Program-made: the position numbers and the translations under genes | Shown here: in pieces, positions 1 through 48,232 of the stretch | Layout of the letters: every line of letters starts with the position of its first letter | How positions within the stretch are numbered: the first letter of the stretch is position 1 | The notes under the pieces: model-generated | Database searches by the model: none | What the model saw: the letters and a program-made list of their open reading frames with translations, nothing else | What the model was told of the DNA's origin: nothing | Assembly (NCBI GenBank): GCA_016219965.1 | Contig: JACRJM010000002.1 | Coordinates: forward strand, 1 to 48,232 | Length of the DNA: 48,232 nucleotides | Source of the DNA: Candidatus Schekmanbacteria bacterium | GTDB lineage: Bacteria > Schekmanbacteria > GWA2-38-11 > J061 | Reading direction: 5' to 3'

Positions 1-68
1 AAGCCGGTACTTCAATACTTGCCCAGGCAAACGCAGCACCACAGGCAGCACTATCACTGCTCGGGTAA
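1..68 (+). CDS. fliC: Flagellin, C-terminal end (partial)
   Basis: Only the last 22 codons are in the window, read in frame from base 3 to a TAA at 66-68. The tail is A-G-T-S-I-L-A-Q-A-N and then an Ala/Gln-rich end finishing in L-L-G, which is the typical C-terminal D0 helix of bacterial flagellins. This helix packs in the filament core and is needed for export and polymerisation. The following fliD and fliS genes support the call. The 5' end lies outside the window, so its size and its glycosylated central domain cannot be judged. Confidence 0.85.
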   Translation, partial: AGTSILAQANAAPQAALSLLG

Positions 69-113
69 TTACAAAGATTGATCGAAAAATAGAAAATTGA
101 TACTCCAGTAAAG

Positions 114-140
114 TTGCGGAGCCTGCATTAGGCTCCGCAA
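114..140 (+). terminator. Hairpin between flagellin and fliD
   Basis: A perfect 10-base-pair GC-rich inverted repeat (arms 114-123 and 131-140, 7-base loop) lies 45 bases after the flagellin stop. It is followed by alternating TA rather than a clean T-run. It could be a weak terminator or a 3' stabiliser that keeps flagellin mRNA far more abundant than fliD mRNA. The fliD ribosome site starts about a dozen bases downstream. Confidence 0.6.
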
Positions 141-161
141 TATATATAATGAGGTAAAAGT

Positions 162-2357
162 ATGGGTATATCTGTAGGTGGACTTGCTTCAGGAATAAAT
201 TTTAATGATATTATTAGTCAGCTTCAACAATATGAACAGAAACCTATCACTATACTTAACGAGAGAAAGCAAGGCTATCAGACAAAAATAGATGCTTTAA
301 ACACACTCAATACTAATCTTGCATCTTTATTAAGCGAGGGGCAATCTCTTAATAACATATCTCAGTTTAATATTAAGTCTGTATCAGTTAGCGATGCAGA
401 TTTACTTACAGCATCAGCATCAAGTACAGCTCAGACCGGAAATTATGCGGTCGAGATTATGCAAACTGCAACATCAAATAAAATTGCATGTCAGGGATGG
501 GAAGATATTAATGTTACTCCTGTTAGTGCAATCTCGGGTAATTTTAGTTTTAAAGTTGGTTCAGGCTCTGTTACAACGATAAGTATTAATGATACTACAA
601 CTCTTCAACAGTTAAAAGATTCTATTAACAATAGTAATGCTGGTGTAAGTGCTAGCATAATTAATGATGGATCACCTTCAAAACCATATCGCCTTGTTCT
701 TTCCACAAGTTCAACAGGTGCAGATAACAATATATCTATAACTGCTAATGATACAAATCTTGATTTTTCAAATAAAACAATAGGGAGTGCATATTCTAAC
801 CCTAGTAACTCTTTTAATGGAACTATAACATCTTCAGGAACATATACTGGTTCGGAAAGCAAACCATATCTTATTGAAATGACAACTCTTGGGGGAATAG
901 GTACTGCTAAATTTAAAGTATCCACTGACGGTGGATTGACATGGACTGCGGATGATGCTTTTACTACTAGTGCTTCAGCTACCTCAATATATGATGCTTC
1001 TGATGAGGGTGTTGATATTTCCTTTGCCGCCGGGTCTTCTGATTTTTCTGTTGGAGACAGATTTGAAATAGATACTTATGATCCAACATTGCAAGAAGCA
1101 GCGGATGCCATTATTAAAGTTAATAACATTAACTTTAGAAAATCATCAAATATAATAGATGATATAATTCCAGGTGTAACAATCAACCTAAAGTCTGCGC
1201 AACAAAATACATCAGTAAACCTGGCAGTTTCGCAGGATAATGATACGGTTAAGAAAAATATTAATGATTTTATTTCAGCTTATAACAAAGTTGTCACTCT
1301 CATTAAAGATCAAACGGCATATGATCCGAGCAATGGGGTGAAGGGCCCTCTTCTTGGGAATTCTTCTGTAAATAATGCACAAACTATGCTTAAGCGAATT
1401 ATAAGCAATATAGTGCCTGGTATCACTGATACATATACGACACTTTCACAAATCGGAATCTCCACAGGACAAGATGGGACTCTTTCTATAAATGATTCAA
1501 AACTGACTGATGCACTTAATGATCATTATGATAATGTTGCCAGGTTGTTTGTTAAATATGGAAGTACAACTAATAGTGAAATAGCTTATTCAATAAGTTC
1601 TGATAAAACAGATGGCGGTACATATGATGTAAATATAACTCAGGCTCCATTGCAGGCTATAGTAATTGGTAGCCAAACGATTCAGAGCGAGGGGTTAGCA
1701 TCTGATGAAACACTTACTTTTGTATATAGCGGGAATAGCTATGATGTAAACCTTTCAGCAGGAGATAAGATCGATCAAGTTGTAAGTAAAATAAACTCTC
1801 AGCTTTCAAATCAGAGTGTCCTGATTTCAGCAGTTAATAATAATGGAGCTTTAAAGCTTTTTAGTCAGGATTATGGAACCGGTATTTCATTTTCAGTAAA
1901 CTCAGATCAAGCTGATTCTGCAGAATCTACAGGCATTGGTATAACAGGAAAATCAGGTACAGGGCAAGATGTAGCTGGAACAATAAATGGACATAGTGCT
2001 ACGGCAATAGGTAATAGTTTAACGGGTGCAGATGACTATGAAGAAGAAGGACTTCAAATTTTAATATATTCTTCGTCTACTGGAGCGAAAGGAAGTGTAA
2101 CATTATCTATAGGTGTAGCTGAACAGATGGTAAATCAGTTAGATTTTATGACTGACTCTACAGATGGGACATTGCAGACTGGTATAAATGGATTGGAAGA
2201 CTCAATTAAGAAAATTGATGAAAGTATAACACGTCAAACTAATAGCATTAATAAATATGTGGAGAGATTACAGGCGCAATTTGCTTCAATGGAAACTCTT
2301 ATTTCAAGTTTAAACGCTCAAGATGCTGCTTTATCCAGTTTAATTTCAAGCTTTTAA
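162..2357 (+). CDS. fliD: Flagellar filament cap protein FliD (HAP2)
   Basis: FliD forms the cap at the filament tip and helps exported flagellin subunits fold into place outside the cell. The N-terminus (G-I-S-V-G-G-L-A-S-G-I-N, then a helix through about residue 60) is the classic FliD_N signature. The C-terminal roughly 70 residues are heptad-rich and end in L-S-S-L-I-S-S-F, typical of FliD_C. At 731 residues it is longer than many FliDs (about 450-680), with extra Ser/Thr/Asn-rich middle domains. One of these, around residues 250-300, contains an S-T-D-G-G-L-T-W-T segment of the kind seen in hook-associated proteins. The ATG is preceded by GAGGT at a suitable distance. It lies between flagellin and fliS, so one flagellar operon is likely. 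Confidence 0.95.
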   Translation: MGISVGGLASGINFNDIISQLQQYEQKPITILNERKQGYQTKIDALNTLNTNLASLLSEGQSLNNISQFNIKSVSVSDADLLTASASSTAQTGNYAVEIMQTATSNKIACQGWEDINVTPVSAISGNFSFKVGSGSVTTISINDTTTLQQLKDSINNSNAGVSASIINDGSPSKPYRLVLSTSSTGADNNISITANDTNLDFSNKTIGSAYSNPSNSFNGTITSSGTYTGSESKPYLIEMTTLGGIGTAKFKVSTDGGLTWTADDAFTTSASATSIYDASDEGVDISFAAGSSDFSVGDRFEIDTYDPTLQEAADAIIKVNNINFRKSSNIIDDIIPGVTINLKSAQQNTSVNLAVSQDNDTVKKNINDFISAYNKVVTLIKDQTAYDPSNGVKGPLLGNSSVNNAQTMLKRIISNIVPGITDTYTTLSQIGISTGQDGTLSINDSKLTDALNDHYDNVARLFVKYGSTTNSEIAYSISSDKTDGGTYDVNITQAPLQAIVIGSQTIQSEGLASDETLTFVYSGNSYDVNLSAGDKIDQVVSKINSQLSNQSVLISAVNNNGALKLFSQDYGTGISFSVNSDQADSAESTGIGITGKSGTGQDVAGTINGHSATAIGNSLTGADDYEEEGLQILIYSSSTGAKGSVTLSIGVAEQMVNQLDFMTDSTDGTLQTGINGLEDSIKKIDESITRQTNSINKYVERLQAQFASMETLISSLNAQDAALSSLISSF

Positions 2358-2372
2358 TGGAGGAATATTATA

Positions 2373-2810
2373 ATGACTACCTTGGCAAATCAGAACAAAT
2401 ATAAATCAACACAGATTTCGACCGCTAGTAGCGTTAAAATAATCGTATTGTTATATGATGGCGCTATAAACTTTTTAGAACAGGGTAAAATAAAAATTAA
2501 AGAACGTGATTTTAAATTAAAGGGTGTGTATTTGTCCAAAGCTTCCAGAATAGTTGCAGAACTGAATAGTGCGTTAGATGAGAAGGTAGATAAAAAATTA
2601 GTTGAAAATCTTCAAAGCTTATATGAGTTTGTCAACTATCAGATTCTTCAAGCTAATTTAAAGAATGAAATCGTTTTTATTGATAATGCCATAAATATTT
2701 TAAAAACTATTAAAGAATCATGGGATAAGGTAATTGAACTTCAATTCACCGACAAGCAGATCATTGCAGAAAAAAGAGACAGTACAAAAATGATAACCTT
2801 AACTGTGTAA
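2373..2810 (+). CDS. fliS: Flagellar export chaperone FliS
   Basis: FliS is a small cytoplasmic four-helix protein that binds the flagellin C-terminus, prevents early polymerisation and hands flagellin to the export gate. The 145-residue product has the family pattern: an N-terminal Y-K-S-T-Q-I-S-T-A-S motif, then I-V-L-L-Y-D-G-A-I-N-F-L near residue 30, and helices throughout. Length matches FliS (about 125-150). A GGAGG site sits just before the ATG and the gap to fliD is 15 bases, so translation is probably coupled. The tail past residue 125 is slightly longer than usual. Confidence 0.93.
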   Translation: MTTLANQNKYKSTQISTASSVKIIVLLYDGAINFLEQGKIKIKERDFKLKGVYLSKASRIVAELNSALDEKVDKKLVENLQSLYEFVNYQILQANLKNEIVFIDNAINILKTIKESWDKVIELQFTDKQIIAEKRDSTKMITLTV

Positions 2811-2820
2811 GGGTAAAAAT

Positions 2821-3249
2821 ATGGCACTTAAATTTAACCTTGTTCAGAATAAATTACAATTATATCAAAAAATTTATGATATTGCCTCAAAGGAAAGAGA
2901 AGCTGCTAATAAGAGTAACTACGGACAGATTCTCTTTTTGCAAGATTTAAGACAGAAAATATTTAATCAGATAGAGAAAATAGATGAGAGCATTAAGAAT
3001 GAAAAGGTTTTTGTATCAAAACAAAATTACTTGGAAGAAAAAAGTCCCAGGGATGATGACTCCCAGACTAAAGTAATTGAAATTATTAAAAATATATTAA
3101 AGATAGATGAAGAAACTTTAAAAGTGGTCAATCAACAACGTGATGAAACATTAAGTAAGATTGAACAAGTTGGGAATGCTAAGAGACAGCTAAATGGTTA
3201 TGGATTAAAAAAAAGTAAGGCATCAGGTTTTTTTGATGATTCGATTTAA
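2821..3249 (+). CDS. Small coiled-coil protein after fliS; possible flagellar chaperone
   Basis: I do not recognise this 142-residue protein by motif. It is strongly charged (Lys/Glu-rich) and almost entirely helical, with heptad-like spacing and no signal peptide, membrane segment or cysteine. It starts 10 bases after fliS with an AAGGG ribosome site, so it belongs to the flagellin-fliD-fliS transcript. Small helical proteins in this position are often FliT- or FlgN-type export chaperones for FliD or the hook-junction proteins. That role is an inference from position and shape only. Confidence 0.6.
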   Translation: MALKFNLVQNKLQLYQKIYDIASKEREAANKSNYGQILFLQDLRQKIFNQIEKIDESIKNEKVFVSKQNYLEEKSPRDDDSQTKVIEIIKNILKIDEETLKVVNQQRDETLSKIEQVGNAKRQLNGYGLKKSKASGFFDDSI

Positions 3250-3365
3250 AATTTTAAATAGGCAATAATTTCCCTCTATCAATTTGTTCATGGATCGTTC
3301 CGAATTTGTTTACCTATTTTCATTTCATATTTGTTTATATAAATCAACGCGTTAGTCAATTAACT

Positions 3366-3415
3366 CCATAATATTTTAGCAATAAATATTATGGCAGGAA
3401 TATTGCATTAAGCAA
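3366..3415 (+). promoter_or_regulatory. Two adjacent hairpins before the glycosyltransferase fusion
   Basis: In the 200-base gap after the flagellar genes, a perfect 11-base-pair AT-rich inverted repeat (3366-3376 with 3384-3394, 7-base loop) is followed by a shorter one (ATTGC/GCAAT, about 3401-3415). There is no T-run directly after either. They could be a bidirectional or processed transcript end, or a structured leader close to the ribosome site at 3440. No good sigma70 promoter was seen here, so read-through from the flagellar operon is possible. Confidence 0.4.
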
Positions 3416-3449
3416 TGATGAAAAAAAACAATATGATTTGGAGAATTAT

Positions 3450-6400
3450 GTGAAAATTTCAGTCTCTATTATTACATTAAATGAAATTGACTATATTAGA
3501 AATGCGATATCTTCATGTAGTTTTGCTGATGAAATTGTTGTGGTTGATGGTGGTAGTACTGATGGGACTCAAGACTTTTTAAAAAGCTTTGATAAGCGTA
3601 TTAAATTGATTGAATCGTCGTGGGATAATGATTTTTCTAAACAGCGGCAAAAATCACTAGATGCTTGTACCGGAGATTGGGTTGTTAGAATAGATTCTGA
3701 CGAAGTTTTTTCAGAAGTATTTGAGACTGAAATAAGAAGTTATCTCGAAAGTACAAACTCTAATGCAATTACGATAAGACAATGTAATCTCGTTGGAAAC
3801 ATTGATTATTATTCAAAGCGTTATGATAATTTTGAGTCTGTCCCAAGGATTTTCAAAAAAACACCTGCCATAAAATGGAAAAATAAAATTCATGAAATAA
3901 TTACCGGAATAGAAGGAATAATAGATCAGTGGGACGTTTATGTTGTTCATTTTGGTTTTTTAGATAAAAAAAGATATTCTAAAAAAGGAGAATTCTATTC
4001 AACTATTCCCGGGAGTGGATTTCAGAAAAAAGAAGATTTGCTATACAGAGAGTATGATATTGTTTCAAGGCCTTTGCAATCTTATGAAAAAGAATCTCTT
4101 AGAAAATCATTAAGGAAGCAATTTATATCTCTTGCCAATAAAAAACCATCACTTGCTATAGTAAGAGGTCCAAACCTTAATGAATGGGAAATGAAGAATT
4201 ATGAACTGTTAATGGACCGCTACGATATAACTGCATATACGACTGAAAAACATAATTTCTCCCTAGATAAAATAAAGATTCCCGTAATAAAACTACCTGC
4301 TCATCCTGAATCACCAATCTATATGCTCGGATTGGAATATGAATTATTTGATAAAGACATTATTTATACAGCAGACATTACCTGGCTTTTTTCACTTCAA
4401 GGTGCCGTAGCAAGAAAAAAATTTGGGAATAAACTTGTAGTGCTTGAATGGGAAAATATACCTTTAATTTATGATGATAATAAAAATTTATCTAACATAA
4501 AGCGTACAGTAACTGATTCAGCTGATGCTTTTATAGCAGTTACCGAGCGTGCTGCCGATGCATTGAGAATAGAAGGTGCTGATAGGGATAAAATCTATAA
4601 AATACCTATGGGAATCGATGTAGACTTTTTTACACCTGATAAAACTATAAGAAATAAGGCCAGGTCAGAACTAAAATTTAACAATGACGATCGAATTGTA
4701 CTTTTTGTAGGAAGGTTTGTATTTGAAAAAGGAATTTACGATATTTTATTTGCTTCAAAATTATTATTCGATAAGAACCCAGATCTAAAAAAGACATTAA
4801 AGTTTTTGATGATAGGGAGAGGGCCAGAAAAAGATCGATTCACTGCCATGGTTAAAAGGCTTTCCCTTGAAGATAATTTCATAATTCTTCCACAATCTTC
4901 TTATCTTGAAATGAAGAACTATTACAACAGCGCGGATATTTTTATTCTTCCAAGCATACCAAAAGAAAACTGGAAAGAACAATTTGGCATGGCAATAGTT
5001 GAAGCTATGGCATGTGGCGTTCCAGTTATATCAACATACTCGGGCTCAATACCAGAAGTTATTGGAGAAGCAGGGTTACTCGTGCAGCCTAACGATCCTC
5101 AGTCAATATGCAATGGAATAATGAAACTTTTGAAGAATGAAACACTGAGGCAGGAATTTGGGAAACTCGCCAGGCAAAGGGCAGTTGAAATGTTTAGCTG
5201 CAAAGTAGTTTCAGAGCAAATTGATACGTTATTTAAAAAAATATTATTAGATAAATTTAGAACAACAGACTCTAACGAAACAATGCATCAATCCTGTATG
5301 TCAGAGAATAAAGGGATTTCTTATTACAGCCAGAAAAGAGAGGAAATAATCTCCTTAGTACCGGAATCAGCCAAGAAGATACTCGATATAGGGTGTGGAA
5401 CTGGAGAGATGGGTGCAGCCCTGCAAAGTATTGGGAAATTTGTAACTGGTATTGAAAGAGAGGGAGATATTGCTTCTATCGCAAGTGGAAGACTATCAAA
5501 TGTAATCAAAGGTGATATTGAGCAGATTGATCTGAATTCCATTGACGAGCAATATGATTGTATAGTTTTTGGAGACGTAATTGAACATTTAATTAATCCT
5601 GAAGAGACTTTCAATAAAGTTACAAAACTTTTGAGCAACAGCGGTTCTGTCATTGTCAGCGTTCCCAATGTAAGAAATATATCAATTATATCACAGTTAA
5701 TAGATGGAAATTGGACGTACCAAAAAGCAGGGATATTGGATGAAACTCATTTAAGGTTTTTCACTTTTCGGGAAATAGAGAGGATGCTTTCAAGGAATGG
5801 TTTTAGGATAGATAGCATCAAGACTAACTGTGTGCTGCCAAAAGAACTTGCGAATTTAAATTATGATTCAAGGGGGCTGACAAGTATAAGGGTTGGCAGA
5901 ACTACTATAAATGATCTCACAGAAGAAGATATCAAAGATTTTTTTACGATTCAATATATTGTTAGGGCATCAAAGGTTGCCACTAACGTAGTTCTTGAAG
6001 ATGATATTAATAATCTTCTTAAGAATGCTTATAAGCTTGAAAATGAAGGTATCTTTGACGCAGCAATTGAAAGTTATGAACAAATCCTTGAGAAATATCC
6101 GCGCAACGGAGAATCAATTAATAGAATTGCAAGATGTTTGTTCACAATTGGGGATTACCAAAAGGCTGAAACTAAGCTAAATCAGATCTCCGATAATTAC
6201 CCTATTAACGCCGCTTACATCAATACAGCCATATGCTACAAAAAACTAAAAAAATATGAAATGGCTCTTAATTATCTGAAAAAGGTAAATGACAAAGATG
6301 GGCAAACAATAAGCGAGTCTGATCTTTTTGAAACTTTTATTCAGACAGGAGACTGTCTTGCCAATTTAATGAAAGATGCAGAAGCAAAAGAAAATTACCT

Positions 6401-6932
6401 TGCAGCAGAAAAGATTAACCCGAAATCTGAAAAGCCACTTATTGGTCTCGGGAGTTTGGCTATTCTTAACGGGAATAATGAAATAGCCAGTAAATATTTC
6501 GAGAAGGTTATAGCAATCAACGCTAACAATTGTAGAGCCCTTACCGGGTTAGGCATTGCACTTTGGAACAACGGCAAGAAAAAAGAAGCACTGTCACTGT
6601 ATTCTAAGACACTTGAGCTTAATATTGAGAATCCACAAGCAATTTACTTAATTGTTCAGGCTGCCTCCGAACTTGGGCAATTAGAAATTGCTGAACAATA
6701 TCTTGAGAGATACGTCTGCCTGCACCCTGCAAACATAGATATGCTTTTTAGCTTAAGCGTAATTTACTTTAGAGTGGGAAAATATCAGAAGGCAATGGAA
6801 CTTGCTGACAGGATAATGATATTCGCACCTGGCTATGATGGCATTAACGAGCTCATTGCAGAGATTGAAAAAATAACGAGTCCCTCAGGCAGCTATTGTA
6901 ATGAAAAAAAGATTTCTAACTATGGTGCCTGA
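3450..6932 (+). CDS. GT2-GT4-methyltransferase-TPR fusion protein
   Basis: This very large cytoplasmic protein (1160 residues from the GTG) carries four modules in order. Residues 1-230: GT2 glycosyltransferase with S-I-I-T-L-N-E, V-V-D-G-G-S-T-D-G-T and an acidic D-S-D-E site. Roughly 235-610: a GT4 transferase with G-R-F-V-F-E-K-G and the nucleotide-sugar motif E-Q-F-G-M-A-I-V-E-A-M-A-C-G. Roughly 630-860: a class I SAM methyltransferase with L-D-I-G-C-G-T-G-E-M-G. Roughly 870-1150: several TPR repeats. The GTG at 3450 has a GGAG site 6 bases upstream, which fits better than the in-frame TTG at 3438 that overlaps that site. Next to flagellin, fliD and fliS, a role in building and methylating a flagellin or surface glycan is likely. 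The substrate is unknown. Confidence 0.88.
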   Translation: MKISVSIITLNEIDYIRNAISSCSFADEIVVVDGGSTDGTQDFLKSFDKRIKLIESSWDNDFSKQRQKSLDACTGDWVVRIDSDEVFSEVFETEIRSYLESTNSNAITIRQCNLVGNIDYYSKRYDNFESVPRIFKKTPAIKWKNKIHEIITGIEGIIDQWDVYVVHFGFLDKKRYSKKGEFYSTIPGSGFQKKEDLLYREYDIVSRPLQSYEKESLRKSLRKQFISLANKKPSLAIVRGPNLNEWEMKNYELLMDRYDITAYTTEKHNFSLDKIKIPVIKLPAHPESPIYMLGLEYELFDKDIIYTADITWLFSLQGAVARKKFGNKLVVLEWENIPLIYDDNKNLSNIKRTVTDSADAFIAVTERAADALRIEGADRDKIYKIPMGIDVDFFTPDKTIRNKARSELKFNNDDRIVLFVGRFVFEKGIYDILFASKLLFDKNPDLKKTLKFLMIGRGPEKDRFTAMVKRLSLEDNFIILPQSSYLEMKNYYNSADIFILPSIPKENWKEQFGMAIVEAMACGVPVISTYSGSIPEVIGEAGLLVQPNDPQSICNGIMKLLKNETLRQEFGKLARQRAVEMFSCKVVSEQIDTLFKKILLDKFRTTDSNETMHQSCMSENKGISYYSQKREEIISLVPESAKKILDIGCGTGEMGAALQSIGKFVTGIEREGDIASIASGRLSNVIKGDIEQIDLNSIDEQYDCIVFGDVIEHLINPEETFNKVTKLLSNSGSVIVSVPNVRNISIISQLIDGNWTYQKAGILDETHLRFFTFREIERMLSRNGFRIDSIKTNCVLPKELANLNYDSRGLTSIRVGRTTINDLTEEDIKDFFTIQYIVRASKVATNVVLEDDINNLLKNAYKLENEGIFDAAIESYEQILEKYPRNGESINRIARCLFTIGDYQKAETKLNQISDNYPINAAYINTAICYKKLKKYEMALNYLKKVNDKDGQTISESDLFETFIQTGDCLANLMKDAEAKENYLAAEKINPKSEKPLIGLGSLAILNGNNEIASKYFEKVIAINANNCRALTGLGIALWNNGKKKEALSLYSKTLELNIENPQAIYLIVQAASELGQLEIAEQYLERYVCLHPANIDMLFSLSVIYFRVGKYQKAMELADRIMIFAPGYDGINELIAEIEKITSPSGSYCNEKKISNYGA

Positions 6933-6968
6933 AATAATCCTGCCATATTCCTCAGTGAAACATAACAA

Positions 6969-8528
6969 ATGAATAAAAAAAATAAGACGGCTGTTATTCA
7001 GCTTGCACGAATGGGAGATATAATACAGACAATCCCGCTTCTTAATTTATTAAATCAGTATTCTGAAACAATCCTTTTTATTGATACCCGTTTTGAGGAG
7101 GTAGCGAAGAGCTTATCTTGTGCGGATGATATAATCGCTATCGATGTCAGGAAGCTGACAACATTTGCCAATAGAGAAGATATTTCTTTGTCTGCTAAAT
7201 ATGAACTGATAATAAAAGAAATTGAATGCTTAAAAGCTATTAACTGCGACCAGGTAATAAATTTAAACTATTCTTTCCTCGCCGCATTAATTGCTGACAA
7301 TATAGATTGTCGGGACAGAGCAGGATTTTATTTTCGCACTGGCATAAGAGATATCTATAGTGATCCATGGATGTCGTATCTTATTACCTCAACGTCTGCG
7401 AGACGTTATAGCCGCATAAATCTTTCTGATATATTTAAATTTGCAGGAATAAACGGTTTTGGCTACCAGGAAAACAAAAAACTCGAATCATCCGTTCCTC
7501 AGAACAATGATATTATTAGAATGAATGAGGGGACTGCAATTGCCTTTCAGGTAGGAGCCGGTAATAGTAAAAGGCTTTGGCCGGAAGAATATTTTTCTTC
7601 TCTCGCAAAAATGATAGTCAATAATCTCAAATCAGATGTTTTCCTTCTTGGCAATGACGCAGAAAAAGAAAGAGCTTCCAAAATAGAATCAGAGGTAAAT
7701 TCATCCAGAGTATTTAATCTTGCAGGGGAAACCAATATTCATCAGTTGATAGAAACACTTAAAAAATGTCGCTTGCTGATAACCGGAGATACGGGAACAA
7801 TGCATCTTGCAGTGCATTTGAAAGTCCCTGTTCTTGGAATTTTTTGGGGCTCTGCAAATTGCTTTGAGACAGGGCCTTATAATGAAGGGCATTATGTGTT
7901 GCAGTCGTTTGAAAGTTGCTCTCCATGCATGGAGTTTAAGGAATGCAATGAACGGAAGTGCGTTAGAAAACTTCGTCCGGAGGTTGTGTTTGCCGCTACA
8001 AATAACATATTGGGCGGCCTGGATAACGACAAGATAAAAGATGTAATTCCTGATGGGGTTTCCTTTTATAAAAGTACGTTGGATAATTATGGGGTTACGT
8101 ACTTACCTGTTATTGAATCAGAACGGGAGCATAATAATTATTTTACTGAATCACTTCGCAGGTTTTGGTTTGGACTGTTATCTGGTTGTCAGGGAGGCAA
8201 AGAAGAAAACGATGTTTCTGAAAGAAATATAAAATTAAAATGCGAACACGCTACTATTACAGATGCAGCTAAATCAGTTTCCAGGCTCATCAATGCAAGG
8301 AAAAATGTAATTCTGTCTCTATCTAATTGGCACCAGGAAGAATTTGAAGTTAACGACATTGATGAGAAGATTAAATGGTTTTACCGTTTCCACCCTTTAA
8401 AACACGCATTAGAATTTTTCTTTTTTAATGAGGCATTGATTAAGAAAGCGAATAGAAAAGAAGAGTTGCTAATGATTCATGAAAAAATGGAGTCTTCATT
8501 AAATTGTTTTGGACTAATTCACTGTTAA
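6969..8528 (+). CDS. GT9 (heptosyltransferase-like) glycosyltransferase with C-terminal extension
   Basis: The first about 350 residues are a GT9 family transferase. They show the N-terminal Q-L-A-R-M-G-D-I-I-Q-T loop (which contacts the acceptor in heptosyltransferases), a Q-V-G-A-G-N-S-K-R-L-W-P motif, and the donor-site motif T-G-D-T-G-T-M-H-L-A. A cysteine group follows (S-C-S-P-C-M-E-F-K-E-C-N). The remaining about 170 residues form a helical extension not present in LPS heptosyltransferases, giving 519 residues against a usual 330-360. It begins 36 bases after the fusion gene and is followed 10 bases later by a Maf/CgeB-like gene; this pair arrangement is repeated downstream. Inferred job: adding heptose or another sugar to flagellin or a surface glycan. 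Confidence 0.85.
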   Translation: MNKKNKTAVIQLARMGDIIQTIPLLNLLNQYSETILFIDTRFEEVAKSLSCADDIIAIDVRKLTTFANREDISLSAKYELIIKEIECLKAINCDQVINLNYSFLAALIADNIDCRDRAGFYFRTGIRDIYSDPWMSYLITSTSARRYSRINLSDIFKFAGINGFGYQENKKLESSVPQNNDIIRMNEGTAIAFQVGAGNSKRLWPEEYFSSLAKMIVNNLKSDVFLLGNDAEKERASKIESEVNSSRVFNLAGETNIHQLIETLKKCRLLITGDTGTMHLAVHLKVPVLGIFWGSANCFETGPYNEGHYVLQSFESCSPCMEFKECNERKCVRKLRPEVVFAATNNILGGLDNDKIKDVIPDGVSFYKSTLDNYGVTYLPVIESEREHNNYFTESLRRFWFGLLSGCQGGKEENDVSERNIKLKCEHATITDAAKSVSRLINARKNVILSLSNWHQEEFEVNDIDEKIKWFYRFHPLKHALEFFFFNEALIKKANRKEELLMIHEKMESSLNCFGLIHC

Positions 8529-8538
8529 GGAATTTTAT

Positions 8539-10359
8539 ATGAGTGTATTTGAAAATAATATTTCCATTCTGAAAGAGAAGAATCCGGTACTTGCGAGTGA
8601 AATAAATGCAATCATTTCAGGCGAACATATCGAAATTTTAGAATCGCGAAGACACACGCCAACTTTAAAAATATCAGGACAGCTATACCACAGCATTTAC
8701 GATCCAAAACAGGAGTCAGCTTCACTGATTGAAAAGTTTTTATTGGAGAAAAATTTAGAATCATACAGCTCCATAGTCATATTTGGCATGGGGATTGGTT
8801 ACCACGTTGAAGAATTGTTAAAAAGCAATAGTAATCTGCCTGTTATTGTAATTGAGCCTGATAAGGAAATATTGAGAGCCGCATTGGAAGCCAGAGATAT
8901 AGGGGAACTTCTTTCTTCGATATTTATATTTTCTCCTGATAAGGGGAATGAAGATTTCTTCGTAAAAGACATAAAGGATAACGCAGGCCCGAACCCTTTA
9001 ATATTCACTCATCCATCTTTTAAAAGGACAGTCCATAATTTTAATTACTCATCAATTTTAAACAAGCTCAGCAGTTTTAATCCTGAAGATTACAAGGGGC
9101 TTGGAGTAATGGTGGTTTATCCACTCTATGGCGGATCCTATCCAATAGCAGAATACACAAGTCTTGCTTTTGAAAAACTTGGATGCAGAGTTGAGCGCTT
9201 TGACATGAGCAGATTTTATGCCCTTTACAAAGAAATTGATAAAATAACTTACGATAAGACTAATGCTGCAAAGCTAAAAGGTCTTTTCCTTTCTCTCATC
9301 GGAGAAATGTTTGTTGCAAGAGTTCTTGAAACAAGACCGTCTATGATATTTGCCCTTGCGCAGTCTCCATTGAGCATGGATATAGTTAAAAGGATAAAGC
9401 CGCTGAAGATCCCCCTATGTTACTGGTTTGTCGAAGACTACAGGCTTATGCAGTACTGGAAAGATATAGTCCAGCACTATGACTATTTCTTTACAATACA
9501 AAAAGGGGAGTTTCATGAAGAGATTGGGAGGATGGGAATGAAAAATTATTTTTATCTTCCCGCTGCATGCCATCCCGATATTCACAAACCGCTGCCACTT
9601 GAGGAAGAAGAAATGGCAACGTTCAAAAGTGACGTATCTTTCATGGGTGCAGGCTATTATAACAGACGTTCCTTCTTTAAGATGCTGAGAGATTATGATT
9701 TTAAGATATGGGGAACTGACTGGCCCAATGATGATCCTTTCTTCAAAAATGCTGTGCAGCGTGACAGCGAAAGGATTTCAATTGAAGACACGGTAAAAAT
9801 ATTTAATTCTACAAAAATCAATCTCAATATGCATTCTTCTACCTACCATTCAGGCGTTAACCCCCATGGAGATTTTGTGAACCCCAGGACATTTGAGATA
9901 GCAGCATGCGGTGGGTTTCAGCTTGTTGATTACAGAAGTGACCTTGAGGGACTTTTTAAAGTCGGAGAAGAAATAGAAACTTTCAGCGATATTCAGGATC
10001 TTCGGAGAAAGATGTCCTATTATCTGGATCATCCTGAAGAGAGAAATAAAATATCAGAAAAAGCCCGCCAAAAAGTTCTTGCAGATCATACATATGAGAA
10101 AAGAATGACAGAGGTCCTTCGGGCAGTTACCTGTGGGGAAGGGACCGTAATTTCAAATCCTGTAAAAGACATAAACTCCTATAAAAACCTTATGAAACAA
10201 GCTTCCGGGAATAATGAACTGGAGGCGCTATTCTCGAAATTTGAAGGATATGACAGACTGACAATTTCAGAAGTTGCAGACAAAATAAGAAAGGGAGAAG
10301 GAACACTCACCCGCTCTGAGATGATTTTTTTAATGATGCGCGAGTTTGTGGCTGCCTGA
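8539..10359 (+). CDS. Maf-like N-terminus with CgeB-type glycosyltransferase domain
   Basis: Residues 1-200 resemble the N-terminal half of Maf (motility accessory factor) proteins: a region with I-V-I-F-G-M-G-I-G-Y-H near 80-90 and V-I-E-P-D-K-E about 30 residues later. Residues about 210-545 look like CgeB/Glyco_trans_1_2 transferases, with W-F-V-E-D-Y, Y-L-P-A-A-C-H-P-D-I-H, D-V-S-F-M-G-A-G, an N-P-R-T-F-E-I-A-A-C-G-G-F acceptor/donor motif and H-T-Y-E-K-R-M. Maf proteins transfer nonulosonic acids to flagellin in Campylobacter, Helicobacter and Aeromonas; this one lacks the typical Maf catalytic C-terminus. AAGGA lies 8 bases before the ATG. Position and paralogue at 12084 support a flagellin-modification role, which remains an inference. 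Confidence 0.8.
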   Translation: MSVFENNISILKEKNPVLASEINAIISGEHIEILESRRHTPTLKISGQLYHSIYDPKQESASLIEKFLLEKNLESYSSIVIFGMGIGYHVEELLKSNSNLPVIVIEPDKEILRAALEARDIGELLSSIFIFSPDKGNEDFFVKDIKDNAGPNPLIFTHPSFKRTVHNFNYSSILNKLSSFNPEDYKGLGVMVVYPLYGGSYPIAEYTSLAFEKLGCRVERFDMSRFYALYKEIDKITYDKTNAAKLKGLFLSLIGEMFVARVLETRPSMIFALAQSPLSMDIVKRIKPLKIPLCYWFVEDYRLMQYWKDIVQHYDYFFTIQKGEFHEEIGRMGMKNYFYLPAACHPDIHKPLPLEEEEMATFKSDVSFMGAGYYNRRSFFKMLRDYDFKIWGTDWPNDDPFFKNAVQRDSERISIEDTVKIFNSTKINLNMHSSTYHSGVNPHGDFVNPRTFEIAACGGFQLVDYRSDLEGLFKVGEEIETFSDIQDLRRKMSYYLDHPEERNKISEKARQKVLADHTYEKRMTEVLRAVTCGEGTVISNPVKDINSYKNLMKQASGNNELEALFSKFEGYDRLTISEVADKIRKGEGTLTRSEMIFLMMREFVAA

Positions 10360-10360
10360 T

Positions 10361-12100
10361 ATGAAGATTCTAGTTATAAATCTCACCCGCATGGGAGATC
10401 TCATACAATCTACCCCATTGTTGAAGAGTATCAAACAGGCAAATCCCGGCAGCGAAATAGTGCTGATGGTGAATTCAAGATTTTCAGCTATCTGCAGCAG
10501 GATGCCTTTTGTTGACAGGGTAATAAAGTTCGACGTTGAAAAAACCGGGAAGAATATTGTCGATGCACAGAAAAGCCTGATTGAAAGCTATCACGAAATA
10601 GAATCACTTGTGTGTTCATTGAACAACGAGAAGTTCAATAAAATATATAACCTGACGCACTCAAAGATGAGCGCGCTTTTAACTACGATGATTACTGTTG
10701 ATGAGATTAATGGCATCTGCGTTGATTCAAAAGGATTCAGGGTAATAAAAAATCAATGGATGGTCTATTTCTTCAATGCTGCCATCAACCGGTATTTTAA
10801 CCCTTTCAACCTTGTTGACATGTATCTTCTTTCCGGAAGGTCTGGCAATTCTGAACGGAAGCTTTCACTTGATATAACTGAAGATGACAGAAGAGATGCC
10901 CTTCTATTTTATGAGGAATCAGATCTTAAAAAAGATGACATCCTTATAGGAATGCAGCCAGGGGCAAGCAAATCCCATAAACAGTGGCCGGTTGAATTTT
11001 TCGCTTCGCTGGCGCGCATGTTTTCAGAAAAGCTTAATGTAAAGATAGCTCTCTTCGGTTCTGAACAGGAAAAACCTATTGGGGAAGAAATAGAGAATAT
11101 CTCAGGCGTTAAAGTTATAAATACAATGGGTAAGACTACGGTTCAAAACCTTTCAGCCTTTGTTTCACGCTGTTCAGTTTTAATTACTAATGATACGGGA
11201 ACTATGCATGTAGCAACAGCAGCCGGGGTTAAGGTAATAGAAATTTCTGTTGGTCCTGTAAATTTTTGGGAAACCGGACCATATGGTGATGGTCATGCGG
11301 TAATTCAGACCTCGATAGTCTGCGCCCCTTGTGGTTTTAATGTCAGCTGTCTAAATGAAATCTGCAAAAAAACCATTGTTCCTGAAGAAGTGTTTCTCCT
11401 GACAGAAGAAATGCTTGGTTTAAAGGGAATAAATGATGTCCGGGATTCAGGGAAGTTTTTAAATTCGAATGTATATAAAACCGTATTTGATGAATGCGGG
11501 TTTCTTGATTTTTATCCTCTGATTTACAGAAAAATCGATGAAAATATTTTCTGGCGGCAGATATACAGGGGGTTCTGGAAAAGCATTATAAAGGATGTTG
11601 CAGGTGAACAGGAAGGCAGGGAAGTATTTGAAAAAATATCGGGCAGATATGACGTGTCCGGAGTTGGCCACTTTTCCCATTCTTTAAAATCAACGGCTGA
11701 TGCGATATCTAAAATAGAAATACTTGCCTCAGAAGGTGAGGGGCTCGTTAAAAAAATAGTAGATTTACTCAGTTCATCATCAACGGGAAAACACCATACA
11801 CATATATCGGAGTTGGCCAGAAAGGTTTCTCTCATAGATGTCTCAATAGAAGAGATTGCAAGCATAACAAGGCAGTTATCACCTGTCTGCGATGTTTACC
11901 GCATGAAGAGGGAAAGCATAGATTCTGACGATCCTGCAAAAGTCGCTTGGACATATTTAGCTCTATATCGCGAACTACGGAAATACTGCCTTTCATTAAA
12001 AAATATTCTGCGGCCATTTATCGATTATCATGGGTGTATGTCATCAGGATTCAGTTGTTCTGGTTCTAATGGAGTTCTTCAAGATGTCGGAAAAATTTAA
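10361..12100 (+). CDS. Second GT9 (heptosyltransferase-like) glycosyltransferase with C-terminal extension
   Basis: This is a paralogue of the gene at 6969. It opens with M-K-I-L-V-I-N-L-T-R-M-G-D-L-I-Q-S-T, has M-Q-P-G-A-S-K-S-H-K-Q-W-P in the middle, and the donor motif T-N-D-T-G-T-M-H-V-A-T. The cysteine group C-A-P-C-G-F-N-V-S-C is also present. The last about 220 residues are a helical extension unlike that of the first copy. I chose the ATG at 10361, one base after the upstream stop, because the N-terminal motif starts exactly there; the TTG at 10346 would only add five residues. Product is 579 residues. Probably adds a sugar in the same glycan pathway as its neighbours. Confidence 0.84.
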   Translation: MKILVINLTRMGDLIQSTPLLKSIKQANPGSEIVLMVNSRFSAICSRMPFVDRVIKFDVEKTGKNIVDAQKSLIESYHEIESLVCSLNNEKFNKIYNLTHSKMSALLTTMITVDEINGICVDSKGFRVIKNQWMVYFFNAAINRYFNPFNLVDMYLLSGRSGNSERKLSLDITEDDRRDALLFYEESDLKKDDILIGMQPGASKSHKQWPVEFFASLARMFSEKLNVKIALFGSEQEKPIGEEIENISGVKVINTMGKTTVQNLSAFVSRCSVLITNDTGTMHVATAAGVKVIEISVGPVNFWETGPYGDGHAVIQTSIVCAPCGFNVSCLNEICKKTIVPEEVFLLTEEMLGLKGINDVRDSGKFLNSNVYKTVFDECGFLDFYPLIYRKIDENIFWRQIYRGFWKSIIKDVAGEQEGREVFEKISGRYDVSGVGHFSHSLKSTADAISKIEILASEGEGLVKKIVDLLSSSSTGKHHTHISELARKVSLIDVSIEEIASITRQLSPVCDVYRMKRESIDSDDPAKVAWTYLALYRELRKYCLSLKNILRPFIDYHGCMSSGFSCSGSNGVLQDVGKI

Positions 12101-13913
12101 AAAAAATATTGAATGCCTGAAGAAATCGCATCCGGAAATATACAGTCATATTTCTGGTAAAACCCTTACTAATGACAGCGGAATTTCATTTAAACGGGAA
12201 GTCGCGAAAAACGGGGAAGAATTTATTGCAGTATCTAAAGAGGAAGGCTGCTGGATTAATATTTCAAGTTCCTATGCACCATCGCAGGAGGCGGAGCATC
12301 TGAGCAACAGGTTGATATCAGAATCACGTGGGAAAATCCTGATATTCCTGGGTGCAGGCTCAGGATATATTCTGAAAGAAATTTTTAAGAAGATCGAAAA
12401 GGAAAGTGAAATAATATGGGTTGAAAGAGAGCCGGCCCTCTTAAGAGAAACTTTATCCCTCATAGATCTTTCAGATGTTTTAAATTCCGGACAGCTCCAG
12501 ATAATTTTAAATGATTCTCTCTCAAAAATAATTGATAAGATAACAGCGATAAGAGCTAGATCCGGTTTTAAGTCTTTGGCATCTGTGATAAATCCCGCTC
12601 AGGACAAAATATGGGATGGTTTTTATTCTTCCCTTCACTCTGCAATAGCCAATGTAAAGAACTCTCTTATACGGGAGAGAGCTGACTACAGGAAGTTCTC
12701 ATCATCTGACTGCAAGGTAATGGTTTTTGATTCGAAGTATTTTATTGTAAAGGAATGCATAAAGGCATTTAACAATTTGGGACACATAGTCAGGACTGTT
12801 CCGCTTTCAGGGAGCGGTGATTTCATATCTCAGCTTTTAAATTCCATAATTGATTTTAAACCGGACTTTATCTTTACCGTAAATCATCTGGGATTTGACG
12901 AAGAAGGAAAGCTTTCGAGCCTTCTGTCATCCCTTAAAGTTCCTTTTGCTATATGGTACGTTGACAGTCCGGCGTTCGCATTAAAAGATAACACGTCAAA
13001 TGTTTCAGAATTCTGCAGGTTATTCATGTGGGAAAAAACCTGTATGGAAAGTATGAGCCAGCGGGGTTACATTGATGTTACATATCTTCCTCTTGCGGCT
13101 GATTCTGAGATTTTCAAACCTATGGGTAATTCTGCAAGAGTAATGAAATATCGTACCGATGCCTCCTTTGTCGGAAATTCAATGTTCGATGCAGTTGATA
13201 AATGGAAGAAAAAAATCGCAGGGATAGCATCTCTTGATGTTATAGAAGCAGAAGCAGTTGCACGTCAGATGGCTGACCATAAGATCAAGATGTTATCGAT
13301 AATAGATTCTCTTATTAGCTCAGACAAAATATCAGATGATTTGAGCCTTCAGAAAAAAATAGAGCTGGAGGCCTACCTTACCTGGAAAGCGACCATGCAC
13401 TACCGTCATAATGTAGTCAAAGAAGGAATAAAAGAGGGAGCTCTGATATACGGAGACAAAGAATGGAGAAAGTTTATTCCCCAGGAATATCTAAAAGGGA
13501 ATGTTGATTATTATTCAGAACTTCCTTTAGTTTACAATGCCTCTACTGTGAATATCAATTGCACGAGTTTTCAAATGAACACCGCTCTTAACCAAAGGGT
13601 TTTTGACTGCGCTGCCTGCGGGGCTTTTCTAATTACCGATTCCCAGCCCGACCTTTTTGAACTTTTTTCTGAGAAGGAGACTGTTTCGTATAAATCCCAT
13701 GAAGAGATAGTGGAGCTTATCAAATTCTACAGAAAAAATGAGACGCAACGAAAAAGCATATCATCTAAAGCTTATCATCGCGTTATAGAGGAACACACAT
13801 ATGAAAAGCGGATAGAAAAGATTGTAAACCTTATGAGAGAAACATTCAGTGCTTCAGTATTTCGAAATAATAAATATGGAGGAGAAAACAATGAATACAG
13901 CACCAGCATATGA
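12084..13913 (+). CDS. Second Maf-like/CgeB-type glycosyltransferase
   Basis: Paralogue of the gene at 8539 with the same plan: a Maf-like N-terminal region (I-L-I-F-L-G-A-G-S-G-Y near residue 90, then W-V-E-R-E-P) and a CgeB-like transferase region (W-Y-V-D-S-P, T-Y-L-P-L-A-A-D, D-A-S-F-V-G-N, R-V-F-D-C-A-A-C-G-A-F, H-T-Y-E-K-R-I). The N-terminus M-S-E-K-F-K-K-N-I-E-C-L-K-K lines up with that of the first copy, and a GGAG site lies 9 bases before this ATG, so I start it here, overlapping the previous gene by 17 bases. The product is 609 residues. About 70 residues inserted near position 250-350 of the transferase region, relative to the first copy, may change substrate choice. Confidence 0.8.
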   Translation: MSEKFKKNIECLKKSHPEIYSHISGKTLTNDSGISFKREVAKNGEEFIAVSKEEGCWINISSSYAPSQEAEHLSNRLISESRGKILIFLGAGSGYILKEIFKKIEKESEIIWVEREPALLRETLSLIDLSDVLNSGQLQIILNDSLSKIIDKITAIRARSGFKSLASVINPAQDKIWDGFYSSLHSAIANVKNSLIRERADYRKFSSSDCKVMVFDSKYFIVKECIKAFNNLGHIVRTVPLSGSGDFISQLLNSIIDFKPDFIFTVNHLGFDEEGKLSSLLSSLKVPFAIWYVDSPAFALKDNTSNVSEFCRLFMWEKTCMESMSQRGYIDVTYLPLAADSEIFKPMGNSARVMKYRTDASFVGNSMFDAVDKWKKKIAGIASLDVIEAEAVARQMADHKIKMLSIIDSLISSDKISDDLSLQKKIELEAYLTWKATMHYRHNVVKEGIKEGALIYGDKEWRKFIPQEYLKGNVDYYSELPLVYNASTVNINCTSFQMNTALNQRVFDCAACGAFLITDSQPDLFELFSEKETVSYKSHEEIVELIKFYRKNETQRKSISSKAYHRVIEEHTYEKRIEKIVNLMRETFSASVFRNNKYGGENNEYSTSI

Positions 13914-14328
13914 GGGAGAAAGTAATTCTGGAACAGAAGTAATAAACATATTAGCAAAGGCGGCCATTTCTTCTGCTAAAGAGTTTTTTATCGGTGTAAA
14001 AGACCAGATAGAAGAAATAGCCGGGCACTTCAGGATGGGCGAAGAGGGTCAGGGAAGTGAAAAACTGATTCTATTCATAGATGATTTGCAGACTATATCT
14101 CTTCTTCTTTCAGACTTGAAAATATTTGCTGAAGCAAGTCCTTTGCTGATTGATGATAAAAGACAAATAGAAGAAAACGAAAAAGTATTCTTTGATCTGT
14201 TGACTCAGATGATGGGTGCTCAAAGCAACAATGACTGGATACTGCTTGCCGACCTTCTTGAGTATGAAATTGTTCCTCTTGCCGGTACATTGAACGATTC
14301 ACTCACAGAATTATCTGATAAGCTTTAA
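13891..14328 (+). CDS. Small helical protein closing the glycosylation operon
   Basis: A 145-residue acidic, helix-rich protein with no recognised motif, no signal peptide and no cysteine. The ATG at 13891 has a GGAGGA ribosome site 7-8 bases upstream; the gene overlaps the preceding transferase gene by 23 bases, so translation is coupled. Conserved-looking features are an F-I-D-D-L-Q-T-I-S-L-L-L-S-D-L helix and a C-terminal L-L-E-Y-E-I-V-P-L-A segment. It is the last gene before a hairpin, so it belongs to the same unit as the transferases. A scaffold or regulator for them is possible, but no function can be assigned. Confidence 0.65.
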   Translation: MNTAPAYEGESNSGTEVINILAKAAISSAKEFFIGVKDQIEEIAGHFRMGEEGQGSEKLILFIDDLQTISLLLSDLKIFAEASPLLIDDKRQIEENEKVFFDLLTQMMGAQSNNDWILLADLLEYEIVPLAGTLNDSLTELSDKL

Positions 14329-14342
14329 TCCCGCAATATTAG

Positions 14343-14374
14343 ATACAGGGGAGAGAGTTTCTCCTCCCCTGTAT
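14343..14374 (+). terminator. Hairpin terminator after the glycosylation block
   Basis: An 11-base-pair perfect stem (14343-14353 with 14364-14374) with a 10-base loop begins 15 bases after the stop codon. It is strong but lacks a long T-run, so Rho-independent ending may be partial. It separates the flagellar and glycosylation genes from the molybdenum hydroxylase operon. Confidence 0.65.
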
Positions 14375-14472
14375 TGATCATTCAATAAATCCAAAAACCA
14401 TTCTCTTTCAGTTTGACTTTTACATGCATTTCTTTTAATCAAAATTCCACTTTATATATTGAGGTCTGAATT

Positions 14473-15330
14473 TTGAAATTTACATATATCGCACCGCAGA
14501 GCATTGATGAAGTGCTTGATATTCTGTCAAAAGAAAAGGGGAAGGCTGCCCTTCTTGCCGGAGGGACCGACCTTCTGCTTTCCGTAAAAGACGGTGATAA
14601 ACAGCCTGATTACATTGTTGACCTGAAAGCACTTAGACAATTCAATCAAATAAATGATAGCTCGGGCAGGCTGAGGATAGGCGCTTTGACTACGGTGCGC
14701 GATATAGAAAAATCATCTTTGATAGGAAATAAATATCCTTTTTTACAACAGGCAGCAGCAAGCTTAGGTTCTGTGCAGATAAGAAATCTTGCCACCATTG
14801 GAGGAAATATCTTCAATGCTTCTCCCTGTGCTGACCTAGCACTTCCCTTGCTTGCATTGGATGCAACGCTTACACTTCAGAAAAGCAGAGCATCGCGGAA
14901 GGTAAGTATCAATAGTTTCTTTGTTGATAACGGTGTTTCATGCGCCGCAGCAGATGAGGTTTTACTGGATATTGAAACTGAAGAAAAGGCCGGGAAGGGG
15001 ATATTCATTAAACATTCAAAGCGCCGGGCAATGGATATTTCGGTAGTTGGCGTTTGCATAAGGCTTGAATTTTCATCTGATGGCAAAGTAGCTGACGCAA
15101 GAATAGCATTGGGCTCAGTCGCTCCTATTCCAATGCGTGCAATTGAGGCAGAGGAATCATTGACAGGGGAACTTCTCAATGAAAAAACCATAGCCGAATC
15201 CGCCAGGATCGCATCAGATGAGGCAAAGCCTATTACAGATGCAAGGGCATCTGCATGGTACAGGAAGGATATGGTTAATGCGCTGGTAAGAAGAGGATTA
15301 ACAATACTTAAAAACGGCAGCGGCAGATAA
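14473..15330 (+). CDS. Molybdenum hydroxylase FAD subunit (CoxM/XdhB-like)
   Basis: This is the FAD-binding medium subunit of a xanthine dehydrogenase/CO dehydrogenase family enzyme; it takes electrons from the iron-sulfur subunit and passes them to an acceptor. Visible motifs: A-G-G-T-D-L-L near residue 30 and the flavin loop T-I-G-G-N-I-F-N-A-S-P-C-A-D near residue 115. The C-terminus D-A-R-A-S-A-W-Y-R-K is typical of the CO-dehydrogenase flavoprotein C-terminal domain. Length (285) is normal. The start is a TTG with GAGG about 8 bases upstream. The stop codon directly abuts the ATG of the 2Fe-2S subunit, showing a tight operon. Confidence 0.92.
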   Translation: MKFTYIAPQSIDEVLDILSKEKGKAALLAGGTDLLLSVKDGDKQPDYIVDLKALRQFNQINDSSGRLRIGALTTVRDIEKSSLIGNKYPFLQQAAASLGSVQIRNLATIGGNIFNASPCADLALPLLALDATLTLQKSRASRKVSINSFFVDNGVSCAAADEVLLDIETEEKAGKGIFIKHSKRRAMDISVVGVCIRLEFSSDGKVADARIALGSVAPIPMRAIEAEESLTGELLNEKTIAESARIASDEAKPITDARASAWYRKDMVNALVRRGLTILKNGSGR

Positions 15331-15786
15331 ATGAAAAAAATTCTTACATTCAATGTCAACGGCGAAGTAAGGGAAGTCCTTGTTGATGGGACAGAGACAC
15401 TTCTTTTTGTCCTGAGAGAAGGGCTTAATCTAAAAGGGACAAAGGAAGGGTGCGGGAGAGGAGATTGCGGCGCATGCACGGTCTTACTTAACGGCAAACC
15501 TGTAAATTCCTGCCTCGTACTTGCAATGACTATTAATGGAATGGATATAACTACAATCGAAGGTCTTGAAAAGGATGGAGAGCTTCATCCAATCCAGAAA
15601 GCCTTTATTGATAATGGTGCAGTCCAGTGCGGATATTGTACTCCGGGGATGATATTAACGACGAAGTCTCTTCTTGAAGAGAATAGCAAACCTTCTGATG
15701 AAGAGATTAAGCATTATTTTGAGGGGAACCTCTGCCGCTGTACAGGCTATGCAAGTATAATGCGGGCAGTTAAATCGCTGATTTAA
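15331..15786 (+). CDS. Molybdenum hydroxylase 2Fe-2S subunit (CoxS/XdhC-type small subunit)
   Basis: The small subunit carries two [2Fe-2S] clusters that wire the molybdenum site to FAD. The plant-type cluster ligands are Cys41, Cys46, Cys49 and Cys61 (C-G-R-G-D-C-G-A-C). The second, all-helical cluster domain has C-G-Y-C at 100-103 and C-R-C at 135-137. Length 151 is standard. It abuts the FAD subunit gene and precedes the catalytic subunit by 29 bases. All eight cluster cysteines are present, so the subunit should be functional. Confidence 0.95.
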   Translation: MKKILTFNVNGEVREVLVDGTETLLFVLREGLNLKGTKEGCGRGDCGACTVLLNGKPVNSCLVLAMTINGMDITTIEGLEKDGELHPIQKAFIDNGAVQCGYCTPGMILTTKSLLEENSKPSDEEIKHYFEGNLCRCTGYASIMRAVKSLI

Positions 15787-15815
15787 ACATTGCCAAAAAT
15801 GGATAAATAAAAGAA

Positions 15816-18038
15816 ATGACTCTTATAGGAAAATCAATCCCGCGGATCGAGTCAAGGGATAAGGTGACCGGTAAAGCCCTTTTCACAGGGGATATAGTTC
15901 TTCCAGAGAAAATATTGATAGGAAAGATCTTATATAGTCCGGTTCCTCATGCAAAGATTTTAAGCATTGACTACTCGGAGGCGCTTAAAGTTGAAGGTGT
16001 AAAGGCAATAATCACATCCGAAGATTTCCCGCCAAAAAGAACAGGCCTTATGATCGAAGATGAGATGACCATTGCACGTGGCAAGGTAAGGTATATTGGT
16101 GACAGGGTTGCCGCAGTTGCCGCAGTAAGCGAAGATGCAGCACGGGAAGCGCTAAGAAAGATAAAGGTTGAATATGATGAGCTTCCTTCGGTTTTTGATC
16201 CTATCGAGGCTTTAAAAGAAGGTGCCCCACTTGTTCAGGATGATCTCATATCTGAAGGCACGGCAAAAAAATTGGGAATAGATGGGAATCTCTGTTCATC
16301 CATGGAGTTGATACAGGGGGATCTAGATAAAGGTTTTGCGGAAGCGGATGTAGTTCTCGAGGACACATTCAGGACACCAAAGATACACCATGCCTTTATA
16401 GAACCGCATGTTACCCTTGCGAACTGGGACCCTGAGAAGGGTGTGATGATCTGGACTTCATCGCAGGGTTATTTTGTAATACAGCAGAAGATTTCTGCCA
16501 TATTTTCTCTACCCATAAGCAAGGTTAAGGTTTTTGCGATTGAAACAGGAGGCGGCTTCGGCGGAAAAATTCCCCTCTTTGCAGAACATCTGGCCTGCGC
16601 GCTTTCTAAAAAGGCCAAGGCTCCTGTGCGAATCTATATAGACAGGGATGAAGAGCTCCGTTTCGGCAAACCCAGATTTTCATCAGTAATAAATGTAAAG
16701 ATAGGTGTTAAAAAGGACGGCACCATAACTGCACTTCATTCAAAGTTATATTATGAGCTTGGCGCATGGGCTGATTTTGGACCAATCCTCATGTATGCGG
16801 CAACCAATAATGGCTGCGGACCATACAAGATAGCGAACGCAAAGCTGGAAGGCAATGCTGTTTATACAAACAAGATAAGCGGAGCATCTTTCAGAGCGCC
16901 CGGCGTGCCCCAATACTGTTTTGCACTTGAATCAATGATAAACCGTGCCTCCGCAGCAGCAGGAGTGGATTCTCTTTTATTGAGGAAGAAAAACGCTGTC
17001 CGCGATGGAGATGTGAGGATTTCAGGGGAACCTGTACGCGGGGACTCATTTATAAAAGTCCTCGACAAGGCAGAAGAAATAATAAACAGCAAGCCCAACA
17101 AAGATGAAATCGGAATTGCCGCATGTATATGGGAAACGCGGGCAGCTCCCTCGTCAATTCTTCTTCGTTTGTGCGATGACGGAAGGGTAGCCGTCTATAC
17201 CGGGATTTCTGATCTTACCGGTTCGCGGACAATATTTGCACAGATAGTATCAGATGTCTTAGATATTGACATGGAGAGTATAGAGATAATTTCACCTGAT
17301 ACATCTACAGCCCCGGTTACTCCGCCAACCTCAGGAAGCTCAATGGCTTTCAATGTCGGGTATGTTGTAAAGAGTGCGGCAGAAGCTCTAAAGGCTGACA
17401 TAATTAAGATTGCTGCCGGACGTCTTGAGACTGAAGACGTGAGTAAAATAATTTTCGAAAAGGGGAAAGCTCTCAACCCTGAATCAGGAAAATCCATAAG
17501 CATTGCTGAAGTCGCTCAATATTCACGAAGAAAACTCGGGAAGGTCATGTTTGCCCAGAACAGCTCAGTTGCGCAAAACAGCGCTACGCTCTTCGGGCTT
17601 CAGCTTGCGGAAGTTGATGTTGACAGTGAAACCGGAAAGTTAGACGTAAAAAAGATTACTTCCATTCATGATATTGGGAAGGTGCTCAACCCGCTTTTAC
17701 TTTACGGGCAGGTTGAAGGCGCTGTCATTCAGGGATTCGGCTTTGCAGTTTCCGAGGAGATCGTATTTGATGATAAAGGGCGCGTACTTACCGACAATTT
17801 TTCAGATTACGGCACTCCGACCATTAAGGATGTGCCCGAGATAGATGTTGTGATGATAGAGGGGGAACTTTCAAAGGACGGACCTTACGGAATAAAAGGT
17901 ATCGGTGAGCCTCCGGTTGTTCCGACCGCTCCGGCAATAGCAGATGCAGTGCGCAAAAAAACAGGGGCAGTTGTAAACGAACTTCCTCTTTCCCCTGAGA
18001 GAGTTTTTAAAGCATTAAAAAATAAATCATACATCTAA
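15816..18038 (+). CDS. Molybdenum hydroxylase catalytic subunit (CoxL/XdhA-like)
   Basis: The large subunit binds the molybdopterin cytosine dinucleotide cofactor and hydroxylates an unknown organic substrate. It shows the cofactor-binding G-G-G-F-G-G-K at about residue 245, H-H-A-F-I-E-P-H near 190, F-R-A-P-G-V-P-Q near 360, and the C-terminal G-I-G-E-P-P whose Glu (about 697) aligns with the family's catalytic base. The form I CO dehydrogenase active-site loop A-Y-x-C-S-F-R is absent, so this is probably not an aerobic CO dehydrogenase. Length 740 is normal. Purine, nicotinate-type and aromatic hydroxylases are all possible; the sequence does not settle the substrate. Confidence 0.92.
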   Translation: MTLIGKSIPRIESRDKVTGKALFTGDIVLPEKILIGKILYSPVPHAKILSIDYSEALKVEGVKAIITSEDFPPKRTGLMIEDEMTIARGKVRYIGDRVAAVAAVSEDAAREALRKIKVEYDELPSVFDPIEALKEGAPLVQDDLISEGTAKKLGIDGNLCSSMELIQGDLDKGFAEADVVLEDTFRTPKIHHAFIEPHVTLANWDPEKGVMIWTSSQGYFVIQQKISAIFSLPISKVKVFAIETGGGFGGKIPLFAEHLACALSKKAKAPVRIYIDRDEELRFGKPRFSSVINVKIGVKKDGTITALHSKLYYELGAWADFGPILMYAATNNGCGPYKIANAKLEGNAVYTNKISGASFRAPGVPQYCFALESMINRASAAAGVDSLLLRKKNAVRDGDVRISGEPVRGDSFIKVLDKAEEIINSKPNKDEIGIAACIWETRAAPSSILLRLCDDGRVAVYTGISDLTGSRTIFAQIVSDVLDIDMESIEIISPDTSTAPVTPPTSGSSMAFNVGYVVKSAAEALKADIIKIAAGRLETEDVSKIIFEKGKALNPESGKSISIAEVAQYSRRKLGKVMFAQNSSVAQNSATLFGLQLAEVDVDSETGKLDVKKITSIHDIGKVLNPLLLYGQVEGAVIQGFGFAVSEEIVFDDKGRVLTDNFSDYGTPTIKDVPEIDVVMIEGELSKDGPYGIKGIGEPPVVPTAPAIADAVRKKTGAVVNELPLSPERVFKALKNKSYI

Positions 18039-18056
18039 AATGGTTTCTATCTGAAA

Positions 18057-18644
18057 ATGGTTTCCGTTGTCCTTCTCTGTGCCGGAAAATCTCAGAGGAT
18101 GGGAAGCTCAAAACTTCTTCTTCCTTTCAGGGGGAAAACAGTAATAGAGACAATCCTTGATACCCTGCTTTCATCTGATGTGAACAAAATAGTAACCGTC
18201 CTGCGCAAAGGTGATGAAGATATTTCAAGGCTTATCCCTCATAATAAAAAAATCATTAAGACATTTAACCCTGAGCCGGAAGGAGATATGTTTTCGTCGA
18301 TTGTGTGCGGTGTGAAATCCCTTGGCGGTGAACCGGGGGGAGTCATGATATTCCTGGGCGAACATCCTTTAGTTGATTATGAAACAGTAAACAGGCTTGT
18401 GGAGACTTTTGACAGCTCAGACAAAAAAATAATAATCCCTGTTTATAATGGAGCTAAAGGGCATCCCGTTATCCTGCACAAATCCTTGAGGGAGGAAATA
18501 TTGGGGGGTACTTTCAGGAACGGGCTCAAGGGTTTGATTGAAGCACATGAAAATGATATCCTTAAAATTACAGTTGATTGCAAGGGAACGGTCATTGACC
18601 TTGATACGCCGGAAGATTATAAAAAACTTTTGGAGGAATCGTAA
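18057..18644 (+). CDS. MocA/MobA-like molybdenum cofactor nucleotidyltransferase
   Basis: A 195-residue NTP transferase with the N-terminal signature L-L-C-A-G-K-S-Q-R-M-G-S-S-K and a later G-A-K-G-H-P-V-I-L motif, both typical of MocA/MobA-like enzymes. MocA adds CMP to molybdopterin, making the cytosine dinucleotide form used by xanthine dehydrogenase family enzymes. Its place directly after the catalytic subunit and before an XdhC-like gene fits that job. The start region contains a short duplicated sequence (see 18037-18064) that creates an overlapping four-codon leader ORF. Transfer of CTP rather than GTP is inferred from context. Confidence 0.85.
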   Translation: MVSVVLLCAGKSQRMGSSKLLLPFRGKTVIETILDTLLSSDVNKIVTVLRKGDEDISRLIPHNKKIIKTFNPEPEGDMFSSIVCGVKSLGGEPGGVMIFLGEHPLVDYETVNRLVETFDSSDKKIIIPVYNGAKGHPVILHKSLREEILGGTFRNGLKGLIEAHENDILKITVDCKGTVIDLDTPEDYKKLLEES

Positions 18645-18645
18645 A

Positions 18646-19434
18646 ATGGATATCTTTGAAGAGATAGTTAAACTTAAAAATGAAGGAATCCCGGCTGCCC
18701 TTGTGACCATTATAAAGACTAAGGGCTCTACACCAAGGGAAGTCGGAGCAAAGATGATAGTAGCAGGGGATGGAACGGCACGCGGAACTATCGGAGGCGG
18801 CTGCGTTGAAGGACAGGTATGGGACGAGGCAAAGGAAGTGATAAAAAACGGGAAGGTAAAGATATTGGAATTTGACCTTCTCGATGATCCCCTTGAAGGC
18901 GAAGGGCAGGCGTGCGGCGGCTGGATGCAGGTTTTGATAGAACCTGTTGCTGTTCCTGATACAGCGATTATTTTAGGTGCAGGACATATCTCGCTTAATC
19001 TTGGAATATTACTCAATATGCTGGGTTTCCGTCTTATAATTGCAGACGACCGCGACGAGTATGCTTCGGCAGAAAGATTTCCGGAGGCTGATGAGATTAT
19101 TGTAAGTGAATTTGAGAATCTCTTTGAAAAGCTCAAGATAACTGATAATACCTATATTGTCATAGTGACGCGGGGACACAAATATGACAGGATGATGCTT
19201 GAGAAAAGCCTAAGGACAAATGCCTGTTATGTGGGGATGATAGGGAGCAGGGCAAAGCTTAAGGCATTGTTCGACTCAATGAAATCTCAGGGCTTTGATG
19301 ATAAGGATATAAAGAGGGTGCACTCTCCCATAGGAATTCCAATACATAGTGAAACTCCGGAGGAGATCGCAGTCAGCATAGCTGCCGAGATAATAAAGTT
19401 TAAAAAGGAACTTCATGGGAAAGCAAAGGGATGA
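18646..19434 (+). CDS. XdhC/CoxI family molybdenum cofactor insertion factor
   Basis: XdhC proteins bind the sulfurated molybdenum cofactor and insert it into hydroxylases. The N-terminal part has K-G-S-T-P-R-E-V-G-A-K-M and R-G-T-I-G-G-G-C-V-E-G, followed by G-Q-A-C-G-G-W-M; the cysteine is the conserved one near residue 88-90. The C-terminal part is a Rossmann domain with I-L-G-A-G-H-I and V-G-M-I-G-S-R-A-K. I chose the ATG at 18646: it has a GGAGGA site and begins M-D-I-F-E-E-I. A longer reading from 18538 would overlap the upstream gene by over 100 bases. Product 262 residues. Its last four bases overlap the protease gene. Confidence 0.9.
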   Translation: MDIFEEIVKLKNEGIPAALVTIIKTKGSTPREVGAKMIVAGDGTARGTIGGGCVEGQVWDEAKEVIKNGKVKILEFDLLDDPLEGEGQACGGWMQVLIEPVAVPDTAIILGAGHISLNLGILLNMLGFRLIIADDRDEYASAERFPEADEIIVSEFENLFEKLKITDNTYIVIVTRGHKYDRMMLEKSLRTNACYVGMIGSRAKLKALFDSMKSQGFDDKDIKRVHSPIGIPIHSETPEEIAVSIAAEIIKFKKELHGKAKG

Positions 19435-20555
19435 CATTTTCTGAAACTGATGGAAAAGCCAAGAAATATGCCTTTGAAGGACGCATATTAACAGTCACAA
19501 CACTTGTAACAGAGACTGCTTTCCTTGTGTGGTTTCTTTTCTCCGGCGCATCCATACTTGTCCGTGATTACTGCTTGTTGTTGACAGCAAATTATTATGC
19601 CGCGGTCTTCGGTTATTTTCTTTTATTTTTTGGGATACTTGAAGCGCTTTCACTTCCTTTCAGTTTTGTATCAGGGTTCCTTGTTGAGCACCGTTACGGG
19701 CAGTCAAACCGCACTTTTGGAGGATGGTGCTGGGATGAAATTAAGGGCGTCGCTGTTTCCATTATATTGGGCGGAATTTCTGTTGAAGTCCTCTATCTAA
19801 TAATAAAAAAAAGCTCTTCAGCCTGGTGGATAATCGCGTCATTGGTTTTCACCTTCTTCTCTGTAATACTTGCAAGACTTGCCCCTGTGCTACTTATGCC
19901 CCTTTTTTATAAGTTTACTCCCATAGAGGATGAATGTTTGAAAAACCGGCTTCTTGAACTTGCACGAAGAGGCGGCGCTGAAGTTAATGGGATTTTTTCC
20001 ATGAACCTAAGCAAGACGACTAAAGCCGCAAACGCCGCATTAATGGGGCTTGGGAAAACGCGCAGAATCGTAATATCAGACACCATGCTTTCTTCATACA
20101 CACCTGATGAAATAGAAGCCGTAATAGCCCATGAACTTGGGCATCAGAAGGGAAGGCATCTTCTAAAAATGCTGCTATGGCAGACAGTGTTGATATTTAT
20201 AAGTTTCAAACTGATTGACGCAATCTTTGCGTCCGGTTCTTCTAAGTTCGGTTTTACCGGAATGTCCGATATTGCGTCACTGCCGCTTTTCATACTTATA
20301 GCGTCATTCGTGAGCCTTGTGACTTTGCCGGCAATCAACAGTTTTTCGCGAAGCCTCGAGAGATATTCAGACCGTTTTGCTTTTTCACTTACAGCGAATG
20401 CGGAAGCTTTCAGAATGCTTATGGAAAGGCTTGCAGAGCAGAATCTTGCGGATAAGAATCCTAATGGGCTGATAGAGTTTGCTTTCCACAGCCATCCATC
20501 GATTGCAAAAAGAATAGACTATGTTTCTAAGCTTTCAAAAGACAAGAAGGAATAG
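19431..20555 (+). CDS. Membrane M48 zinc metallopeptidase (CAAX protease 1/Ste24-like)
   Basis: A 374-residue membrane protease. H-E-L-G-H at residues 234-238 gives the two zinc histidines and catalytic Glu, and the E-R-Y-S-D-R-F-A segment about 80 residues later supplies the third ligand. There are several membrane segments before the catalytic domain, and the arrangement matches Ste24/CPBP-unrelated M48A enzymes. The ATG overlaps the XdhC stop (ATGA), so it is co-translated with the molybdenum hydroxylase genes. Functional links between the two are not obvious; quality control of membrane proteins is the usual role of bacterial homologues. It ends convergently with the TPR gene 7 bases away. 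Confidence 0.88.
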   Translation: MTFSETDGKAKKYAFEGRILTVTTLVTETAFLVWFLFSGASILVRDYCLLLTANYYAAVFGYFLLFFGILEALSLPFSFVSGFLVEHRYGQSNRTFGGWCWDEIKGVAVSIILGGISVEVLYLIIKKSSSAWWIIASLVFTFFSVILARLAPVLLMPLFYKFTPIEDECLKNRLLELARRGGAEVNGIFSMNLSKTTKAANAALMGLGKTRRIVISDTMLSSYTPDEIEAVIAHELGHQKGRHLLKMLLWQTVLIFISFKLIDAIFASGSSKFGFTGMSDIASLPLFILIASFVSLVTLPAINSFSRSLERYSDRFAFSLTANAEAFRMLMERLAEQNLADKNPNGLIEFAFHSHPSIAKRIDYVSKLSKDKKE

Positions 20556-20562
20556 AATATAA

Positions 20563-20871
20563 TTAATTCCGGCCGGAAACTTTTAAAAGAGGCAGGAGTT
20601 TCTTCAGGCTCTTTTTTATCAGGTCGTTTTCTTTGTTTATTGTCAGACCACGTTTCCACTTCTTGAAGGCTTCGTCGAATTTCCCTATTTCATAATAAAC
20701 GGAACCAAGGTTGTAATAACCGTTATCGAACTTTGGATTAAGCGATATTGCCTTCTCATATTGTTCTATGGCTTTTGTATACAATCCTCTGTTCTTGTAG
20801 AAAACTCCGCGATTATTGTAGTGTAGATAGTTAAACTTTGGAGCACTTCCGTTACCACCTTCTTTTTTCAT
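20563..20871 (-). CDS. Small TPR-repeat protein
   Basis: A 102-residue protein made of about two and a half tetratricopeptide repeats (residues 14-85, e.g. Y-T-K-A-I-E-Q-Y-E-K-A-I-S-L-N-P and G-Y-Y-N-L-G-S-V-Y-Y), with a basic C-terminus. No signal peptide, so cytoplasmic. A GGAGG site lies 12 bases before the ATG, somewhat far. TPR proteins bind partner proteins; the partner here is unknown. A sigma54-like site at 20921-20937 reads toward this gene and may control it. Confidence 0.75.
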   Translation of the reverse strand: MKKEGGNGSAPKFNYLHYNNRGVFYKNRGLYTKAIEQYEKAISLNPKFDNGYYNLGSVYYEIGKFDEAFKKWKRGLTINKENDLIKKSLKKLLPLLKVSGRN

Positions 20872-20920
20872 CTCTTGTTATTACCTCCCATAAGCAAAAA
20901 AAATTTCTCATAAAGATATT

Positions 20921-20937
20921 AGCATGTTTCATGCCAG
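20921..20937 (-). promoter_or_regulatory. Sigma54-like (-24/-12) promoter for the TPR gene
   Basis: Read on the - strand, the 17 bases C-TGGCATG-AAACA-TGC-T match the sigma54 consensus YTGGCACGRNNNTTGCW at all but two defined positions, with the required spacing between GG and GC. The predicted transcript start lies about 40 bases before the TPR start codon. The site also contains a small palindrome (GCATG-TTT-CATGC), so an operator is the main alternative reading. Confidence 0.45.
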
Positions 20938-21044
20938 ACTCTTTTATTTCTGACATAGGAAAGATAGTGCTTTAAAATTCAATAAATTACTATAACTAAT
21001 TCATTTTAGTAGAAAATAATTTGTGACATTTTAGTCCAGACTCT

Positions 21045-21074
21045 TTGACAAATATGGCAAAGGGAGGATGAAAT
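21045..21074 (+). promoter_or_regulatory. Possible sigma70 promoter before the gene at 21113
   Basis: A perfect TTGACA at 21045-21050 is followed after 18 bases by TGAAAT (4 of 6 matches to TATAAT) at 21069-21074. The predicted start site is about 30 bases before the ATG. Spacing is acceptable but the -10 is weak. Confidence 0.4.
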
Positions 21075-21112
21075 AATAGTATAAGTTTGTTAACCAATTC
21101 GGAGGCAGGCAA

Positions 21113-21760
21113 ATGAACGATACGATTTATAATATGAGCTCATATTTTTCAATTCTTCAGGGGAACAGGTGGACTTATTTCAATAAGTCTGACCGCGGAG
21201 AAAAAGAAGTAAGTTATAAGATTGAAGGTTCTGAAATATTTCACGGCGTGGAAGTTCCAAAGAAGGTGCAGGTTGATAATGAAGAGGAGTATTTCTGCAC
21301 CCTTGTTGATCCTGTTTACGGTGTAAGGGATTACAAACATCATCTGGGAATGGCGCCAAACTATCTCATCTACACCCCGCCCACATTGGTTATTCCCGCA
21401 AAGATGCGCGCAGGCGATATTCATTACAACACCTGTCATCTTTTTAGGCACAACTCTGACGGGAGCATGCAGGATGAGGGGGAGTTTTATGATATTACAG
21501 TATTTGATGGGGTAGAAAATGTGACTGTCCCTGCAGGAAAGTTTGATGATTGCCTAAAGGTAACATTGACAAGGGATGATGTTTTTAGCGAGATAGTTAT
21601 AAACGTAGTGCTCACAGAGTGGCTTGCAAAGGGAATAGGCATTGTGAAAAGCGATGCCAGGGTCAATATCTACAGCCCGCAGGGTGGAGAGCCATTTATA
21701 ATGAATTCATCGGATCTGCTTATAAGCGCTGTGATAGGTGGAAAGAAGGTCGGGAAATAA
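21113..21760 (+). CDS. Protein of unknown function with a W-x-Y ... V-P-A-G-x-F-D-x-C pattern
   Basis: I do not recognise a named family. The 215-residue product has no signal peptide or membrane segment. It starts with G-N-R-W-T-Y-F and later has V-T-V-P-A-G-K-F-D-D-C-L-K-V followed by E-W-L-A-K-G-I-G-I-V-K. This order (Trp-x-Tyr, then Ala-Gly-x-Phe-x-x-Cys, then a Trp/Ala-x-Gly-x-Gly-x-Val strand) is seen in many secreted beta-sheet proteins of Gram-negative anaerobes, here without export signal. GGAGG lies 7-8 bases before the ATG. A likely beta-barrel or lipocalin-like fold is inferred; ligand unknown. Confidence 0.6.
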   Translation: MNDTIYNMSSYFSILQGNRWTYFNKSDRGEKEVSYKIEGSEIFHGVEVPKKVQVDNEEEYFCTLVDPVYGVRDYKHHLGMAPNYLIYTPPTLVIPAKMRAGDIHYNTCHLFRHNSDGSMQDEGEFYDITVFDGVENVTVPAGKFDDCLKVTLTRDDVFSEIVINVVLTEWLAKGIGIVKSDARVNIYSPQGGEPFIMNSSDLLISAVIGGKKVGK

Positions 21761-21825
21761 AATAATCTCCATCAAAACAAAAATCCTTTGGCATTGAATT
21801 TAAAAAAGTGATTTAATGACAGAAT

Positions 21826-22185
21826 ATGGAAACTTATATCACCTCATTTAAGAAATGTCCCCTCTGTGAAGTTGTATGGGACAGCCGTGAAGAGTTCCTT
21901 AAAGATCCGCGTGTCAGCGTCATTGGGTATCAGACTAACTTCAAGAAACTTGGCGAAGGCTTTTTCCTCTTTAACCATGATTCCTGCGGCACATCATTAG
22001 CTATCATGGTTGATGCTTTTCATGACTTTTATAAAGGTCCTATTTACGAAGATCGTGCAACAGGAAGCGAAGATTGTCCCGGCTACTGTCTGCACCAATC
22101 TGAACTGCGCCGATGCCCTGCAAAATGCGAATGCGCTTATGTCCGCGAGATAATCCAGATTGTCAGCAACTGGACAAAGGACTGA
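21826..22185 (+). CDS. Cysteine-rich small protein, possible metal-binding
   Basis: A 119-residue protein with nine cysteines. C-P-L-C at residues 11-14 sits near the start, followed by H-D-S-C-G-T around 51-56, then a dense C-terminal cluster (D-C-P-G-Y-C, R-C-P-A-K-C-E-C) around 83-103. The pairs could bind zinc or iron. It has no signal peptide, so disulfides are less likely. No ribosome site is obvious directly before the ATG. It is not a family I can name. It sits alone between an unknown gene and the mnmG promoter. Confidence 0.6.
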   Translation: METYITSFKKCPLCEVVWDSREEFLKDPRVSVIGYQTNFKKLGEGFFLFNHDSCGTSLAIMVDAFHDFYKGPIYEDRATGSEDCPGYCLHQSELRRCPAKCECAYVREIIQIVSNWTKD

Positions 22186-22212
22186 AATTGTAATTTCCCT
22201 ACCCTGTCCTGT

Positions 22213-22241
22213 TTGACAATGAATCATTAAAAAAATATCAT
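22213..22241 (+). promoter_or_regulatory. Strong sigma70-type promoter for mnmG-rsmG
   Basis: TTGACA (22213-22218, perfect) and TATCAT (22236-22241, 5 of 6) are separated by exactly 17 bases. The predicted start is near 22248, giving a leader of about 55 bases. A second, extended -10-like TG-A-TATAAT lies at 22251-22259. Confidence 0.7.
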
Positions 22242-22302
22242 CTCAGAACCTGATATAATAAAGAGGTTTATAAATAGGAATAAAATTTAAAGGGGAATAT
22301 TT

Positions 22303-24180
22303 TTGTCTTTTGACTGCATAATTGTCGGCGGGGGACATGCGGGGTGCGAGGCAGCACTTGCAGTGTCCAGGATGGGGCTTAAAACCGCGCTCATCACATT
22401 CAGCATTGACCGCATTGCGCTGATGTCATGCAACCCGGCTATCGGCGGAGTTGCCAAGGGTCATATTGTCCGGGAGATTGACGCCCTTGGAGGTGAGATG
22501 GGCAAAGCCATTGATGACACCGGCATACAGTTCAGGATGTTGAACACAAAAAAAGGTCCTGCTGTATGGGGACCAAGGGCTCAGGCTGACAAATCTGCCT
22601 ATTCAGCGAGAATGAAAGAGGTGCTCAGTAATGCTCCTAATCTCTCTCTGATTGAAGATGAAGCGATTTCTATAATAACCAGCCATGGAAAAGCTGCCGG
22701 CATAATCACTGCAAAGGGTGAAAGAATTGAAAGCAGGACAGTGATCCTTACAACAGGGACATTCCTTCGCGGTCTCATGCATACAGGGTTTAAAAAAAGC
22801 GATGGTGGAAGAGTGGGAGATCCGGCATCTTACGGGATTTCAGCGAGCCTCGAAAGCCTTGGCATAAAGCTTGGCAGATTAAAGACAGGGACTCCGCCCC
22901 GATTGCTGAAGAACAGCATTGACTTTAGCATTATGAAAGCTCAGTCCGGAGATGAACCTCCGCTTAACTTTTCGCATTTTACGGATAAAAAAACTGTTAA
23001 CTTAGTTTCCTGTTATATCAGCCACACCAATGAGAAAGTCCATTCTGTAATCAAAAATAACATCGATAAATCCCCGCTCTATGCTGGGGTTATTATTGGT
23101 ACTGGTCCACGCTATTGCCCTTCAATCGAGGACAAGATTGTAAAATTTGCGGATAAAACAAGCCATCAGATCTTCTTTGAACCTGAAGGGATTGAAACTG
23201 AGCTCATCTATCCCAATGGCGTTTCAACAAGTCTTCCTGAAGAAGTGCAGCTAGAGTTTCTGCACCACATTAAAGGGCTTGAGAAAGTTGAGATTTTAGT
23301 TCCGGGCTATGCTGTTGAATATGATTTTGTTTTTCCGACACAGCTTAAGCCCACGCTTGAGACAAAAGAGGTTGATAATTTATTTCATGCCGGGCAGATA
23401 AACGGAACATCAGGTTATGAAGAAGCGGCGGCTCAGGGATTGATGGCCGGGATAAATGCAGCACTCAAAATTAAAGGCGAAGAACCATTTGTTTTGAAAA
23501 GGTCTGAGGCTTATACTGGAGTTCTCATTGACGACCTCGTAACATTAGGGACAAAAGAACCTTACAGGATGTTTACTTCAAGGGCTGAATACAGGCTCCT
23601 TTTAAGACAGGATAATGCGGACATCCGCCTCATGGATTACGGCTTTAGGCTGGGTCTTGTATCTCACGAGATTTACGATATGTTTCAGGAAAAAAGAGAA
23701 ACTATGAGGAGAAAGATATTCTCTCTCAGGAGTACCGTTGTAAACCCTGACAAGGAAATCAATGAATATTTGAATTCAATCGATTCCACTCCTCTTGCAG
23801 CATCGCAGACAGCAGAAGAGATTTTACGCCGTCCGGAAATAAGGTACTGCCATGTTTCGGGATTTATCGGCGACCATGAACCTATTCCGGACGACACGGC
23901 CCGTCAGATTGAGATGGAGGTAAAATACTCAGGATACATCAAGAGACAGGCTTCCATGGTGGAGCAGATGGAAAAACTTGAAAAGATAAAGATCCCTCAG
24001 GACATTAATTATTCCGAGGTCTCCGGGCTTTCAAGTGAAGTCAGGGAGAAGCTCGAAAAGATAAGGCCCATTACTTTAGGACAGGCTTCAAGGATTTCAG
24101 GAACCACTCCAGCGGCTATGTCAATTTTGATGGTTTACATAAAGAACAGAAACAGTGCTGGCAGAACGGCAGGTGTTTAA
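22303..24180 (+). CDS. mnmG: tRNA uridine-5-carboxymethylaminomethyl modification enzyme MnmG (GidA)
   Basis: MnmG works with MnmE to install the carboxymethylaminomethyl group on U34 of certain tRNAs, using FAD, NADH, glycine or ammonium and a methylene-folate. The N-terminus has the FAD dinucleotide motif [10 protein letters not shown] (8-17). Other family signatures are [27 protein letters not shown] and [16 protein letters not shown]. Length 625 is standard. It uses a TTG start with an AAGGGGA ribosome site. The stop codon abuts the rsmG ATG, the common gidA-gidB order. Confidence 0.97.
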
Positions 24181-24876
24181 ATGGCAAAAGAGACAGAGGG
24201 GATAGGAGAGCTAAGCGAAGAAGTTATTTTAGAGAGAATAAAGTATATCCTCCGCATGGCGCGGTTCATACAGGATGACAAAGCGACTGTAAAATTTGCA
24301 TCCTATCTGGCGGAACTTTTCAAATGGAACAAAAAAATAAATCTCACTTCTATAGTAAGTCTTGATGAACTTATTGAGAAACAGCTTTTAGATTCCTTGA
24401 TACCATTAAGGCTTGGCTCAGAGCTTATTCAGAACTATTCTGTACTTCTTGATATTGGCTCAGGAGGAGGGTTTCCTGCCCTGCCGTTAAAGATTGCCAA
24501 AGGAAACAACATAAGTGTGCACATGGTTGAAAGCCGTATCAAGAAAGTAAATTTTTTAAAGCATATTGTAAGGAAGCTGGAGCTTAATGATATCAATGCA
24601 TGGTGCGGCAAGTTTCCTCTTGAATCGCATGAAGAAAATTTCTCCGAGCATTTTGATATAGTAACTACAAAAGCTGTAAAACCTGATGCCAGCATATGCA
24701 ATGCCATTTGTAAGGTCTTAAAAGAGCAGGGGCAGGCAATCTTTTACAGATTATTTGAAGAGGATGATTATAAAATGATAAAAAGCTGCGGACTTATCGT
24801 CGCAGAGGAAATATCCTACATTCTCCCCATTTCAAGAGGGAAAAGGACGTTAACTGTTATTAGAAGAAAATCGTAA
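24181..24876 (+). CDS. rsmG: 16S rRNA (guanine527-N7)-methyltransferase RsmG (GidB)
   Basis: RsmG methylates N7 of G527 in 16S rRNA; loss gives low-level streptomycin resistance in many bacteria. The SAM motif L-D-I-G-S-G-G-G-F-P-A-L-P-L at about residues 89-102 and the upstream W-N-K-K-I-N-L-T-S motif are diagnostic. Length 231 includes a roughly 15-20-residue N-terminal extension over typical members. It abuts mnmG and its 3' end overlaps the convergent membrane protein gene by 27 bases. Confidence 0.95.
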   Translation: MAKETEGIGELSEEVILERIKYILRMARFIQDDKATVKFASYLAELFKWNKKINLTSIVSLDELIEKQLLDSLIPLRLGSELIQNYSVLLDIGSGGGFPALPLKIAKGNNISVHMVESRIKKVNFLKHIVRKLELNDINAWCGKFPLESHEENFSEHFDIVTTKAVKPDASICNAICKVLKEQGQAIFYRLFEEDDYKMIKSCGLIVAEEISYILPISRGKRTLTVIRRKS

Positions 24877-26742
24877 CCTGTATAGTGTGATTCCGTCTTT
24901 CTGCCATTGTATGTCTGAATAATTGTTTGAAAAAATGGCAAAACGTTTTTTCATCTTCTCAAGTTCCTTTGTTCTTTCTTCAGTGTCAAAAGGAGTTGTT
25001 GAAAGAAACAGGTTTTCATCTATCAATATATGAGTGATTTGTTTTTCTTTTATGAATGAAAGAAGTTTGTCCAGAGTAGAATCGTCGCTTAATAATGATT
25101 CCATGGTAAAAGATTCAAAAATTGAATCACTGTAGTGTTCTCTTTCAAAGTAATATCCCTGGTTCTTCATCCATATGAGCCATACCTTTGAATCAGGAAG
25201 CAATTCCCGGTTAATGTATTCAATCGCAGGATAAGTTTCAGGAATTTTTTTCCTGAGATATTCAGCTCGTGTTTGCTTACCTCTAAGATATTCCCAGGAC
25301 ATAGTTTCACTGAAGAACTTTAGATTGTGATAAAGGTTAAACAAGATTGAGCCTGCGATGAATATGGAAAAGATTGTTTGTCGCCATTTTATGTCCCCTT
25401 TAAAGTTTTGGACGGCAATCATTATTATAAGAATTGCTGCAGGCAAAGCCGGCAGGAATAGCCGCGTTTGTGTTGAAGAGAAAAACCAGATGAAAAAGAA
25501 GAAAGAAAGAAAAATAAGAAAGTGACTTGTCACGGTTCTTGTTTGCCTGTTTGCTGCTAAATAGACTGCAGCAGGAATCATAAGAATAAGAAAAATTCCA
25601 GCAATCCCATCAAGCCCGAAATAGCCGGCTTCCTGAGGTTTCATCCCTATGGAAAAACTTACCGGGAAGAGCAAATAGTGAATCCAGCCGCTTCCTGTAA
25701 AGAAGCGGGATAGTCCTTCTATGTATATTGCTTCTCTGTAAGAATCCCATGCCTTGCCTCCAAATATGGAATAAAAAAAAGGATAAAAGGGATTCCCTGT
25801 GAATAAGTAATTCTTAAGGTACCAGGGAGATGCAATTGCAACAGAAGATAATGCGAAAACCCCTGAAGCAGCAAGGGACCTTGAAAATAAAAGTACGATT
25901 GTGATCATGATGAGAACTACCCACATCCCTGTATATTTTATTGCCATTGCAGAGCCTGCAAATATACCGGAAAAAATAAGGAGAGATATGTCACTCCTCT
26001 CCATCAACCAGAAATTTAAAAAGACAAATGACAAAAGAACATAGAATGCTAATGCCATATCTATATAAGCAGTGCCGGAGATGGAAAATACAACAGGTGA
26101 TGAAGCAAGAAAGAGTGCCGTAATAAGTGAATATGTCTTTGACAGATATTGTCGTGCAAAAAAATAGAGTGTGATTGATGAGAGAATACAGAAATTTAGA
26201 TGTAACAGCCTTGCAAGCGCCTCCTCCCCGATGGCAATGGGAATTATATAAAGCATTTCAGTAAACTCAGGGAAGGCTGCAAATACGTTCCCTTCTATAT
26301 TGAATATCCTGTGATGCTGAAGATAAAGCTTTGGTGCGGCAAGATGATAGACAAGCTCATCACGGACAGTTGGCGGGAGAAGGCAAAGAAGGAACAATGG
26401 TATGAATAGAAAAAGAGAAACTATTGCCGGTGTTTTGAATATTGTTAAAGCAAAATTGTCGCGGAGCTCTTTTCCGAACTTAACAAACAGAAAAACAGAG
26501 ATCAGGAATAAAATAATAAGCTCTGTGGCAATGAATCTGCTGTAAAAAAGTCCGCAAATCCCCTCAAAAAACATGATGAGAGACAGAAATAAAAATCCAA
26601 CTCCGAAGGCGCTACAGGTTTTGATATTAAGGGGGATGGATTTTACATTTCTTAGTGCAAAGAGCCCGATTGAAAGCGCTATAAAATCTAAAAGTATGAG
26701 ATAAAAAAGCGGCGGACTTGAGATATAAATAAAATTTAACAT
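24850..26742 (-). CDS. GT-C type membrane glycosyltransferase (PMT/ArnT-like)
   Basis: A 630-residue integral membrane protein with about a dozen hydrophobic segments over the first 480 residues and a soluble C-terminal domain of about 140. The first large extracytoplasmic loop has P-P-T-V-R-D-E-L-V-Y-H-L, an Asp-Glu pair like the catalytic motif of GT-C enzymes that use polyprenyl-phosphate sugars. Other loop features (F-A-A-F-P-E-F-T-E-M) match bacterial dolichyl-phosphate-mannose transferase relatives. I start at the ATG 26742 rather than a TTG at 26769, because the first helix begins just after it. It would add a sugar to a lipid or protein outside the membrane; acceptor unknown. No operon partner. 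Confidence 0.78.
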   Translation of the reverse strand: MLNFIYISSPPLFYLILLDFIALSIGLFALRNVKSIPLNIKTCSAFGVGFLFLSLIMFFEGICGLFYSRFIATELIILFLISVFLFVKFGKELRDNFALTIFKTPAIVSLFLFIPLFLLCLLPPTVRDELVYHLAAPKLYLQHHRIFNIEGNVFAAFPEFTEMLYIIPIAIGEEALARLLHLNFCILSSITLYFFARQYLSKTYSLITALFLASSPVVFSISGTAYIDMALAFYVLLSFVFLNFWLMERSDISLLIFSGIFAGSAMAIKYTGMWVVLIMITIVLLFSRSLAASGVFALSSVAIASPWYLKNYLFTGNPFYPFFYSIFGGKAWDSYREAIYIEGLSRFFTGSGWIHYLLFPVSFSIGMKPQEAGYFGLDGIAGIFLILMIPAAVYLAANRQTRTVTSHFLIFLSFFFFIWFFSSTQTRLFLPALPAAILIIMIAVQNFKGDIKWRQTIFSIFIAGSILFNLYHNLKFFSETMSWEYLRGKQTRAEYLRKKIPETYPAIEYINRELLPDSKVWLIWMKNQGYYFEREHYSDSIFESFTMESLLSDDSTLDKLLSFIKEKQITHILIDENLFLSTTPFDTEERTKELEKMKKRFAIFSNNYSDIQWQKDGITLYRLRFSSNNS

Positions 26743-26859
26743 TAGCTCTATAAAATAACAGGTTTGCAAATCTGTTTCTACAAATTTGTAGAAGCGATAT
26801 CTTCCTTTTTTATATGATTGCTGATATTATTTAGCACAATGAATTACCTTAATAATTAA

Positions 26860-26888
26860 TTGACCAGATGCTTTATAAGCTCTACGAC
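26860..26888 (+). promoter_or_regulatory. Weak candidate promoter before the DUF1016 gene
   Basis: TTGACC (5 of 6) at 26860-26865 and TACGAC (3 of 6) at 26883-26888 are 17 bases apart, ending 43 bases before the ATG at 26932. The poor -10 keeps confidence low. Confidence 0.3.
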
Positions 26889-26931
26889 TTAACAGAAGAG
26901 TAAATCGCCATAGTTGAAGGGAAGAAATGAA

Positions 26932-27951
26932 ATGTCAGTTATAACAACTACTGAATATAAGACATTTTTAAAAGAGATTAAGGAGCGCATATATAAAGCC
27001 CAGTATGACGCACTTAAAGCTGTAAACAAAGAGCTTATAAACCTGTATTGGGACATTGGGAAATCAATCGTGGCAAAGCAGGATAAGCTCGGCTGGGGCA
27101 AATCTGTAGTAGAAAATCTAGCTAAGGATTTGCAAAAAGAATTTTCTGGGATACAGGGATTTTCTGCTAGAAACCTCTGGAATATGCGGACATTTTATTT
27201 GACTTACAAAGAAGATCAAAAACTGCAGCCATTGGTTGCAGAAATTAGCTGGACCAAAAATGTCATTATTATGGAACGGTGCAAGGACGACATCCGGCGG
27301 GAATTCTACCTCAAGACAACAAAGAAGTTTGGCTGGACAAAAGATGTTCTGATTAACCAGCTTGAAGCAGGTGCATTTGAACGGTATATGACAAATCAGA
27401 CAAACTTTGATAAAGCCGTGCCGGAAAAATACCGTCATCAGGCAAAGCTTGCAGTGAAAGATGAATATTCCTTCGACTTTCTGGAACTTGGCGAAGAACA
27501 TTCGGAAAAAGAACTCGAACTGGCACTTTTAGAAAATGTGAGGAAGTTCCTGATTGAGATGGGTGGCTACTTTACCTTTGTGGGTAATCAGTACCGTTTG
27601 GAGATAGACAATCAGGAGTTTTTTATTGATTTGCTGTTATATCACCGGCAACTGAGGTGTCTTGTGGCAATAGAATTAAAGATCGGCGCATTCAAGCCTG
27701 AATATGCCGGCAAGATGCAGTTTTATCTTTCTGCCCTGAACGATAGAGCAAAGCTTCCTGATGAGAATCCATCTATAGGCATTATTTTGTGCAAAGACAA
27801 AAGCCGGACATTTGTTGAATATGCACTGAAGGATACTAAAAAAGCTATAGGCGTATCTACCTACAAACTGACTGGAAAACTTCCGCGCGAGCTAAAAAAA
27901 TATCTACCGTCTCCTGAAGAGATGATTGAAAGAATAAAGTATCTGGAATAG
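26932..27951 (+). CDS. DUF1016/YhcG family PD-(D/E)XK nuclease-fold protein (copy 1)
   Basis: The N-terminal half (about residues 5-155) is the DUF1016_N helical domain, with Y-W-D-I-G-K-S-I, G-F-S-A-R-N-L-W-N-M-R and a later S-W-T-K-N-V-I-I-M. The C-terminal half is the YhcG nuclease-fold domain: F-F-I-D-L-L-L-Y-H then A-I-E-L-K-I-G-A-F-K and G-K-M-Q-F-Y-L, giving the Asp...Glu-x-Lys catalytic set. Length 339 is normal. The ATG at 26932 has an AAGGGA site; an in-frame TTG at 26914 is unlikely. Members are common, patchily distributed and often near mobile or defence genes, but no partner is seen here. Biochemical role is not established. Confidence 0.9.
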   Translation: MSVITTTEYKTFLKEIKERIYKAQYDALKAVNKELINLYWDIGKSIVAKQDKLGWGKSVVENLAKDLQKEFSGIQGFSARNLWNMRTFYLTYKEDQKLQPLVAEISWTKNVIIMERCKDDIRREFYLKTTKKFGWTKDVLINQLEAGAFERYMTNQTNFDKAVPEKYRHQAKLAVKDEYSFDFLELGEEHSEKELELALLENVRKFLIEMGGYFTFVGNQYRLEIDNQEFFIDLLLYHRQLRCLVAIELKIGAFKPEYAGKMQFYLSALNDRAKLPDENPSIGIILCKDKSRTFVEYALKDTKKAIGVSTYKLTGKLPRELKKYLPSPEEMIERIKYLE

Positions 27952-27999
27952 CAAAGATACAAGTGATTAAACTAACACGCAAAACAGCTACACTTCATC

Positions 28000-28027
28000 T
28001 TGACACCACCTTAAAAAGAAATATGCT
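28000..28027 (+). promoter_or_regulatory. Sigma70-type promoter for the P460-like gene
   Basis: TTGACA (perfect) at 28000-28005 and TATGCT (4 of 6) at 28022-28027 with a 16-base spacer. The predicted start near 28034 gives a short leader that includes the CAGGAG ribosome site before the ATG at 28069. Confidence 0.5.
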
Positions 28028-28068
28028 CGTGATGCTATAAGTTGTTAAACTTTTTTCAGGAGTTTTAA

Positions 28069-28575
28069 ATGCTTCGAAACAAAATTTCGCTGGTTAAATC
28101 CTGCGCCTGCCTCTTACTGATAGTATTTCTTTCATCAGGCTGTTCTCTTTTCGGGTTGTGGGAGGAGCCGGGTGCAGATTCAAAGCAGTTATGGACATAC
28201 ATCCAAAAAAGGAAACCCTATATAGAATATCCTTTTATCCCCGGGGAAAACGGTTTGTATAAAGGACAAGATCCTCACGGATACTGGCTTCAGACATTTG
28301 TCAACGCAACAGCTCTTGAATCACTTGAAGATAAAAAAGGCATGTTTCCCCCGGGCTCGCTGATAGTCACAGAGAACTACTCTGAGGAAAAGGAGTTAAG
28401 GGAGCTGACAGTGATGTACAAAGTTGAAGGATACAATCCTAAAGCAGGAGACTGGTACTGGGTGACATATGATGTAAACGGAGAACCGCTCCACGAAGGA
28501 AGGGCAAAGGTCTGTATAAATTGCCATAGCGAAATGGTTGACAACGATTACGTTTTCAGCGGTAAAATAAAATAA
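28069..28575 (+). CDS. Cytochrome P460-like lipoprotein
   Basis: A 168-residue exported haem protein candidate. The N-terminus has a lipoprotein signal with lipobox L-S-S-G-C (Cys25). Near the C-terminus a single C-I-N-C-H (148-152) gives a c-type haem site. The order Y-K-G-Q-D-P-H-G-Y-W-L-Q-T-F-V-N and G-D-W-Y-W-V-T-Y-D between signal and haem site fits the cytochrome P460 domain. P460 enzymes oxidise hydroxylamine or detoxify NO in some bacteria; many homologues are uncharacterised electron carriers. It would sit anchored to a membrane facing the periplasm. Next gene 29 bases on is an MFS transporter. Confidence 0.75.
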   Translation: MLRNKISLVKSCACLLLIVFLSSGCSLFGLWEEPGADSKQLWTYIQKRKPYIEYPFIPGENGLYKGQDPHGYWLQTFVNATALESLEDKKGMFPPGSLIVTENYSEEKELRELTVMYKVEGYNPKAGDWYWVTYDVNGEPLHEGRAKVCINCHSEMVDNDYVFSGKIK

Positions 28576-28604
28576 TAATGACAATTTCAGAGCTTCTTTA
28601 AACA

Positions 28605-29891
28605 ATGTCTAAAGCCAAAGCCTCCGGAAATTACAGGTATGTAATACTTCTGACGCTCTGGCTCCTTTATTTCATAAACTACTGGGACAGAATAAGCGTC
28701 CTCACCCTCCTTCCGCTCATAAGAGAAGACCTTAATCTGACTCATGCTGAAGTGGGGCTTGCAGCATCGATATTTTTCTTTGCCTATGCGGTAGCACAGC
28801 TTTTTGCAGGCCACATGGCTGACCGCTTTGGAGCAAAAATAATGATGCGCATTGCCATAACGGTTTTTACTGCCATCACATTTGCTACCGGTCTTATTAA
28901 GAATTTTGTGCATTTCTTTATTGTCCGGGTTGCACTTGGTCTCGGCGAGGGACAACACTGGACGCCGAGCATGAAGGTCTGCGCAGACTGGTTTCCGGCA
29001 GGCGAGAAAGGAAGGGCAACAGGACTCTATACAACGTCTTTTACGATAGGTCCGGCAGTGGCTCCTATTGCTGCCACTTTTATTGCCGCCGCTCTTGGAT
29101 GGCGTTCTGTTTTTTTTCTCCTCGTCATCCCCGGAATAATTGGGATCATCTGTCTCAACCGTTATATCATCAACAAGCCTTTCGAAGCTCTTGCTCTGGG
29201 GAAAATATCAAAAGGAGAATATGATTACATAGAGGCAGGAATGCCGCCTCCCATGGGACATCAGGAAAAAGGGGTTTATGGGAGGGTAGTCGCTGATCCT
29301 GTTTTCTGGTGTTATTCCCTAATATTCTTTTTTAATCTCGCTGTTTACTGGGGAAACACGACATGGATATCATCTTTTCTTTATGAACAGCACAAGCTTA
29401 AACTTTCCACGATGGGCATGGTCGCAGCAGTCCCTTTTATTGTCGGGGCGCTCTCGCAGTATCTTGGCGGGATTATGATGGATAAGTTTTTTAAAGGGCG
29501 CATCAAACCAATACTTCTCATATCATTTATTGGATGTCTTCCCTCTTATTATATAATGAGCATTATCCCGCAGGGGAACGTCCCTTTGCTTGTTACTTTC
29601 TTCATACTGATAGGTTTTTTTGCAAATTTGAACTGGGGACCCTTTGTTGCTTTCATCCAGATAAGATATCCGAGGGAGATTGTGGGGACAGCGGCAGGAA
29701 TCAGCAATTTCATAGGCCAGTTCGGAGCATTCCTTTCCCCGGTGATAGCCGGGTTTTTGATTCTAAAGACAGAATCCGGAAGTGATTATTCAAATGTTTT
29801 TATTTTCTTCACCCTCTGTTCGCTGACTGCGGCAATCGCCACTTTGTTTTTAAATGAACAGCCATTGACTGAGAAAATGAGTGAAAAATGA
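28605..29891 (+). CDS. MFS transporter, anion:cation symporter-like
   Basis: A 428-residue inner-membrane carrier with twelve predicted helices. The loop 2-3 signature G-H-M-A-D-R-F-G-A-K, the helix 4-5 pattern R-V-A-L-G-L-G-E-G and the start N-Y-W-D-R-I-S fit the ACS branch (phthalate, hexuronate and related organic anions). The central loop carries about 30 polar residues. It starts 29 bases after the P460-like gene with no clear ribosome site, so the two are probably co-transcribed. Substrate cannot be read from the sequence. The promoter for the downstream tungstate operon begins 27 bases after its stop. Confidence 0.82.
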   Translation: MSKAKASGNYRYVILLTLWLLYFINYWDRISVLTLLPLIREDLNLTHAEVGLAASIFFFAYAVAQLFAGHMADRFGAKIMMRIAITVFTAITFATGLIKNFVHFFIVRVALGLGEGQHWTPSMKVCADWFPAGEKGRATGLYTTSFTIGPAVAPIAATFIAAALGWRSVFFLLVIPGIIGIICLNRYIINKPFEALALGKISKGEYDYIEAGMPPPMGHQEKGVYGRVVADPVFWCYSLIFFFNLAVYWGNTTWISSFLYEQHKLKLSTMGMVAAVPFIVGALSQYLGGIMMDKFFKGRIKPILLISFIGCLPSYYIMSIIPQGNVPLLVTFFILIGFFANLNWGPFVAFIQIRYPREIVGTAAGISNFIGQFGAFLSPVIAGFLILKTESGSDYSNVFIFFTLCSLTAAIATLFLNEQPLTEKMSEK

Positions 29892-29917
29892 GCGAGAAAA
29901 AATAAGCTAAAAAATTA

Positions 29918-29946
29918 TTGACAACTTCCGGGCTTTAGTTTACACA
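29918..29946 (+). promoter_or_regulatory. Promoter for the tungstate transport operon
   Basis: TTGACA (perfect) at 29918-29923, 17 bases, then TACACA at 29941-29946 (3 of 6, keeping the TA and second A). It lies just upstream of the structured leader at 29981-30131 and far enough from the tupA start to transcribe the whole leader. The weak -10 is the only objection. Confidence 0.5.
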
Positions 29947-29980
29947 GTTTTCACTTTTTGAAGGAACATAATTACTACTC

Positions 29981-30092
29981 CGAATTCTGTTACCTAATGT
30001 GCGATGGCGTGATGGGGCAGAATCGAAAGGGTAATGCTGGAAACGGCATTGCCTCCCGAATGGGAAAGGAGAGAGAATGTTTTCCCCAAGTT
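29981..30092 (+). ncRNA. Structured leader of tupA, candidate molybdenum/tungsten cofactor (Moco) riboswitch
   Basis: The leader holds several nested helices. 29981-29989 pairs with 30018-30025 (one bulged base). 30031-30039 pairs perfectly with 30044-30052 around a GAAA tetraloop. CTCCC near 30053-30057 can pair locally with the purine-rich 30062-30071, or GGGAAA there can pair with TTTCCC at 30081-30086. GTTACC (29989-29994) is complementary to GGTAAC (30110-30115) inside the following terminator, so pairing would disrupt it. Being directly upstream of a tungstate importer, it best fits the Moco/Tuco class; that identity is an inference from context and shape, not a covariance-model match. 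Confidence 0.6.
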
Positions 30093-30131
30093 AGCCGGTA
30101 CCAGTAAATGGTAACCGGTTTTTCTTTTTTA
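30093..30131 (+). terminator. Intrinsic terminator at the end of the tupA leader
   Basis: A stem of nine paired positions with one bulged A (CCGGTACCA at 30095-30103 with 30109-30118, 5-base loop) is followed by a T-rich run of about twelve bases. It ends 49 bases before the tupA ATG, so it must be bypassed for expression. This is the expression platform expected of a transcription-controlling riboswitch. Confidence 0.8.
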
Positions 30132-30179
30132 TACGGCCTATCAGGATAACAAACCATTAAAATACTATTGGAGAAGAGA

Positions 30180-31007
30180 ATGAAGAAGTTTTTCATAATA
30201 GTTTCAGTTTTATTCATTTTCGCAGCAACAACAACTGTAAACTCCCATGCAGAGACACGTCTCCGAATGAGTACGACAACAAGCACTGAAAATTCCGGAC
30301 TGCTGCCGGTCATTATAACCCCCTTTGAGAAGGCTAATGATGTCAAAATAGATGTCATAGCCGTAGGGACAGGAGCAGCGCTGAAACTTGGCGAGAACGG
30401 AGATGTTGATCTGGTCTTTGTTCATTCGCGCCCTGATGAAGATAAATTCGTGGCTTCGGGTTTTGGTATTGACCGGCGCGATGTCATGCATAATGATTTT
30501 GTAATTCTGGGACCTAAAAATGATCCTGAAAATTTAAAAGGCGCAGGCTCAGCTCTCGAAGCTTTTAAAAGACTTGGTGCAGGGAAATGTGAGTTCATTT
30601 CACGCGGCGACAACTCAGGGACACACATAAAAGAAAAGGAATTGTGGAAGCTGGCAGGTGTTTCACCCTCAGGCAGTCCGCTTGCCAAATGGTATGTTGA
30701 GACAGGACAGGGAATGGGTGCCGTGCTTCAGATAGCAAATGACAAGCAGGCTTATACGCTTGCCGACCGGGGGACCTACATTGCCTATGAAAAGAAGGTT
30801 GACCTTGTAATTCTCTATGAAGGGGACAAGACCTTATACAATCCGTACGGCATCATTGCTGTTAACCCGGCTAAATTTCCACATGTAAAATATGACCTCG
30901 CGAAGAAGTTCATTGAATACATCACAAGCTCTGAAGGGCAGAAGATTATTGCTGATTTCAAAGTGAACGGCAAAGAACTTTTTTTCCCTGATGCGATTAA
31001 AAACTAA
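30180..31007 (+). CDS. tupA: Tungstate ABC transporter substrate-binding protein TupA
   Basis: TupA binds tungstate with very high affinity in the periplasm and delivers it to TupBC. The first 24 residues are a Sec signal ending A-Q/A-type (…N-S-H-A). The mature start M-S-T-T-T-S-T-E-N-S-G-L-L is the TupA signature, whose Thr-Thr-Ser oxyanion-binding motif separates it from ModA. R-G-D-N-S-G-T-H near residue 140 is the second family motif. The start at 30180 has a GGAG site 6 bases upstream; the TTG at 30168 would misplace the signal. Length 275 is normal. It is the first gene after the leader terminator. Confidence 0.93.
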   Translation: MKKFFIIVSVLFIFAATTTVNSHAETRLRMSTTTSTENSGLLPVIITPFEKANDVKIDVIAVGTGAALKLGENGDVDLVFVHSRPDEDKFVASGFGIDRRDVMHNDFVILGPKNDPENLKGAGSALEAFKRLGAGKCEFISRGDNSGTHIKEKELWKLAGVSPSGSPLAKWYVETGQGMGAVLQIANDKQAYTLADRGTYIAYEKKVDLVILYEGDKTLYNPYGIIAVNPAKFPHVKYDLAKKFIEYITSSEGQKIIADFKVNGKELFFPDAIKN

Positions 31008-31010
31008 GAA

Positions 31011-31502
31011 ATGAAAAATATATTTTTTATCATAATATTGGCGGCTAACATTGTTTTATTGTCTGCTTCCCTGCAAAATGCGGGATGGTGGGGAGACGAG
31101 GAAATAACTTTGGAGAAAGCATCTTTAAATGACGGCACAACGCTTCTCGTATCACCAAATCCGGACAATAACAGGAATGTTCTGGTCAACTCTACTATTA
31201 AGCTCGAATTCAGCAGGAAGATTACAGACACAACTGTCAGCATAATCACTAACCAGCCCAATAAAACGCTCTTTATATTGACAAAAGCACTGACAAAAGC
31301 CGGTGGTGCCGTTGTGCCTGTAACTGTTACGGCAAACAAATCTCCGGTAACCGTTAAACCTATCAGCGATTTAGAACCTCAAACGAAATATATCCTTACC
31401 GTCAAGGCAGGTATTACATCGAATAACAGAGCTTACTGGACTAAGACTGATATAGTCATAGCATTCACTACGAAAAGCCAGAAAGCGGAACAACATAAAT
31501 AA
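31011..31502 (+). CDS. Secreted Ig-like (Big_5 type) protein inside the tup operon
   Basis: A 163-residue exported protein: a Sec signal covers the first about 22 residues. The mature part looks like one bacterial Ig-like Big_5 domain, with V-S-P-N-P-D-N-N near the start, V-N-S-T-I-K-L-E-F-S-R-K-I and L-E-P-Q-T-K-Y-I-L-T-V-K-A-G-I near the end. It starts 3 bases after tupA and is followed by tupB, so it is part of the operon. Tup operons normally contain only A, B and C; whether this protein helps tungstate capture or only hitchhikes is unknown. Confidence 0.75.
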   Translation: MKNIFFIIILAANIVLLSASLQNAGWWGDEEITLEKASLNDGTTLLVSPNPDNNRNVLVNSTIKLEFSRKITDTTVSIITNQPNKTLFILTKALTKAGGAVVPVTVTANKSPVTVKPISDLEPQTKYILTVKAGITSNNRAYWTKTDIVIAFTTKSQKAEQHK

Positions 31503-31584
31503 GCGATTAACAAAAGTTTTTCTGGCAAAAAGGCAGTAAAAAATATTCAGTGCAATTCTTTTAATCCTGTGTAAAACATTACAA

Positions 31585-32274
31585 ATGGACTATCTTATTG
31601 ATTCCTTCTACTCTGCTGGCGGACTCATCTTCGGTTTTGATCCAGAGGTTTATTTCATTGTCTGGACATCGGTGCGCATTTCGCTTATTGCCACCATTCT
31701 TGCCGCGGTTCTGGGAATTCCTCTGGGAGTATTGATTTCGCTTAACCGGTTTAGAGGTAAAGGCGCAGCAATCCTGATACTAAATACATTGATGGCGCTT
31801 CCTACAGTTGTCGTCGGGCTTTTCTTCTACGCACTTTTAAGCCGACGGGGGGTTTTGGGAGATTTTGGCCTACTTTACACCCCCTGGGGAGTGATAATCG
31901 GTGAGCTGTTCCTCGCTCTTCCTATTGTTGTAAATTACACCATCTCAGCAGTACAGGGAATAGACAAAAGGCTTCTTCTTACATGTAAATCACTTGGGGC
32001 ATCACCGGTCCAGGAGGCATCAATAATATTGAAAGAGGCAAGATTTGCAGTGATGGCTGCTGTAGTTGCAGGATTCGGAAGGATCATCGCAGAGGTCGGA
32101 GTTGCCATGATGCTTGGTGGTAACATAAGGGGTTTCACCCGCACCATGACAACAGCAATTGCGCTTGAAACAAGCAAGGGGGAGTTTGAGCTTGGGCTTG
32201 CTCTCGGCATACTTCTGCTCGCTGTAGCCTTTGCCGTAAATGGCGCGCTTTATAAGATTCAGAAGGGGAAATAA
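31585..32274 (+). CDS. tupB: Tungstate ABC transporter permease TupB
   Basis: The 229-residue permease has five to six membrane helices and the ABC permease EAA-loop (residues about 130-160, C-K-S-L-G-A-S-P). The G-F-G-R-I-I-A-E-V-G-V-A-M-M-L-G-G-N-I segment near residue 160-185 is the TupB/ModB-type translocation region. It forms the channel for tungstate crossing the inner membrane. It follows the Ig-like gene by 82 bases, longer than other gaps in the operon but without an evident promoter. Confidence 0.92.
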   Translation: MDYLIDSFYSAGGLIFGFDPEVYFIVWTSVRISLIATILAAVLGIPLGVLISLNRFRGKGAAILILNTLMALPTVVVGLFFYALLSRRGVLGDFGLLYTPWGVIIGELFLALPIVVNYTISAVQGIDKRLLLTCKSLGASPVQEASIILKEARFAVMAAVVAGFGRIIAEVGVAMMLGGNIRGFTRTMTTAIALETSKGEFELGLALGILLLAVAFAVNGALYKIQKGK

Positions 32275-32295
32275 AGTGAAAATGAAGAGAAAATA

Positions 32296-33291
32296 ATGAG
32301 CATTGCATACAGACTGGAAAACATTTCTTTCGGATATGGTTCGCGCACTGTACTTAATATCCCTGAGCTTGAAATTGAAGCAGGAAGAATCACTGCACTT
32401 GTCGGCCCCAATGGCTCAGGCAAGACTACTCTTTTAAATATGCTTTCTTTTATCGAGATTCCGGGAAAAGGAGAGATTTCCTTTTTCAACGAGAAGGTGA
32501 AAGACGGGGATGTACTTGCCTTTCGCAGGCGAGTGGGACTTCTGCTTCAAAATCCATATCTCTTCCATTCCTCTGTGATATCTAATGTAGAGGCAGGGCT
32601 TAAGATCCGGGGGATATCTCCCCATGAAAGGCACAGCATATCTGCGGATGCACTGGCAAAAGTCGGACTTTTCGGTTTCGAGGGGAGAAAGGCGACATCT
32701 CTTTCAGGAGGCGAGGCGCAGAGGGTTGCCCTTGCACGGGTGCTTGCCCTTCAACCTCAGGTCATATTACTCGATGAGCCGGCAACCTATATGGATGCAG
32801 AAAGTGAAAGACGCACGGAAGAGGTTATCCTTGAGCTTAACAGGGAGAAGGGCGTTACAGTTATATTTACGACACAGGATATTCTGCGTGCACAGGCTCT
32901 CGCAGACAGGGTGCTCAGCATCTTCAGGGGAAGCATTGTCTCAGCATCGCTTGTAAATCTTTTCCGCGGGAAAGTCTCTGAAGACGGAAAACAATTCCAT
33001 ACAGAGAAAATTGTCATTTTTATTTCCGGCGGGAGCGGCAACGAAACTCATATCTCTGTTGACCCTTCTGATATAGTTCTTTCCAAAGAATCACTCCATT
33101 CAAGCATGAGAAACTCTTTCAAGGGGCGGATAGTCGCGATTTTCGAAGAGAATGGAAAGGTGCGCATCGAAGTTGAAGCAGGAGAACGCTTCCAGTCCCT
33201 TATCACGCGCGACTCTCTAAAAGAAATGGGTCTTCATATCGGCGACGATGTCTGGCTCTCCTTCAAGTCAACTGCCGTGAAGGTGTTTTAG
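32296..33291 (+). CDS. tupC: Tungstate ABC transporter ATPase TupC with C-terminal TOBE domain
   Basis: The ATPase drives tungstate import. Walker A G-P-N-G-S-G-K-T-T is at 37-45, the signature L-S-G-G-E-A-Q-R about residue 136, Walker B V-I-L-L-D-E-P-A about 155-162. The last about 60 residues (from S-M-R-N-S-F-K-G-R-I) look like a TOBE domain, as in ModC, where it can sense oxyanion levels; TupC proteins often lack it. Length 331. It is the last gene of the tup operon; no clear terminator follows before the promoter at 33370. Confidence 0.9.
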   Translation: MSIAYRLENISFGYGSRTVLNIPELEIEAGRITALVGPNGSGKTTLLNMLSFIEIPGKGEISFFNEKVKDGDVLAFRRRVGLLLQNPYLFHSSVISNVEAGLKIRGISPHERHSISADALAKVGLFGFEGRKATSLSGGEAQRVALARVLALQPQVILLDEPATYMDAESERRTEEVILELNREKGVTVIFTTQDILRAQALADRVLSIFRGSIVSASLVNLFRGKVSEDGKQFHTEKIVIFISGGSGNETHISVDPSDIVLSKESLHSSMRNSFKGRIVAIFEENGKVRIEVEAGERFQSLITRDSLKEMGLHIGDDVWLSFKSTAVKVF

Positions 33292-33369
33292 GTGTTTTTC
33301 ATTCAGAAATTTATTGACTTGAAAATAGTTTTGTTAGAAAAGCGCAAACAGATTTTATAAATTCCATTA

Positions 33370-33398
33370 TTTACAAAGAAGATGGTAATTTAGATAAT
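33370..33398 (+). promoter_or_regulatory. Sigma70-type promoter for the PEP-CTERM gene
   Basis: TTTACA (5 of 6) at 33370-33375 and GATAAT (5 of 6) at 33393-33398 with a 17-base spacer. The predicted start near 33405 gives a leader of about 50 bases containing the GGAGGG ribosome site. No sigma54 site, as reported upstream of some PEP-CTERM genes, was seen. Confidence 0.6.
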
Positions 33399-33456
33399 CG
33401 TTTGGGCAGTGGTTAGTCGTAGAGAATTGAAACTATTCTAGACCCGGAGGGAAGTA

Positions 33457-34206
33457 ATGATGAAGATGATGAGAGGCGAATTAACCAAGCATCTTAGCAG
33501 TGCATTGTCAGACCTGAAGAACATTAAACTCACGAAGTTCCTGCAAATCGCTATTTTCGGGTTCACTCTGATATTTTTTACAGAGTTACCGGTAAACGCC
33601 ACAATTATTGGCGGAAATGTGACAGGTGGGGCAGCTTATCTTCTTGGAGGCACCTTTGAAAAGCTCACTGTTCCGCTTGCAAATCCATATGGTCCTCCAA
33701 ACAGCGTTGGAGAAAACAATTTTGAGTCCTTGAACCTATTGGGATTCGATGAGAATCAGAATATCCTGATTACCTCTCCTCTTGTGTTGGATGTAGGAGG
33801 CAGTCCTTTGCCTGCGGGAACTGTCGTGGCAAGCCATTACGTCTTTTTTGACCCGACATCTTATACGACTTTAATTGGAACAGTAGATTTTGACTCTAAT
33901 GTTCTTGGAATAATTTTCAATACTGACAGTCTGGCAAACAGCGATTTTCTTGCCCAAACCGGAGTAAATTATCTTAGTCCGTTCAGGAGAGGACTTGAGC
34001 TTACTTCAGGAGATTTAGTTACTATCAGCGGTCCGCGCCAGATTCAATTCACTGTAACAGCGGGAAACCCCGGTGATTATGTTCGCGTGCTTACTGAATA
34101 TTCTCCCGGAGGTGCACCTGTCCCTGAACCAGCAAGCATATTACTATTAATGACAGGCTTGGCAGGTTTTGGTCTATTGCGCTGGCACAGCCGGAAACAG
34201 GGATAA
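33457..34206 (+). CDS. PEP-CTERM sorting-domain protein
   Basis: The 249-residue product is exported and anchored by the exosortase route. A hydrophobic signal segment spans about residues 30-47, after an unusually long, basic N-terminus. The C-terminus has the tripartite tag: V-P-E-P-A, a hydrophobic helix, then basic residues W-H-S-R-K-Q-G. The mature domain is Gly/Pro/Asn-rich and probably beta-sheet. In exosortase bacteria such proteins are cleaved at PEP and linked to the cell surface or exopolysaccharide. No exosortase gene is in the window, though two GT4 genes at the right end could belong to a capsule or exopolysaccharide cluster. GGAGGG precedes the ATG by 5 bases. Confidence 0.9.
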   Translation: MMKMMRGELTKHLSSALSDLKNIKLTKFLQIAIFGFTLIFFTELPVNATIIGGNVTGGAAYLLGGTFEKLTVPLANPYGPPNSVGENNFESLNLLGFDENQNILITSPLVLDVGGSPLPAGTVVASHYVFFDPTSYTTLIGTVDFDSNVLGIIFNTDSLANSDFLAQTGVNYLSPFRRGLELTSGDLVTISGPRQIQFTVTAGNPGDYVRVLTEYSPGGAPVPEPASILLLMTGLAGFGLLRWHSRKQG

Positions 34207-34235
34207 GATAATTCAGTAAAACTGAAATTACTATT

Positions 34236-34280
34236 GAAGCTCCCCAGGCAGGAGTTAGAACTTGGGGGAGTTTCTATTTT
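34236..34280 (+). terminator. Intrinsic terminator after the PEP-CTERM gene
   Basis: A ten-base-pair stem (34236-34245 with 34265-34274, one G-U pair) is followed by a T-rich tract. A smaller perfect hairpin (TTCAGT-AAA-ACTGAA, 34212-34226) precedes it. The tract reaches the end of the convergent DUF1016 gene. Confidence 0.8.
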
Positions 34281-34281
34281 A

Positions 34282-35316
34282 TTATTCCAATTGTTTTTTA
34301 AGTTCTTCTTTGCTCGGAAGGTATAGCTGGTACTGCCGGGCAAAAATATGCTCATTATCCTCGGGCAAGGTGAATTCAACAACTGCCTTCTTAGCTTCTT
34401 TGCATAAAATTATTCCAATGGTGCTGTTTTCATCCGGGCATTTCATCATGCGGTCATAGTAGTTCACATACATTTGCATCTGCCCTATATCCTGATGCTT
34501 TAGTTTCCCTATTTTCAAGTCTATTAGAACAAAACACTTTAGCAGGCGATTATAAAACACAAGGTCCACAAAGAAGTGTTCTTCATCAAATGTAAAGCGC
34601 TTCTGTCTGCCTACGAAGAGAAAACCTTTTCCAAGCTCAAGGAGAAAGTGCTCGATCTTATTGATAATAGCTGTTTCAAGATCGCTTTCCGTATAGCTGG
34701 CGTCTTCTTTCAATCCGAGAAATTCCAGTACATAAGGTTCTTTGATTGCATCCTGCGGGGTCGTTAGGACATGCCCTTTTTGACTTAATTCTTTCACTCG
34801 GTGTTTATCACGGCTAAGTGCAAGCCGTTCATAAAGAGATGAATTAAACTGACGTTCAAGTTCCCGGAGTGACCAGTTTTGTTTTGCAGCTTCTATCTCA
34901 TAAAAACTACGTTCTGCATCAGAAAGCCTTATGAGAAAGACATAATGAGACCAGCTCAGAGGAAAGGTTGTCTGAGAAATACGCGACGCTGTCTCGGATT
35001 TCGCAGACATTGTCTGCGAAATTTTTGCGGAGTATAGCAGGAAGAACTTCCGCATGTTTTCAAGGTTTCTCTCGGAATAGCCCTTGCCGAATTCTTTTGT
35101 CAGATCAAGACTCAGGTTTTTCAAAGTTTCCTCGGCATAGCCCGCCCGCTTTTTCCCCTGCTGCTCATCTACCACGATCATCCTGCCTATTTCAAAATAG
35201 GTCATCACCATAGCAGTGTTGATGTTCCTTGCTACAGCATTTCTCGCTTCGCGCAGGAGAGTTTTTATATTTTCAAATAATTTTTGATGCGATAGTTTCT
35301 TTTCTATTTTATCCAT
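34282..35316 (-). CDS. DUF1016/YhcG family PD-(D/E)XK nuclease-fold protein (copy 2)
   Basis: A 344-residue protein of the same family as the gene at 26932 but clearly divergent. The N-terminal helical domain has M-T-Y-F-E-I-G-R-M-I and G-Y-S-E-R-N-L-E-N-M-R-K-F-F. The nuclease-fold part has F-F-V-D-L-V-F-Y-N and L-I-D-L-K-I-G-K-L-K; the catalytic pair is Asp-x-Lys here against Glu-x-Lys in copy 1. Between the two domains (about residues 98-118) lies a tandem 7-residue repeat. It stands alone on the - strand, with an AAGGA site about 10 bases before the ATG. No restriction or modification genes flank it. Confidence 0.9.
   Translation of the reverse strand: MDKIEKKLSHQKLFENIKTLLREARNAVARNINTAMVMTYFEIGRMIVVDEQQGKKRAGYAEETLKNLSLDLTKEFGKGYSERNLENMRKFFLLYSAKISQTMSAKSETASRISQTTFPLSWSHYVFLIRLSDAERSFYEIEAAKQNWSLRELERQFNSSLYERLALSRDKHRVKELSQKGHVLTTPQDAIKEPYVLEFLGLKEDASYTESDLETAIINKIEHFLLELGKGFLFVGRQKRFTFDEEHFFVDLVFYNRLLKCFVLIDLKIGKLKHQDIGQMQMYVNYYDRMMKCPDENSTIGIILCKEAKKAVVEFTLPEDNEHIFARQYQLYLPSKEELKKQLE
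34969..35031 (-). repeat. Three tandem 21-base repeats with a 25-base palindrome inside the DUF1016 gene
   Basis: Units starting at 34969, 34990 and 35011 (+ strand, TGTCT-led) repeat every 21 bases, i.e. seven codons, so the frame is kept. They encode the I-S-Q-T / S-A-K-S pattern of the linker. A perfect inverted repeat, 12-base arms around one central base, covers 34998-35022. The units differ by a few bases, indicating duplication followed by drift. Confidence 0.8.
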
Positions 35317-35521
35317 TACTTAATATCCTTAAAATAAGCTAAGTTTTGTTTAGACAATACCAAAAGATGATATTCTTATACAATATTATTTAAGTGTTTA
35401 ATGCTGGATTGTTGGATGAAAAAACAGGGAAAGTAACTTTTTACTTATAATCTGTTAATTTCGCTTGATAAAAATATTCTTTGATATTAAAAGTTCAAGG
35501 AATTTTCGAGGGAGTGCTCGG

Positions 35522-35809
35522 TTGAAAAAGAAAGAGAAAAAAAGCTTGAATGGTGTGCCTGTAACCCTTGATTTTAAAAGCAATGAGGATTTTCGCAGGG
35601 AAAGGCCAAGCGTTGACAGGGATAAATGCATAAAGTGCGGAGTCTGTTATCTTTACTGCCCTGACAGCGCAATCAGAAGTGTTGACGAAGGATACTTCGA
35701 GGCAGACCTTGAACTTTGCAAAGGGTGCAGTCTCTGCAAAAAGCAGTGCGTCACAGGCTGTATCTCCATGCTTCCCGAAACATTACCTTTAAGGCATCCG
35801 CTCTACTGA
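35522..35809 (+). CDS. PorD-like 2x[4Fe-4S] ferredoxin subunit
   Basis: A small ferredoxin like the delta subunit of 2-oxoacid:ferredoxin oxidoreductases. The two cluster motifs are C-I-K-C-G-V-C-Y-L-Y-C-P and C-K-G-C-S-L-C-K-K-Q-C. I start at the TTG 35522, which has a GAGGGAG site 6 bases upstream; this gives 95 residues. An upstream in-frame start at 35465 would add 19 residues with no ribosome site. It is the first gene of a seven-gene redox operon and is followed one base later by the PorB-like gene. Its role here is likely electron transfer to or from that protein. Confidence 0.85.
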   Translation: MKKKEKKSLNGVPVTLDFKSNEDFRRERPSVDRDKCIKCGVCYLYCPDSAIRSVDEGYFEADLELCKGCSLCKKQCVTGCISMLPETLPLRHPLY

Positions 35810-35810
35810 T

Positions 35811-36683
35811 ATGGAAAAATTTTCTGTCTATGTACCTAAGCTCCTGCCAAAGCAGGAGAATTTTATTGTCGGCAGACGTTCCTGCCGGGGATGCGGCAAG
35901 GCTCTGGCAATAAGATTTGCCGCAAAGGCAATGGCTGAATGCGGGGCATTGATAAAGACTGATAATAAACCGCAGGCAACCGGCTATGCATGGGATGATA
36001 TGGAGTTCCCGTCTCTCGTTGGCTCAGTTGTAAACAGCGTAAGAAAGAGCGTTAAAGGCTCATCTTATAAAAAACCAGCCATAGCGATAGACATGAAAGC
36101 ATTTGACGGCAGCCTTGTTGCATTGCAGTCAATGCTTGAAAAGGCTGAAGATATCCTTGTCATCCTCTATGACAATGAAAAATATATGGACACCATAATA
36201 ATGGAGACCAAGCCTCTCCCGTTTGGTATTGAATATCATCATCATGCGCCGGGAGCCAGGGAAGTGCGATTCGCCCTTGAATCGCGCAACCTCTTTAATT
36301 TTGCAGAAAAGTTATCACTCTCTTATGCGGCTTCTTCATCAATTGCATATCCATTCGATCTTGTTGATAAAGTAAAAAGAGGACTCAAAATAAAAGGGAC
36401 AGCAGTTGTCCATGTGAATTCACCATGCCCCACAGGCTGGATGTTTGCACCAGCCGACACCGTGAAGCTCGGCGCACTTGCAGTTGAATCAGGGTTTAAT
36501 CCGGTTTGGGAATATAAAGATGAAAAATTTGCGCTTAACATGGCGGCAAGAAAATCTGAATCAGTCAAAGAATATGTAAGGGCGCAGAAAAGATACAGAT
36601 ATATGAGCGATGCCTTCATAGAAACTTTAAATGAAGCTGTCAGCATTGAGTTTGAAAAGCTTCAAAAACTTTGCGGGAAATAA
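35811..36683 (+). CDS. PorB-like (TPP-binding subunit family) protein with degenerate cofactor motifs
   Basis: The 290-residue protein aligns along its length with the beta subunit of pyruvate:ferredoxin oxidoreductase. Cluster cysteines Cys25 and Cys28 (C-R-G-C-G) and Cys206 (P-C-P-T-G-W) are kept. The third ligand, normally in A-T-G-C, is Tyr59 (A-T-G-Y); Cys44 might substitute. The diphosphate/Mg motif G-D-G-G is replaced by I-D-M-K (93-96), and the following Y-D-N-E-x-Y-M-N is Y-D-N-E-K-Y-M-D. No PorA or PorC gene is nearby, and PorA is needed for 2-oxoacid oxidation. I infer it is no longer a normal oxidoreductase and may act as an electron-transfer or scaffold subunit. Confidence 0.8.
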   Translation: MEKFSVYVPKLLPKQENFIVGRRSCRGCGKALAIRFAAKAMAECGALIKTDNKPQATGYAWDDMEFPSLVGSVVNSVRKSVKGSSYKKPAIAIDMKAFDGSLVALQSMLEKAEDILVILYDNEKYMDTIIMETKPLPFGIEYHHHAPGAREVRFALESRNLFNFAEKLSLSYAASSSIAYPFDLVDKVKRGLKIKGTAVVHVNSPCPTGWMFAPADTVKLGALAVESGFNPVWEYKDEKFALNMAARKSESVKEYVRAQKRYRYMSDAFIETLNEAVSIEFEKLQKLCGK

Positions 36684-36684
36684 A

Positions 36685-37146
36685 ATGCAGGAAGTTGATA
36701 TAATAATAGATAAAGTCGTTGAAAGACATAAGGGGAAGGATAACGCACTTATCCCTATGCTCCATGAAATACAGGGAGAATTTAATTATCTTCCCCGCGA
36801 AGCGCTGGATTATCTTTCAGCGAAGATAAGCGTTCCTGTTTCAAAGATATTTTCCGTGGCAACATTTTATAAAGCATTCAGCCTTGAGCCAAGAGGCAAG
36901 ACAAAGATTGACGTCTGCATGGGCACTGCCTGTTACGTCAAGAATTCCGAGAACCTTCTCAATCGTTTTGCAGGTGAGTTAAAACTGGACGGGGAAGGTA
37001 CTACATCTGACCTTGCCTTTACTCTTTCACAGGTGCGCTGTCTTGGCTGCTGCAGCCTTGCTCCGGTGGTGAATATAAACGGGAAAGTCTACGGGAATCT
37101 AAGCTCTGATAAAGTTAAACAATTGACCGAGCAGTACAAGGCTTGA
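36685..37146 (+). CDS. NuoE-like [2Fe-2S] subunit (NADH dehydrogenase 24 kDa type)
   Basis: A thioredoxin-fold [2Fe-2S] protein of 153 residues. The four ligands are in V-C-M-G-T-A-C and C-L-G-C-C-S-L-A-P. The A-T-F-Y-K-A-F segment upstream is a family hallmark. The start at 36685 lies two bases after the previous stop with a GGGA site; a longer frame from 36631 would overlap it. In Nuo, Hox, Hyd and Hnd complexes this subunit pairs with the NuoF subunit, the next gene, and takes part in NAD(P)H oxidation or bifurcation. Confidence 0.93.
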   Translation: MQEVDIIIDKVVERHKGKDNALIPMLHEIQGEFNYLPREALDYLSAKISVPVSKIFSVATFYKAFSLEPRGKTKIDVCMGTACYVKNSENLLNRFAGELKLDGEGTTSDLAFTLSQVRCLGCCSLAPVVNINGKVYGNLSSDKVKQLTEQYKA

Positions 37147-37148
37147 AT

Positions 37149-39041
37149 ATGGTTAAGGTAAAAGGGAAAAGGGAACTTGATAAGCTGGGAAAAGAAGGAA
37201 TCGCTTCCCTTTATCCTAAAAATATAAAAATCACTGTTGGAGTTGCTTCCTGCGGACTTGCCTCAGGCGCTGCCGCTGTCTTTGATGCATTCAATGAGAA
37301 GATTTCAAAAAAAGACGGCGTTATTTTAAGTCATGCGGGCTGTGTCGGGATGTGCCACAATGAGCCTGTAGTTGAAGTCCAGATGCCGGGTATCGGCAGG
37401 ATGACCTACGGGAAGGTGACTCCTGCTGATGTTGATAAGATAGTTGAATCAGTAAAATCAGGGAAAGTTCCTCCAAAATTTCTTTCATCGGTTAACGTTG
37501 ATCTCTTTCCTTTGACCGGTGAGAAGAAACAGATCTCCGGCAAGAAATCCCAGGCTGTAAAGGCGAAGCCTCTCCGCTTCTATAATAAGCAGAAGAGAGT
37601 TGCCATGAGAAACTGCGGGGTGATAAATCCTGAAAGCCTCGAAGAGTATATAGCGCGCGGCGGATACTATGCACTCTTAAATGCGCTTTCCAATAAATCC
37701 CCTGAAGCTGTAATAGATGAGATAGACAAATCCGGTCTTCGCGGGCGCGGCGGCGCAGGATTTCCGACAGGACGCAAATGGAACGTTGCAAGAGCTGCGG
37801 CAGGAAAGACAAAATACATAGTCTGCAATGCCGACGAGGGAGACCCGGGTGCATACATGGACAGGGCGATCCTTGAAGGAGACCCTCATTCAGTAATCGA
37901 AGGGATGATAATCGCAGCCTATGCCATTGGTTCATCAAAAGGATATATTTATGTCCGTTCTGAATATCCGCTTGCAGTATTGAGGCTTGAAAAAGCACTC
38001 ATGCTGGCAAGGAAAGCAGGGATTCTCGGGAAATCAGTGATGGGGAAGAAATTCTCTTTTGATATAGAGATTTATCAGGGAGCAGGCGCTTTTGTCTGCG
38101 GCGAGGAAACAGCGCTGATTAAATCAATAGAAGGAACATGGGGGGAACCTCAGGGACGTCCTCCGTATCCGGCAGTGAGCGGATTGTTCGGCTGTCCCAC
38201 TGTGATTAACAATGTTGAGACGCTTGCCAATGTATCTGCCGTGATGTTCAAAGGCGCAAAATGGTATTCTTCAATCGGTTGCAAGGAAAGCAAGGGGACA
38301 AAGGTTTTCTCCCTTGTTGGAAAAGTAAAAAATGTTGGACTCGTCGAAGTTCCGATGGGGACAACTCTTAAAGAAATAATATATGACATAGGCGGCGGCG
38401 TAAGCGGCAAAGGGAAAGCAAAGGCTGTCCAGACCGGAGGCCCTTCAGGCGGCTGTATACCTGCAAGTCTTTTCAAGCTTCCCGTTGATTATGTGGAACT
38501 CTATCGCGCAGGCTCCATAATGGGGTCGGGCGGCATGGTTGTCATGGACGATGCAACGTGCATGGTTGACGTAGCAAAGTATTTCCTCACGTTCCTTGAA
38601 GATGAGTCCTGCGGCAAGTGTGTTCCATGCAGGGTTGGGGTCAGAAAAATGCGCGAGATAGTTGAAGACATATCAAAAGGAAAAGGAAGGGAAGGAGACA
38701 TTGCACTTTTAGAAGAAATGGCAGGTGCCATAAAAGACGGCTCATTCTGCAATTTCGGGGCGACATCGCCAAATCCTGTTCTTTCCACGATACGTTATTT
38801 CAGGGATGAATACGAAGCGCACATCAATAATAAAAAATGCCCGGCCGGGGTTTGCTCTGAGCTTATTGAGTTCACCGTGATAAAAGAGAAATGCATAAGC
38901 TGCAGCAAATGCAAAAAGGCCTGCCCTGCCGACGCAGTGTGGGGAGCGGTGGGCTCCAAGTACAAGATCGTAAAAGATAAATGCATAAAGTGCAGGGCTT
39001 GCATTGAAGTCTGTCCTGTAGAAGCTATAGAGGTTAAGTGA
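37149..39041 (+). CDS. NuoF-like NAD(P)H-binding flavoprotein with extra iron-sulfur domains
   Basis: 630 residues. Residues 1-120 are a thioredoxin-like [2Fe-2S] domain (A-S-C-G and H-A-G-C-V-G-M-C). The FMN/NAD domain begins with G-R-G-G-A-G-F-P-T-G at about 198-207 and G-D-P-G-A-Y-M-D. E-S-C-G-K-C-V-P-C-R near 485 binds the N3-type [4Fe-4S]. Two more [4Fe-4S] sites, C-I-S-C-S-K-C-K-K-A-C-P (about 581) and C-I-K-C-R-A-C-I-E-V-C-P (about 611), end the protein. This layout matches HydB/HndC/NfnA-neighbour bifurcating subunits rather than complex I NuoF (about 430 residues). I start at the ATG two bases after NuoE. Confidence 0.93.
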   Translation: MVKVKGKRELDKLGKEGIASLYPKNIKITVGVASCGLASGAAAVFDAFNEKISKKDGVILSHAGCVGMCHNEPVVEVQMPGIGRMTYGKVTPADVDKIVESVKSGKVPPKFLSSVNVDLFPLTGEKKQISGKKSQAVKAKPLRFYNKQKRVAMRNCGVINPESLEEYIARGGYYALLNALSNKSPEAVIDEIDKSGLRGRGGAGFPTGRKWNVARAAAGKTKYIVCNADEGDPGAYMDRAILEGDPHSVIEGMIIAAYAIGSSKGYIYVRSEYPLAVLRLEKALMLARKAGILGKSVMGKKFSFDIEIYQGAGAFVCGEETALIKSIEGTWGEPQGRPPYPAVSGLFGCPTVINNVETLANVSAVMFKGAKWYSSIGCKESKGTKVFSLVGKVKNVGLVEVPMGTTLKEIIYDIGGGVSGKGKAKAVQTGGPSGGCIPASLFKLPVDYVELYRAGSIMGSGGMVVMDDATCMVDVAKYFLTFLEDESCGKCVPCRVGVRKMREIVEDISKGKGREGDIALLEEMAGAIKDGSFCNFGATSPNPVLSTIRYFRDEYEAHINNKKCPAGVCSELIEFTVIKEKCISCSKCKKACPADAVWGAVGSKYKIVKDKCIKCRACIEVCPVEAIEVK

Positions 39042-39044
39042 TAT

Positions 39045-39806
39045 ATGCCAAAGATAAAAATAAACGGCAAAGAGGTTGAGGTAAAAGAAGGAAGCACAAT
39101 CCTCGATGTTGCAAAAAGCGAGGGGATTGACATTCCAACACTTTGCCACCACGAGGCATTAAAGCCATACGGCGGATGCCGCCTCTGCGTTGTTGAGGCA
39201 GGTGACGGGAATTCATCGAGAGTTGTTTCATCATGCCAGTATGTTGTGCACGATGGACTTAATGTCCAGACGGAGACTCCTCGGGTACAGTCAGTAAGAA
39301 AGCTTGTAATAGGGCTTCTTCTTATTGATGCAAGCGATATCCCCGCAGTTAAGGAAAAGGCCGAGGAACTTGGAGTAAAGAGAAACACAAGGTTTGTCCC
39401 TGACAATGAGCCTTGCATACTCTGTGGCAGATGTATAAGGGCATGCAGGGAGATAGTCGGAGTCTCGGCGATAGATTATGCGGGACGCGGTTACGGCAGA
39501 AAGGTTGCGGCTCCATACTTTAAAAAATCAGAAGCCTGTATCGGCTGCGGCACATGCTTTTATGTATGTCCTACGGGAGCGGTAGTGATGCATGAAGTTC
39601 CCGAAGGAGCGAAGATGAAAGTGCCGGAAGGAGATGAGATAACAGGACCTGCGAGGATAATGGAAAACTGGAAAGCAGGATTTAATATGCAGATTTGCAA
39701 GAAGTGCGGAAGGACTGTTGAGCCTTCAGGTGTTGCTGCCCATATAAACAAGACAGCCGGCAAAGACAAGCCTGTTGAAGATATTTGTTTTATGTGCAGA
39801 GAGTAA
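39045..39806 (+). CDS. NuoG/HoxU-like iron-sulfur subunit with C-terminal Cys-pair domain
   Basis: Residues 1-80 are a [2Fe-2S] ferredoxin domain (C-H-H-E, G-G-C-R-L-C-V-V, then Cys72). Residues about 125-185 hold two [4Fe-4S] motifs, C-I-L-C-G-R-C-I-R-A-C and C-I-G-C-G-T-C-F-Y-V-C. The His-Cys3 motif that binds the extra cluster in NuoG and HydA-type proteins is missing from the expected place between them. The last about 40 residues have C-K-K-C and C-F-M-C, a likely zinc ribbon or rubredoxin-like site. 253 residues. It follows NuoF by 3 bases and probably hands electrons from it to the downstream ferredoxin or flavoprotein. Confidence 0.88.
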   Translation: MPKIKINGKEVEVKEGSTILDVAKSEGIDIPTLCHHEALKPYGGCRLCVVEAGDGNSSRVVSSCQYVVHDGLNVQTETPRVQSVRKLVIGLLLIDASDIPAVKEKAEELGVKRNTRFVPDNEPCILCGRCIRACREIVGVSAIDYAGRGYGRKVAAPYFKKSEACIGCGTCFYVCPTGAVVMHEVPEGAKMKVPEGDEITGPARIMENWKAGFNMQICKKCGRTVEPSGVAAHINKTAGKDKPVEDICFMCRE

Positions 39807-39831
39807 AAAGGAAAGAGAGGTTAGAAAATAA

Positions 39832-40107
39832 ATGAGAATTGACAGAGCGGTTTGCGTAGGCTGCGGAGGATGCGTCAATCAGTGCCCCAGGCTTGCGATC
39901 AGGTTTATAGACAATAAGTCATATATCGATCAGATGGCATGCGTCGAATGCGGAACGTGCAGGGCTGTTTGCGGTGTTGATGCCATATACAGCGACTGCC
40001 GTTTTACGGATATTGTGGTCATGAATTACGAGAGCAATCCTTTCTGTGATGACATCGAGGATTTCTTCGAGGTTGATATTAATTTCGTTTCTGAAAAAGA
40101 ACATTGA
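39832..40107 (+). CDS. 2x[4Fe-4S] ferredoxin
   Basis: A 91-residue ferredoxin with C-V-G-C-G-G-C-V-N-Q-C-P (8-19) and C-V-E-C-G-T-C-R-A-V-C (40-50). The last about 35 residues form an acidic, Asp/Glu/Phe-rich tail not usual in bacterial ferredoxins. It starts 25 bases after the NuoG-like gene with a GAGAGG site, and the flavoprotein ATG follows 3 bases after its stop. The ferredoxin-flavoprotein order recalls FixX-FixC, but FixX has a different cluster arrangement. Probably the electron donor of the flavoprotein. Confidence 0.9.
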   Translation: MRIDRAVCVGCGGCVNQCPRLAIRFIDNKSYIDQMACVECGTCRAVCGVDAIYSDCRFTDIVVMNYESNPFCDDIEDFFEVDINFVSEKEH

Positions 40108-40110
40108 TCT

Positions 40111-41427
40111 ATGATTAAAAACAAATACGACATGGTTGTTGTGGGCGCAGGGCCCGGCGGATTAATGGCTGCAAAGACTGCGGCAGAAGATGGATTATCA
40201 GTGCTTCTTCTCGACATGAAACGTGACATTCCGCGCGTTGACCGCTCATGCTGTACCATGCTTATCAATGAGCCGAGCACTCATGGCGAGAACTGCTCCA
40301 TCGTTAACAACAACATCAAGTACGAAAAGCTCGGATTAGAGGTAAAATACAAAGGGCAATGGGCAAAGCTCGAGCAGTCTATAAGGATCGCTCCTAACGG
40401 AAAAAAGATTGTTATTGCCAATCCCGGCGGAGTTTCCATAGCTTATAATAAAGAAGTCCTCCTTGACGGACTCCTTACAGAAGCCATTGCTCTTGGAGTG
40501 GATGTATTGCCTGAGACATTCGTGCTTCGCGCAGAGAATATAAAAAAGGATGAGGCCCGTGTATTCTTCAGAGGATGCCATTCAAGGGCTATCAAAGAAG
40601 TCCGCGCCAAGACAGTGATTGCAGCAGACGGCGTAAACTCCCAGATAGTTATGGGCCTTGAGATGGCCAAAGCAAGAAAGTTCTATGTCACATTCCATGT
40701 TGGTTCCTATTTTCTTGCAGGGACAAAGATTCCATTCCCGCCTTCTTTCATAACATTCATCGGCAAGGGTCATACTCCTGAGGGAGGTGGACAGCTTTAT
40801 CTGCTTTATAAACACCTTCGCGACGCAAAGCCCGGAGACGAGCCTATCGTTGACATTATGTTTGCCTCGACCATTGGCGGCTCGACAAAGAGAAGACTTG
40901 ATTGGTTTATGAAGAACGGGCCATTCAAGCATTGGTTTGAGGGCTCAGAGGTTGTCCACACTGCGGCTGCAACATTGAATTTCTATACCTGTCTTGTTCC
41001 TCCTGTTGAGGGGAATATAATTGCAGTTGGAGATTCGGCATCATTTATCGAGACCTACTGCCAGGGTGCCATGATGTATGGCTACAAGGCGGCAAAGGCT
41101 GCGGCAAAGCATCAGTCAACAGGCTGCGGCTATGATGAATATTCAAAATTCTGGTATGACACATTCGAATACTGCTGGCCCGGAGAGATAGACAAAGCCT
41201 TAAAGGGTTATGCAATCGGTGCACTTGGCAACGATGAAGTCAACTATCTTTTCTCGCTTACGGATAATGAAGTATACGATGGCTATGTGAGCGAGAACAC
41301 TGCGCCTGCCGTAATGAAGAACGCAATCATGTCGAAGATGGACCAGATAAAAAGAGAACGCCCCGACATTGCCGAGAAACTCCTCACCTACTACGGCAAG
41401 GCTAAGGTCGAAGAAGTAGTGGATTAA
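40111..41427 (+). CDS. Geranylgeranyl reductase/FixC-family FAD flavoprotein
   Basis: A 438-residue flavoprotein. G-A-G-P-G-G-L-M-A-A-K (12-22) binds the ADP of FAD, and I-A-V-G-D-S-A-S-F near residue 308 is the second FAD motif. The family includes archaeal and plant geranylgeranyl reductases, MenJ and FixC. Cys47-Cys48 lie in a region where archaeal geranylgeranyl reductases have an important cysteine; residue-level equivalence is not tested here. It is last in the operon, with a stop overlapping the convergent LVIVD gene by 4 bases. Inferred role: electron outlet of the NAD(P)H relay, reducing an isoprenoid, quinone or other unsaturated substrate. Confidence 0.85.
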   Translation: MIKNKYDMVVVGAGPGGLMAAKTAAEDGLSVLLLDMKRDIPRVDRSCCTMLINEPSTHGENCSIVNNNIKYEKLGLEVKYKGQWAKLEQSIRIAPNGKKIVIANPGGVSIAYNKEVLLDGLLTEAIALGVDVLPETFVLRAENIKKDEARVFFRGCHSRAIKEVRAKTVIAADGVNSQIVMGLEMAKARKFYVTFHVGSYFLAGTKIPFPPSFITFIGKGHTPEGGGQLYLLYKHLRDAKPGDEPIVDIMFASTIGGSTKRRLDWFMKNGPFKHWFEGSEVVHTAAATLNFYTCLVPPVEGNIIAVGDSASFIETYCQGAMMYGYKAAKAAAKHQSTGCGYDEYSKFWYDTFEYCWPGEIDKALKGYAIGALGNDEVNYLFSLTDNEVYDGYVSENTAPAVMKNAIMSKMDQIKRERPDIAEKLLTYYGKAKVEEVVD

Positions 41428-43349
41428 TTCTTCTGTTTCTTGCTGAGTTCCAGAATCTGAATATCTGCATCATTTGATATAGCAAATATTTTGCCGTCGG
41501 CACCAAAATCAAAGAAGAAACTATTCCTTGTATTAAAGGAATCAGTGCATTTGGGATATTTTGGATTGCCGAAGTCTATAATGTCGAGGTAAGAACTATA
41601 ATTTCCATGGTCTTTGTAATAGGAAATATAGAGATTGTTGTCTAATGACTTGATACACCTAACAATTAAGTTATTTCCGATTTTGTATTCGCCAATCTTT
41701 TTTGGCTTTGAAGGTTTGCTCACATCTATAACAGTAATAGCGCTATATTTTTTCCCCCTATGAGCATCACTATCCGAAATCTCAAATAGGTATTGAATAA
41801 ACGCTTTTTCTCCAAAAACAATGAGGTTTTCAATTTCTCTGTTAGGAGGTAAAGAATAGGTTCCAAGCAGCTTGGGTTTTGAAGGATTACCAATATCTAC
41901 AATTTGCATCTTGTTTAATGAACAAGCATAAGCTTTATTGCCTGTTGCAAAAAGTTTAACTATTTCTACGTCAGTTTCAAAGGAACTAAGCAATGCTGGA
42001 GAAGAAGGATTTGAATAATCTATTATATCAAATCCCGAAGGCCATTTTGGCACATATGCTTTGTGGTCAGAAATAAATAAACCTCTTGTTTCATTATCCT
42101 CAAATGAACTTAAAAGTGTTGGTGTTAAAGGATTGCTTACATCTATTGCAACAAGAGTATCAGTCCAATTTTCATTATCATAATTTATTCCATAAATTAT
42201 ATTGTCTGATATGGAAATATTATCAATATAACTGTTTACATCCGCAGCATATTTCCCAATTGTTGAAGTATTAGCAGGATTTGAAACATCCATTATGGTT
42301 ATTCCGTCACCATTGTTAAAATAAATAAACGGTTCTGATACACATATCATATATGGACTTTCTGGTGCATTGTAAGTGCCTAAAAGTTGCGGTGTTGAAG
42401 GATCAGATATATTTATTATGTCAAGCTTGCCATTATTGAAGTTATCACCATAAGTGCTAACAATGTATGCTGTACTTTCTGAAACTGAAAAACCGGACTG
42501 CGAACTATTGTTCTCATATGTACCAAGACATGTCGGTGCGATGGGATCGGTAATATCTAGTATTTGAAGTGCATTTGAAGTTTGTAAATATATTTTATTT
42601 TCTGATAATTGAATTTTTCTTATGAAATCTGCGTAGTAAGTATTAATTGAGTAGATATAAGAAAGATCTGATAAATCTGATATCAACAATTCATCCTCAG
42701 TAACTATATATGCTATATCATTCGAAACTATAAGTCCCTTAAAAGAAAGATAAGTTTCGTGGTATTTACTTTTTAATTTTGGTTTTCCCAAATTGCTTAC
42801 ATCAACAATTTGAAGCCCTTTTTTACCATCGGCGACATATACGGTATTTTCCACTACATATAACCCAAGAGCATTAAAGGTTTTGTAAGAACTTATAAGC
42901 TTTGGCGCTTCCGGAGTAGTTACATCAATTATCTTAATCCCGGCTTTTCCTGTGGCAATATAGGCTGTGTTGCCATCAACGAAAACATCCTTTGCATAAC
43001 CGGATATTTTGAGTGAGCCTAGTAATTGCGGTGACGAAGGAGCGCTGATATCAACAATCACAAGACCTTTGCTGTTTGCTGCGATGTACGCTTTGTCGCC
43101 TGCTATAAAAACTGCTTTTGCTTTATCCTGAGTCGGAAATGTTGTAATCAGCTCCGGAGATGATGAGTCCGACACATCAAAAATCGAAAGCCCGTTTATC
43201 CCTGCCACATAGGCGTAATTGCCGGAGACCTTGATGTCATAGAACTCGCCGCCGTAACTGCCAATGAGCTTAAGCTCCTGCGCGCTTGATTTAAAAGTGA
43301 GAAGGAAAGGAATAAAAAACAACAGAAAGATAAGTTTTTTAAATTGCAT
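41424..43349 (-). CDS. Secreted LVIVD-repeat beta-propeller protein (copy 2)
   Basis: A 641-residue exported protein. A Sec signal ends near S-S-A (residue 23). The rest is a chain of about 13 LVIVD-type repeats of 40-48 residues, each with a G-x-x-A-Y-(V/I) strand and an I-x-D-(V/I)-S/T-x-P-x-x-P turn; these fold into beta-propellers. I start at 43349, not the ATG 9 bases upstream, because it matches the paralogue's N-terminus and the upstream ATG lies inside the -10 box. No ribosome site is present; see the promoter. Function unknown; surface binding or matrix roles are usual guesses. It overlaps the flavoprotein stop by 4 bases. Confidence 0.85.
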   Translation of the reverse strand: MQFKKLIFLLFFIPFLLTFKSSAQELKLIGSYGGEFYDIKVSGNYAYVAGINGLSIFDVSDSSSPELITTFPTQDKAKAVFIAGDKAYIAANSKGLVIVDISAPSSPQLLGSLKISGYAKDVFVDGNTAYIATGKAGIKIIDVTTPEAPKLISSYKTFNALGLYVVENTVYVADGKKGLQIVDVSNLGKPKLKSKYHETYLSFKGLIVSNDIAYIVTEDELLISDLSDLSYIYSINTYYADFIRKIQLSENKIYLQTSNALQILDITDPIAPTCLGTYENNSSQSGFSVSESTAYIVSTYGDNFNNGKLDIINISDPSTPQLLGTYNAPESPYMICVSEPFIYFNNGDGITIMDVSNPANTSTIGKYAADVNSYIDNISISDNIIYGINYDNENWTDTLVAIDVSNPLTPTLLSSFEDNETRGLFISDHKAYVPKWPSGFDIIDYSNPSSPALLSSFETDVEIVKLFATGNKAYACSLNKMQIVDIGNPSKPKLLGTYSLPPNREIENLIVFGEKAFIQYLFEISDSDAHRGKKYSAITVIDVSKPSKPKKIGEYKIGNNLIVRCIKSLDNNLYISYYKDHGNYSSYLDIIDFGNPKYPKCTDSFNTRNSFFFDFGADGKIFAISNDADIQILELSKKQKN

Positions 43350-43356
43350 GGACTGC

Positions 43357-43384
43357 ATTATAGAAAAAGATATTTATTTGTAAA
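43357..43384 (-). promoter_or_regulatory. Promoter giving a predicted leaderless mRNA for LVIVD copy 2
   Basis: On the - strand: TTTACA (43384-43379), 16 bases, TATAAT (43362-43357), 7 bases, then ATG at 43349. A sigma70 start 7-8 bases after the -10 box falls on or next to the A of this ATG. No Shine-Dalgarno sequence fits in the gap. Confidence 0.75.
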
Positions 43385-43403
43385 TATATTTAATGCTGAT
43401 GTT

Positions 43404-45317
43404 TTATTCTATTATCTGCAATCCTGCTTCTTTAGTAGCAACGTAGACTTTATTTCCACTCAAACAAATTTCACTTGGAATACTTAGCAAATCAAAGGTG
43501 GTAGTTTTTTTGGCGGATGATGGATCGTTGAAATTTATGACTGCAAGGCGGGGTTTTTTCGTTCCCGATTTATTGTAAAATGCAACATAGGCTTTACTGC
43601 CGGTAATCCTAAAATCAGAAACTATTATATTTTTCCCAATCTTATATTTGCCAAGGGTTTTTGGGGATGACGGACTGCTTACATCTACTACTTTAATGTA
43701 GCTATTGGTGGATTTCCCGCCTGCGGATTTCTTATACAGCAAATATACATATTCATCGCTTTCTGAAAAACGTATCTGCTGGACATCTTCATTCTTAGAT
43801 AATTCATAAGAGCCAAGTGATTGAGGCGCAGATGGATCGCTTATATCGAGGATTATAAATCCATTTACCTTAAAAGGCGTAGTTAAATTATATGCAATGT
43901 AAGCTGTGTCTCCGGATACGGCAATCCCTCCTGCAGATCCACTGTCTTCATATGTTCCGGAAAGTTCCGGGGATGTGCGGTAGGTAACATCAATAATGCT
44001 GAGGTCAGTTTTGTCAGAAGTTATGAAAGCATTATCATCCGATATTGCAAAGCCCCCGAAAGAGTTTATGCCGTCGATACGATATGTGTTTAAAGTCTCA
44101 GGAGACTCCGGATTAGTCACGTCAATTGTCACAAGATCAACTTTGTATTTTTTTGATTCCTTGTACCGCTTCAGGGCATAAACAGTGTTTATTGAAACGA
44201 AGAACTCGCTTTTATAATCACCTGAAAGAGAGCCAAGCTTTGATGCTTTTGCAGAATCTGTAACATCCAGAATTGTGAGCCCTTTGTTTTTTACATTTAT
44301 ATATGCCGTGTCACCTGACACAACGACGTGATTTATTTCATTATCTGCCTTGTATGAGCCCTGCAACTCAGGGTTTGAAGTATCTGTTGTGTCTATTATT
44401 TTAAGTGCAGAGTTCTTGTAAACAATATATGCTTTACCGCTTGAAGCATAAACTCCTGAAGGTGTGGAATTTTCATCATAAGAGTCAGCAAGGGCAGGCA
44501 CAGAGGGATCGGTAACATCGACAATCATCAGCCCGTTCCCATTTAGCACAATATAGGCTGTATTCCCATTAACATAAATCTTTCTGGGAGAGCCGGATAA
44601 TTCGGAGACAGAAAGTAACACAGGTGAAGAAGGATCTGAAACATCAACAATGGTGAGATAATCTCCGGTGTCGGTAATAAAGGCAGTGTCACCGGAAACA
44701 AATATGTCGTACGCAGATTTAACTGATGTGACATAGGAGATTAATACAGGATTATCTTTTGCACTTACATCGATGATCATAAGCCCTGATTTTCCATCTG
44801 CAACATAAGCAGTGCTGCCTGACACATAAACGCTGTTTGCATCGGTTGTATCTATTGAACCAATGGTTTCCGGTGATGAAGTGTCTGTTACGTCAATTAT
44901 TATAAGCCCTGATTTTCCTGCGGCTATGTATGCGGTTTTTCCCGAGACAAAGACACCATTGGCATAGCCCGGTGTTATTAACTGTGAGAGATAAGACGGC
45001 GTTGCCGGATCACTTACATCGGCGATTAAAAGACCGGCTTTCCCTGCTGCAATATAGGCAATGCCGCCGGAAACAGAAACTCTCTCTGCCTTGTCCGGTG
45101 TGGATAGCACATAGAGAAACTCAGGCGCGGACTCGTCTGATACATCAAAAATGGAAAGCCCGTTTATCCCGACAGCATAGGCATGGCTGCCGTTTACTTT
45201 GACATCGTAGAACTCTCCGCCATAACTTCCAACAAGTGAAAGCGCTGCATTGCTCTGTGCGGCAGCAAACAGGAACAAGATGAAAAGTGACAGAAAGACA
45301 AGTTTTCTAAATTTCAT
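43404..45317 (-). CDS. Secreted LVIVD-repeat beta-propeller protein (copy 1)
   Basis: Tandem paralogue of the gene at 41424. 637 residues with a Sec signal (cleavage near S-N-A, residue 24) and about 13-14 LVIVD repeats (such as S-G-L-x-I-I-D-V with V-S-G-x-T-A-Y-I/V). The mature start, L-V-G-S-Y-G-G-E-F-Y-D-V-K-V, is almost identical in both copies, whereas the repeats differ more, which indicates an older duplication. The gene has its own promoter with the start codon at the predicted transcript start. There is a 54-base gap to copy 2, which holds that gene's promoter. Function unknown. Confidence 0.87.
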   Translation of the reverse strand: MKFRKLVFLSLFILFLFAAAQSNAALSLVGSYGGEFYDVKVNGSHAYAVGINGLSIFDVSDESAPEFLYVLSTPDKAERVSVSGGIAYIAAGKAGLLIADVSDPATPSYLSQLITPGYANGVFVSGKTAYIAAGKSGLIIIDVTDTSSPETIGSIDTTDANSVYVSGSTAYVADGKSGLMIIDVSAKDNPVLISYVTSVKSAYDIFVSGDTAFITDTGDYLTIVDVSDPSSPVLLSVSELSGSPRKIYVNGNTAYIVLNGNGLMIVDVTDPSVPALADSYDENSTPSGVYASSGKAYIVYKNSALKIIDTTDTSNPELQGSYKADNEINHVVVSGDTAYINVKNKGLTILDVTDSAKASKLGSLSGDYKSEFFVSINTVYALKRYKESKKYKVDLVTIDVTNPESPETLNTYRIDGINSFGGFAISDDNAFITSDKTDLSIIDVTYRTSPELSGTYEDSGSAGGIAVSGDTAYIAYNLTTPFKVNGFIILDISDPSAPQSLGSYELSKNEDVQQIRFSESDEYVYLLYKKSAGGKSTNSYIKVVDVSSPSSPKTLGKYKIGKNIIVSDFRITGSKAYVAFYNKSGTKKPRLAVINFNDPSSAKKTTTFDLLSIPSEICLSGNKVYVATKEAGLQIIE

Positions 45318-45324
45318 GTTTTTG

Positions 45325-45352
45325 ATTATAAGCGCAGAAAGTTATTTGTAAA
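45325..45352 (-). promoter_or_regulatory. Promoter giving a predicted leaderless mRNA for LVIVD copy 1
   Basis: On the - strand: TTTACA (45352-45347), 16 bases, TATAAT (45330-45325), 7 bases, then the ATG at 45317. The geometry is identical to that of copy 2 and both share TTTACAAATAA, while the spacer rests differ. The 7 bases before the ATG are CAAAAAC, with no ribosome site. Confidence 0.75.
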
Positions 45353-45399
45353 CGATTATGATTGTCATGCTGTTGCATAACATCAGCACTGTGCTCATT

Positions 45400-46569
45400 T
45401 CAGGAATACAATACTGACTCAATATCCTCTTTCTTGCTGTTAAAAAGTTTGAGGAATAATTTATAGCCGTTTTCGCCTATTTCTTTTCCTAGTTTCGGGT
45501 GCTTCAGGAGAGTTGTAACTTTGCCGGCAAAATCATCTGGATTATCTGCCGCCATCAGCTCCTTATCAGGAATTCCGCCTATCCCCTCATTCCCCAATGA
45601 AGTGGTCACTACCGGTTTTGCAGCGGCAAGTGAATTTATTATTTTAAATTTTATACCGCCTCCTCCCATTATAGGGGCAACTACTACTGAGCAGGCATTG
45701 TAAAGCTCATCGATATCATCCACAAAGCTTTTGATTATGACATTGCTGTTAGGTGAAATGCCGGAGATTTTATTTGTCCCGTGTTCGCCCACGACATAGA
45801 ACAGGGTTTGAGGGAGTTTACTTAATATCTTTGGAAAAATTTCATTGCAAAAGTACTTCACGGCGTCAATGTTGTCCTTCCGTTCCATGTTTCCGTTAAA
45901 TAGCAGATAACCTCCATTTCCCCGGGTGATGTTTTCCCTGGAAACAAAGAGCTCTTTCCAGAAAGGGAAAACTGAGAACTTTTTATGGGGAAGTTTTTTT
46001 GAAAGAACTTCAGTGTCTTTTTTTGACATGGTTATAATCCTGTCGAACTTTTCTAAAATCTTCAGTTCGTAACTTTCAGCCTTTTTGCAGGAAATGTATT
46101 TGCGGCTCATTCCCAAAAAACTGCCGTCCATCACAGAATCATTCCGGGAAAGGTCGCTTAGAATATCGTGGAGTATCATCACCTTTTTTGGGACCGATGC
46201 ATAATCAGCGTATTGAGCCATTGGGCAGTGCTCTATTTGCAGGATATCGAATTTGTTGTTCTTTGTTATTTCTGCCACTTGTTGTTTCATTTCCCGGCAG
46301 CTATAGTAGGAGACCTGCGAGGGAGCGGTGTTAAGAAAGTATGTACCTCTTGAAGCAAGATTTAATTTCCTGTCAAAAGGCACGGTATATACATTCCTGC
46401 AATATTGCTCAATGTCTCTGATAAGATTTTCTTCTCCACGCTTTATAAATGAAAGCAGGGATATTTCATGTCTTTTTGAAAGCTCTGCTATTGTGTTATA
46501 AAGCATTACTCCCGCGGCAAAATGAACCTTTGCATGGGGAATGTCAGGAGAGATGATTAGTATCTTCAC
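45400..46569 (-). CDS. GT4 family glycosyltransferase
   Basis: A 389-residue cytoplasmic or peripheral transferase of the GT4 type. The C-terminal half has L-F-N-G-N-M-E-R-K-D-N, P-I-M-G-G-G-G-I-K-F-K and N-S-L-A-A-A-K-P-V-V-T-T, the nucleotide-sugar binding region. The N-terminal half (residues 1-185) is the acceptor domain. The motif H-C-P-M-A-Q-Y and the general layout resemble sugar transferases found near exosortase/PEP-CTERM exopolysaccharide loci, but this is only a resemblance. Its ATG overlaps the upstream GT4 gene (46566) by 4 bases, so they form an operon with the epimerase gene. Confidence 0.85.
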   Translation of the reverse strand: MKILIISPDIPHAKVHFAAGVMLYNTIAELSKRHEISLLSFIKRGEENLIRDIEQYCRNVYTVPFDRKLNLASRGTYFLNTAPSQVSYYSCREMKQQVAEITKNNKFDILQIEHCPMAQYADYASVPKKVMILHDILSDLSRNDSVMDGSFLGMSRKYISCKKAESYELKILEKFDRIITMSKKDTEVLSKKLPHKKFSVFPFWKELFVSRENITRGNGGYLLFNGNMERKDNIDAVKYFCNEIFPKILSKLPQTLFYVVGEHGTNKISGISPNSNVIIKSFVDDIDELYNACSVVVAPIMGGGGIKFKIINSLAAAKPVVTTSLGNEGIGGIPDKELMAADNPDDFAGKVTTLLKHPKLGKEIGENGYKLFLKLFNSKKEDIESVLYS

Positions 46570-47822
46570 TGCAGTTTCGTTTTCTTACTCGATATTGCGT
46601 TGTCATATATCAATGACAATTTATTGTAGTAGCTTTCGTGAGAATAATGTGTCTCTGCTTTTTCCCTTGCTTGCCTCCCAAATTCTGCTGCCATGCCAGG
46701 GTTCTGAGCCAATATGTTTATTTTGTCTGCAAGGTCATCTGCGTTTCCGGCTTCGAATAAGAATCCGTTTTTTCCATCATCAATCAGCTCTGGGATTCCC
46801 CCGATTCTTGCCCCGACTACAGGCTTGCCTGTTGCGAATGATTCTATCACTGCAAAGGGAAAGACATCATAACATTCCGATGGGACAACGGAAAAAGATG
46901 CATTTCTAAAAAGCTGAAAGAGCTCATCACCGAATTTAAGACCCACATATTCAACATTGGGATATTTTCTGCGGTCTTTTACCTCCGCTGCAATGGCTGC
47001 GTCAGATTCAAAGCCAGCAATAATAAGCTTTTTATTTCTGACACGATTTGATGCTTCAAGAAGGGTCATTATTCCTTTTTCTTTAATCAATCTTCCTGCA
47101 TAAATGTAATACTCTCCGGGATCAAAGCAGGGTTTATGCCCCTTCACATCAAAAGGGTGGTTTACGGTGATTATTTTTTCTTCAGGGAATCCCCCTTTTA
47201 TAAGCATTTCTTCCATGAATCTGCTTGGAGTAATAAATACATCAATGTTGTCTTTATAGATTTTCAATAAATTGTGGATATACATTTCTGCTGTAGCTAA
47301 CAAGCTCGAACTGCGGGAGTCTTTAAAGCATTTTTCCATGAGACAGTGATAAAAATGTCCTCCTACACATTTCTCGCATGTTTCACCTTTAACCGGGTTA
47401 TAAAGATAATAATTTGGACATACCAGTTTGCAGTCGTTTGCGTTGATGATTATTGGGATATTATGTTTCTTCAGAGAATATAGGATGGACGGGGATATAT
47501 GGTGGTATATGAGGTTAAGATGAGCTATGTCCGGTTCCGTGTCGTTAATCAGTGATTCAATTTTGTTCCTTGCATTTTTTGAATAAATTATGCGTCCTAC
47601 TATTTTAAATATATTTTTAAGCTTATAGGTTGTTGAGTTATTCTGGTAATCAAGGTTGCTTACAAAATATTTTGCATACTGTGTTTCTCGGTTTTTCACG
47701 TCTTCCATTGAAAAGATGATTGTCTCATGCTTTTTTCTTTTAAGGATATCTATGAGTTCGAATAAGAATCTTTCAGCTCCACCTCTTTCATAGAAATATT
47801 TATGGCATAAAAGTATCTTCAT
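46566..47822 (-). CDS. GT4 family glycosyltransferase
   Basis: A 418-residue transferase. The N-terminus H-K-Y-F-Y-E-R-G-G-A-E-R-F-L-F is the glycine-rich acceptor-domain motif of GT4 enzymes. The donor half has Y-A-G-R-L-I-K-E-K-G-I and D-V-F-P-F-A-V-I-E-S-F-A-T-G-K-P-V-V-G. A middle cluster (C-K-L-V-C-P-N-Y, C-E-K-C-V-G-G-H) of four cysteines and histidines near 125-155 may bind a metal, as seen in a subset of capsule transferases. The stop overlaps the next gene and the start overlaps the upstream epimerase gene, both by 4 bases (ATGA). Likely capsule or exopolysaccharide assembly. Confidence 0.87.
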   Translation of the reverse strand: MKILLCHKYFYERGGAERFLFELIDILKRKKHETIIFSMEDVKNRETQYAKYFVSNLDYQNNSTTYKLKNIFKIVGRIIYSKNARNKIESLINDTEPDIAHLNLIYHHISPSILYSLKKHNIPIIINANDCKLVCPNYYLYNPVKGETCEKCVGGHFYHCLMEKCFKDSRSSSLLATAEMYIHNLLKIYKDNIDVFITPSRFMEEMLIKGGFPEEKIITVNHPFDVKGHKPCFDPGEYYIYAGRLIKEKGIMTLLEASNRVRNKKLIIAGFESDAAIAAEVKDRRKYPNVEYVGLKFGDELFQLFRNASFSVVPSECYDVFPFAVIESFATGKPVVGARIGGIPELIDDGKNGFLFEAGNADDLADKINILAQNPGMAAEFGRQAREKAETHYSHESYYNKLSLIYDNAISSKKTKLQ

Positions 47823-48232
47823 GCAGGCGAAGGTTGATTATTTTTAAACCATTCGATGGTATGCATTAATCCTTTTTCTAAGGAAACATCTGCTTTAAAC
47901 ACGAGTTTGTCCATTGCTTTGCTTGTATCAAGTTCGCGTTTAACTATATCTTCAAATCCTGTTCCAAGCTCGCGTGGCTCAATGAATATTATTTCTGATT
48001 TTGAACCTGTGAGATTTTTTATCAGCTTTGCGGCTTGCTCTATGCTTGTTGAACCGGATGTTGATATATTAAAAATTTCTCCTGCGCCGTTTTTGCTTTT
48101 CATGGCACTTATAATTCCGCTGACAGTATCGTCCACATATGTGAAGGGTCTTGTTTGGTTGCCTTTGCCGTAAATTGGGATTGGTTCGTTGTTCAGGGCA
48201 TTTATGATAAATTTAGCTATGACGCTTGTCAT
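47819..48232 (-). CDS. NAD-dependent sugar-nucleotide epimerase/dehydratase, C-terminal part (partial)
   Basis: The 138 codons in view are the C-terminal substrate-binding part of an extended SDR enzyme: P-I-P-I-Y-G-K-G-N-Q-T-R-P-F-T-Y-V-D-D is the hallmark of UDP-glucuronate decarboxylase and UDP-glucose 4-epimerase relatives. The Met codon at the window edge is internal, because the NAD-binding G-x-x-G-x-x-G and Y-x-x-x-K parts must lie outside. The gene continues beyond the right end. It is the first known member of the - strand sugar operon and supplies an activated sugar to the two GT4 enzymes. Decarboxylase versus epimerase cannot be told from this piece. Confidence 0.88.
   Translation of the reverse strand: MTSVIAKFIINALNNEPIPIYGKGNQTRPFTYVDDTVSGIISAMKSKNGAGEIFNISTSGSTSIEQAAKLIKNLTGSKSEIIFIEPRELGTGFEDIVKRELDTSKAMDKLVFKADVSLEKGLMHTIEWFKNNQPSPA

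Follow-up and report, generated by a model that had tools for sequence, protein, structure and literature searches.

The window, that is, the whole 48,232-nt stretch of Candidatus Schekmanbacteria DNA that was analysed, carries a tup operon on its forward strand, preceded by a promoter-like element, a structured leader and an intrinsic terminator (Table 1). The matches of TupA (NF041772) and TupB (NF041773) both fall below the strict equivalog cut-offs; TupA is 66% and 58% identical to the TupA proteins of relatives, and the ATPase with a TOBE domain was taken as TupC. The Big_5 gene between tupA and tupB was not seen in the related tup operons examined. YhcG/DUF1016-type nuclease-like genes flank the region, at 26914-27951 (by Pfam) and 34282-35316 (by eye).

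The host genome has 13 AFOR_N matches (the N-terminal domain of AOR, a tungsten enzyme), one TupA, one ModA on contig C7 with no Moco RNA found near its gene, and nine matches to the Molybdopterin oxidoreductase family in about eight places. Judged from gene content alone, it is therefore likely that the host uses tungsten. Our literature search found no papers on tungsten in Schekmanbacteria.

Table 1. Features of the tup leader and operon (window positions) and of related loci.
Feature	Position	Strand	Basis
Promoter-like TTGACA, 17-base spacer, weak -10 TACACA	29918-29946	+	read from sequence
Moco RNA aptamer, P3-less form	29966-30087	+	RF01055
P1 stem	29976-29981 with 30068-30073	+	CM alignment; pair counts in ten related leaders
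P2 with GAAA-tetraloop receptor (CCUAA 29993-29997 / AUGG 30012-30015)	29984-30023	+	CM alignment
P4 stem, up to 11 pairs, GAAA tetraloop 30040-30043	30029-30054	+	CM alignment
P5 and conserved GGAAAGG joint (30063-30069)	30055-30069	+	CM alignment
Predicted anti-P1 hairpin, 30068-30073 with 30080-30085	30068-30085	+	free fold of growing transcript
Intrinsic terminator, stem 30094-30119, T-rich tail 30120-30131	30094-30131	+	hairpin -13.8 kcal/mol plus T-run
tupA, tungstate-binding protein	30180-31007	+	NF041772, E 7e-80, under 400-bit equivalog cut-off
163-aa small protein with Big_5 Ig-like domain, within operon	31011-31502	+	PF13205, E 3e-11
tupB, permease	31585-32274	+	NF041773, E 1e-66; NF038017 above cut-off
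tupC (taken as), ATPase with TOBE domain	32296-33291	+	NF041774/NF040840; PF03459 TOBE
Second Moco RNA with terminator, host genome (G000) contig C3	L012:9479-9600	-	
Downstream PEP-CTERM protein gene region, same contig	L012:8441-9247	-	
AOR leaders of two relatives compared, P3-sized hairpin in one only	L018:4958-5121 vs L014:9707-9834		

The Moco RNA (RF01055) was the sole gathering-level Rfam match (release 15) across the window, scoring 63.7 bits (gathering threshold 36 bits; E = 4e-13). The match covers positions 1-135 of the model, its full length, and the P3 positions are deleted in the CM alignment. The fold of the leader is more stable than those of all 200 dinucleotide shuffles (200/200, z = -3.5). 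The GNRA tetraloop on P4 and its receptor in P2, both features of Moco RNAs, occur in the leader, and tupABC lies directly 3' of the aptamer, in keeping with the placement of these RNAs before genes for molybdenum or tungsten uptake, cofactor synthesis or enzymes. The GAAA-capped stem of nine base pairs in the original prediction is real and corresponds to P4, although the stem has up to 11 pairs.

In an alignment of ten related aptamers, 89.4% of pair cells are standard and 19 of the 32 pairs show changes on both sides, including 7/9 pairs of P2 and 7/11 of P4 among relatives, while the GGAAAGG joint is identical throughout. The covariation values were reached by none of 500 shuffles, and structures slid along the same alignment gave only 40-46% standard pairs. 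The architecture of P1, P2, P4 and P5 is backed by strong covariation. The Moco/Tuco-type riboswitch originally predicted is thus borne out by the Rfam model, by covariation among homologous leaders, by gene context and by the missing P3; a new RNA class was rejected given the RF01055 match, and it is near certain that the leader is a member of the Moco RNA family.

The elements on either side of the aptamer were partly as predicted. TTGACA at 29918-29923 is a perfect and plausible -35 box, and most related leaders likewise have TTGACA or TTGACT, 26-49 nt before their aptamer; however, the -10 sequence is weak and the promoter was not listed by a consensus promoter scan. The predicted terminator before tupA is present, with a one-base bulge in its stem, and was missed by a simple terminator scan; its tail ends (30131) 48 nt before the tupA ATG (30180), not 49.

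Relatives and a second copy

Eleven Moco RNA copies were found across four Candidatus Schekmanbacteria genomes, one of which (G002) belongs to the same order as the genome of the window. They precede tup operons (in 4/4 genomes), AOR operons, modABC and a porin gene, and one lies on the host's contig C3. Over 168 nt, including a homologous terminator, this C3 leader shares 77% identity with that of the window; behind it come a 27-codon remnant of tupA (13/27 identical, E 6e-7 against a short target) and then a PEP-CTERM gene, which has a ribosome-binding site of its own. The C3 locus is a decayed tup copy, whose riboswitch was possibly co-opted by the PEP-CTERM gene.

As the C3 paralog shows, such a leader can persist after its genes are lost, and the window aptamer could by the same token be a relic followed by a terminator that is now constitutive. 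The leader of the window keeps the conserved core, the tetraloop and the receptor, and its tup genes are intact, which makes this very improbable.

Porin genes lie in or beside Moco-RNA-led tup operons at five loci (L013:12596-14083, L015:3037-4575, L019:1-309, L023:4228-5475 and L041:3704-4954). Porin_O_P was confirmed in four of the five; the L019 gene is cut by the contig end and was judged by its N-terminus. These recurrent Porin_O_P genes are candidate outer-membrane tungstate channels. No Porin_O_P was found in the host genome of the window, and the porin link therefore does not apply to the window operon.

P3 and the cofactor sensed

P3-less Moco RNAs track tungsten genes, and Regulski et al. 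(2008, PMC2408646) connected this form with Tuco, the cofactor that contains tungsten. The P3 stem, whose absence marks the Tuco variant, is missing from the window aptamer, and we infer that the riboswitch probably senses Tuco. No later open papers testing Tuco binding were found in our literature search.

The gene context of P3 was surveyed with a model (R1) built from the Schekmanbacteria Moco RNAs and run on 80 tupA loci of other genomes. Outside the phylum, 13 loci had co-oriented Moco RNA upstream of tup. Of these, nine lack P3 (L029, L030, L048, L053, L072, L023, L041, L028 and L067, with L030 and L041 in tandem), most of them with terminators, and four bear P3 (L055, L032, L047 and L096). 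By P3, the tup loci divide into 13/17 without and 4/17 with the stem. The enrichment of P3-less forms (Fisher p about 0.0009) is indicative only, since the loci are non-independent and nearly all RNAs used to train R1 lacked P3, which biases the comparison. Whole-genome searches of the 13 genomes with these loci outside the phylum revealed further P3-less RNAs, before AOR genes. Moreover, one Atribacteria genome has a P3-bearing RNA before a modB-type permease and a P3-less RNA before tupA.

The survey mostly agrees with the P3 rule that Regulski et al. put forward (PMC2408646). It should be noted that the absence of P3 is not a strict Tuco marker: tungsten-gene leaders of other phyla include P3-bearing ones, such as the Spirochaete tup and AOR leaders (L032:3534-3708, L047:5650-5832 and L131).

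Several leaders have features of their own. At L032, the tupA ATG follows closely on the GGAG of P1, an arrangement of the translational type. Tandem Moco RNAs precede tup operons in three phyla (L041:3088-3526, L030:5259-5663 and L019:3629-3943). By eye, the P3-less Moco RNA L128 (G013:C159:47662-47780) lies before an NAD-type aldehyde dehydrogenase-like gene, possibly a tungsten-free stand-in for AOR, and the P3-less RNA L127 (G008:C46:6172-6292) is followed by genes for a secreted protein and an apparent TonB-dependent receptor.

Within Schekmanbacteria, modABC is preceded by P3-less RNAs in both G001 and G002. In addition, an 8-pair hairpin occupies the P3 position in the AOR leader of G002 but is absent from that of G001, and the AOR proteins behind the two leaders are 95% identical. 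Because of this pair, of the P3-less RNAs before modABC and of the P3-bearing Spirochaete tup and AOR leaders, we tentatively consider, at somewhat less than even chances, that selection of the molybdenum or the tungsten cofactor does not depend on P3; another part of the aptamer would then make the choice, or the RNAs would not tell the two apart.

The modABC leaders and the AOR pair, like the nine Molybdopterin oxidoreductase family matches of the host, also favour a reading with the same RNA family and the same OFF switch, in which the riboswitch would bind Moco, or Moco and Tuco alike. We regard this as rather unlikely: the host has Moco RNA only before tup and the decayed tup copy, not before modA on C7, and elsewhere P3-less RNAs precede tup and AOR genes.

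Switching of the tup transcript

An intrinsic terminator stands between the aptamer and tupA, as transcription attenuation requires. We consider it likely that the leader is a P3-less (Tuco-form) Moco riboswitch which attenuates tupA-Big_5-tupB-tupC transcription and is OFF when the cofactor is plentiful, this direction being probable. Plentiful cofactor would hold P1 closed, the downstream terminator would then form freely, and tungstate import would be off. When the cofactor is scarce, P1 would be replaced by the anti-P1 hairpin, and its freed 5' strand would pair briefly with the terminator 5' arm and loop (30096-30098 and 30103-30106), allowing read-through.

Folding of the growing transcript is compatible with such a kinetic OFF switch. 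The predicted probability of P1 is about 0.9 just after its 3' strand is made and about 0.06 once 30080-30085 emerges, and the two states differ by a predicted 1.6 kcal/mol, a gap narrow enough that ligand binding could shift the balance. The freed P1 5' strand is predicted to pair with the terminator 5' arm and loop with a probability of about 0.3-0.6 before the terminator completes. This read-through step, a folding prediction, is the weakest part of the explanation; the complete terminator beats the predicted antiterminator, weak in the window leader, by about 10 kcal/mol. The anti-P1 pairing is not conserved in the C3 and G003 leaders.

Across 14 terminator leaders, predicted pairing between the terminator 5' arm and the 3' region of P5 and P1 averages 0.40, compared to 0.16 for shuffled arms, an excess that an OFF switch would predict. 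No such excess is seen for the terminator arm of the window (0.02 vs 0.02), nor for those of C3 and L030a. The OFF logic is thus best supported at the level of the family. A mutually exclusive antiterminator is weakly predicted in the window leader and more strongly in several others. A universal antiterminator formed from the P5/P1 strand was rejected: the trend exists across leaders, but does not extend to that of the window.

Given that folding alone does not fix the direction and that the window antiterminator is predicted to be weak, the cofactor might instead promote read-through into tup. Such an ON switch would be contrary to the feedback expected of an importer. Moreover, the terminator arm of most other terminator leaders is predicted to pair with the P5/P1 3' strand that the ligand sequesters, giving OFF, and in E. 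coli Moco causes repression through the moaA element (PMC2408646). We therefore judge an ON switch to be quite unlikely, and retain the OFF reading.

The original prediction had proposed another antiterminator, in which GTTACC of P2 (29989-29994) pairs with GGTAAC (30110-30115) in the terminator 3' arm. The exact 6-base complementarity is true, but folding predicts no such pairing (ensemble probability 0), and forcing it gives -43.9 kcal/mol compared to -52.1 kcal/mol for the free fold, a cost of 8.2 kcal/mol. It would also need the last-made arm of the terminator and break P2, and the complement is missing from the paralogous C3 leader. On energy, topology and non-conservation, this proposal was rejected as scarcely credible.

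Known systems and significance

The window riboswitch is ordinary in kind, while its host phylum is little-studied. It resembles the RF01055 Moco RNA motif (PMC2408646) in its full-length match, in its P1, P2, P4 and P5 stems with the GAAA tetraloop and receptor, and in its position before an oxyanion importer, with a terminator platform as in some members; it differs in lacking P3. The closer likeness is to the P3-less putative Tuco RNAs of Syntrophomonas wolfei and Moorella thermoacetica (PMC2408646), which share the missing P3, the tungsten-gene context, the terminator after the aptamer and the tandem copies, here in the relative G002. Unlike those RNAs, that of the window leads an operon with an added Big_5 gene, and relatives add Porin_O_P genes. 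The E. coli moaA Moco riboswitch belongs to the same aptamer family, but has P3, answers Moco and not tungstate, and overlaps the ribosome-binding site, whereas the P3-less aptamer of the window has a terminator 3' instead.

The finding places tungsten-cofactor-type control in Candidatus Schekmanbacteria, a phylum that the abstract of the founding paper (PMC2408646) does not name. Moreover, the natural pairs described here, namely AOR leaders with and without P3 and P3-less RNAs before both tup and mod, make the discrimination between molybdenum and tungsten directly testable.
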